Below, in pieces: positions 1 through 35,477 of a DNA stretch of 35,477 bases. Position 1 is the first letter of the stretch. Each line of letters opens with the position of its first letter. Origin of the DNA: Candidatus Woesearchaeota archaeon (lineage in GTDB: Archaea > Nanobdellota > Nanobdellia > Woesearchaeales > UBA10216); NCBI GenBank assembly GCA_018303115.1, contig JAGVYT010000029.1, positions 1-35,477 on the forward strand, written 5' to 3'. The notes beneath the pieces are model-generated. The model worked only from the letters and a program-made list of their open reading frames with translations. It made no database searches and had not been told where the DNA came from. A program made the translations under genes and the position numbers.

Positions 1-1
1 C

Positions 2-112
2 TGCTCGCTTTGGTTAGGAGAACCGCAGCCAGCAAATGGGCACTTGGAAAGTTTACTTAACACAATAGGAAAAAAAGAAGAGGAAGCAGAAAGAACAACA
101 GCCATCACATAA
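2..112 (+). CDS. C-terminal end of a truncated gene (36 aa visible, CSLWLGEPQPANGHLESLLNTIGKKEEEAERTTAIT)
   Basis: Open frame 2 from the window edge to TAA at 110-112, followed by a TATA-like aaatatttata before the next gene; not in the ORF track. Confidence 0.35.
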   Translation, partial: CSLWLGEPQPANGHLESLLNTIGKKEEEAERTTAIT

Positions 113-170
113 CTTTACATGATTTGGCGCAAACTAAAAATATTTATACAAACCCTGAGTACAACTTCTC

Positions 171-773
171 ATGCCAATAAGACAGGAAAGCAATAAAACA
201 AAAAAGATGTTGTTCAGCATTCTAATAGGGTTTGTTCTTATAAGCAGCATAATAGGCTTCACTTTCAGCGCAGTACCATTTGGCCTGCAAAACCAGGACT
301 CAACAATAAAATACAACGGCATAGAGTTCTTCCAGACACAAAACGGCATAGCAACCATTATAGATGGACAGGTTATGGAGTTTACTTATCTCCCTGACGA
401 ACTTGAAAGCATGGAAATTGATGGCGTCACTAAAAAAATATCATCGGCAAGAATGATTTATACAACCTCTGACCCGAACAGCACTTTAGCGTCTCAAATA
501 AGCGGGGCTGAGTTTAACATGGCAATGGTGCTTGAAAAAAACTATAAAACCTTTGTTGACGTCGCATTCACTTCCGACAACCCCTACGGGAAAAGCGTAA
601 TAACATGTGATGACGCAACTTATTTAATTCCCGTGTTTTTTTTTAATTTCACAAATACCACAACAAGCGTGACAGACCAGAATGATTGCATAATAGTGAA
701 CGTGGCTTCCGAAAAAGCCCTGGACAGGGTTAGAGACAAAATAATTTACGAACTTTTGGGAGTGCTGCCATGA
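171..773 (+). CDS. Membrane-anchored protein of unknown function (N-terminal TM segment, extracytoplasmic domain), paralog 1
   Basis: 200-aa ORF, TATA-like element upstream, N-terminal TM helix, 4-nt overlap with next gene. Confidence 0.75.
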   Translation: MPIRQESNKTKKMLFSILIGFVLISSIIGFTFSAVPFGLQNQDSTIKYNGIEFFQTQNGIATIIDGQVMEFTYLPDELESMEIDGVTKKISSARMIYTTSDPNSTLASQISGAEFNMAMVLEKNYKTFVDVAFTSDNPYGKSVITCDDATYLIPVFFFNFTNTTTSVTDQNDCIIVNVASEKALDRVRDKIIYELLGVLP

Positions 774-1366
774 CTGAAGAAAAGCCATCAGATAAAAGCT
801 GGATAATATTGCTGGTTTCCTTGCTGCTGATAGCGGCTGTTTTCGCTGTTTTCCTCGCAACAAGAGAGGACGAAAACAAGCTGACTTACAGCAATTTTGA
901 GTTCGTCAATATTAACGGGCTCTGGCAGACAAAATGGGAAAGGGAAGGACAGCTTTACATTCTTGACTTCCGTTATAACCCAGAACAGGTGGAAGACATT
1001 CCTGTTACAGGAGCAACTGACGCGAGGTTCCAGTTTGAAACAGTGTATATAACCGTGGACCCTTCAGAGGAGCGGCTACAGGGAACAGCTTACGTTACTT
1101 TGGCAGGGGTAGAGCTGGCACGGAAGCTAACTGAGCCATTTTACCGCACTGTAATTACTGCATGCACAATAAACGAGACCGAAGCTTGTAAGGAGCGTCC
1201 CATAGTAACATGCGAGAACACGAACAGCACGGTAATATACCTTAAAAAGGCGAACGAGACAAAAATAGCTCTTGACGGAAACTGCGCGACAATACAGGGC
1301 AATGGGCAGGAAATAGTAAGGGCAGCTGACAAGGCGCTGTTCCAGTGGCTCGGTATAATGAGCTAA
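770..1366 (+). CDS. Membrane-anchored protein of unknown function, tandem paralog 2
   Basis: 198-aa ORF with same layout as previous gene: N-terminal TM, Cys pair near C-terminus, common C-terminal ...LLGV/WLGI pattern. Confidence 0.75.
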   Translation: MTEEKPSDKSWIILLVSLLLIAAVFAVFLATREDENKLTYSNFEFVNINGLWQTKWEREGQLYILDFRYNPEQVEDIPVTGATDARFQFETVYITVDPSEERLQGTAYVTLAGVELARKLTEPFYRTVITACTINETEACKERPIVTCENTNSTVIYLKKANETKIALDGNCATIQGNGQEIVRAADKALFQWLGIMS

Positions 1367-1713
1367 AGCTCTTCCACCTTGTCATTAACAAGCGCTATCA
1401 GCCGTATTCCAAGCCCAAGTTTTAGTAAAGCAGAAAAAATTGCCATGTGCAAATTTCCGCTGCCGGAAGATATGTTCACTGCAACTTCCGTGTCGTTTAT
1501 TCTCCCATTTAATTGACTTATGATAACAGGGGTTAATGCCTGCGCAGGCTGCAAGTCATCAACAACTATGAACTCCGCATCCGCCTGAAACTTTTCCTTA
1601 CCGAAGCTGTTTGTTATCAGGAAAACCTTCTCCCACGATTCAGAGGCAATTAACTTTTTCACTTCTGTCCACGTCCCCTTGCCAGAGCCAATGCATGCAA
1701 CCAATGACGTCAT
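1363..1713 (-). CDS. Small single-domain CARF-like (Rossmann-like) protein
   Basis: 116 aa; VFLITN, EFIVVD and VNISSGSGNLHMAIFSALLKLGLGIRLIAL resemble the CARF core (VNxTGGTKxMxxAxxxAAxxxG). Confidence 0.45.
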   Translation of the reverse strand: MTSLVACIGSGKGTWTEVKKLIASESWEKVFLITNSFGKEKFQADAEFIVVDDLQPAQALTPVIISQLNGRINDTEVAVNISSGSGNLHMAIFSALLKLGLGIRLIALVNDKVEEL

Positions 1714-2120
1714 TTTATCAGGTTCAAACCAGTATCCCCGTCAAATTTCCTTTCCAATTTTTCTTTAATCGGGACAAGGAAGACTTCGCACGTGCCCGAT
1801 ACCACTGCAGACTTTAAATGGCCGCCTACTACTTTCATTTCCCCGTCAGAAAAAGTGGAGTGAGCATGCATTATTAATCTGCCGTCCATTAATGCTATGT
1901 TGCCAGTGATGTTGTCCACCTCCAAATCCTCGTCAAACTTCTTAAAGCTGTAATGCTTTTTGCGGATGTCGTAAAAGCCAAGTTCCACAGAAGAAACAGC
2001 ACCTATGGCAGAGAAATAGGCCGCTTTTATGTTTTTGCTGCTGCAAAAATTAATTATTTCCGCAACAATCTCCTGCCCCCTTTTTAACACGAAAAAGCAA
2101 TGTTTCACGTTAAAAAACAA
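1710..2120 (-). CDS. PPC/DUF296 domain protein
   Basis: 136 aa; SAIGAVSSVELGFYD...Y and HAHSTFSD...VVGGHL match the PPC domain pattern; 4-nt overlap with downstream gene. Confidence 0.7.
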   Translation of the reverse strand: MFFNVKHCFFVLKRGQEIVAEIINFCSSKNIKAAYFSAIGAVSSVELGFYDIRKKHYSFKKFDEDLEVDNITGNIALMDGRLIMHAHSTFSDGEMKVVGGHLKSAVVSGTCEVFLVPIKEKLERKFDGDTGLNLIK

Positions 2121-2199
2121 TTAACGGTTTTCTATAAATAATTTTACCTTCGCAACCAAACTAAAAACTATTTAAACTAGCAGTTGACTTTACAACTCT

Positions 2200-2781
2200 A
2201 TGCCGCTTATCGTGTTCCAGGAGATAATAGACCTGTTGATTATGGTTGGAGTGATTGGCTTTATATTCAAGGATGTTCTGCAGCCAAGAGTCAGTGTTGC
2301 AGATTACGACCCCCTGAAAGACTTCAGGAAGAAAACAAGCTTCTTCAGCGATGGCTTCAAAAATGCGGCGATTGTTGCAGCGCCGGCAATCGCCCTGCAT
2401 GAGCTTGGCCATAAAATTTCTGCAATCTCTTTCGGGCTGGAAGCAACATTCCATGCAGCATACACTTGGCTCGGAATAGGCCTGCTGCTAAAGGTTATCG
2501 GAGCGCCTTTCATCTTCTTCGTGCCAGGATTTGTAAGCTATTCTGGGGCAGTGGTTGAACCTCTTGCAAGGGCTTTGATAGCATTTTCAGGGCCAGCGGT
2601 TAACCTGCTGCTGTTCCTGTTTGCAACAGCTTCAATTAAAAGGCGGTGGTTCAAAAGCAAGTACCTGCCAATACTGGTCCTTACAAAGCAAATAAACCTC
2701 TTCCTGTTTATATTCAACATGCTGCCATTCGGCTTCTTTGACGGAGCGCATGTGCTCCAGAGCCTGATGCAGGCGTTTTGA
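2200..2781 (+). CDS. M50/site-2-protease-like membrane metallopeptidase
   Basis: 193 aa, ALHELGHKISAISFG (HExxH) in a TM context plus C-terminal PFGFFDGAHVL. Confidence 0.8.
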   Translation: MPLIVFQEIIDLLIMVGVIGFIFKDVLQPRVSVADYDPLKDFRKKTSFFSDGFKNAAIVAAPAIALHELGHKISAISFGLEATFHAAYTWLGIGLLLKVIGAPFIFFVPGFVSYSGAVVEPLARALIAFSGPAVNLLLFLFATASIKRRWFKSKYLPILVLTKQINLFLFIFNMLPFGFFDGAHVLQSLMQAF

Positions 2782-2830
2782 GGCGAATAGAGTGTAGGTA
2801 TCCTATGCTTTCTTCACCCAACTTAAGATG

Positions 2831-2873
2831 CCAGCTTCCACCGCCATACTTTGGTTAAGGCAGTGGAAGTTGG
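2831..2873. repeat. Intergenic hairpin: 15-position stem with one C.A mismatch, 13-nt loop
   Basis: CCAGCTTCCACCGCC / GGCAGTGGAAGTTGG. Confidence 0.7.
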
Positions 2874-2983
2874 AACTGGAACTGTAAGGGCAGCAGCAGA
2901 AACGGAAATAATCCTGAGGCGGAGAATTTCTATTGAGCAAGCCCAAAGAAAGTTTTAAATAGGAGCTGTTACCTGCCTTTTAC

Positions 2984-4651
2984 ATGCACCTGAGCAATGG
3001 AAAAACAAAGAAGTTTTCCAAGACTGAAGGCGCTCATTCTAAGACAAGATGGATTATAGTAACAGGCGGGGTTATTTCAGGCGTTGGGAAAGGCACAACA
3101 ACTGCCGGAATAGGAAAACTCCTGTCAGGGAATTTTAAGATAGTCCCAATAAAGTGCGACGGCTACCTAAACATAGACCCTGGAACAATGAACCCTTTTG
3201 AGCATGGCGAGGTCTTTGTGCTTGAGGATGGCGGAGAGGTTGACATGGACTTCGGACATTACGAGCGCTTCCTAAACATAAACTGCAAGTCAGAATGGAA
3301 CCTTACCACAGGCAAGATATACGACTCAATAATAAAGAAGGAAAGGAAAGGAGAGTTTCTCGGCAAAACAGTGCAGGTTATTCCACATTTGACTAACGAA
3401 ATAAAAAACCAATGGAAACGCATAGCCGTGGAGGAAAAGGCTGATGTAATGACCATAGAAATAGGAGGCACTATAGGAGATATAGAAAATTCCTGGTTTG
3501 TTGAGGCAGCAAGGCAACTGAGAAAGGACGTTGGTGATGAGAACATCCTTTACATCCACCTTACTTACGTTCCATATGTAAAATCAGCAGGTCAGCAGAA
3601 GACAAAGCCTGCGCAAAGGGATGTTCAGATTTTAAGGGAAGCGGGAATATTCCCCGATGTCATAATAGCAAGGAGCCAGGACAGGCTCACCAAAGGTTCC
3701 AGGGCGAAAATAGCACTCTTCTGCGATGTAGATGAAGAAGCGGTAATTCCGGCGCAGGACGTTCATTCAATTTACGAAATACCGCTTGACCTTGAAGCGC
3801 AGGGGTTCCTGAGCATAATAGCCGAGAAATTCAGGTTCACTCCCAGGAATGACTTGGTGGAGTGGAAGAAACTGACGGGCAATATAACCCACTACACCAA
3901 AACCGTAAATGTTGCGTTGTGCGGCAAGTATACAGGCCTTAGCGACGCTTATGCAAGCCTTATAGAGGCGTTAAACCATGCTGGCGCGCACTTAAGCACA
4001 AAGGTAAATGTTGAACTAATAGAAACCACTGACGTAGAGCAAGGCAAGGTATCAATTGACCAGCTTCTTTCAAACATTGACGCGATAATCGTTCCAATAG
4101 GATTCGGGAGCAGAGGGGCAGAGGGAAAAATATCCTGCGTCAGGTATGCCCGCGAGCATAACATACCCTACCTTGGCTTGTGCTTCGGATTGCAGCTAGC
4201 AGTCATAGAGTTCGCAAGGAACGTATGCAACCTGAAGGACGCAAACTCGACAGAGATAAACCCCAAAACAAAAAACCCTGTTGTTATTATAATGCCTGAG
4301 CAGAGGAAGATATATGAGAAAGGGGCAACAATGCGCCTTGGGGGGGTGAAGTCTGTGCTGAAGCGCGGAACGAAAGTTGCGCAGCTTTACGGCACGACAA
4401 CTGTTGTTGAGCGCCACAGGCACAGGTATGAGGTTAACCCGAAATACCACAGGTTGCTGGAAAGGCACGGCATGGTCATATCAGGCAGCAGCAGGAACGG
4501 AAAGCTTGTTGAGTTCATCGAACTTCCAAATTTGAAATACTTCGTGGCAACACAAGCCCATCCGGAATACAAGTCAAGGCTGGAACAACCCTCTCCGCTA
4601 TATTACGGGCTGGTTAAGGCAGCTGTTGAGAAAAGATACGGGAAAGCGTAA
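2984..4651 (+). CDS. pyrG: CTP synthase
   Basis: 555 aa; WIIVTGGVISGVGKGTTTAGIGKLL, NIDPGTMNPFEHGEVFVLEDGGEVDMDFGHYERF, glutaminase GLCFGLQ. Confidence 0.97.
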   Translation: MHLSNGKTKKFSKTEGAHSKTRWIIVTGGVISGVGKGTTTAGIGKLLSGNFKIVPIKCDGYLNIDPGTMNPFEHGEVFVLEDGGEVDMDFGHYERFLNINCKSEWNLTTGKIYDSIIKKERKGEFLGKTVQVIPHLTNEIKNQWKRIAVEEKADVMTIEIGGTIGDIENSWFVEAARQLRKDVGDENILYIHLTYVPYVKSAGQQKTKPAQRDVQILREAGIFPDVIIARSQDRLTKGSRAKIALFCDVDEEAVIPAQDVHSIYEIPLDLEAQGFLSIIAEKFRFTPRNDLVEWKKLTGNITHYTKTVNVALCGKYTGLSDAYASLIEALNHAGAHLSTKVNVELIETTDVEQGKVSIDQLLSNIDAIIVPIGFGSRGAEGKISCVRYAREHNIPYLGLCFGLQLAVIEFARNVCNLKDANSTEINPKTKNPVVIIMPEQRKIYEKGATMRLGGVKSVLKRGTKVAQLYGTTTVVERHRHRYEVNPKYHRLLERHGMVISGSSRNGKLVEFIELPNLKYFVATQAHPEYKSRLEQPSPLYYGLVKAAVEKRYGKA

Positions 4652-4684
4652 CCTTTATTAAATAAGCGCAGGTTCTGCAAAACT

Positions 4685-5806
4685 ATGGATTCGGGAAAAG
4701 ATTCTGCTGATATGTCTGCTAATCCTGATAATTTTTCCGATGAGAAAATTAGTGGCAGCGGGGATAACGACAATGACGTTTCAACTACTGATTCTGCTAA
4801 AAATAACGAAAAACACAATAATGCAGACGATAATAAAACAGAAGGAAAAAATTACGAATACAAGCAAAGCGATTTCAGGCCAAAAAACAAGGTTGCTGAC
4901 GAGCGCAATTTCATTATAAAAAGTTACGACAGGAATTACAAGAAGCTGCTCTTAATACCATCTGCTGTTGTTGTTATAGCTGTAATCATACTCCTCTCAA
5001 GCTTCTACAGCACAGGCGAGTTCTTCCAGAAGGATATTTCTATAAGGGGAGGCGTTACCGTTACAGTCATGGAGACTTACCGGGATTTGGGCGAACTTCA
5101 AGAATTCCTGACTGAATCAATGGGAACTACCGTAAATGCAAGAAAGCTTTCAGAAGCCGGGGCATATCGCGGCATAATACTGGATGCAGGAATTGAAAGC
5201 GATGAAGATGTCACCAAATTTCTCAGCCTAATACAGGAAAAAACCGGAAAGCTGCCAGAACAGCAGTATTCTGTTCAGGTTGTAGGAAGCTCGCTAGGAG
5301 CAAGCTTTTTCAAGGCTGTCATTGTAAGCATTTTTGCAGCGTTTCTTTTCATGGCCATTGTTGTCTTCATTTATTTCAGATTAACAACAGGAAAATGGAT
5401 TATGCTGCCAAGCCTATTTATAGTCTGGACTGTGCTGGTTGACATTATATGCACCTTTGCAGTCGTTTCGCTTCTTGGCGTTAAGCTGTCAACAGCAGGG
5501 CTTGCTGCGTTCCTTCTGCTTATAGGATATTCGGTTGACACAGACATCCTTCTTACCATGAGAACTCTGAAGAGCAGGCAGGAGAAAATTTGTGACAGAA
5601 TAATGACTGCCGCAAAAACAGGAATTTTCATGACGCTGACAGGAATGGCTGCCATAACTGCAGGCATGATTTTCACCCAGTCTGAAACAATAAGACAGAT
5701 AATGCTGATACTTGTAATAGGGCTTGCTTTTGACTTGCTGCACACATGGCTGGCAAATGCAGGCATTTTGAGATGGTATCTGGAGCGAAGACTGTATGAA
5801 AAGTAA
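4685..5806 (+). CDS. secF: Protein-export membrane protein SecF, with acidic low-complexity N-terminal tail
   Basis: 373 aa; multi-TM, SIRGGVTVTV, GYSVDTDILLTMR; adjacent to SecD. Confidence 0.88.
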   Translation: MDSGKDSADMSANPDNFSDEKISGSGDNDNDVSTTDSAKNNEKHNNADDNKTEGKNYEYKQSDFRPKNKVADERNFIIKSYDRNYKKLLLIPSAVVVIAVIILLSSFYSTGEFFQKDISIRGGVTVTVMETYRDLGELQEFLTESMGTTVNARKLSEAGAYRGIILDAGIESDEDVTKFLSLIQEKTGKLPEQQYSVQVVGSSLGASFFKAVIVSIFAAFLFMAIVVFIYFRLTTGKWIMLPSLFIVWTVLVDIICTFAVVSLLGVKLSTAGLAAFLLLIGYSVDTDILLTMRTLKSRQEKICDRIMTAAKTGIFMTLTGMAAITAGMIFTQSETIRQIMLILVIGLAFDLLHTWLANAGILRWYLERRLYEK

Positions 5807-7424
5807 ACTGCGCTGTATAGCAACGGACAAAAGAGTGCTTATTCTGATTATTGCGATAGTGATTGCTGCCATAGCCATCAACCCAAACCCGTGGAGAACC
5901 GGCGTTACAATAAAAAGCGTGGAAAAAGGAAGCGCTGCTGATTTGTTTGGGGTAAGACCAGGCGAACAAATTATGGCAATTGACAGCAATAACGTAAAGA
6001 CCTTAGAAGACTTTGTCATGCTTACAAAAAATCTTGAGGTAAATGACACTTTGCTGATTGAAACAAAAACAGCCTTTTACAAGCTCACAGTACAACCTGA
6101 GCTAAGAAACATAATACTGCCGGAGCTGGAAGAAAAAAACGCCGGCAATAAAACCGTCCTTGTTAATAAGACACGGCAGGAAGTAATAGGAGCTGCTGAT
6201 TTGGGAATAACCGCGGCGGAAAGAAGCAAGACAAACATAAAAACTGGGCTTGACTTGCAGGGCGGAACAAGGGTTCTGCTACAGCCTCAAGAAAAGGTTT
6301 CTGAAACCGACTTGGAGCTGCTGATAGAAAACATGAACAGGCGCCTTAATCTGTTTGGCTTGTCAGACGTCACTGTCAGGGACGCTTCCGATTTTTCAGG
6401 ACAACAATACATCATGGTGGAAGTGGCAGGGGTAAATGAACAGGAAGTAAAAGAGCTCATATCAAAGCAGGGAAAGTTCGAAGCAAAGGTAGGTAATGCT
6501 TCTGTTTTCAGGGGGAACGACATAATAGACGTCTGCCGCAGTGCGCAATGCTCAGGGCTAGACTACCAAGCCGGAGGGTGCCAGCAGTTTGGAGCGTCAG
6601 ATTGGGGCTGCCCCTTTTTCTTCTCAATCAGCCTTAGCCAGAAAGCAGCGCAACAACAGGCAGATGCAACAAGGAACTTGGAGGTTGTTGACGGCTACCT
6701 AAGCGAGCAGTTATACCTGTACCTTGATGATGAGCTTGTTGACCAGCTCAACATAGCAGAGAGCCTTAAAGGAGAGTCTGCTGTTTCCGTGCAGATATCA
6801 GGAAGCGGAACAGGACCAACCCAAAACACAGCAACAAAAGATGCAATTAAAAATATGAAACAGCTGCAGACCATACTTATAACCGGAAGCCTGCCGGTAA
6901 AGCTTGATATAGCAAGGACAGATACAGTAAGCCCTGCGCTGGGCGAAGAATTTGTAAGGAATGCCCTTCTCACCGCTCTTGTAGCAGTTGCAGCAGTAAC
7001 GGTTATACTCCTTATAGCTTACAGGAAAGTCCAGGTGGCATTGCCGATAATGTTCACAAGCCTCATTGAAATATTCCTCCTGCTGGGTGTTGCAGCCATG
7101 ATAAAATGGAACATAGACCTGGCGTCCATCGCAGGAATAATAGCAGCGGTTGGCACAGGCGTGAATGACCAGATAATCATAACAGACGAGGCTCTTGGAG
7201 GCGCCGGGAGAAAGCTGAGAAGCTGGAAGGAAAAGCTGAAAAGCGCGTTCTCAGTAATATTCGGAGCTTACTTCACTTTGGTTTTCGCAATGATTCCCCT
7301 GTTTGTGATAGGGGCAGGCCTGCTAAGGGGCTTTGCAGTAACAACAATCATAGGCATGACAGTGGGAGTTCTAATAACCAGGCCGGCATACGCAAAGATG
7401 ATAGAAATATTGACTGAAAAGTGA
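5796..7424 (+). CDS. secD: Protein-export membrane protein SecD
   Basis: 542 aa; TGLDLQGGTRVLLQP, multi-TM C-terminus with GTGVNDQIIITDEAL; PDZ-like segment near N-terminus. Confidence 0.9.
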   Translation: MKSKLRCIATDKRVLILIIAIVIAAIAINPNPWRTGVTIKSVEKGSAADLFGVRPGEQIMAIDSNNVKTLEDFVMLTKNLEVNDTLLIETKTAFYKLTVQPELRNIILPELEEKNAGNKTVLVNKTRQEVIGAADLGITAAERSKTNIKTGLDLQGGTRVLLQPQEKVSETDLELLIENMNRRLNLFGLSDVTVRDASDFSGQQYIMVEVAGVNEQEVKELISKQGKFEAKVGNASVFRGNDIIDVCRSAQCSGLDYQAGGCQQFGASDWGCPFFFSISLSQKAAQQQADATRNLEVVDGYLSEQLYLYLDDELVDQLNIAESLKGESAVSVQISGSGTGPTQNTATKDAIKNMKQLQTILITGSLPVKLDIARTDTVSPALGEEFVRNALLTALVAVAAVTVILLIAYRKVQVALPIMFTSLIEIFLLLGVAAMIKWNIDLASIAGIIAAVGTGVNDQIIITDEALGGAGRKLRSWKEKLKSAFSVIFGAYFTLVFAMIPLFVIGAGLLRGFAVTTIIGMTVGVLITRPAYAKMIEILTEK

Positions 7425-7447
7425 ATCCTGCTAAAAGCCTTAATCGG

Positions 7448-7484
7448 CCTTTGGAATCTTGCCGGTGCTTAAGATTGGCAAAGG
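7448..7484. terminator. Hairpin after secD (possible terminator or processing site)
   Basis: CCTTTG-AATCTT / AAGATT-CAAAGG, 10-nt loop. Confidence 0.45.
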
Positions 7485-7530
7485 AAGTGTTTTTGAAGCG
7501 GTCAAGCCGCAAGGCGGTTACAATTTACAT

Positions 7531-7585
7531 AAAGTGATAAAATTACCGAGTTATTTATATTCTAATTCGGTTATTATATCACTTT
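7531..7585. repeat. Interrupted palindrome overlapping the HEPN gene stop codon
   Basis: AAAGTGATA...ACCGA / TCGGT...TATCACTTT. Confidence 0.75.
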
Positions 7586-8121
7586 GTTAGTTCTTCCGGA
7601 AGCCTGAATTCTTTTCTGCTGAAAACAAGCTCTTCAGTCTGGGCTATGCATGTTTTGCACCGCTCCATCATATAGTCGTACTTTGCAGCTACTTCGCTGT
7701 CCTTAACCGCCGGGCCGTAGCGGGCTTCCTCGCGCTCATCAACATCAGTTTTCTTTTCCTTTTCGCTGTTTACTGTGATCCTGTCTATAAAGTCATCATC
7801 TAATGTAATGAGGTCGCTATCCTTAGCGTAGCGCAGAAATAAAGCCGTGCATTTCTGGTTTCTGCTTTCTATCCCGAATTCCGACAATATGGACAATGCG
7901 CAGTAGTAAATCGTGTAAAACCATTCCTCAGCAAGCTTGTAATCAGCCCCCCCTTTTTTGTACTTCTCGCACCACTCCATGTTCTCCTTTGCTTTCTTGA
8001 TGTATTCCAGCGCATTCTCGTGGTTCGGCCCTGCAACCAGCAAGCCCTTGTGCTTCTTCCCCTTTTCCTCGTCTTTCCTTGCGTTTGCGAAACAAGCTCT
8101 TACCTTATTCAGAATGCTCAT
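7579..8121 (-). CDS. HEPN-domain-like protein
   Basis: 180 aa helical; YKLAEEWFYTIYYCALSILSEFGIESRNQKC and EEARYGPAVKDSEVAAKYDYMMERCKTCIAQTEEL match the HEPN layout; 2 nt downstream of an MNT gene. Confidence 0.65.
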   Translation of the reverse strand: MSILNKVRACFANARKDEEKGKKHKGLLVAGPNHENALEYIKKAKENMEWCEKYKKGGADYKLAEEWFYTIYYCALSILSEFGIESRNQKCTALFLRYAKDSDLITLDDDFIDRITVNSEKEKKTDVDEREEARYGPAVKDSEVAAKYDYMMERCKTCIAQTEELVFSRKEFRLPEELTK

Positions 8122-8123
8122 TT

Positions 8124-8783
8124 TTACGCCCCATGCAGCTTTTTCATAAACCTCATGAAATTCTCTTGCCGGAATAGCACTATTCCCTTCTTAACCGCCT
8201 CAACTAAAGCTTTATTTGGCTTCAAAAGCTCCTCTCTGAATTCAGCTTCAGTAAAATTAATTGCGTGAATGCGCTTTGACTCGCTTTTCTGGATTTTATC
8301 AAGCGACTCGTGAAGCGGCTTAAAGCCCTTCCTATTACGAACAATGCCAATAACGTCTATATCTTTGGCTTTCACATACGATTTAAGCACACTCCCGTAG
8401 AGAATGAAGAAGCTTACATGCTCCTTAACAGGTGCAAAATTGAAAACCCACCGTTCATAATCCGCAGTTTCCATGCTCAAGGCCAGAATCAAATACTTAT
8501 CCAGCAAATCATTCCTGAAATTGAGCTTTTGAATGGTTGTGCTTGTTTCTTTGCCAGTTGCTTTCATTATAATGTATTTTCTGGGCTCCAATCGCTTCAA
8601 AACCTTCCACATCCCGCTCCTTGTCATGCCAACTTCCTTGCCAAGCGAAGTAATGGTGTGCACAATAGAGAAATCCTTAAGCAGCAGCAGTATTACTCTT
8701 ATGTGATAAGGTATAACTGTATGGTAACGCACAGGTATTTCCATTTTGGATATAATTGATTCCATATTGGAAATAGCTAGCAT
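8124..8783 (-). CDS. Winged-HTH plus minimal nucleotidyltransferase (MNT) protein; a start at 8765 (MESIISK) fits the TATA spacing better
   Basis: N-terminal wHTH (TSLGKEVGMTRSGMWKVLKRLEP) and nucleotidyltransferase motif FFILYGSVLKSYVKAKDIDVIGI. Confidence 0.75.
   Translation of the reverse strand: MLAISNMESIISKMEIPVRYHTVIPYHIRVILLLLKDFSIVHTITSLGKEVGMTRSGMWKVLKRLEPRKYIIMKATGKETSTTIQKLNFRNDLLDKYLILALSMETADYERWVFNFAPVKEHVSFFILYGSVLKSYVKAKDIDVIGIVRNRKGFKPLHESLDKIQKSESKRIHAINFTEAEFREELLKPNKALVEAVKKGIVLFRQENFMRFMKKLHGA
8738..8774. promoter_or_regulatory. Two tandem palindromic motifs at the MNT gene start (candidate operators)
   Basis: TTTCCATTTTGGATAT (8738) and ATTCCATATTGGAAAT (8759), 21 bp apart. 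Confidence 0.45.
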
Positions 8784-8941
8784 TTATATTTTTCGGAAAT
8801 GGAAGCTGATGTCCCAATCGCACACTCGTTGGCTCTGTCCAAGCTATCATCCTGAAGTGTAAATTGTATGTAGCTTTAATATTCGGAAAAGAGCCGCATT
8901 AACAACTAACTTTAAAAATAGCAGCAACACAATTTACCACC

Positions 8942-9478
8942 ATGATAATAACCATAGCAGGCGATGCCGGCTCGGGCAAGAGCACTGTTGCAGAGCTGGT
9001 TGCCCGAAAATTAAAGTTCAGGCACTATTCTATAGGGGATTTTATGAGAACTATTGCAAAAAAGAGAAATGCGTCCCTGCTTCAGTTAAGCAAAATGGCT
9101 GAAACCGATGAGACTATTGATGAGGAGCTTGACTGCATGCAAAAAGAACTTGGCAGGCGTGAAAGGCGTTTTGTGCTTGATTCAAGGCTGGGATGGCATT
9201 TTGTTCCTAACTCGTTCAAGGTTTTTTTGAAGGTTGACATTAAAGAAGGCGCTAAAAGAATCTTCAATGCCGGAAGAAAGGGAGAGAAGGAAAACAGGAC
9301 ACTGCGGGCAACTGTTGAAAACATAAAAAAAAGGAAGGAATCCGAGCTGCAAAGATACAAAAAATATTACAATTTAAACCCATACGACAACAAAAATTAT
9401 GATTTGGTTGCAGACACCACAAAGCTAACTCCTGAAGAAATAGCTGAGAAGATAGTAAAAACTTTGAATAAAAAATAA
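8942..9478 (+). CDS. cmk: Cytidylate kinase (archaeal type)
   Basis: 178 aa; MIITIAGDAGSGKSTVAELVARKL P-loop, SIGDFMR, FVLDSRLGWHF. Confidence 0.9.
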   Translation: MIITIAGDAGSGKSTVAELVARKLKFRHYSIGDFMRTIAKKRNASLLQLSKMAETDETIDEELDCMQKELGRRERRFVLDSRLGWHFVPNSFKVFLKVDIKEGAKRIFNAGRKGEKENRTLRATVENIKKRKESELQRYKKYYNLNPYDNKNYDLVADTTKLTPEEIAEKIVKTLNKK

Positions 9479-9492
9479 ATAAAGCATATACG

Positions 9493-9601
9493 GCGCTGTC
9501 CTAAATCGTAATATTTAACAACTCAGACCGGCATAAGCTGGTCAAGGCTTAAGCAACGTTTTGGAGGCAGCTTACGCTGCCGTTCTGCACGCACACAGCG
9601 C
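9493..9601. ncRNA. Candidate structured RNA (three-way architecture) in the cmk-FKBP intergenic region; strand unknown
   Basis: Closing stem GCGCTGT/ACAGCGC (9493-9499/9595-9601) enclosing GACCGGC-ataa-GCTGGTC and GGCAGC-ttac-GCTGCC. Confidence 0.35.
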
Positions 9602-9719
9602 GCAGAAATTTACGCGAGAGTCATACTACAGAACTTAAGTGTTCTGTAATTCACAAACTTTTTCTACAGCACTGACATTTGGGCAACCTTTATAAACCGT
9701 TTCCTGTTTCTAAAAACTT

Positions 9720-10412
9720 ATGACGGAAGTTTTGAAGGAACAGGACTTTATAGAGCTGGACTACACGGGAAAGCTTGTTGAAGAGGGGATAGTTTTTGAC
9801 ACGACTGTTGAAGAGGTTGCCAAGCAGAATAACCTCTATGACGCCAATGCCAAATACGGGCCTGTGAGGATTTGCCTTGGAAAAAAGCATATCATAGAAG
9901 GGCTTGACAAAAATCTTATCGGGAAGACTGTTGGCGAGAAATACGTTTTCAGGATACCCCCGGAAGATGCTTTTGGGCAGAAAGAGCCAAAGATGATAAA
10001 GCTGGTTTCAACCAATAAGTTCAGGGAACAAAAAATAAACCCGATGCCAGGCTTGCAGGTAAACATGGATGGGGTGCTTGGAACAATAAAGGCCGTGAGT
10101 GGCGGAAGGACTGTTGTTGATTTCAACCACCCGCTTTCCGGCAAAGAGCTTGAGTACGAGGTTACCGTAAAAAGAGTGATAACTGACGTAAATGAGAAGG
10201 TTGATGCAACGCTCAAACTGCTTGGAACAAACATGGAAAAAGAGGTTTTGGCAGACAAGCTAACGCTAAAATCCCCTGAAGAAGTCCCTAAGGAAATGCA
10301 GGAAAGCCTGAAAAAAGTTATAACAGAGACTCTAAAAGAGATAAAAACAGTTTCTTTCGAGCAAGTGACGAAAAAGCCCGAAAGCATCGGGCAAGCAAAC
10401 AACAAAATATAA
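9720..10412 (+). CDS. FKBP-type peptidyl-prolyl cis-trans isomerase (archaeal long type)
   Basis: 230 aa; FIELDYTGKLVEEGIVFDTT, IIEGLDKNLIGKTVGEKYVFRIPPEDAFG, DFNHPLSGKELEYEVTVKRV. Confidence 0.93.
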   Translation: MTEVLKEQDFIELDYTGKLVEEGIVFDTTVEEVAKQNNLYDANAKYGPVRICLGKKHIIEGLDKNLIGKTVGEKYVFRIPPEDAFGQKEPKMIKLVSTNKFREQKINPMPGLQVNMDGVLGTIKAVSGGRTVVDFNHPLSGKELEYEVTVKRVITDVNEKVDATLKLLGTNMEKEVLADKLTLKSPEEVPKEMQESLKKVITETLKEIKTVSFEQVTKKPESIGQANNKI

Positions 10413-10444
10413 ATAGTAGTGTAATCAGAACTGACTCTTGGTTT

Positions 10445-11563
10445 TTGGTTAGGGTTAGTTTTATGGGGAGCGTTATTTTAAACTCAACAGGGGAAGTAAA
10501 AGCCGAGCCCAGAACAACATCTGTGGATGCTGAGCTTGAAGAGATGCTTTCTAAGCAAAAAGCGACCATAAAAGTGCTTGGCACAGGAGGCGCTGGAAAC
10601 AATACCGTAACAAGAGTGGCTGAAGTTGGCGTCATAGGCGCTGAAGTTATTGCAGTCAATACAGATGCCCAGGATTTGCTTTACACCACCGCTGACAAAA
10701 AAATTCTGATAGGAAAAGAACTCACTCACGGCTTGGGGGCAGGCTCTGACCCCAAGATAGGGGAGGAAGCTGCCCGCGAATCCGAGCATGAAATCAAAGA
10801 AGCCCTTACAGGAGCAGACATGGTCTTCATAACCTGCGGCCTTGGAGGAGGCACAGGAACAGGCTCAGCCCCGATAATAGCTGAAATATCCAGAAAGCTT
10901 GGCGCTCTGACTGTCGGAATAGTAACGATGCCCTTCACAATGGAAGGGAACAGGCGCTATGAGAATGCAATGATAGGGTTAGAGAGACTGGAGAACGTGG
11001 TTGATACGCTAATAGTAATTCCAAACGACAAGCTTCTTGAGCTCGCTCCTGACCTGCCTCTTCTTACGGCTTTCAAGGTGGCTGATGAGATTCTTACTAA
11101 TGCCGTTAAGGGAATCGCAGAGATGGTCACCAAGGCTGGACTGATAAACCTTGACTTTGCCGACATCAAGGCTGTAATGAGCGGAGGGGGTGTAGCCCTT
11201 ATAGGAGTGGGAGAGTCGGACTCTGAGAACAGGGCAGTAGAGGCAGTTGAAAAAGCCATAACAAACCCACTGCTTGACGTTGACATAACAGGGGCTAACG
11301 GTGCCCTGATTAACGTGGCAGGAGGCCCTGACATGACACTTGAACAAGCGAGAAAGGTAGTTGAAACAGTAAGCCAGAAGCTTGATGAGAACGCAAAGGT
11401 GATATGGGGGGCGCAGATATACGAGGACCTTCCGAATGTTATAAGGACGATGCTTATAGTGACGGGCGTCAGGTCGGAGCAAATCTTCGGCAAGGAAAGG
11501 CTTCACTCAACAGAAAGAAAAGCAGAAATAGAGTCAGAATTGGGGATAGAGTTTGTGGATTGA
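10445..11563 (+). CDS. ftsZ: Cell division protein FtsZ (start may be ATG at 10463)
   Basis: 372 aa; [17 protein letters not shown], tubulin signature [12 protein letters not shown]. Confidence 0.97.
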
Positions 11564-11600
11564 ACTCGTCAAGAATTAATTCTTTTTGAGCCTGGGCGCC

Positions 11601-11753
11601 ATTGAAAAGTTGCCATGTTTAAGCCAGCTTCGCCTTTGGTTTGCAAAGGTTCTTTTCTTCCCTCCCTTGCTTTTCGAGGGAGGGAGAAAAGAAGTTCGCA
11701 TAAGCCGAACCGAAGCTAGTATGGAATGAGGATGCAACTGCGAACTTTTCAAT
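11601..11753. repeat. Nested inverted-repeat element, hairpin family copy 1
   Basis: Outer ATTGAAAAGTT/AACTTTTCAAT, middle AGCTTC..GGTT/AACCGAAGCT, inner 11650-11693 with 17 bp, one 1-nt bulge and TGCTTTTCG loop. Confidence 0.7.
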
Positions 11754-11905
11754 ATGACCTGAGCCTGATACAGTCTCATATACACTTGATGGTCTAAAGC
11801 GTGGCTGCATGGTTGACACACACCAGAGCCAGCGAGCGGGCAGTTAGAATGTTGGCTTAACAAAATCGCAAGCTTTAAAAACCGTCCCTAGTTTCGTCTT
11901 CCAGA

Positions 11906-12091
11906 ATGCAGTTTTCACAGCTGACTCTAAAGCTCAAGACTTTCCTTTTAGAGAGCAAAAGGGTGCTGGCAGTTACCCGAAAGCCCAGCAGGCTGGAATT
12001 CGTAACAATAGTCAAGGTAACAGGAATAGGAATCATAATCATAGGATTGATTGGTTTTCTGCTGCAGCTGGCAAGAAACCTGTTTTTATAA
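11906..12091 (+). CDS. secE: Preprotein translocase subunit SecE (Sec61 gamma)
   Basis: 61-aa single-TM protein immediately upstream of Spt5, downstream of ftsZ. Confidence 0.88.
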   Translation: MQFSQLTLKLKTFLLESKRVLAVTRKPSRLEFVTIVKVTGIGIIIIGLIGFLLQLARNLFL

Positions 12092-12095
12092 CAAA

Positions 12096-12584
12096 ATGGA
12101 ACAACAAACCACGCAAATATTTGCAGTAAGGACAACCGCGAACAGGGAAGAGCAGGTTATTGACTTCATAAGCTCTAATGCCAAAAAGAAGAAGCTGGAA
12201 GTTTATTCATTGATGCACCCTCATGGCATGCGCGGCTACATATTCGTAGAGGCAAAATCACGCCTGGATGCAGAGCAGGCAGCTTTCAAAGTGCCTTACG
12301 CCAGAGGCGTTCTCCCCAACCAGATTGATTATGTTGAAATAGAACACATGCTCGAGCCGGCAAAGAAGGTCGAGCTGAATATACAGAAACACGACATAGT
12401 TGAGATAATAGCAGGGCCTTTCAAAAGGGAACAGGCAAAGATAAGCAGGATTGACAAAACGAAGGAAGAGGTTGTTGTTGAGCTGCTTGAGGCAGCTGTC
12501 CCCATCCCAATAACCATCCGCATGGACTCTGTTAAAGTCGTAAGAAGGGCAGGGGACGAAGTAAAAGAAGAAAGGGAAGAGTAA
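12096..12584 (+). CDS. spt5: Transcription elongation factor Spt5 (NusG family)
   Basis: FAVRTTANREEQVIDFI, MRGYIFVEA, KKVELNIQKHDIVEIIAGPFKREQAKI; start MEQQTT at 12096 instead of 12051. Confidence 0.93.
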   Translation: MEQQTTQIFAVRTTANREEQVIDFISSNAKKKKLEVYSLMHPHGMRGYIFVEAKSRLDAEQAAFKVPYARGVLPNQIDYVEIEHMLEPAKKVELNIQKHDIVEIIAGPFKREQAKISRIDKTKEEVVVELLEAAVPIPITIRMDSVKVVRRAGDEVKEEREE

Positions 12585-12586
12585 AA

Positions 12587-13354
12587 ATGGCAACACAAAC
12601 TGTTGAAGCAATGATACCCGGAGGCAAAGCTACGCCAGCCCCTCCAATCGGACCAAGCCTTGCGCCTCTAGGGGTAAATATCGGGCAAGTGGTAGCTGAC
12701 ATAAACAAAAAAACAGCCGCCTTTAATGGTATGCAAGTGCCTGTAAAAATCAGGGTTGAAACTGAAACAAAGTCATTTGAAATAGAGGTTGGAACGCCTC
12801 CATCAAGCTCCTTGGTTCTCAAAGAAGCCGATGTTCAAAAAGGCTCTGGCAACCCACTGCAGGACAAGGTCGCAGATTTGAAAATAGAACAGATAATAAA
12901 AATAGCAAAAATGAAAGAAGATGCCCTCATGGGCAAAACCATGAAAGAAAAAGTAAAAGAGATTATCGGAACTTGCAATTCCATGGGTGTAATGGTGGAG
13001 GGAAAGCAGGCTTCTGATGTAATAAAAGAAATAAACAAAGGCGCATTTGCAAAAGAAATAGCCGAAGAGAAGACAGAGCTTACAGCCCAGGAACTAAAAG
13101 AGCTTGAAGCGGAAAGGAAGAGGCTTGCTGCAGAAATCGAGAAGAGGCGCGAGCAATACACTGCAACCGCAAAGGAAATAATTGACTCCATGCCAGGAAA
13201 GGCCAGGGGAGAGATAAAGGCCAAGCTTGTGGAAGCAGGAGTGCCAACACTTATAATAAACGAGCTTCTTCCGGTAACAGGGGCAGCGCCTGCTGCCGCG
13301 GAAGGAACAAACGAAAAGAAGGAAGAGAAAGCTCCAGAGAAATCAAAAGAATAA
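12587..13354 (+). CDS. rpl11: 50S ribosomal protein uL11 with long C-terminal extension
   Basis: IPGGKATPAPPIGPSLAPLGVNIGQVVADINKKT; 255 aa, extended beyond the canonical domain. Confidence 0.95.
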   Translation: MATQTVEAMIPGGKATPAPPIGPSLAPLGVNIGQVVADINKKTAAFNGMQVPVKIRVETETKSFEIEVGTPPSSSLVLKEADVQKGSGNPLQDKVADLKIEQIIKIAKMKEDALMGKTMKEKVKEIIGTCNSMGVMVEGKQASDVIKEINKGAFAKEIAEEKTELTAQELKELEAERKRLAAEIEKRREQYTATAKEIIDSMPGKARGEIKAKLVEAGVPTLIINELLPVTGAAPAAAEGTNEKKEEKAPEKSKE

Positions 13355-13418
13355 GCTTATTGACAATCGCACATGGCTTAATGCCAATTTGCGAGATAGC
13401 TCATAACCGCCAGTTTTG

Positions 13419-13616
13419 TTATTTCTGGTTTCTTCCCAGCTTAACAAGCTTTGTAACGTAGCCGGCAATAACATTCCCCACCTTTTGCGAGTTTATGTCT
13501 AGAAAAGTCCTCACTATTTTCTTATTCTTCAAAAAGTCGTCACTAAAAGCATCTTTGTGCTGCTCCATGAGCTGTTGTGTCAGCCTTTTTATGAACTTTG
13601 CTTTTATTCTTCCCAT
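13419..13616 (-). CDS. rps17e: 30S ribosomal protein eS17
   Basis: MGRIKAKFIKRLTQQLMEQHKDAFSDDFLKNKKIV...NVIAGYVTKLV; start at internal ATG 13616. Confidence 0.88.
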   Translation of the reverse strand: MGRIKAKFIKRLTQQLMEQHKDAFSDDFLKNKKIVRTFLDINSQKVGNVIAGYVTKLVKLGRNQK

Positions 13617-13715
13617 AAGCACAGCGAGCAACGGTCAGCTTTAAAAAGTTTATTGATTCGCAGAATACGGATTGACAAAAACTTTATATATCTTAGTCCA
13701 TAGTCGCATAAATCA

Positions 13716-13874
13716 ATGAAAGACCCGAGATTCTTGCCTGTTGAACACAGAGAGCCTGTTGAGGAATACGAAGATGATTTCTTGGACAATGAAGAAGAAC
13801 TTTATGAAATACTCTATTCTTCAATAAAAGACAGGACAATAGTCAAAAAAGTCGAGCTTTACGTAGCAAGCTGA
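13716..13874 (+). CDS. Small acidic protein (52 aa), unknown function
   Basis: MKDPRFLPVEHREPVEEYEDDFLDNEEELYEILYSSIKDRTIVKKVELYVAS; TATA-like ctttatata about 25-30 nt upstream; not in ORF track. Confidence 0.6.
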   Translation: MKDPRFLPVEHREPVEEYEDDFLDNEEELYEILYSSIKDRTIVKKVELYVAS

Positions 13875-13922
13875 TTCTTCATAGCAAAAACTTATAAACA
13901 TAGCTGAAGCAGCTATTGCTAA

Positions 13923-13994
13923 GGGCCTGTGGTCTAACGGCATGACGTCACCTTCGCAAGGTGAAGGCTGCGGGTTCAATTCCCGCCAGGTCCA
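13923..13994 (+). tRNA. tRNA-Ala (anticodon CGC)
   Basis: Cloverleaf GGGCCTG/CAGGTCC with G3:U70, anticodon arm TCACC-TTCGCAA-GGTGA, T arm GCGGG-TTCAATT-CCCGC. Confidence 0.93.
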
Positions 13995-14027
13995 TTGCAA
14001 ATACTGAGACTAAGAAAAGTTCTCGTT

Positions 14028-14438
14028 CTATGCTTTCTCTGCGTCTATCAAAATTTGTGTTAAGCGTTTAGCCTCATCAGGCTCTCTTATTATTTCGAAA
14101 ACAGCGATATCACTTAAATCCAGATCAGGAAGGTCGTGAACAAAACGCTGGTCAGGCGCTGTTTCCGGGTCAGTTATTAATCTTACAAGCTCTGGAGGGA
14201 ATATTCCTATGTCACCGATGTAGGTGCGCCTGTAAACACGCGGCACTATAGTTTCTGGTGCGCGCATATACGCTTCCACGTCAGCTCTAACAAAAAGAGC
14301 ATCACCAAACGTAGTATGATCCTGGCCTACCCCGGATATATCAAACGTGTCCGGGAACATACCTGTAACGACAGGAAAAACTAACACGGCCGGAACTTTT
14401 TTCAGGTCTGAAGAGCCGTAAAACGATGCCATAGCCAT
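14028..14438 (-). CDS. Hypothetical protein (136 aa)
   Basis: Sustained ORF in an otherwise non-coding gap; no recognised family. Confidence 0.5.
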   Translation of the reverse strand: MAMASFYGSSDLKKVPAVLVFPVVTGMFPDTFDISGVGQDHTTFGDALFVRADVEAYMRAPETIVPRVYRRTYIGDIGIFPPELVRLITDPETAPDQRFVHDLPDLDLSDIAVFEIIREPDEAKRLTQILIDAEKA

Positions 14439-14539
14439 AACTTACAAAGGTGTTGCTGAAAGCTTTATATTTTTATTGAAAAGTTTTACCGCAACAATTA
14501 TAACTGAACACCGCAATGCGCTCGTTAGAAGAGGTCTGT

Positions 14540-14695
14540 ATGAACAGGAAAAAAACGCTGGCAATCGCCTCAGCAGTTACCGTAGTTGCAACTTTCCTGC
14601 TGTTTTTGTTCGGGCAAGTAAACTATGTCGTATTCTTGGCAGTGGCAGCGCTCAACGCTTTTTTCGCATACAAAATCCTGCCGAAGATGAAGTAA
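14540..14695 (+). CDS. Small membrane protein (51 aa)
   Basis: MNRKKTLAIASAVTVVATFLLFLFGQVNYVVFLAVAALNAFFAYKILPKMK, two hydrophobic segments; different frame from the track ORF 14476-14739. Confidence 0.6.
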   Translation: MNRKKTLAIASAVTVVATFLLFLFGQVNYVVFLAVAALNAFFAYKILPKMK

Positions 14696-14783
14696 TAGTA
14701 AATCTCATTAATTTACGAATAAACAGTGAGATTTACTAAACAGCAAATCGCAGTTTTCCATTATTTATGCGATTTGCTATAAG

Positions 14784-14856
14784 AGCGAGGAGGGGGACTC
14801 GAACCCCCGAATAATCGCTCTGCAGGCGATCGCCTTGGCCGCTTGGCTACCCTCGC
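14784..14856 (-). tRNA. tRNA-Cys (anticodon GCA)
   Basis: Acceptor GCGAGGG/TCCTCGC, anticodon arm ATCGC-CTGCAGA-GCGAT, T arm GGGGG-TTCGAGT-CCCCC, U73. Confidence 0.93.
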
Positions 14857-14860
14857 ATAG

Positions 14861-14956
14861 CGGACCCGCAGGGATTTTCGCTTTGTTTCGAACCCTGGAC
14901 CTAAAGCTTTCTTTCGCTAGAAGGCTTTCGCTCTGTCCAAGCTGAGCTACGAGTCC
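14861..14956 (-). tRNA. tRNA-Arg (TCT) with two small insertions/introns (anticodon loop, 9 nt; T-loop, 12 nt)
   Basis: All stems pair: GGACTCG/CGGGTCC, GCTC/GAGC, AAAGC/GCTTT, CAGGG/CCCTG; anticodon loop is 16 nt (CTTCTAGCGAAAGAAA), T-loop 19 nt (TTCGAAACAAAGCGAAAAT). Confidence 0.82.
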
Positions 14957-15049
14957 ACATAATAAAGAAGCTGTTAGATGTTATTTAAAAGTATTGTTGT
15001 AGCTGGCGTTGTCCTGAGACTTTGCTTGCCCCTTTTGTAGCTCTCCTTC

Positions 15050-15093
15050 TTTACTTTCCCCATCCTCTGCAAAGCAAGGAGGGGGAAAGTAAA
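15050..15093. repeat. Pyrimidine/purine hairpin, family copy 2 (loop in opposite orientation)
   Basis: TTTACTTTCCCC/GGGGAAAGTAAA perfect 12 bp plus TCCT/AGGA; reverse complement contains CCCTCCTTGCTTTGCAGAGG, similar to copy 1. Confidence 0.7.
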
Positions 15094-15163
15094 ATGTGTG
15101 CAGAGAAGGCAGCAGGAACAAGGATTCGGGACAGGGCCGTTGTAGCAGCTGTGATGGATGCAG

Positions 15164-15679
15164 CTATTTCTTCTCATGCCAATGATGCCCGCCAGTTGGC
15201 TTTTCGTAGAACGGCATTGCTTTAAGGAATCTTGGAAGCCTGCTTGACGCCCTGAAAATCCTGATTATTCTAGCAGTGCGGCCTGCCCTTCCTGCATCCC
15301 TCACAATCGCCGCTGTTTCCCTTTCAAGCTTTTGCACTTCAGGTAGTTCGTGCACTGCCTCCTGTCCTTGTTCAATAAACCTGTTCAATCCAAAGAACTC
15401 CGTGAACCTGAAAACAAGGAAAAACGGGATGGTGGCAATAATCTCAAGCCAATACTTCTTCACAAATTTCGGAACCTTTCTGACCCTGTTAAATTTGAAG
15501 CCCAGGTCAATTGCAAATACGCTTACCAGAAGCATATCAAAATAGTCCGCATATGCGTTGAACGCCTCTAAATACTCTCCAAGGAAAATCTCGCCAGCTA
15601 TTATCAGGAGCAGTATGATAAGAAGCGGCCCTATCATTGAATCAATAAGTCTCTCAAGCTTGTGAAGCAGGATGTGCAT
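15164..15679 (-). CDS. Voltage-sensor-like (ion-transport family) membrane protein without pore domain
   Basis: 171 aa; DMLLVSVFAIDLGFKFNRVRKVPKFVKKYWLEIIATIPFF and Arg-rich S4-like RAGRTARIIRIFRASSRLPRFLKAMPFYE, then stop. Confidence 0.65.
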   Translation of the reverse strand: MHILLHKLERLIDSMIGPLLIILLLIIAGEIFLGEYLEAFNAYADYFDMLLVSVFAIDLGFKFNRVRKVPKFVKKYWLEIIATIPFFLVFRFTEFFGLNRFIEQGQEAVHELPEVQKLERETAAIVRDAGRAGRTARIIRIFRASSRLPRFLKAMPFYEKPTGGHHWHEKK

Positions 15680-15713
15680 AACCGGTTGTTGTTTACGCTG
15701 TTTTTAAACCTTT

Positions 15714-16805
15714 TTACTCCAAGAAATCGTTGTTCTTAATCTTTTCAGGAAGGTATTTATCGCTGATGAATGTTATGCCTTTTGATGAGAGCGCCTGGAT
15801 TTCAACTTTTGAATTGAACTGCTTTATCATTTTAAACTGGCGCTGCCAGTGCTTTGAATCCCTAAACCATTTGTAATCAGCAATCTGCTTTAATCGGGAG
15901 ATGTCAATGTCTTTGAGCTTGATGAAATGCCTCTGCAGGTCATATTTTAGAACGTCATCAGTGGTTATGCCCAAGAATCTGACAGACGGTATTGCCAGTT
16001 CAGAGGCCATATGGGCAAGGCTTATTGAACCGAACTTTATAACGCTGTATATGTAAAGCCCGTAAGGGTCAAGGTCGGTTAAGACGTAAATAGGGAGCTT
16101 GTAATCATTATACAGGCGCTGCAACAAGCGTCTTATGCCCCTGGTAGTCTGTCCTTGGGAACTCATAATGATGCAGTTGTTTTTCTCCCAGAACTTGTCT
16201 TCATGAAGACGCTCCCAGACAGCGGCCTTTTCCATGTAAATAATATATTTTGCAATTACTTTCCTGAACCTGATTTCCTCAACATTGCTCGGAATACTCC
16301 ACCCGCCTGAGCCAAGCCTGCTCCAGTCAATCAAATCCCCCTTGTCCTCTATTACAACCTTGCCGGCAACAGAGCCCATCTTGTTCGCATTTACATTTAA
16401 CTGCTCGCGAGCATGGTCTGTTATAAGCTCAAGATCCTCAAGGGCCTTGTCAGTTTCCTTTTGCTCGTCAACGATGTTAATCTTTGTGTTTGGAATAGTG
16501 CGCTTTGCCATGTAGAAAACATCCCTTAAACTGGCGTGTTTGCCAACATCAAGTAGCGTCTTGGCAATCTTCGCAACCTCCAGCGTTTGCACAAACTTTT
16601 TCGTGTGCCCCACATTAAAGAAAAACCGTTTTGCGGTTTTCTTGCCCAACCTGAGTGTTTTTGTTTTCTCATCAAAAGAAATGTTTGAAAGATTCCTTAT
16701 TGGAACATCAAGATTGGGGTTACGGCCTATCTCCACATCGGCAACAAGCTTTTTGCCGATTTCGACTAGCTTTTCTTCTGCTTCACTCGTTTCGCTTTTC
16801 GCCAT
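15714..16805 (-). CDS. top6A: DNA topoisomerase VI subunit A
   Basis: 363 aa; [13 protein letters not shown] catalytic Tyr region, [20 protein letters not shown]; overlaps top6B. Confidence 0.96.
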
Positions 16806-18375
16806 TGTCTTCCTCAGGTAAGTCCAGCTCTAACTGGGCTTTTATATCCTCCTTGTTTAGCATGCCCTTCAGCTTTTCCAAAAGCTGTTCCTTTTTAGCT
16901 TTAGTCAAGTAAGCCAGGCTGTCTGCCACCTCAGGGATATACCGCTCAAACAAGTTTGCTCGTTCAAGCTGCTGGTGCATCCTCACTTTTTTATTAACAT
17001 ACGCTCCAAGCTTCCTTCCGCATTCCTGCAGTGCAAGCTTGACTTCCCTGGTTATCTCAGGATAATGGGCAATAGCCTCTTTTGCTTCAGAAGTGAAAGG
17101 AACCCAAACTGAAGCCATATGAACGACAACAACCGCCGGGCCAGTGGGGATAACGTTGCCGGACTGCTGCAGCCCGTAAGGCCTCCAGTTAATTTCGGTT
17201 AGGGACTCTGTAATCGCGCAGGCGCCCTGCTGGTAAAGCAACGGGACGCGATTTGCAAACCTCATAAGAGAAACACAGCCTTCTACAGGTAACTTGCCTC
17301 CGTAGGCTATTGCAGCCTCAACAACAAAAGGGTTGCCTCGGTAAACAGATGCAGGACGGGATGTTGAGCAGTAAAACTCCGCTTCAACCTCTTTTCTCAG
17401 GCCCCTCTCAAGAAGTTCTTCCCCAATAGGAGAGATGCAGTCTGTTGGGGGGGCAATAATCCGTGTCTTGGCAATCCCCTGAATGAGCTTTTCTGCCTGC
17501 TCGCGGGTTATATCGCGAGGTTTGGTGCTTGGAAGCAAGGAGGAATTCTCGCAAATCTCCTTAGCCGTGCCTGAGCCAACTCTCGAAAATTCCGACATAA
17601 GAAAAGACTGCAATGTTCTTGAAGGGGTTGCGCCCATCATTCTCATCAACAGACCAATTTCGATGCCATAAGGGTGGGGCTTTATTTCCTCAGGATAAGG
17701 AGGCAAGTGTTCAGCTGCCCTGCTGTATACAAACGGCTCTGCTTTCGGGTTAGTGTACGTAAGAGTTACATGGGGGTTGATGATGGCAGTTTGCCTTATG
17801 TACTCATCAACTGACTGAAACCCTTTGAGGTATTCTGCCTCGATTGTCAGCTCAACCCTTGTTCCTTGCTCCTTTTCCCACTCAACCGTTTCCTCTTTAA
17901 GGATTTCAGGAGAGTTGTTCTTTACGTCTATATGAAGCTCGTAATAATGCGCCGGGTCGTTTGGGGAAATTTTAGAAGTTATTCTCGTAGGCTTGCCTGT
18001 TGTAAGCTGAGAGTACAGCACTGCCGCTGAGATTCCGATTCCCTGCTGGCCACGGCTTTGCGACAGCTTGAAGAATTTGCTTCCGTAAAGCAGCTTGGCA
18101 AAAACCTTTGGAATCTGCGACTTTATTATGCCCGGGCCGTTGTCCTCAACAACTATGCCGTACTTGAACTCGGAAAGCTGATTTATTTCAACATTGACAT
18201 CAGGCAGTATTCTTGCTTCCTCGCAGGCATCCAAACTATTATCAACAGCTTCCTTAACCGTCGTCAGAAGCGCCTTCCTCCTGTTGTCAAAGCCAAGCAA
18301 ATGCCTGTTCTTCTCAAAAAACTCCGCTATTGATATTTCACGCTGCTTTTTTGCAAGCTCGTGCGCTGTTGCCAT
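16783..18375 (-). CDS. top6B: DNA topoisomerase VI subunit B
   Basis: 530 aa; GHKL ATPase motifs [35 protein letters not shown]. Confidence 0.97.
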
Positions 18376-18448
18376 GATTTTAGCCTTTTTTACGATTGTA
18401 TAAAAAGTTTATTGCTTCTAGCTAAACTAGACTTTGCCTTGCTTCCGG

Positions 18449-18997
18449 TTATCGAACTTCCCCAAGAATTTCCTTTCTCTTCCGCTCCTTTCTCTGGCGC
18501 TCAAGCATCCTGTAGATTGTAGAATGCTGCGAGCCTTTCAGAAGCTTTTCTACGGCTCTCCTGCAAACGTCCACAGACTCTACCCTTCCTATTATGCAGA
18601 TTGTCTTGCCGAAAACAGATATTTTGCAGTCCGTAAGCTCTTCCATAATCTCGCGGGCTTTTCCACTGCTTCCAATAACCCTTCCCTTCACGCGAATTAA
18701 ATGGTTCTTGTTTTTCGCGTAATCGGCAAGGCTTATCTGCTCCAGCGAGTAATCAGGCTTGAGAAGCTGAATGGCAGTCTCAGGATTAAAACCTCTGCCT
18801 ATGGCGCTGATGATTTCCCTCACAGTATAAATGTTTAGGGCGTCATCCCCGTAAAGAAACACATCACCCTCTTTCGAGTCTATGCTAATCCTGACTTTGG
18901 TTTCGCTTTCAAGCCTTTTCTTTATAGAGCCTCCCTTCCCTATCAAAACCGCAATCCTTGATGCCGGAATCTTCAGCTCATAAGCGTATTCTGCCAT
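18449..18997 (-). CDS. KH-domain RNA-processing protein (archaeal Dim2/Pno1-like)
   Basis: 182 aa; two KH domains (VLIGKGGSIKKRLE; GRVIGSSGKAREIMEELT); upstream of top6BA. Confidence 0.9.
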   Translation of the reverse strand: MAEYAYELKIPASRIAVLIGKGGSIKKRLESETKVRISIDSKEGDVFLYGDDALNIYTVREIISAIGRGFNPETAIQLLKPDYSLEQISLADYAKNKNHLIRVKGRVIGSSGKAREIMEELTDCKISVFGKTICIIGRVESVDVCRRAVEKLLKGSQHSTIYRMLERQRKERKRKEILGEVR

Positions 18998-19092
18998 ATC
19001 AGATGCGAACTACGGCTGTTTAATATAGTTTTCTGATGCAGACGCGTCTGGCGAACTTCTTTTTTATGCTGCCCTTGTTCTGCCCACCTCTA

Positions 19093-19128
19093 TTTTCCTC
19101 CTCCTTATCTTGCTCAGGAGGAAGAAAA
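19093..19128. repeat. Pyrimidine/purine hairpin, family copy 3
   Basis: TTTTCCTCCTCCT/AGGAGGAAGAAAA with one C.A mismatch; further outer pairing GTTCTG/CAGGAC. Confidence 0.65.
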
Positions 19129-19172
19129 CAGGACGGGGCATAGACTTTTATCAGAGCTTAGTTGAAGGATAC

Positions 19173-19499
19173 CTACCGCTTCTGTGATATCTCCTTGGTT
19201 GTCAGGCGCTTCAGGTTCTTGGTGAAGTATTCCATGCAGTCAAGCGCGCAGAATGAAACCATCTTTTTTGTGTCTGTTGTGCCGAAAATGAGCGTGAACT
19301 CGTTTGCAACCATCAAGTTTACCGTATTTCCGCAGCCAGCGCAAAGCCTGGACTCGGTTGCATGAATCTCCTTTAGCTTTTTAGAAATAGCCTGCTTGAT
19401 TGTTGTGCCGCCCTTGAACAAGTCGCGTTGAAGCTCTACAAGCTCTTCATACTCCAGAGCGCTTACAACATCCATGAATCTCTTTTTTTCACCCGCCAT
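19173..19499 (-). CDS. Conserved hypothetical small Cys-containing protein
   Basis: 108 aa; CAGCGN...CALDC possible metal-binding cysteines. Confidence 0.6.
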   Translation of the reverse strand: MAGEKKRFMDVVSALEYEELVELQRDLFKGGTTIKQAISKKLKEIHATESRLCAGCGNTVNLMVANEFTLIFGTTDTKKMVSFCALDCMEYFTKNLKRLTTKEISQKR

Positions 19500-19620
19500 A
19501 GACTAGTATACTAATCACTATACTCATATATAAATATTGCGCTTTGGATTTATAAATGCCGGTTTTACCAAGCAAAAAGAAAAACTATATTAAGGCAGGT
19601 TAGGGCCTCTACTGAAAAAG

Positions 19621-22257
19621 ATGGTGGACTATTATAAGTTAAGCGCGGACAAGGTTCTGAGCGGTTTAAACACCTCTCCTAAAGGGCTTAGAAGTGAGGA
19701 AGCAGCCAGCAGACTTAATCAATACGGCCCTAACCGGCTGAAGGAAGGCAAAAAAATCTCGCCGTTAAAGATTTTTTTCTCCCAGTTCAACAATTTTCTT
19801 GTCTGGATTCTGCTGGTTGCTGTTGCCATATCGGCATCCATCGGCGAGGTTGTAGAAAGCATTGTCATAATAATAATAGTCTTGTTAAACGCCGTAATCG
19901 GTTTCATACAGGAATTCAGGGCAGAAAAGGCTGTAGAAGCCCTGAAGAAGCTTTCAGGGATTAAGGCTGACGTTCTCAGGGATGGAGTGCGAAAGCAAAT
20001 AGATGCAAAACAGCTCGTGCCCGGCGATATAATATTCATTGAAACAGGGGACAAGATTTCTGCTGACTGCAGGGTTATAGAGCAGTCTAACTTTGAAACC
20101 CAGGAAAGCTCACTGACAGGGGAGTCAACCCCTGTCAGAAAAGATATTTCAGCGTTAAAGGAAGCGCCTGTTGCTGAGCAGATAAACATGGCCTTTTCAG
20201 GAACAATAGTTACCAAAGGCAGGGCAAAGGCCGTTGTTGTTAAAACAGGGATGCAGACAGAGATAGGGCGTATAGCCAAACTGATACAGGAAACAAAGGA
20301 AGAACTGACGCCATTGCAGAAAAAGCTTGCAAAGTTTGGAAAGCAGATAGCGGTTTTGACTTTAATAATAGCGGCAATTGTTTTTGCCGCGACTGTCCTT
20401 AGAGGAGAGGATTTGCTGGAGATGTTCAAGACAGCGGTAAGCCTTGCTGTTGCAGCAATACCTGAAGGGCTGCCTGCTGTTGTTGCCATGTCTCTGGCCC
20501 TGGGAGTTCAGCGCATGATAAAAAGAAACGCCCTGGTGAGAAAGCTGCCTTCTGTGGAGACTTTGGGCTCAACCACAGTGATTGCAACCGACAAGACCGG
20601 GACATTAACCATGGATAAAATGACTGTAAAGAAGTTGTATGTCAAAGGAAAAATAGTGGATGTTGCAGGCGAAGGCTACTCAACCAACGAGAAACTGGCA
20701 GCAGGAGAGGATGAAACGCTTCTGATGAGAATAGGCGTGCTGTGCAATGATTCCGCATTGTCAGGGAGCGGAATATCAGGAGACCCGACTGAAGCAGCGC
20801 TTCTAGTATCTGCAGCAAAAGCCGGCATGATAAAAGAAGAACTGGATACGAGGTTTAAGAGGGTTGGCGAGATTCCTTTTGACTCTGGAAGAAAAAGGAT
20901 GACAACCATACATGAAGTTGGGAATCAAAAAATAATGTACACAAAAGGGGCCCCTGACGTTGTGCTTAAGCTCTGCGACCGCATCTATGTTAACGGCAAA
21001 ATCAAAAAATTAACAGCTGCTGACAAAAAGGAAATAGAAGCGGTAAACGGAAAGTTTGCTTCTGACGCCTTAAGGGTTCTTGGGTTTGCATACAAACCGG
21101 TTAAGGGAGAAAAGCACGAGGAAAAGAGCCTTGTGTTTGTCGGCTTGCAGGCAATGATTGACCCGCCAAGACCTGAAGTCAAAAAAGCTATTGAAGAATG
21201 CAAGGAAGCCGGTATAAGGGTTATCATGGTTACCGGAGACCATAAGCTTACCGCTGTTGCGATAGCAAAACAGCTCGGCATAGAAGGCACGGCAATAACT
21301 GGCGTTGAGCTTGACCGCATAAAGAATATCGAAGACAAAATTGATGAGATAGGAGTTTATGCAAGAGTGAACCCTGAGCACAAAATAAGGATAATTGACG
21401 CATTAAAGAAGAAAAAACATGTTGCTGCTATGACCGGGGACGGGGTTAATGACGCCCCAGCGCTTAAGAAAGCAGATATTGGGATAGCAATGGGAATTAC
21501 AGGAACCGATGTGGCCAAAGAAGCCTCTAAAATGGTTCTTACAGACGACAACTTTGCTTCAATAGTTAATTCTGTGAAAGAGGGCAGGGGCATATACGAC
21601 AACATAAAGAAATTCATCTACTTCCTGCTTTCCAGCAACCTCGCCGAGGTTATGGTGATATTTGCAGCAATCCTTATAGGATTAAAACTGCCCCTCCTTG
21701 CCATACAGATACTTTGGGTAAACCTGATAACAGACGGCCTGCCGGCAGTAGCCCTTGGCGTAGAGCCGGTTTCAAAAGATGTTATGAAGAGAAGGCCAAG
21801 AAAGATTAGCGAGGGTATAATAACGAAATCAATGATAGTAAGGCTTCTTTTAATGGGCTCGGTAATTACCATAGGCACGCTTTCAATGTATCTCTGGTCA
21901 TTGTATAGGTCAGGCTGGACGTGGGGGCAGGAATTGCTAAGCGCCAGCCCTGATTATGTTTACGCCATTACGATGGCCTTCACAACGCTTGTCGTGTTTG
22001 AAATGGTGAACGCATTAGCGTCAAAGTCGGAAGAGAAAAGCTTTTTTTCCGGGCTTTTCGATAATAAATGGCTTTTGCTGGCGATTCTGTCTTCGCTTTT
22101 GCTGCAGGCAATAATTATATACACGCCATTAAACGCATATTTCCATACAACCGCACTTCTATTGACAGACCTTGCGATAATATTTGCGGCAGCAACTTCT
22201 GTAATAATAGCTGATTCGGTGTATAAAATGTTCAGGGCAAGGGGTTCGCAAGCTTAA
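19621..22257 (+). CDS. Cation-transporting P-type ATPase (Ca2+/P2-like)
   Basis: 878 aa; TGES, DKTGTLT, KGAPD, GDGVNDAPALK, 8-10 TM. Confidence 0.96.
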   Translation: MVDYYKLSADKVLSGLNTSPKGLRSEEAASRLNQYGPNRLKEGKKISPLKIFFSQFNNFLVWILLVAVAISASIGEVVESIVIIIIVLLNAVIGFIQEFRAEKAVEALKKLSGIKADVLRDGVRKQIDAKQLVPGDIIFIETGDKISADCRVIEQSNFETQESSLTGESTPVRKDISALKEAPVAEQINMAFSGTIVTKGRAKAVVVKTGMQTEIGRIAKLIQETKEELTPLQKKLAKFGKQIAVLTLIIAAIVFAATVLRGEDLLEMFKTAVSLAVAAIPEGLPAVVAMSLALGVQRMIKRNALVRKLPSVETLGSTTVIATDKTGTLTMDKMTVKKLYVKGKIVDVAGEGYSTNEKLAAGEDETLLMRIGVLCNDSALSGSGISGDPTEAALLVSAAKAGMIKEELDTRFKRVGEIPFDSGRKRMTTIHEVGNQKIMYTKGAPDVVLKLCDRIYVNGKIKKLTAADKKEIEAVNGKFASDALRVLGFAYKPVKGEKHEEKSLVFVGLQAMIDPPRPEVKKAIEECKEAGIRVIMVTGDHKLTAVAIAKQLGIEGTAITGVELDRIKNIEDKIDEIGVYARVNPEHKIRIIDALKKKKHVAAMTGDGVNDAPALKKADIGIAMGITGTDVAKEASKMVLTDDNFASIVNSVKEGRGIYDNIKKFIYFLLSSNLAEVMVIFAAILIGLKLPLLAIQILWVNLITDGLPAVALGVEPVSKDVMKRRPRKISEGIITKSMIVRLLLMGSVITIGTLSMYLWSLYRSGWTWGQELLSASPDYVYAITMAFTTLVVFEMVNALASKSEEKSFFSGLFDNKWLLLAILSSLLLQAIIIYTPLNAYFHTTALLLTDLAIIFAAATSVIIADSVYKMFRARGSQA

Positions 22258-22284
22258 TAAACACTCCAAAACACCCGTTTTCTT

Positions 22285-23991
22285 ATGAAACGCTTTTATT
22301 CCGAACTGGTTGAAGCGATAAAAAAAGAAAAGCCTGCCGACATGACAAACCTGAAGATAATTCTGAGCAGGAAGCACGGCATGAAAAAGGTCCCTTCCAA
22401 CATAGAAGTATTTCTCAACAGCAGCGAAGACGAATTGAAAGGCTTGAAACTTGTTACCAAGCCAACTCGGACCTTGTCAGGCGTTGCGAGCATTTCAATA
22501 ATGACGGCACCTTTCGGATGCCCCCATGGAAGATGCACTTTCTGTCCCGGCGGTCCAAATTCTGTTTTTGGGAACGTGCCACAGAGCTACACCGGACATG
22601 AACCAGCTACAATGAGGGCTATAAGAAATAACTTTGATGCATACATGCAGGTATTTTCCAGATTAGAGCAGTATGCAGTCCTTGGGCAGGATTTTGACAA
22701 GATAGAGCTGATAATACAGGGGGGAACCTTCCCAAGCATGGACAAAACATATCAGGATGAATTTATTGCATGCGCTTACAAGGCAATGAGCGACTTCTCT
22801 GAAGAATTTTTTGCTGATGATAAGCTAAACCTGCAAAAGTTCAAGGAATTTTTTGAATTGCCAAGTGAATATAGGAATGAAGAACGTGTTAAGAGAGTTA
22901 AAGAAAAGATTCTTCAACTAAAAAGTAAAACTACCACTAAAAATAATGGCAGCAGCAGTAATGAACTACTACGAATTGAACAAAAAAGGAACGAAACTGC
23001 AAAAATAAGATGCATCGGGCTTACAATTGAAACAAAGCCCGACTGGGGGTTGCTTGAGCACGGCAACCAACTGCTTAAGCTGGGGTGCACAAGAGTTGAG
23101 CTTGGGGTGCAGTCAGTTTACGAAACGCCTTTGAAATTAACCAACCGCGGCCATAGCATTGCTGACACTATACAATCCACAAAAATCCTGAAAGATTTGG
23201 GATTTAAGATAAACGCCCACTACATGCTCGGGCTGCCAGGGGTTGCGAGAGATGAAGAAATCAGTGGATTAAAGCAATTATTTTCCAATCCTGATTTCAA
23301 GCCTGATATGCTTAAGATTTATCCTTTGCTTGTCATAGAAGGAACCCCGCTTTATCTGCAATGGAAACGTGGCCAATATGAGCCGATTTCAACAAGTGAA
23401 GCTGCTGAAATAATATCTGAAGCAAAACGCTTCTTCCCGAAATGGGTGAGGGTAATGAGGGTTAACCGTGACATCCCCACTTACGTGACTTCTGCAGGAG
23501 TTGACAGGACAAATTTGCGCCAATACGTTCAGAAACTGCAACAAAAGAAGAACATACTCTGCAATTGCATCCGGTGCAGGGAAGTCGGAAGGAATAAAAT
23601 GTTTGAAAATGCAGAAATAACGGTAACGGAATATGATGCTTCCGGGGGAAAGGAATTCTTCATAGCAGCAGAAGACTCAAAGAACAATGTCCTGCTTGGG
23701 TTCTGCAGGCTCCGCTTCCCGTCGCAGCAACTGAGGGAAGAAATTACTGCAACTGCCGCCCTCATAAGGGAACTGCACGTTTACGCTGCAGCAGTGGCAG
23801 TGGGAAAAGAGGCTGAAGAAAAGCAAGTGCAGCATCGCGGCTACGGTAAGAAACTGATGGAAAAGGCTGAAGAGATTGCAAAAGAAAACGGCTACGACAA
23901 GATGCTCGTAATATCAGGAGCGGGAGCGAAGGAATACTACAAGAAGCTCGGATATGATTACGAAGGCGTTTACATGGGGAAGAAGCTATGA
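22285..23991 (+). CDS. elp3: Elp3-type tRNA uridine(34) acetyltransferase / radical SAM enzyme
   Basis: 568 aa; CPHGRCTFCPGGP radical SAM, GLTIETKPD, C-terminal GNAT domain QHRGYGKKLMEKAEEIA. Confidence 0.96.
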   Translation: MKRFYSELVEAIKKEKPADMTNLKIILSRKHGMKKVPSNIEVFLNSSEDELKGLKLVTKPTRTLSGVASISIMTAPFGCPHGRCTFCPGGPNSVFGNVPQSYTGHEPATMRAIRNNFDAYMQVFSRLEQYAVLGQDFDKIELIIQGGTFPSMDKTYQDEFIACAYKAMSDFSEEFFADDKLNLQKFKEFFELPSEYRNEERVKRVKEKILQLKSKTTTKNNGSSSNELLRIEQKRNETAKIRCIGLTIETKPDWGLLEHGNQLLKLGCTRVELGVQSVYETPLKLTNRGHSIADTIQSTKILKDLGFKINAHYMLGLPGVARDEEISGLKQLFSNPDFKPDMLKIYPLLVIEGTPLYLQWKRGQYEPISTSEAAEIISEAKRFFPKWVRVMRVNRDIPTYVTSAGVDRTNLRQYVQKLQQKKNILCNCIRCREVGRNKMFENAEITVTEYDASGGKEFFIAAEDSKNNVLLGFCRLRFPSQQLREEITATAALIRELHVYAAAVAVGKEAEEKQVQHRGYGKKLMEKAEEIAKENGYDKMLVISGAGAKEYYKKLGYDYEGVYMGKKL

Positions 23992-24947
23992 AAGCCGAGC
24001 TTGAACCAATACCTGAAGCCGAGAAAGCAGTTGTCAAGGAGGAGTTTGAAAAGAGGTACAGGCAGCTTCTTGGCAATCGTTACGATGAGTTCCTAAAATA
24101 TTCCCTGTCGTATATTACGAAGAGCATTCGTGTCAACACATTAAAGGCGACAGTTGCAGAGGTTAAGAAACGTCTGCAGCAGCAAAATTTCACTCTGGAG
24201 CAGATTCCCTGGTGTGACAAGGGCTTCTGGGTTAAGGGAGAGAGAACTGATTTGGGAAACCTGATTGAGCACGCCCTCGGCTACATTTACGTGCAGGAGG
24301 CCGCGAGCATGCTTCCCGCATCCGTATTGCAGCCAGAGCCAGGAGATGTAGTGCTGGACATGTGTGCAAGTCCTGGCTCAAAGACAACCCAAATGGCTTC
24401 AATGATGGAAAACACTGGTTTGGTTGTTGCAAATGACATAAGCGGGGCAAGGATGAAACCATTAGGTCTGAATCTGCAGCGCTGCGGCATAATGAACGTT
24501 GCAGTTACAGTAATGTACGGGCAACAGTTTAGAAAGGGAAACGTTTCTTTTGACAAGGTGCTTGTGGATGCTCCATGCAGCGGCACAGGAACGATAAGAA
24601 GAAGCCCTGATACGCTAAGGATATGGAACCCCGGGATGATAAAGAGGCTGTCAAAAACCCAGAAATCCCTGATTGAATCAGCATTCCGTGTTCTGAAAAA
24701 TGGCGGAACTCTTGTCTACAGCACATGCAGCAATGAGCCTGAGGAAAACGAGGAAGTAATAGACTATCTTCTGGATAAATTCTCCGGCGCCACTCTGGAA
24801 AAAATTAACTTAAACATAAACAAGTCAGAACCAATCCTGAATTTTGAAAATAAAAATTACCGCAGTGAAATAAAAAAATGCTTACGCATCTGGCCGCAGG
24901 ACAACAATACCGAGGGCTTCTTTGTTGCTAGGATAACCAAGAACTGA
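23988..24947 (+). CDS. NOL1/NOP2/Sun-family RNA (cytosine-5) methyltransferase
   Basis: 319 aa; VLDMCASPGSKTTQM, VDAPCSGTGTIRR, VYSTCSNEPEENEEVI. Confidence 0.95.
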   Translation: MKAELEPIPEAEKAVVKEEFEKRYRQLLGNRYDEFLKYSLSYITKSIRVNTLKATVAEVKKRLQQQNFTLEQIPWCDKGFWVKGERTDLGNLIEHALGYIYVQEAASMLPASVLQPEPGDVVLDMCASPGSKTTQMASMMENTGLVVANDISGARMKPLGLNLQRCGIMNVAVTVMYGQQFRKGNVSFDKVLVDAPCSGTGTIRRSPDTLRIWNPGMIKRLSKTQKSLIESAFRVLKNGGTLVYSTCSNEPEENEEVIDYLLDKFSGATLEKINLNINKSEPILNFENKNYRSEIKKCLRIWPQDNNTEGFFVARITKN

Positions 24948-25643
24948 CTATTTTCTCAATTCAGCATCCATTATCGCCTTTATTCCGCGCTCATTTATCG
25001 CGCAGCCGTCAAGCTTCAGCCCCCACAGGACGCTTTCAAGAAGAGTTTTTCTTAAGCCAGGGGCTGATTTGGAAAGGTATCGCTCCAGTAGCCCATTTTC
25101 AAAAGCAACCGCGGCAAGCTCCGTTGACCTGATTATGCTTATGCCTCTTGTGCGCTCTTTAAGCTGCAGCAGGTTTTCCTTATTCGCAGTAACTGTTGTT
25201 TGCAGCTTCTTTTCCATTATTCTTGCAAGGTGCTGAGGGTGCTCAACCAGCTCCCTGGTGATGCGCTCATCCATTACAATCGCTTCAGCATTTAGGTGAA
25301 TTGCGGCAGCTATGGACGCTATTTCACCGTAATGCACTATTGTCAATTCTTTGCCTTTCGCGCTGAAGCATCTGTTTGCGCTGTTCAGCAAGGAAAGCGT
25401 TTCATCCTTGGTAAGGTCATCTTCAAGGACCTTTAATACGCCGTTAGTTATGAGCTCCTGAACCTGAAAAGCCTCAAACTTGAACTTCTTAGTCTGCAGC
25501 GGTTCGTCAACCAGCTCGGATTTCACAGATTCCGGGATGCAAAACTCGCCCTTGAAAATCCTTTTTAGCGGCTCAACAATCCAGAGGAGGTTGTTCATCG
25601 TAAAACTGATTAAAGGGCCAGAGTCAAACACCAGGGCTTTCAC
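24948..25643 (-). CDS. PIN-domain-like protein (GTG start at 25643)
   Basis: VKALVFDSGPLISFTMNNLLWIVEPLKRIFKGEFCIPESVKSELVDEP and AEAIVMDERITRELV; GTGA overlap with upstream gene. Confidence 0.65.
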   Translation of the reverse strand: MKALVFDSGPLISFTMNNLLWIVEPLKRIFKGEFCIPESVKSELVDEPLQTKKFKFEAFQVQELITNGVLKVLEDDLTKDETLSLLNSANRCFSAKGKELTIVHYGEIASIAAAIHLNAEAIVMDERITRELVEHPQHLARIMEKKLQTTVTANKENLLQLKERTRGISIIRSTELAAVAFENGLLERYLSKSAPGLRKTLLESVLWGLKLDGCAINERGIKAIMDAELRK

Positions 25644-26176
25644 TGGAACAGCCTCCTTGCGAGGATAAGCCGCTTTTCTGTAGGGATAAGCTCTGAAGAC
25701 TGTTCTGCAATTTTTGTTTTTCCCACATAATTCAGCAGCTCCCACTTAGAAATGCCCAGTATGGCAGCAACACGGCTTATGGACAAACCGTGTTCGTACA
25801 AAACAGAACCCTTCTTGACCTGAGCTTGCTCAATGGCGCTAAACACAAATTTCTTCAACCTTAAGTCCTCAGTCTGTACAGACTTGATTAAGTCCCCGAT
25901 AACCGACCTGTATTTGGAATCATTGCCTGAAGAGAGCGCATCAGAAGCAGAACGCAAACTGGCAACTACTATTTTCTTGTTATACATGCGCTCAATAACC
26001 TTGGAAAGTGCGTAAATCACCACGCCTATGCTTAGCGAGTCCTCATCCTGAAATATTGAGGCGTTGTGGATGTTGCTGTTGCTAAGCTCCTTAAGCCTGA
26101 AAGAATCACCTTTGTTAATAGCAGTAATGCACTCTTTAAGAAGCCTTATTATGTTGCTCCTGACTGTTTCTTGCAT
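25640..26176 (-). CDS. HTH-containing protein paired with the PIN-like gene
   Basis: 178 aa; C-terminal HTH YEHGLSISRVAAILGISKWELLNYVGKTKI; stop overlaps next start. Confidence 0.6.
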   Translation of the reverse strand: MQETVRSNIIRLLKECITAINKGDSFRLKELSNSNIHNASIFQDEDSLSIGVVIYALSKVIERMYNKKIVVASLRSASDALSSGNDSKYRSVIGDLIKSVQTEDLRLKKFVFSAIEQAQVKKGSVLYEHGLSISRVAAILGISKWELLNYVGKTKIAEQSSELIPTEKRLILARRLFQ

Positions 26177-26249
26177 GACACCCTTTTTTGTTATTGCTTA
26201 TTTAATTCTTTCTAAGATGTCTAAACTTAGCTTGCCTTTGCTTACCTTT

Positions 26250-26289
26250 ATTTTTCCCTCCCCTTGCCTAAGTTAGGGGAAGGAAAAAT
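26250..26289. repeat. Pyrimidine/purine hairpin, family copy 4, between divergent promoters
   Basis: ATTTTTCCCTCCCCT/AGGGGAAGGAAAAAT with one C.A mismatch; loop TGCCTAAGTT. Confidence 0.7.
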
Positions 26290-26374
26290 GAATAGGGTGG
26301 CTGAAAAACAAATTTTCTGCACGATTTCTGGAAAACAAAAAGATTTTTATATAAAGATTTTGAGAAGATGGGTC

Positions 26375-27007
26375 ATGATTGGCATTCTGAATAAGTTCAT
26401 CGCTAAGGTTTTCAGGGACATCTTCAGGCGAAGAACCCACCTTAAACTTGGGCTTTACGGACCTCCAAACGGCGGGAAGACGACCCTTGCAAACCGCATC
26501 ACAGAAGACTGGATTGGAGAAAAGATGGGGACGGTAAGCAACATTCCCCACGAAACAAGGGAGATAGTTGTAAAAGAACAGGTAAACATAAGGTCAGGCA
26601 AGAAAGAGCTTTCGTTTAATCTTGTGGACACTCCGGGAATAGCCACTAAAATAGATTACGAGGACTTTGTCAAGGCGGGACTGAGTGTCAAGAAATCCAA
26701 GAAAAGGGCAAAGGAAGCTACAAAAGGCGTTATTGACGCCATTAAATGGCTTGATGAGATGGATGTTGTTGTCATAGTCCTTGATGCCACCCAGGACCCT
26801 TACTCGCAGGTAAACATAACAATCATGGGCAACATGCAGGCTCGCGATACGCCAGTGCTGGTGGTTGCCAATAAGATGGACTTAAAGAAAGCTGATATTA
26901 AAAAGGTGCAGGCTGCTTTCCCGCAATATGACGTTGTTGGTATATCCGCGAAGTATGGGAACAACATAGACAAGTTTTACGAAGCCCTTTTCACAGTTGT
27001 AGGATAA
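26375..27007 (+). CDS. Era-like small GTPase (OapA/ArvA-like)
   Basis: GPPNGGKTTLANRI P-loop, DTPGIA, NKMD; TATA tttttatataaag about 25 nt before ATG 26375; followed by DUF2073 and Zn-ribbon genes. Confidence 0.88.
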   Translation: MIGILNKFIAKVFRDIFRRRTHLKLGLYGPPNGGKTTLANRITEDWIGEKMGTVSNIPHETREIVVKEQVNIRSGKKELSFNLVDTPGIATKIDYEDFVKAGLSVKKSKKRAKEATKGVIDAIKWLDEMDVVVIVLDATQDPYSQVNITIMGNMQARDTPVLVVANKMDLKKADIKKVQAAFPQYDVVGISAKYGNNIDKFYEALFTVVG

Positions 27008-27009
27008 AA

Positions 27010-27396
27010 ATGCTAACCTTACAGTTTATACCTTACTCGGACATTGAAGGCGTGCCTCTTGAGCAAAAAATAAAGAAAATATTGGGCATAGTAAAGGAGG
27101 ATAAAATAATAGTCATGGAGGGCAGGCTGAAAAAGAGCGAAGAAACCGAGCTCATCAAAGCCACAATGGAGCGCATTGACAACAACTTCAAGGGAATAGA
27201 AGTTTCAGTAATCTACCCGGAAAACAGGGGAGACAACTTAGGGAGAACACTTAAGAACAGCCTGATAGGAGTCCTGCTTGGCGAGCGACAGGGGCTGACT
27301 GTAATAGGCCCCGCAACCCTGATAAAAGAAATCAAGAAAGACCCTGACAAGATACAGTTGTTTGCCAAGGAAAAAAAGTCCAAGAGAAAACGATAA
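27010..27396 (+). CDS. DUF2073 protein (OapB/ArvB-like)
   Basis: 128 aa; MLTLQFIPYSDIEGVPLEQKIKKIL...IIVMEGRLKKSEETELI; adjacent to GTPase. Confidence 0.8.
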   Translation: MLTLQFIPYSDIEGVPLEQKIKKILGIVKEDKIIVMEGRLKKSEETELIKATMERIDNNFKGIEVSVIYPENRGDNLGRTLKNSLIGVLLGERQGLTVIGPATLIKEIKKDPDKIQLFAKEKKSKRKR

Positions 27397-27452
27397 GATG
27401 TCAGAATTCCCGAAGGAATTCTGATCATGATCAAAAATCGGAGATTTTCGAC

Positions 27453-27830
27453 ATGCCACACCAATGCGTCAGATGCAATACGTTCTACGAAGACGGCTCA
27501 GAGGAAATACTCGGCGGCTGCAACTGCGGCGGAAAGCTTTTCTTCTACATCAAAAAAGCCAAACTCGAGAAAGCAAAAAACGTTGTTGTCAACCTAAGCG
27601 AACAGGAAAAAGAGCAGATAGAAGAAGACGTTTTCGACATAGTCGGCGTTGAGCACAAGGACGAGCCTGTAGTTCTCGATATCGAGTCAATAAGAATCCA
27701 AAAGCCTGGAAAATATGAGATAGACCTGGTGACATTGTTCAAGGGCGAACCGATAGTCTACAAGGTTGGGGAAGGAAAATACATCATTGACCTAATCAGA
27801 AGCTTTGGAGAGCTGGGGAAGAAGGATTAG
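27453..27830 (+). CDS. Zinc-ribbon protein (OapC/ArvC-like)
   Basis: 125 aa; MPHQCVRCNTFYEDGSEEILGGCNCGGKLFFYIKK. Confidence 0.8.
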   Translation: MPHQCVRCNTFYEDGSEEILGGCNCGGKLFFYIKKAKLEKAKNVVVNLSEQEKEQIEEDVFDIVGVEHKDEPVVLDIESIRIQKPGKYEIDLVTLFKGEPIVYKVGEGKYIIDLIRSFGELGKKD

Positions 27831-28405
27831 CTTTTTTTCAACTCAGCGTAAAACGCTTCTTTAAACGCGCCTCTAGCCCTTTCCTTAAAAGTGTTTATAG
27901 CTTCTTTACGCCTTCTGCTGACAGGGTTATCGACGCGTTCAGTAACATAATTCAACACGATATAAGCCACGCCACCGGTTGCCACGCCTGCAGCAGAGCC
28001 CACAGCAAGGTTGCTAAATTCTGCAACAGCCGCTAAAAAGCTTAGGGCAACAAACGCCGGAACTGCTAATACCCGGAATACCTGGACAAAATTTGAGTTA
28101 AACACTCTTTGGCTCAAAGTGCCGCTTTGCTCTGCTTCTGCGTAGCTTCGCAAAAACTCAGGCGCAAGCTCAATTGCCTTCCTTTTCAATGCTTCCGTGC
28201 CGTAAGCATATCCTTGGCTCATTGGCACATATTTCATGGCTCCATTTTCCCTTTCCATCCAGAATTGATTAAAAACGATGTAGCCTATCCATTTCTCGCC
28301 ACCAGCCCGCCCTTCCTTGAGTAGTCTATCAACAAGATTATTTGTGTAAGTTTCTACAGCCGAGAGCGTTAGCAGGCCTAGTACATTGTCAATCGTGCTT
28401 GTCAT
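27827..28405 (-). CDS. Hypothetical membrane protein (192 aa)
   Basis: Hydrophobic segments VFRVLAVPAFVALSFLAAVAEF and AGVATGGVAYIVLNYV; 4-nt overlap with upstream YchF-like gene. Confidence 0.65.
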   Translation of the reverse strand: MTSTIDNVLGLLTLSAVETYTNNLVDRLLKEGRAGGEKWIGYIVFNQFWMERENGAMKYVPMSQGYAYGTEALKRKAIELAPEFLRSYAEAEQSGTLSQRVFNSNFVQVFRVLAVPAFVALSFLAAVAEFSNLAVGSAAGVATGGVAYIVLNYVTERVDNPVSRRRKEAINTFKERARGAFKEAFYAELKKS

Positions 28406-29601
28406 TTTCTGCTTATAATTTCCACTACATCCCTGTTTTTCAGGGCATAATCCCTGCCAACTGTTTTCCTCGTCCTGACGTCAATGGCCCTGATAAAGCC
28501 CTCGCCGAGGTCTGTGTGCAGCCTGAAAGCGAAATCCACTGCCGTCGAGTTTTCCGGCATTAAGATGCAGTCCGGCAGAACGCGTCCGTGCTGGTCTGCA
28601 AGCTTATTCACGCCGCCGGGAAATACTGCCACGCACTTCAGAAGGTCAAACACGGCCTTGTTCAGGCAGTCCTGAACGCCTGTATTGCCGTGCTTTTTCA
28701 GAACGTTTTCATCAATGAATTCAAGCGCCTTCCTCTGCTTAGGCGAGAGCTTTCCGCCCTCTTTTATCGTAAAGCTGCTGTCACCCGGAATGTATTCAAT
28801 TAAATTTTCCCTGGCAGCTTCCCTTAAGGCAAGCTCTGATTCTGCGCTGCACGGCACTATCATATGCCCTTTGAACTCTTCCTGCATTTTCTTTATATTG
28901 GCGGCAGCAGTGTCCAAGTCGGCCTTGTTCGCAGCTATGATTATCTGCTTTGTTGCCCTTCTAAGCTCAACTGCAAAATTTTGCAAATCCCTCTCTGACC
29001 ACTTAAGCGGATTTTCCGGGTTAAGCCCAAGCCCTGCAATTATGCTTTTTACAATCTCAGTGTTGGCGTTTAAGCCGGAGAACTGGTCTGCTATTGCGTC
29101 CTCAACCTTGTGGCGCTCCATGTAGGTCTGCTTTGCGAATTTCTCCCACGGCTTTTTAAGTATGGCCAGGTACCACAGGTCAAGCTCGGTTTCCAGGAAG
29201 CGCACGTCATCAGAAGGGTTATGGCTGCCTGCATCCACAGGCTTGCCGTTCTCGTCAGTGCTGCCGGAAGCGTCCACAACGTGAACCAGCGCGTTAGCCT
29301 GCCTTAAATCGTCAAGAAACTGGTTGCCCAGCCCCTTTCCCTGGTGAGCGCCCGGAACCAGGCCTGCCACGTCAAGAAACTCCACGGGGACAAAGCGGTT
29401 CCCACTGATGCAGAACCCTTCCCTGGGATTGCACTTAACATTTAATTCGCGGTCAACGCAGCTTACTCTGACGTAGGCAGCGCCCCTGTTCGGCTTTATG
29501 GTTGTAAAAGGGTAAGAGGCTATCTCCACCTCTGCAAGAGTGGATGCCTTGAAAAAGGTGCTTTTCCCCGAAGATGGCTTGCCAACAATGCCTACTAGCA
29601 T
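28402..29601 (-). CDS. YchF/Obg-family redox-regulated ATPase/GTPase
   Basis: 399 aa; GIVGKPSSGKSTFF, DVAGLVPGAHQGKGLGNQFLDDLRQA, ANKADLD, C-terminal TGS-like domain. Confidence 0.94.
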   Translation of the reverse strand: MLVGIVGKPSSGKSTFFKASTLAEVEIASYPFTTIKPNRGAAYVRVSCVDRELNVKCNPREGFCISGNRFVPVEFLDVAGLVPGAHQGKGLGNQFLDDLRQANALVHVVDASGSTDENGKPVDAGSHNPSDDVRFLETELDLWYLAILKKPWEKFAKQTYMERHKVEDAIADQFSGLNANTEIVKSIIAGLGLNPENPLKWSERDLQNFAVELRRATKQIIIAANKADLDTAAANIKKMQEEFKGHMIVPCSAESELALREAARENLIEYIPGDSSFTIKEGGKLSPKQRKALEFIDENVLKKHGNTGVQDCLNKAVFDLLKCVAVFPGGVNKLADQHGRVLPDCILMPENSTAVDFAFRLHTDLGEGFIRAIDVRTRKTVGRDYALKNRDVVEIISRK

Positions 29602-29696
29602 GCTGTTGGAGGGTTTTACCGCTTTTTTAATACTTATTGCTGTGACGGCGGCCCATTCCCCCGAAAAAATTATAAACAGCCTAAAAATTTACTGTT

Positions 29697-29873
29697 GTGA
29701 AGAAAATGGCGACTTTTTTTGCGATGTTAAGCGGTGTTGGCATTCTGGTCGGCCTGTTCTTAATATCCCAGGGGCTTTGGGGGGACGGTGTAGGGGCCTT
29801 TTTGGCATTGACCATAGGCGTTTTTGTGACTTTCAAGGAAATCATGGACATGTTCTTTGCCGGCGGGCCGTGA
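29697..29873 (+). CDS. Small membrane protein (about 58 aa)
   Basis: VKKMATFFAMLSGVGILVGLFLISQGLWGDGVGAFLALTIGVFVTFKEIMDMFFAGGP; TATA-like aaaattataaac upstream. Confidence 0.6.
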   Translation: MKKMATFFAMLSGVGILVGLFLISQGLWGDGVGAFLALTIGVFVTFKEIMDMFFAGGP

Positions 29874-29915
29874 GATTCCGTATTCTAACGGGTTTGGACG
29901 CAAAGTGAACGTAAA

Positions 29916-30527
29916 CTAAGTTGCTTGTTTTGTAACTAATACGAACCAAGGCTGGAATCCCTTAAAAATACTAATTTCTGCTCCTTCGTAGAAGTCAATT
30001 GATTTTATGTGCTCTCTAAACTCGCTTTCGTAACTTGGTTCCAGAAGATGTGGTGAGTACTGAATGAATTTTGATTCTGACTTTATTTCTATTATCAAAC
30101 CCCCATCTGGAAGAGTTACTTCTGGGCACTTTTTTTTGATAAAATCTATAAGTACAGTTACACCAGTTCTTTGCCTAGCCCCTTTAAAGCTTTCTAATTT
30201 TTGACTCTCAAAATCAACAATTTTTCGTCCATCTGGTAATTTAATGTGAAAATTACCACTCGCATGAGCCGATGCTTTCATTCCTGATTTATCAAAAAGA
30301 TTGCCAAAATAAATATCTCCATTCTTACCCTGTTTAAACCAAAACACAGCCCAGTATTTATTCTCATCTTTTATGAATATTTTATGTGTTCTGGGTTTAC
30401 TCATCTTTCCTCCATGAATGCTGGTTTTACGTCGTGGCTTAATAAAGCTTCTGCTAGTGCTGTACTGGTTAATCTTTGGGTGGTAAATTGTGGGTGTTAA
30501 AGGTTCGATGATTTTTGATGTTGTCAT
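29916..30527 (-). CDS. Hypothetical protein (203 aa), cargo of the TIR-bounded island
   Basis: ORF start overlaps the stop of the upstream 34-aa ORF (ATGA); no recognised family. Confidence 0.65.
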   Translation of the reverse strand: MTTSKIIEPLTPTIYHPKINQYSTSRSFIKPRRKTSIHGGKMSKPRTHKIFIKDENKYWAVFWFKQGKNGDIYFGNLFDKSGMKASAHASGNFHIKLPDGRKIVDFESQKLESFKGARQRTGVTVLIDFIKKKCPEVTLPDGGLIIEIKSESKFIQYSPHLLEPSYESEFREHIKSIDFYEGAEISIFKGFQPWFVLVTKQAT

Positions 30528-30628
30528 ATTCCTTTATGTTTTAACCATATGTAAATAAACAAGGCAACTACAAGAAATACGAAAAAAGTTGCAAGTAATA
30601 TCCAATTAAACTGGGCTTTTTTGCTCAT
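30524..30628 (-). CDS. Small single-TM peptide (34 aa), cargo of the island
   Basis: MSKKAQFNWILLATFFVFLVVALFIYIWLKHKGI; overlaps the 203-aa gene by ATGA; not in ORF track. Confidence 0.55.
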   Translation of the reverse strand: MSKKAQFNWILLATFFVFLVVALFIYIWLKHKGI

Positions 30629-30814
30629 ATCTTATCAATATGAGCGGATATAACAGGAAGTTTTAAAACTTTCCTTTACACGTCCAAACTTAGTCGGCTT
30701 TGCCCGAGAAGTGACTAGTTCTCTGCTTAACAAGACTTTACGACCAAAACAGGGGTTTACGTCCAAACCCCGTTCTAACGAAAACTTTATAAAATTAGGT
30801 TATACATAAAGCGT

Positions 30815-31408
30815 ATGCCAGTATACATAAGAATTCCTTCTTTGGATGTTGTTTACAGGGATGTTTGGGTTATGCAGCCACTTTACAGAGTGACAAGGTT
30901 CTGGCTCGTGGAAAACGACTATGTGGATGCAAAAGGCGACAGCAGCATGGAATCTGCCATGGAGGTTCTTTATCATTTCAGAAGGGGCACGTCAATGAGC
31001 CCTAACGAGAAGGAGCTGAGGATATGGTGGAGGACTGTCCAGAACCCGATTGCGGGGGGCAGGGCGGGAAGCAAGTTCTACAAGCACCACATAGACATAG
31101 ACTGGAATGTCATACAAATGTATGACATTGAAATAATGAAGGAGGGGAAGAAAGAGACTGTCCAGAAAGGGGAGCTTAGAATCAATATCAGGCCATACAT
31201 TGAGATGCCTGACATGTCTGCTGTCCCCCTGCTGAAATTTTTTGACAACTGGTTCAGGACAAGGCTGCTGAAAAAAAACCTTGAGGAAAACAAGAAAATG
31301 CTTTACCAGGATGCATACAGGCTTCAGGGGATGCTAAAGAAGTATCTCGAGCTAAAGACATTCACCCCAGAGTTTGAGAACCTGCACGAGAAGTTTGAGT
31401 TTGTATGA
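30815..31408 (+). CDS. Conserved hypothetical protein (197 aa)
   Basis: ORF with TATA actttataaaat about 25 nt upstream (leaderless layout). Confidence 0.7.
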   Translation: MPVYIRIPSLDVVYRDVWVMQPLYRVTRFWLVENDYVDAKGDSSMESAMEVLYHFRRGTSMSPNEKELRIWWRTVQNPIAGGRAGSKFYKHHIDIDWNVIQMYDIEIMKEGKKETVQKGELRINIRPYIEMPDMSAVPLLKFFDNWFRTRLLKKNLEENKKMLYQDAYRLQGMLKKYLELKTFTPEFENLHEKFEFV

Positions 31409-32404
31409 TTATTTTTTCTTTAAAACGTCAATTACGCTCAGCCCCTCGTGGGAGAGCAGTATAAGCCCTGTCAGGGTTGCAAGCAGGTCCTTGAACCTTA
31501 TTATCAAAGAGAGGGCAATGCCTACGCTTGGAACCGCAATCAGGCTGAACACAGAGAAATAGCCTGCTTCCTGCACGCCAAAAGCCGCTGGAATCGGGAT
31601 TATGGCTACAATGGAAGTTGCTATTATGCTGAGGAGTATTATTGTGACAGAAGCCTCGAAGCCTATGCTGAGAAGCGCCAGCTTATACTGAAGAAACGTA
31701 ACAGGCCAGCTTAGCATTGAAACAAGGACAGCCTGCACAACCCCTTTTTTTCTTAAGCGCAGAAACTCAACCATGGAATCCTCAACAGTTGCTATTTTTC
31801 CGGTAAGTTCCTTAAAGAAGCGCAGCCTGATTAGTGATGAAAAAACCCGGAAAATGAAGGAAATGGGCCCGAGACGGCTGATGAGGGTTGAGTAAAAGAC
31901 CACTAAAAAAAGGATGGCAAGCAGTGAAATGGTTAAGGCAAAGCCAGCAACCTGTTTTGGCAATGCAAAAAACAGAAGCATTGAAATGAGTATCACTGAC
32001 ATGAGCACGGCATCTATCGACATTCCAAGGGACATCTCTATCAAAACAGAGGAATAAGTGTGCCCGGCCTTAATTCCAAGCTTTTTCTTCAAAAGAAAAC
32101 CCCTGACAGGCTCGCCCCCAACCCTTGCAGCAGGAGTCAGGTAGCTTATTGCAGTCCCGATAATCCTGTACCTTAAAAGCAGCAAAAAAGGTACTTTGAG
32201 CCCCTGATACTTAAGAACAGCGGACCACCTCCAGGTGGAAATGGCATGGAGGACTGCTGTTGCCAACAGGAAAAGCGCAAGGTAAGAAAGCGAGAACTTT
32301 CTGAAAGGCTCAATGATTTGGTCAAAACCGGCAAACGCGAGAACAATGACAAAAAGCAAGACTCCGATAACAACTGACGCCGCTGCAACCAGTTTCTTCC
32401 TCAT
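31409..32404 (-). CDS. Flippase-like/LPG-synthase-TM (UPF0104-type) integral membrane protein
   Basis: Multi-TM; RYRIIGTAISYLTPAARVGGEPVRGFLLKKKLGI and PAAFGVQEAGYFSVF; start moved to MRKKLVAAASVV because the ORF-track start lies in a tRNA intron. Confidence 0.85.
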   Translation of the reverse strand: MRKKLVAAASVVIGVLLFVIVLAFAGFDQIIEPFRKFSLSYLALFLLATAVLHAISTWRWSAVLKYQGLKVPFLLLLRYRIIGTAISYLTPAARVGGEPVRGFLLKKKLGIKAGHTYSSVLIEMSLGMSIDAVLMSVILISMLLFFALPKQVAGFALTISLLAILFLVVFYSTLISRLGPISFIFRVFSSLIRLRFFKELTGKIATVEDSMVEFLRLRKKGVVQAVLVSMLSWPVTFLQYKLALLSIGFEASVTIILLSIIATSIVAIIPIPAAFGVQEAGYFSVFSLIAVPSVGIALSLIIRFKDLLATLTGLILLSHEGLSVIDVLKKK

Positions 32405-32427
32405 CTTTTTTGCCTTTAATATTTTAG

Positions 32428-32573
32428 CGAGCCTGCAGGGACTTTCAAAGGAAGGTGAGATTTTTGGCAGTTTGTTGCTAATCAACATACCTGTTATTTG
32501 TTCGCCTTCTTTTTCGAACCCTGGACCTAGAGGTTAGGAACCTCTCGCGCTGATCCAGCTGCGCCACAGGCTC
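32428..32573 (-). tRNA. tRNA-Arg (CCT) interrupted by a 71-nt T-loop intron (32442-32512)
   Basis: 5' part GAGCCTG..GCGC/GCGC..AGAGG-TTCCTAA-CCTCT..AGGTC-CAGGG-TTCGAA; 3' part T-CCCTG-CAGGCTC-G at 32441-32428; acceptor and T stems pair perfectly across the insert. Confidence 0.85.
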
Positions 32574-32655
32574 GTAAAGATGACTGTTTGTTCGCAATTC
32601 TTTAAAAACTTTCTTCTCATAAATTATTTAAGCAGCCGATTCATGGCGCTGTAAG

Positions 32656-33213
32656 ATGAAAATAAGCAAAAAGCAGGCGATTGGGCTCTTTAGAAAGCAC
32701 TTTCTGAGGCTGGTTTTCGCATCTGTCGCTTTGGCAATGCTTTCTCTTTTATTAGGAACCTCTGTCAAAACAATAATCTTCGCCATAATACTTATCCTTC
32801 TCGGAGCATTCTCAACATTTTATTTTAATTATGTTGCAGCACCTATAAATTTCGAGCTCGTCAAACTCGGCACCATACTTATGGCATACACCCACGGGAT
32901 AGCCGCAGGCCTGATAGTGGGAATACTTGGCACTGTATTGGGGAAGGTCATGATAGGAAGGATTGACGAAAAGCTCCCCATCTCGGTGATTGCAATCTCG
33001 CTTGTTGCAATAGGCGCAGGGCTTTTTCCTGGAGCGAACATCATGTTCCTGGGAATTGCGCTTACAGGCCTTTACAACATAGCCCTGTTTTCAGTAACCA
33101 TGGCAACTGGAGGGGATTTGCATTGGAACATACCTTACGAAGGAACAGACTTTGCGATTAACTTTGTCCTGTTCACAAGAATAGCGCCGTTTCTAGTACC
33201 GCTTCTGCAATGA
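32656..33213 (+). CDS. Integral membrane protein, unknown function
   Basis: 185 aa, about six hydrophobic segments; ATGA overlap with truD. Confidence 0.7.
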   Translation: MKISKKQAIGLFRKHFLRLVFASVALAMLSLLLGTSVKTIIFAIILILLGAFSTFYFNYVAAPINFELVKLGTILMAYTHGIAAGLIVGILGTVLGKVMIGRIDEKLPISVIAISLVAIGAGLFPGANIMFLGIALTGLYNIALFSVTMATGGDLHWNIPYEGTDFAINFVLFTRIAPFLVPLLQ

Positions 33214-34199
33214 ACTACACGATAAAGCAGGTTCCCGGAGATTTCCGAGTTGAGGAAATACCTTCATTAACTGGAGGAAATAGGGGGGAATACAGCTATT
33301 TCTTCCTTGAAAAAACCGGCCTGAACACGTTTGAAGCCGCGAAAGCTGTAGCGGGGAAACTCGGAATAAACGTGAAGCGAATTGGATGGGCTGGAAACAA
33401 GGACAAGGACGCATTTACGAAACAGATGATATCAATCCGTAGAGTAAAAAAAAAGACTGTTGAAAAACTGTCGCTGCGAAATATAAAATTAACCTACCTT
33501 GGCAGCGGCGACGAAGAAATAACTTTAGGAAAACTGGCTGGAAATAAATTTATTATAACCGTAAGAAATCTTGGTAGCAGCGACTGCGAAAAAATAAAAC
33601 GGAATTCCGGATTGCTGAAGGAAAACGGCATCCCAAACTATTATGACGAGCAAAGGTTCAGCAGAAGCAACCCTGAGACAGGAAAGCTGATTCTTGAGGG
33701 CAAATTCAGGGAGGCGGCTGAAAAAATATTTGAAACAACTGTTTCTGCTGAAAAACTAAAATTATTGCATAAAAGCCAGCTGCTGCTGTATGTCCACTCT
33801 TACCAGTCGCTGCTGTTTAATAAAATGCTTGGCAAGTATATTAAAAGCAGCTGCAGCAACTGTGAAACTCTAAGATACAGCCGCGGCGAGTTCATATTCC
33901 CGAAAAACAAGGTTGAAAACAGGAAACTGCCTGTCATTGGCTTCGGGACAAAGCTTACAGGCGCAGCTTCCGAACTTCTTGAAGAGGAAAAAATAACCGC
34001 CAGAAACTTTGTGATAAGGCAGATTCCACAAATAAGCAGCGAGGGGACTTTAAGGGACGCTTTTGTGAAGGTAAATGATTTTCAACTCAGCAGTCCAGAA
34101 GAGGATGAGCTTAATAGCGGAATGAAGAAAATTAAACTCGGTTTTGCCCTGCCTAAGGGAAGCTATGCGACTGTTGTAGTGAAGGCGTTAGCGTGTTAA
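33210..34199 (+). CDS. truD: tRNA pseudouridine(13) synthase TruD
   Basis: 329 aa; DFRVEEIP, EKTGLNTFEAA, GWAGNKDKDAFTKQMISIR, NYYDEQRFS. Confidence 0.95.
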   Translation: MNYTIKQVPGDFRVEEIPSLTGGNRGEYSYFFLEKTGLNTFEAAKAVAGKLGINVKRIGWAGNKDKDAFTKQMISIRRVKKKTVEKLSLRNIKLTYLGSGDEEITLGKLAGNKFIITVRNLGSSDCEKIKRNSGLLKENGIPNYYDEQRFSRSNPETGKLILEGKFREAAEKIFETTVSAEKLKLLHKSQLLLYVHSYQSLLFNKMLGKYIKSSCSNCETLRYSRGEFIFPKNKVENRKLPVIGFGTKLTGAASELLEEEKITARNFVIRQIPQISSEGTLRDAFVKVNDFQLSSPEEDELNSGMKKIKLGFALPKGSYATVVVKALAC

Positions 34200-35279
34200 T
34201 GCCTCAACAGCGTCGTAAGCTGTTCTAGGGCTGTGAACCTGTAATACTTTTACTGGTTTCCCGTCACTAAAGACTCTCCCCCTGAAACAATTTGTTATTG
34301 CTTTTGTAGCTAACTTACTGCCTCCTAAGGCTATTATTACTGCCCCTTCTTTTTCTGCCAGAGGTATAACATGACTAACCACTGCATTGAAATTCCCTCT
34401 TGTCATTAAGTGGGGGCCGGCATAGATTGCAAAATCGCTTGCATGCATTTCCAACCCGGTTGAGTCACAAATCACAGGAACTCCGGACTCTATAAGCTGG
34501 GCTCCCAGCCCTTGGCTTTCAACAAAATCTTTGTAAGCTTCTGAGGAGCCTTTCATCCACCTGCTATGGAAAGGGGCGCCTACAGGCAGATATATTGGAG
34601 GAACATTTTTCCTGCTATATGCGGCAATAAAATTCATGGCGTTTGCAATTCTTATGCGAGGCCCTGCTATGTTAGTCAGCCTGTCGCTGTTCTCGTTTGT
34701 CACATCAACATCAGCGTCAAAAGCTGCGTTTCTGACATGCTCCACGTCAATCCCTGCAACCGCTGCCATTACATACTGGCTCGGGTCAATGACTTTCTCA
34801 CCATCTCCGATTCTATTGTGCAATAAGGCCCAATTATCCATGATTTTTCCCCTTGAAGCCACATACCTGAACCCAATGCCTCTTGGAAGCATGCCTGCCT
34901 TATCAAGGGCAGCATACATTCCCAAAGACTGGCCTGCAGCTGAAACCAAGTTTATTGCAATGCCCGCCTCGGCAGCAATGTATTCCAACGCGTCAGCAGC
35001 GCCAATACTTAGAGGATACATTGCCATGTGGGTTCTGCTCGGCTCTTTCTGTAACTCTGCCGGCATACCAAGAATGTTTTCTATTGAAGAGAAACCAGGA
35101 ATCTCTTCCCTTCCAACGGCGTCTCCTTGCTCAAGCAGACCCATGAAAGCGTCTCTAACACCACTGTTGTCTGGGTGTGTGCTAAGAAATTCTCCACCCA
35201 TACCCTGTTCTGTTACCCCTTGTCCGGCAAAAAGGTATATGGCGTTGATGGCGTTGATTTTGACTTTGTTTATTCCCAT
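34188..35279 (-). CDS. FabD-like acyl/malonyl transferase
   Basis: YLFAGQGVTEQGMG, nucleophile elbow AAGQSLGMYAAL, VASRGKIMDNW, GAPFHSRWM, ITNCF; ATG at 35279 preferred over TTG 35291. Confidence 0.82.
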   Translation of the reverse strand: MGINKVKINAINAIYLFAGQGVTEQGMGGEFLSTHPDNSGVRDAFMGLLEQGDAVGREEIPGFSSIENILGMPAELQKEPSRTHMAMYPLSIGAADALEYIAAEAGIAINLVSAAGQSLGMYAALDKAGMLPRGIGFRYVASRGKIMDNWALLHNRIGDGEKVIDPSQYVMAAVAGIDVEHVRNAAFDADVDVTNENSDRLTNIAGPRIRIANAMNFIAAYSRKNVPPIYLPVGAPFHSRWMKGSSEAYKDFVESQGLGAQLIESGVPVICDSTGLEMHASDFAIYAGPHLMTRGNFNAVVSHVIPLAEKEGAVIIALGGSKLATKAITNCFRGRVFSDGKPVKVLQVHSPRTAYDAVEALTR

Positions 35280-35283
35280 CTTT

Positions 35284-35477
35284 TCATCCAAAGTATCCGA
35301 GTTTTTCAGTTTCCTCTGATTCTTTCTCCCATGAGTTTTTTACTGATGCTATAATCTCCTCTAGCTTGGTTTTTAAACCTTTCCATTCTTCAAGAAAGCC
35401 TTTTATGAACTCGGCATTTGCAGCTTCCCCATCGCTTATAGAAACCTCCAAGGAAGCCCTGGTCCAGAACATAAGGC
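35284..35477 (-). CDS. C-terminal part of a gene running off the window edge
   Basis: Open frame to window edge, ...FIKGFLEEWKGLKTKLEEIIASVKNSWEKESEETEKLGYFG, immediately upstream of the FabD-like gene. Confidence 0.5.
   Translation of the reverse strand, partial: LMFWTRASLEVSISDGEAANAEFIKGFLEEWKGLKTKLEEIIASVKNSWEKESEETEKLGYFG

Follow-up and report, generated by a model that had tools for sequence, protein, structure and literature searches.

Two short inserts in the only tRNA-Arg(UCU) gene found in a Woesearchaeal genome are very probably relaxed bulge-helix-bulge introns

A tRNA-Arg(TCT) gene on the minus strand (14861..14956) of a 35,477-nt stretch of Candidatus Woesearchaeota DNA, the whole of which we refer to as the window, carries two tiny inserts, and a preliminary description of the locus left two readings of them: minimal introns, or loop expansions that the tRNA retains. 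The gene and its unusual loops were borne out. The Rfam tRNA model RF00005 matched at 14956-14861 (44.6 bits, E=1.7e-6) with surplus bases in the anticodon loop and the T-loop, all stems pair, and our reading of the sequence gave, exactly as described, an anticodon loop of 16 nt, CTTCTA-GCGAAAGAA-A, and a T-loop of 19 nt, TTCGAA-ACAAAGCGAAAA-T. Taking out the 9 nt of GCGAAAGAA (14909..14917, minus strand; canonical position 37/38) and the 12 nt of ACAAAGCGAAAA (14875..14886, minus strand; position 59/60) restores 7-nt loops, as had been claimed, and leaves a standard 75-nt tRNA-Arg(TCT). From the analysis below we consider it very probable that both inserts are relaxed bulge-helix-bulge (BHB) introns, removed by the splicing endonuclease EndA and the ligase RtcB, in the sole tRNA-Arg(UCU) gene found.

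The main evidence comes from relatives, in many of which tRNA-Arg(TCT) adjoins the gene for topoisomerase VI A; the topoisomerase VI A of the window shares up to 85% identity with the enzyme of MAGs that bear the name Candidatus Woesearchaeota. Comparison of the orthologous tRNA-Arg(TCT) genes revealed near-invariant exons and inserts of 0-38 nt. Locus L019, identical at 73 of 75 exon positions, has at 37/38 a 12-nt intron, AGCGTTGAAGTA, whose CTTC/GAAG helix is perfect, and lacks an intron in the T-loop, and L020 (74/75) has a 38-nt intron at 37/38 together with a 14-nt T-loop intron that pairs as TTCG/CGAG. Introns at 37/38 with four pairs in strict register were also found in L046 (11 nt), L055 (15 nt) and L023 (16 nt), L025 and L056 have no intron at either site, and, as read by eye, L045, L054 and L060 carry D-arm introns. 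Because the exons stay constant while the inserts vary or are absent, we read both inserts as introns; since the fits of the single sequence are modest for the T-loop and weak for the anticodon loop, the case rests on the orthologues. These strongly support the first of the two earlier readings, minimal introns, and disfavour the second.

In a BHB motif each strand contributes four paired bases and then a 3-nt bulge, which is cleaved after its second base. The T-loop insert falls exactly into this register, with exon TTCG and intron CGAA forming four Watson-Crick pairs and with AA^A and AA^T as the 3-nt bulges; cutting at the two bulges leaves precisely TTCGAAT, a loop of 7 nt. When the T-arm was folded on its own, RNAfold returned exactly this TTCG/CGAA structure, and 1.9% of shuffles of the insert reached four Watson-Crick pairs in register; for a single sequence the fit is modest evidence, suggestive only, and it is joined by the T-loop intron of L020. 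Introns at the non-canonical position 59/60 are already known (PMC4090602).

The anticodon-loop insert takes a relaxed BHB register, CTTC/AAAG, with cuts at TA^G and AA^A, in which either three pairs and a C.A mismatch form, or four pairs with one A of GAAAG bulged. Its three pairs were reached by 25% of shuffles, so taken alone this register fit is weak. Folded by itself the insert has a competing, non-BHB structure, TTCT/AGAA, and the RNAfold minimum-energy structure of the whole precursor is not a cloverleaf. By its sequence, the 9-nt intron looks like a relaxed and shortened version of the perfect 12-nt intron of L019, minus three bases. Archaeal tRNA introns were given in 2009 as 11-175 nt long (PMC2738675), which places 9 nt below the published range; the open-licence literature yielded no paper that directly states the shortest archaeal tRNA intron. 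Nine nucleotides lie close to the geometric minimum of a BHB intron, which we reason to be 7 nt (one bulge, four helix and two bulge bases).

Strict (hBHBh') and relaxed (hBH/BHL) introns are distinguished by published definitions (PMC3978253). The T-loop intron has the bulges and the 4-bp central helix of the strict form, and at 37/38 the bulges fit but three of the four pairs form. On the outer side the T-stem and the anticodon stem serve as flanking helices, and on the inner side at most one pair is present, the inner side of the T-loop intron being the short loop CAAAG. As the inner flanking helix is missing, both introns are relaxed by this definition; their removal restores a canonical tRNA, they are present or absent among orthologues, and EndA and RtcB are encoded in the genome. 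The earlier view that inserts of this length look too small to form an ordinary BHB holds only in part: the 9-nt insert is relaxed, with its mismatch or bulged A, and the 12-nt insert has the 4-bp helix and both bulges in register, the inner flanking helix being the one element absent. No group I intron was matched by Rfam in the window, and the inserts, at 9 and 12 nt, are far smaller than a group I catalytic core of hundreds of nucleotides. A search of the window for protein-gene BHB introns gave one match, antisense to CTP synthase, that we judged to be due to chance.

The motif AGCGAAA does occur three times in the gene, as had been pointed out. We rejected it as a trace of intron copying or common origin: the copy at the junction of the D-stem and anticodon stem is exon sequence that L019 and L020 also have, and the copies in the inserts are explained by the pairing of their ends with exon TTCG and CTTC and by the likeness to the L019 intron.

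Evidence for T-loop introns extends beyond this gene. At the loci of relatives, T-stem-compatible closings with a 4-bp helix numbered 16 at the correct register versus 0-4 for any one register displaced by as many as four bases. When 286 genomes of the phylum were scanned with a T-loop-intron pattern, matches were obtained in 117. Among genomes of the same order or nearer, 98 of 170 had matches, compared with 26 when a backward control pattern was used, and in other orders the figures were 19 of 116 and 13, which places the enrichment within the order. Across 147 distinct matches, exon base 57 and its intron partner, which the scan pattern limited to a pyrimidine, were A-U in 91, G-C in 44, G-U in 8 and A-C in 4 (Fisher p = 1.6e-24, from counts that ignore relatedness). 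As judged from these matches, T-loop introns are widespread in this order. Our search of the open-licence literature found nothing specific on tRNA introns in Woesearchaeota.

The genome to which the window belongs (993.5 kb in 45 contigs, 96% complete) has at least a dozen tRNA genes with T-loop introns. At thirteen of its loci these were noted, often together with D-arm or anticodon introns. One such gene lies in the window itself, a tRNA-Arg(CCT) at 32429-32573 (minus strand) with a 71-nt T-loop intron at 32442-32512, that was picked up by neither ARAGORN nor the Rfam scan; the gene and the predicted start of an ORF at 31409-32488 overlap. Elsewhere in the genome, a second tRNA-His(GTG)-like gene (L015, G000:C27:16748-16835) has an extra stretch in its anticodon region, and an intron-less tRNA-His lies at L009. 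Within the window ARAGORN missed two tRNA genes and the Rfam scan one. The RF00005 search of the genome, a lossy first pass, missed tRNA-Arg(TCT) itself, so our census of its tRNA genes is incomplete. Hidden introns of this kind lead standard tools to overlook tRNA genes in these genomes, and to such tools the tRNA set of the genome would look incomplete.

Could the inserts instead be kept, in a functional tRNA with an expanded anticodon loop and T-loop? The TTCT/AGAA hairpin open to the anticodon insert would suit this reading. The nearest orthologues, however, have inserts of other lengths or none at each site in almost identical exons, the covariation of base 57 with the intron reflects a pairing that exists only in a precursor, and anticodon and T-loops of 16 and 19 nt are incompatible with undisturbed decoding and an undisturbed tRNA elbow; we regard retention as very improbable. 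Decay into a pseudogene with random inserts appears slightly less probable still. In its favour, ARAGORN did not call a tRNA-Arg(TCT) at 14861-14956 and the insert at 37/38 is an imperfect BHB, but the stems all pair, the exons are conserved and many further tRNA genes of this genome have similar inserts. The preliminary description had named a second intact tRNA-Arg(TCT) as a sign of a pseudogene; with the mature tRNA as BLAST query none was found in the 96%-complete genome, the matches being the gene itself, one tRNA-Arg(CCT) and short partial ones. AGA codons are common: the long genes of the window use AGA 86 times and AGG 150 times, and since the two make up 236 of 336 arginine codons, tRNA-Arg(TCT) is needed and should be essential.

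A different difficulty for the intron reading, and one that concerns the enzyme rather than the inserts, lies in EndA. The genome has one EndA gene (175 aa; PF01974, E=6.9e-28), whose best PDB match is Nanoarchaeum equitans 3iey_A (126.9 bits). This EndA is without an insertion of about 10 residues that the Aeropyrum pernix enzyme has at the place of the Crenarchaea-specific loop (CSL), and none of 30 Woesearchaeal sequences has an insertion of the CSL or ASL type. With PF01974 at E<=10 a convincing EndA was found in 38 of 40 genomes, about one per genome, and neither this search nor tblastn gave a convincing second subunit in those 38. The alpha4 type calls for a single alpha gene of about 180 aa, with no beta subunit, fused repeat, CSL or ASL, and the 175-aa EndA agrees with it. 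By published accounts, alpha-only enzymes lacking these loops handle relaxed motifs poorly (PMC6379350, PMC4033280), and a CSL or ASL is held to be necessary for relaxed BHB introns (PMC6379350, PMC12397907). That minimal introns would need a relaxed endonuclease, as had been suggested, is thus what the published rule leads one to expect, but only a single alpha-type EndA without a broad-specificity loop was found. Either the specificity of Woesearchaeal EndA exceeds that of its type or a partner has gone unrecognised; the intron repertoire predicts an EndA activity broader than that published for the alpha4 type. The variant in which the inserts are introns and EndA depends on an unrecognised beta subunit or helper, which does not exclude our main reading, draws on the same rule about the loops and on the (alpha-beta)2 enzyme of N. 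equitans (PMC6379350), the species that also supplies, with EndA chain A, the best PDB match. Against it stands the lack of a convincing second subunit by PF01974 and tblastn in the 38 of 40 genomes having EndA, searches that a highly divergent beta subunit could escape, and we consider this variant rather unlikely.

For the reading that we prefer, removal of both introns, processing can be outlined as follows. A TATA-like box, TTTTAAATA (14982..14990, minus strand), lies about 26-34 nt upstream of the 5' end of tRNA-Arg and is a putative promoter by its resemblance to the archaeal element. An intron-less tRNA-Cys(GCA) (14784..14856, minus strand; 60.3 bits) begins 4 nt downstream, an order that we also read by eye in L020, L023 and L025, and is probably co-transcribed with tRNA-Arg(TCT). 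The sole tRNA-Arg(UCU) would be transcribed as a precursor with two BHB-type introns, its anticodon stem lengthened by CTTC and the end of the first intron and its T-stem by TTCG and the CGAA of the second. EndA would cleave at the 3-nt bulges beyond each stem extension. At 37/38 this would free 9 nt from between TCTA and AGC, and at 59/60 it would free 12 nt from between TTCGAA and TCC. With the help of archease, RtcB would then ligate the exons into a normal 75-nt tRNA decoding AGA. The sequences themselves show the gene and its intron borders, the pairing with its covariation, gain and loss among relatives, the single copy and the presence of EndA and RtcB; that the cell actually cuts and rejoins the precursor, in which order the introns leave, and that EndA acts as a homotetramer without a partner, we infer.

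The genome encodes RtcB (515.5 bits), adjoined by an ORF that reads as archease-like, and its rtcB is itself interrupted by 31 nt at G000:C4:4779-4809 (minus strand; L149), the removal of which restores the protein motif HEGY-GFPIGG. This insert forms a strict BHB, with an AAGG/CCTT central helix, cuts at AT^A and TG^A, an inner helix of about 10 pairs and an outer flank of only 2 pairs. In the family, eight genomes have an intron at this first site and five at a second (GIGY-DVNCGV), with three having both and three none. These introns, found at ten loci, are 29-32 nt long and interrupt one conserved tyrosine codon or two, and taking them out restores the conserved motifs. The central helix has four Watson-Crick pairs in every one of them, and in L164 the helix reads AGGG/CCCT, a compensatory change. 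By these features the inserts look like pre-mRNA introns in the splicing ligase itself, and as such they support an active BHB splicing system in the lineage. Reports of introns in RtcB mRNA were not found in the open-licence literature. A genome of another order of the class (G253, locus L210) has, at index about 1500, a first-site rtcB intron with AAGG/CCTT and a probable second-site interruption. In G009 (L168) and G015 (L161) the pieces of rtcB lie about 1.4-1.5 kb apart in one long open frame, at residue 93-95, which suggests an intein close to the second intron site.

Set against known systems, the mechanism proposed here is familiar; what is new is the size of the introns, the lineage in which they occur and an endonuclease of a type that apparently does not match them. 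Among the closest systems is that of Thermoproteales (Crenarchaeota), which also have several BHB introns per tRNA at non-canonical positions including 59/60 (PMC4090602) and many intron-bearing tRNA genes per genome (PMC8450103). At 9 nt, the intron at 37/38 falls below the published 11-175 nt (PMC2738675), and crenarchaeal endonucleases are (alpha-beta)2 enzymes with a CSL (PMC6379350), whereas in this DPANN lineage only an alpha-type EndA was found. Micrarchaeum (ARMAN-2) likewise belongs to DPANN and has tRNA introns at a variety of positions with relaxed BHB motifs, but its epsilon-2 EndA is a three-unit protein of 390 aa with an ASL loop (PMC6379350, PMC12397907) and Woesearchaeal EndA has about 175 aa and no ASL. 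N. equitans, the source of the best structural match, has a beta subunit, and none was detected in Woesearchaeales. We give roughly even weight to the wider proposal that Woesearchaeales bear a Thermoproteales-like load of tRNA introns, some in the T-loop and some as short as 9 nt, taken out by a single-chain alpha EndA that lacks CSL and ASL, and that the rtcB mRNA of part of the order is also spliced by EndA and RtcB. If true, it would undo the accepted view that broad intron repertoires go with specialised EndA loops or subunits. In this lineage EndA specificity can be tested cleanly for dependence on a CSL, an ASL or a beta subunit. Splicing capacity would also be self-dependent, and possibly self-regulated, through rtcB mRNA in part of the order. 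The nearest precedent is cbf5, as of 2009 the only confirmed case of archaeal pre-mRNA splicing (PMC2738675): there too a BHB intron in the gene of an RNA-processing enzyme has been gained or lost among relatives, but while Crenarchaeota interrupt cbf5, Woesearchaeota interrupt rtcB, which would be a rare splicing enzyme whose own message needs splicing.

Follow-up and report, generated by a model that had tools for sequence, protein, structure and literature searches.

An 882-bp island in a 35,477-nt stretch of Candidatus Woesearchaeota contig JAGVYT010000029.1 (GCA_018303115.1), the whole of which is referred to here as the window, is a real insertion, and we consider it, with a probability of about 0.8, to be a mobile insertion cassette (MIC), a kind of non-autonomous transposable element. 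Such cassettes, known from bacteria, are defined by terminal repeats, a target-site duplication, a passenger coding sequence and the lack of a transposase gene (PMC3913671, PMC5444012). The island has two inverted repeats, a duplication with a corresponding empty site in a related genome and a passenger coding sequence, and contains no known transposase (Table 1).

Table 1 Features of the insertion and of its surroundings in the window.
Feature	Position	Strand	Length	Details
Element (mobile-insertion-cassette-like)	29891–30772		882 bp	Absent from relatives' locus; GC 0.358; single copy
Left target-site duplication copy	29883–29890			TTCTAACG
Right target-site duplication copy	30773–30780			TTCTAACG, exact match to left copy
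Left terminal inverted repeat	29890–29904	+		GGGTTTGGACGCAAA; first G common to duplication
Right terminal inverted repeat	30756–30772	-		Read inwards, CGGGGTTTGGACGTAAA
Subterminal repeat	30739–30752	-		About GTTTTGGTCGTAAA; CGACCAAAAC at ~30742–30751
Subterminal repeat	30680–30689	-		GTTTGGACGT; CGTCCAAAC at 30681–30689
Cargo ORF	29916–30404	-	162 aa	ATG preceded by GGAGGAAAG; start by homologue colinearity
Cargo ORF, longer form	29916–30527	-	203 aa	ATG overlaps stop of small ORF (ATGA)
Small ORF	30524–30628	-	34 aa	MSKKAQFNWILLATFFVFLVVALFIYIWLKHKGI; one likely membrane span, by inspection
Possible archaeal promoter of cargo	30660–30680	-		GGAAAGTTTTAAAA; inferred, ~35–45 nt upstream of small ORF
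YchF/YGR210-like GTPase, left syntenic anchor	28402–29601	-		
Hydrophobic ORF upstream of element	29706–29873	+	55 aa	Present in G001 at 64% identity
Conserved downstream gene	30815–31408	+	197 aa	No Pfam family
BRE/TATA-like core promoter of downstream gene	30779–30795	+		CGAAAACTTTATAAAAT; inferred from sequence

Borders of the insertion and its empty site

All pairs of 8-base direct repeats lying 200–3000 bp apart in the window (n = 2865) were compared at their inner borders, and only one pair (29883/30773) has inverted borders matching at 14 of 15 bases (GGGTTTGGACGCAAA/TTTACGTCCAAACCC, 29890–29904 against 30756–30770), with the next best pairs reaching 12. Thirty versions of the window generated by a first-order Markov model each had a best inverted match of 11–13, with none at 14/15. 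An 882-bp island with an 8-bp TTCTAACG duplication and inverted termini, as reported in the initial annotation, is thereby confirmed at 29883–30780, with borders that are unmatched elsewhere in the window. The terminal match as first described holds when extended to 14/15, but its shorter version is insufficient alone: under a looser criterion of an 8-bp repeat plus a shared 10-mer, the chance expectation is ~0.27 per window, or about one in four windows, so that 8 + 10 bases make a weak case, and the extended match together with the empty site must carry it. This chance rate, together with the fact that the ends are not present anywhere else, would favour chance repeats around an ordinary lineage-specific intergenic gene gain, such as one caused by illegitimate recombination. 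We regard that explanation as very unlikely, given that none of the 30 shuffled versions reaches 14/15 and that comparison with a related genome (G001, described below) independently places the borders near these repeats.

The inverted pair that had been placed just inside the repeat is thus real, although its two ends are asymmetric: the left end begins GGTTTGGACG and the right end CGGGGTTTGGACG, with the right end extending three bases further when measured from the 8-bp repeat. The ends would be symmetric under a possible alternative, an 11-bp duplication CCGTTCTAACG whose left copy has gained two bases (CCGTATTCTAACG). In full, the left end of the element reads GGTTTGGACGCAAAGTGAAC and the right end, read inwards, CGGGGTTTGGACGTAAACCCCTGTTTTGGTCGTAAAG. 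The further subterminal copies of the terminal motif that had been described are also present at the two positions listed in Table 1, where GTTTTGGTCGTAAA and GTTTGGACGTG form near-copies of the motif inward of the right end, as would be expected of transposase-binding sites. The right terminal repeat and the bases following it could form a hairpin (GGGGTTT-GGACGT-AAACCCC); folding of this end is unconvincing (z −1.1 and −2.3), and no Rfam match to a structured RNA was found in the element. Elsewhere in the window, a 96-nt Rfam tRNA match on the minus strand (14861–14956, 44.6 bits), not reported by ARAGORN, adjoins tRNA-Cys and possibly contains an intron or an extended variable arm.

The search for an empty site in syntenic genomes, proposed alongside the original description of the island, was successful in G001 (locus L014), which is of the same genus and represents another species (~71% DNA identity) rather than a same-species strain. 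In this genome, the GTPase, the 55-aa ORF, the downstream gene and an LPG_synthase_TM-family gene are colinear with the window and the island is absent, with a spacing of ~300 bp at the position of ~1.2 kb in the window genome, and with ~45 bp (versus 941 bp in the window) separating the stop codon of the 55-aa ORF from the start of the downstream gene. In G001, the empty site contains a single stretch, AGCTTACG, related to the duplication TTCTAACG. With the island removed and one TTCTAACG retained, the window reads ...TGAGATTCCGTATTCTAACGAAAACTTTATAAAATTAGG, the G001 counterpart being TGAGACAGCTTACGAAATCTTTATATATTCAGA, and this alignment places the border of the island at the repeat. Neither the island nor the 55-aa ORF is present in G002, other loci having both anchor genes show short spacers and no island, and the island was not carried by any relative examined.

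Placement of the island between the stop codon of a small protein and the promoter of the next gene was likewise borne out, as the 55-aa ORF ends at 29873 and the predicted core promoter of the downstream gene, which is aligned to CGAAATCTTTATATATT at the G001 empty site, begins in the last bases of the right duplication and is unharmed by the insertion. The downstream gene was found in 28 of the 30 genomes searched and forms a head-to-head pair with the YchF-like GTPase in most compared loci reaching far enough. The 55-aa ORF was not found in compared loci other than G001, and may encode a small membrane protein that is young or evolving fast. Similar BRE/TATA-like sequences precede the 55-aa ORF (29662–29676, CGAAAAAATTATAAA) and the downstream gene (30779–30793, CGAAAACTTTATAAA), both on the plus strand. 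The interior of the element is more A+T-rich than its flanks, in agreement with the initial annotation (GC 0.358, versus 0.463 and 0.447 for the left and right flanks), and GC3 of the main cargo ORF is 0.264 versus 0.60 in both neighbouring genes, giving the element a foreign-looking composition.

The cargo protein and its homologue

Two forms of the main cargo ORF can be read, and the ATG at 30404, which is preceded by GGAGGAAAG and matches the start of the homologue, is the more likely start, while the first 41 codons of the 203-aa form are probably unused. A protein-like reading in another frame, HPQFTTQRLTSTALAEALLSHDVKPAFMEER (30404–30496, minus strand), ends at the ribosome-binding site of the cargo and is perhaps a relic of another small cassette gene.

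Searches of Pfam, PHROG, PADLOC and NCBIfam returned no match to the 162-aa protein at a meaningful E-value. The protein is therefore not a known transposase, consistent with the earlier reading that the island contains no recognisable one. Its only homologue, retrieved by single-sequence search (E = 4.5e-5), is a 172-aa protein from a Candidatus Woesearchaeota genome (G149, L053:1483–2001; JAGVYE010000002.1), which shares 30% identity with the cargo and aligns over almost its whole length; a pair-alignment search of 362 genomes of the order recovered these two family members only. The homologue has a tight 3' neighbour, sits between unrelated genes and is not flanked by comparable terminal repeats. 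Its occurrence outside an island indicates that the gene is independent of the ends, which does not make the ends meaningless. A further pair-alignment match (E = 0.0015), which contains an internal stop, was rejected. Matches attributed to chance are a weak match (G050/L012) in a gene that appears by eye to be DUF58-like and lies next to a MoxR-type ATPase, one within a SUF-like cluster gene with an internal stop (L073) and one near the start of a gene read by eye as IS110-like (L002). No homologues were found in phages, plasmids or viral contigs, and comparison with the sequences of solved structures retrieved nothing.

Structure prediction, also proposed at the outset for the cargo, yielded low-confidence AlphaFold models (pLDDT 62 and 54), of which the former is strand-rich, and fold searches gave no reliable match, with none to the PDB and none to a transposase. 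A viral model (A0A8A5LJB3) was retrieved with an E-value of 4.6e-4 but a TM score of 0.37, and was not relied on. The 162-aa ORF is the only sizeable one between the ends, its product is without a known domain and its homologue stands alone between unrelated genes in another archaeon of the order, all of which would suit a small unrecognised transposase or accessory protein and, consequently, an autonomous element. We consider such autonomy highly improbable, as the homologue is without comparable flanking ends, the element is single-copy, the family has two members only in the genomes searched, unlike transposases, and the strand-rich model (low confidence, pLDDT 62) matches no transposase. 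A foreign cassette that encodes a membrane peptide and a soluble protein would fit a toxin-antitoxin or anti-virus pair, although this is a guess. It would likewise be a long shot to propose an undescribed minimal transposition module to which the 162-aa protein belongs, with or without the 34-aa peptide, or a new host-conflict gene spreading by cassette among woesearchaea.

Searches for a partner and relation to known elements

A DNA search with the whole element revealed a single copy in its own genome, the assembly of which is 96% complete. The search for its termini in the genome and relatives, as suggested in the initial annotation, produced no further pair: with one mismatch allowed, 40 genomes gave seven other matches, approximately equal to the reversed-pattern control; of the occurrences of the 8-mer of the ends in its own genome, only the element's own copies extend; an exact search with 13 bases across 362 of the order's genomes gave seven single matches, each lacking an inverted partner; and viral contigs gave 107 single matches, none with a partner and a duplication. 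The absence of further termini makes the element an orphan and leaves non-autonomous as the best reading. Transposases of the IS1595, ISL3, IS256 and IS6 families were not found in its own genome. The order-wide transposase search covered 144–238 genomes and these same four families; comparable duplications are also made by further families, such as IS1, IS66 and ISH6. Within the order, IS1595, ISL3 and IS256 transposases are present in few genomes and those of IS6/IS240 type occur most often among the four (23 of 144 genomes), and none of the transposase loci fetched bears the element's ends, with one mismatch over 11 bases allowed. No insertion sequence with ends matching the element, as expected of the trans partner of a MIC, was thus found in its own genome, the order or viral contigs, and with a single copy and no other element bearing these ends, the partner transposase cannot be named.

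The element shares inverted repeats, a duplication, a passenger and the lack of a transposase with MIC231 of Bacillus cereus and with the qnrS2 and qnrD cassettes. MIC231 is moved in trans by the transposase of IS231A (PMC3913671), whereas no such partner of the woesearchaeal element was found in its genome or order, and the two differ in host, a woesearchaeal archaeon as opposed to B. cereus. MICs carry coding sequence, unlike MITEs (PMC5444012), which are known from archaea (Sulfolobus, Halobacterium and others; PMC10969869). Archaeal MITEs are similarly non-autonomous, with terminal repeats and a duplication, but MITEs lack coding sequence and are usually multicopy, whereas the present element is mostly coding; a MITE identity was rejected on this coding sequence (a 162-aa ORF conserved with its homologue) and on the single copy. 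Transporter IS (tIS) also carry genes unrelated to transposition (PMC3129680, PMC7986276), but they keep a transposase gene, which this element is without.

Members of the IS6 family produce 8-bp duplications, are mostly 700–890 bp long and carry ends with a tip of GG and the motifs cTGTt and caaa, in which TGT is invariant (PMC7986276). The element resembles these and their MITEs in its 8-bp duplication, GG tips, similar length and the CAAA in its left end, and a narrower version of the MIC reading would make it an IS6-family derivative in which the cargo took the place of the transposase gene and the ends diverged over time. In addition to the duplication (also readable as 11 bp) and the length of 882 bp, this derivation is favoured by the left end GGTTTGGACGCAAA, sharing 8 of 14 bases with GGCACTGTTGCAAA, which we take to be the IS26 end, by the prevalence of IS6/IS240-type transposases in the order and by the ends GGGCAAAGTCAACT of two elements of the order (L211 and L216), which resemble the inner left end GCAAAGTGAAC. 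However, the fully conserved TGT core reads GGA at both ends, and on this test the element is not filed under IS6. Moreover, CAAA is replaced by TAAA at the right end, which lies three bases off the repeat and makes the ends asymmetric; the coding sequence is unrelated, no IS6-type transposase (PF13610) is present inside the element or in its own genome and the L211 and L216 elements apparently make 9-bp duplications. We therefore treat descent from IS6 as a tentative and rather unlikely refinement of the MIC reading.

The two elements of the order used in this comparison (L211:1436–2376 and L216:1015–1946) are insertion sequences of ~930–940 bp with IS240/IS6-type DDE domains and ends GGCAAAGTCAACT, and are flanked by exact 9-bp direct repeats of the form C(N7)G (CTTTTTCAG, CATTATTAG), versus the 8 bp of the IS6 family, or by 7-bp repeats if the ends start at GGG. 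A further stretch of 2.7 kb around an IS6-type transposase domain (L219:584–3276) has ends GGTTCTGGTGC and an 8-bp repeat TGAAACGG; it is long for IS6 and possibly includes extra genes.

Proposed route of insertion and significance

Inverted ends, a duplication of fixed length and a clean empty site are the traces of a DDE transposase. As a MIC, the element would consist of inverted repeats recognisable by a DDE-type transposase enclosing passenger genes where the transposase gene would otherwise lie. The enzyme, provided in trans from an insertion sequence no longer seen in the genome or from a donor, would bind the repeats and excise or copy the element, which would then be joined to staggered cuts 8 bp apart (or 9–11) just ahead of the core promoter that serves the gene at 30815, with repair of the stagger duplicating TTCTAACG. 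The insertion broke no gene and spared that predicted promoter, and the cargo is probably transcribed from its own minus-strand promoter. Since no transposase lies inside the element and its termini occur once in the genome, the enzyme may have acted in trans and now be gone, may be encoded in the missing 4% of the assembly, or the element may have been transferred in.

Our analysis confirms a real, single, orphan, passenger-carrying non-autonomous element of known kind. The original suggestion of a mobile element that carries its own cargo and is either non-autonomous or novel is thus supported, with non-autonomous as the better description, while a novel transposition system is unsupported. 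In the part of the literature that we covered, we found no MIC reported from DPANN archaea, to which Woesearchaeota belong. Apart from its isolation and its cargo, the element is of an ordinary kind; it is a cassette with a passenger that entered a DPANN archaeon in one clean event, for which an empty site is known, its cargo founds a two-member protein family and its ends (GGGTTTGGACG) provide an exact probe for the missing transposase.

What the first reader, a model, noticed from the sequence alone, without database searches (positions are those of the whole stretch)
32428..32573. tRNA-Arg(CCT) split by a 71-nt intron in the T-loop
The gene looks truncated after TTCGAA, but the exact 3' complement (T-CCCTG-CAGGCTC-G) lies 71 nt further along the minus strand. 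The intron ends are complementary (GAAGG...CCTTC), consistent with a hairpin that brings the exons together. T-arm introns in archaea are non-canonical, described mainly in Thermoproteales-type genomes. Simple annotation would likely miss this gene.
Basis: partly seen in the sequence, partly recalled or inferred. Interest (0 to 1): 0.85.

Follow-up and report, generated by a model that had tools for sequence, protein, structure and literature searches.

The report
T-loop intron in archaeal tRNA-Arg(CCT)
This transfer-RNA gene from a tiny uncultured archaeon (a Woesearchaeote) is interrupted near its 3' end by a removable 71-letter insert that standard gene finders miss; the same kind of insert turns out to sit in about twenty tRNA genes of this genome and in many of its relatives.

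Summary
Confirmed. Minus strand 32573-32428 is a tRNA-Arg(CCT) gene with a 71-nt intron (32512-32442) between positions 59 and 60 of the T-loop. Removing it gives a perfect 75-nt cloverleaf that ARAGORN calls tRNA-Arg(cct); the interrupted gene is missed by ARAGORN and by Rfam's cut-off. The junctions fit a bulge-helix-bulge (BHB) cut by the archaeal splicing endonuclease. The organism is a Woesearchaeote (DPANN). The gene, its T-arm intron and the downstream gene are conserved in 10 further genomes (59/60 in eight, 53/54 in two), with 59/60 intron lengths of 13-105 nt. Across about 250-300 genomes of the order, T-loop position 57 covaries with its intron partner (A-U 141, G-C 109, G-U 9, A-C 10; p about 1e-51), which supports the BHB central helix. 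This genome carries about 20 T-loop introns. Some are nearly identical between different isotypes, and ours resembles the one in tRNA-Arg(TCG), which indicates intron transposition. BHB introns at 59/60 are already known, so this is a new member of a known kind. I found no description of their abundance in Woesearchaeota, served by a single EndA gene lacking the loop linked to broad specificity. Splicing itself is inferred; no RNA data exist.

The parts
32513..32573 (-). tRNA-Arg(CCT) exon 1 (acceptor 5' strand, D arm, anticodon arm, variable loop, T-stem 5' strand, T-loop TTCGAA); anticodon CCT at 32538-32536
32442..32512 (-). 71-nt intron at tRNA position 59/60
   Evidence: intron at this site in 8 further genomes of the family
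32428..32441 (-). tRNA-Arg(CCT) exon 2: T60, T-stem 3' strand CCCTG, acceptor 3' strand CAGGCTC, discriminator G
32512..32523 (-). 5' half of BHB: T-stem CAGGG, central helix TTCG, 3-nt bulge AAA; predicted cut between 32513 and 32512
   Evidence: covariation
32436..32447 (-). 3' half of BHB: central helix TGAA, 3-nt bulge AGT, T-stem CCCTG; predicted cut between 32442 and 32441
32601..32608 (-). TATA-box-like TTTTTAAA ending 27 nt upstream of the tRNA 5' end; similar AT-rich box in relatives
   Evidence: by eye
31409..32404 (-). downstream LPG_synthase_TM gene, likely start 32404; the ORF finder extends it to an ATG at 32488 inside the intron
   Evidence: synteny
14861..14956 (-). second T-loop-intron tRNA in the window: tRNA-Arg(TCT), T-loop intron of 12 nt plus anticodon-loop intron of about 9 nt

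Best explanation
This is a functional tRNA-Arg(CCT) gene carrying a non-canonical archaeal tRNA intron at 59/60. In the precursor, T-loop bases 54-57 (UUCG) pair with UGAA at the intron's 3' end. The T-stem forms the outer helix, the intron ends (AAGAAGG/CCUUCCUU) form the inner helix, and AAA and AGU are the two bulges. The splicing endonuclease EndA cuts after the second base of each bulge, and RtcB joins the exons into a 75-nt tRNA that decodes AGG. Shown: sequence, cloverleaf, BHB complementarity, conservation of the site, covariation, and presence of EndA and RtcB genes. Inferred: transcription, cleavage, ligation, and transposition as the origin of this intron (it matches the tRNA-Arg(TCG) intron of the same genome).
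For: Perfect spliced cloverleaf, recognised only when spliced. Fold z = -3.9 with the cloverleaf and BHB-like arm intact. Intron at the same site, with the same downstream gene, in 8 other genomes of the family, and at 53/54 with its own canonical BHB in 2 more. Intron sequence and length vary (13-105 nt) while the T-stem stays fully paired. Order-wide covariation of base 57 with its intron partner: 141 A-U, 109 G-C, 9 G-U, 10 A-C, odds ratio 171, p 1.5e-51. Inner-helix pairing exceeds shuffled introns (2.36 vs 0.66 consecutive pairs, 0 of 2000 permutations). EndA gene closest to N. equitans alpha, with Y, H and K aligned to the active-site triad; RtcB gene. AGG is the commonest Arg codon in the window's main ORFs (129 of 280). 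Intron homology to tRNA-Arg(TCG) with U-to-C at the base facing G57.
Against: No RNA data. RNAfold prefers a central helix extended by two A-U pairs; the strict 4-bp/3+3 register is 4.2 kcal/mol worse in this gene, although the extension does not fit the homologous tRNA-Arg(TCG) intron. Tree relatedness inflates the covariation p-value. The MAG is 96% complete, so a second gene could be missing.
Confidence: 0.95

Rival explanations
1. A dead tRNA gene disrupted by an insertion, with AGG read by tRNA-Arg(TCT) through wobble.
For: tRNA-Arg(TCT) exists in the window (14861-14956). No expression data.
Against: Both exons pair perfectly, relatives keep T-stem pairing while the intron varies, the splice motif covaries, and AGG is the favoured Arg codon. 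The tRNA-Arg(TCT) gene has a T-loop intron itself.
Confidence: 0.03
2. Two separately transcribed half-genes (a split tRNA) joined in trans, as in Nanoarchaeum equitans.
For: Trans-splicing of tRNA halves is known in N. equitans (abstracts of PMC2237900 and PMC3491384), whose EndA alpha subunit is the nearest solved relative of this one.
Against: The halves lie 71 nt apart, in order, on one strand, with 13-105 nt between them in relatives; a TATA-like box lies before exon 1 and no separate promoter for a 14-nt exon 2 is apparent.
Confidence: 0.01
3. A mobile self-splicing intron (group I or II) rather than a protein-spliced BHB intron.
For: Group I introns are reported to be widespread in archaea, in a paper that names Woesearchaeota (PMC6125680). 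Introns appear to move between tRNAs here.
Against: 71 nt is too short for a ribozyme. Rfam finds no ribozyme family in the window. The boundaries fit a BHB.
Confidence: 0.01

Closest known systems
Non-canonical archaeal tRNA introns at 59/60, 56/57 and 53/54 (Crenarchaeota/Thermoproteales; review PMC4090602)
   Same: Same insertion site, BHB junctions, several introns per tRNA, similar introns in different isotypes suggesting transposition (Fujishima 2010, as cited there)
   Different: Here in Woesearchaeota; the T-loop is a heavily used site (about 20 in one genome); the EndA lacks the crenarchaeal loop and no beta subunit was detected
Non-canonical tRNA introns of Atabeyarchaeia/Freyarchaeia (Asgard; PMC11291895)
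   Same: Many non-canonical and multiple introns in tRNA genes of uncultured archaea outside Thermoproteales
   Different: Different phylum; positions not compared here
Nanoarchaeum equitans tRNA processing (split tRNAs, (alpha-beta)2 EndA)
   Same: Nearest solved EndA relative is the N. equitans alpha subunit (3iey_A, E 7.6e-36)
   Different: Contiguous intron, not split halves; no beta-subunit gene detected in this genome

Membership tests
Archaeal BHB tRNA intron (non-canonical position 59/60) | Removal restores a standard tRNA | tested here: met
Archaeal BHB tRNA intron (non-canonical position 59/60) | 4-bp central helix with 3-nt bulges on opposite strands, cuts after the second bulge base | tested here: met
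   TTCG/TGAA with AAA and AGT; pair 57 covaries order-wide. Caveat: RNAfold's optimum adds two A-U pairs to the central helix
Archaeal BHB tRNA intron (non-canonical position 59/60) | EndA and RtcB genes in the same genome | tested here: met
Archaeal BHB tRNA intron (non-canonical position 59/60) | Excision and ligation observed | not testable with these tools
   no RNA data
Split (trans-spliced) tRNA | Exons encoded at separate loci | tested here: not met
   71 nt apart on one strand
Self-splicing group I/II intron | Ribozyme core | tested here: not met
   71 nt long; no Rfam ribozyme hit
(alpha-beta)2 or epsilon-2 broad-specificity EndA with CSL/ASL | Second subunit or fused domains, plus CSL/ASL insertion | tested here: not met
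   One 175-aa gene; no insertion where Aeropyrum pernix EndA (3p1z) carries one, by alignment; no second subunit at E <= 0.001 in this genome, and at E <= 10 in this genome and its family only one strong gene per genome plus weak extra hits, of which the one opened lies by metabolic-enzyme ORFs. A divergent beta subunit is not excluded

The most novel reading that the evidence does not exclude
Woesearchaeales are a second major centre of tRNA intron gain, focused on the T-loop 59/60 site, with introns transposing between isotypes, and they achieve this with a single-gene EndA lacking CSL/ASL. Intron-position diversity would then not require a broad-specificity enzyme, because strict BHBs can be built anywhere in the tRNA.
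Probability: 0.5. Interest if true: 0.65.

Novelty: new member of a known kind. Interest (0 to 1): 0.5.

Why it matters
tRNA gene finders used on DPANN genomes can miss these genes (here ARAGORN and Rfam's cut-off did), so reported tRNA sets and completeness may be too low. The order-wide set of T-loop introns gives hundreds of natural BHB variants for testing what EndA recognises. It also provides, outside Thermoproteales, apparent cases of introns copied between tRNAs, and a possible exception to the proposed link between intron diversity and loop-bearing broad-specificity EndA.

Tried and rejected
A scan of viral contigs with the neighbouring protein found no relative. A candidate EndA beta subunit among weak Pfam hits in relatives was rejected: the locus opened (L165) holds ORFs that read, by eye, as transketolase halves and prephenate dehydratase. 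The idea that TTCGAA...CGAA is a target-site direct repeat was rejected, because with A57 the intron ends in TGAA, not CAAA: complementarity explains both, duplication does not. An attempt to find our long intron in 40 relatives used a gap range that excludes 71 nt; it would catch only the Arg(TCG)-length version, and found it only in this genome. C29:9025 matched the motif but gave no clear cloverleaf and is left out of the count.

Full report
Observation. On the minus strand, 32573-32428 reads GAGCCTG-TG-GCGC-AGCTGGATCA-GCGC-G-AGAGG-TTCCTAA-CCTCT-AGGTC-CAGGG-TTCGAA, then 71 nt, then T-CCCTG-CAGGCTC-G. Spliced, it is a standard 75-nt tRNA-Arg(CCT); ARAGORN accepts the spliced form and finds nothing in the unspliced one. 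Rfam's tRNA model sees only a truncated 25.4-bit match, below the 29-bit cut-off. The precursor folds much better than shuffles, with all tRNA arms intact.

Junctions. The splice point that gives the consensus T-loop TTCGAAT falls after the second base of two 3-nt bulges, AAA and AGT. They flank a 4-bp helix, TTCG/TGAA, with the T-stem outside and AAGAAGG/CCTTCCTT inside (one C bulged). This fits the strict BHB definition (two 3-nt bulges separated by a 4-bp helix, PMC6379350). RNAfold's optimum extends the central helix by two A-U pairs; the strict register costs 4.2 kcal/mol more. In the homologous tRNA-Arg(TCG) intron the extension cannot fully form, while the 4-bp helix is strengthened from G-U to G-C.

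Who it is. The ten best named relatives found through the downstream protein are all Candidatus Woesearchaeota MAGs. The own assembly is 0.99 Mb in 45 contigs, 96% complete.

Conservation. A pattern for the anticodon-to-T-loop segment found this gene in 8 other genomes of the family. All have an intron at 59/60, with lengths of 13, 19, 24, 32, 37, 46, 50 and 105 nt. The named loci L036-L040, L042, L044 and L045 appear to be the same sequences. Two further named genomes (L041, L043) have the intron at 53/54, again with a canonical BHB (CCAG/CTGG, bulges GGC and AAT), so that the whole T-loop follows the intron. The downstream LPG_synthase_TM gene is in place in all these. Two more distant genomes of the order have no T-loop intron in this tRNA but appear to have a D-loop insertion (L025 and L026).

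Order-wide test. The pattern GGTTCRA-N8..38-TGAAAGTCC hit 154 of 295 genomes of the order, many several times; the reversed-pattern control gave roughly 16 hits in total. With CGAAAGTCC it hit 74 of 247. If the central helix is real, base 57 should follow the intron base: A57 with U, G57 with C. Counted by hand from the printed lists (one search's list was cut off by the tool): A-U 141, G-U 9, G-C 109, A-C 10; Fisher odds ratio 171, p 1.5e-51. Relatedness inflates p, but the hits span dozens of families. In 30 of these loci plus the Arg(CCT) set, inner-helix pairing exceeds shuffles (some rows are duplicates of one genome). In other orders of the class, 12 of about 71 genomes matched, close to background except for a few genomes with several similar copies.

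This genome. A parser for complete cloverleaves found 12 T-loop introns: Ile(TAT), Arg(TCG), Gln(CTG), Gly(TCC), Val(CAC), Lys(TTT), Tyr(GTA), Asp(GTC), Trp(CCA), Pro(CGG), Arg(TCT), Arg(CCT). Motif searches and reading by eye add about ten: probable initiator Met, Ser(CGA), Ser(GGA), Glu(CTC), Pro(TGG), two Val-like, an Ile(GAT)-like and two less certain ones. Several also have anticodon or D-loop introns. Identities of the by-eye set are provisional. Val(CAC), Tyr(GTA) and Gln(CTG) junctions look relaxed rather than strict.

Intron movement. Introns in Pro(CGG) and Ser(GGA), and in Ser(CGA) and Glu(CTC), are nearly identical although the tRNAs differ. Val(CAC)/Tyr(GTA) and Arg(CCT)/Arg(TCG) are clearly similar (z 7-17 against shuffles, intron 3' ends excluded). 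The Arg(CCT) and Arg(TCG) bodies are only 52/75 identical, and same-genus relatives carry unrelated short introns in Arg(CCT). Copying of an intron between these two genes after the genus split is therefore the simplest reading. Similar transposition is reported for Thermoproteales (Fujishima 2010, cited in PMC4090602).

Machinery. One EndA gene (175 aa, L024) matches Pfam tRNA_int_endo and is closest to the N. equitans alpha subunit; Y, H and K of the M. jannaschii (1a79) enzyme are aligned (that these are the active-site residues is from general knowledge). It lacks the insertion present in A. pernix EndA, taken here as the CSL. No second subunit was detected in this genome or its family. 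RtcB is present. Literature ties CSL/ASL and (alpha-beta)2 or epsilon-2 enzymes to broad specificity and to diverse introns (PMC6379350, PMC12397907). The strict BHBs seen at most T-loop junctions here would be within reach of a narrow enzyme; this is inference.

Novelty. Introns at 59/60 are known (PMC4090602), so the gene is a new member of a known kind. Searches of the open-access library for Woesearchaeota, Pacearchaeota or DPANN together with tRNA introns returned no description of these. Subscription papers, preprints and supplements were not searchable, so novelty of the order-wide pattern is provisional. tRNAscan-SE 2.0's non-canonical intron models were built from Cren-, Eury- and Thaumarchaeota introns; whether it finds these genes was not tested.

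Noticed in passing
window 14861-14956 (-): tRNA-Arg(TCT) with a 12-nt T-loop intron and an anticodon-loop intron of about 9 nt; missed by ARAGORN, found by Rfam.
   Followed up: partly
G000:C14:14271-14375 (L008): tRNA-Ile-like gene whose anticodon reads TAT after removing an anticodon intron; tRNA-UAU is reported as nearly absent in archaea (PMC6000648).
   Followed up: no
G000:C23:13325 (L170): tRNA-like gene with long variable arm but GAA at the anticodon position, with a partial repeat of the same segment just upstream.
   Followed up: no
G000:C22:6343 (L169): Probable initiator tRNA-Met with several introns, including one in the T-loop.
   Followed up: no
G301, G337 (other orders of the class): Several T-loop introns sharing ATAAGGATTGCATCCTTATCAACCTGCAA, which suggests recent intron copying in another order.
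   Followed up: no
window 31409-32488 (-): The LPG_synthase_TM ORF can be extended by an in-frame ATG inside the tRNA intron; automatic annotation may overlap the tRNA.
   Followed up: partly
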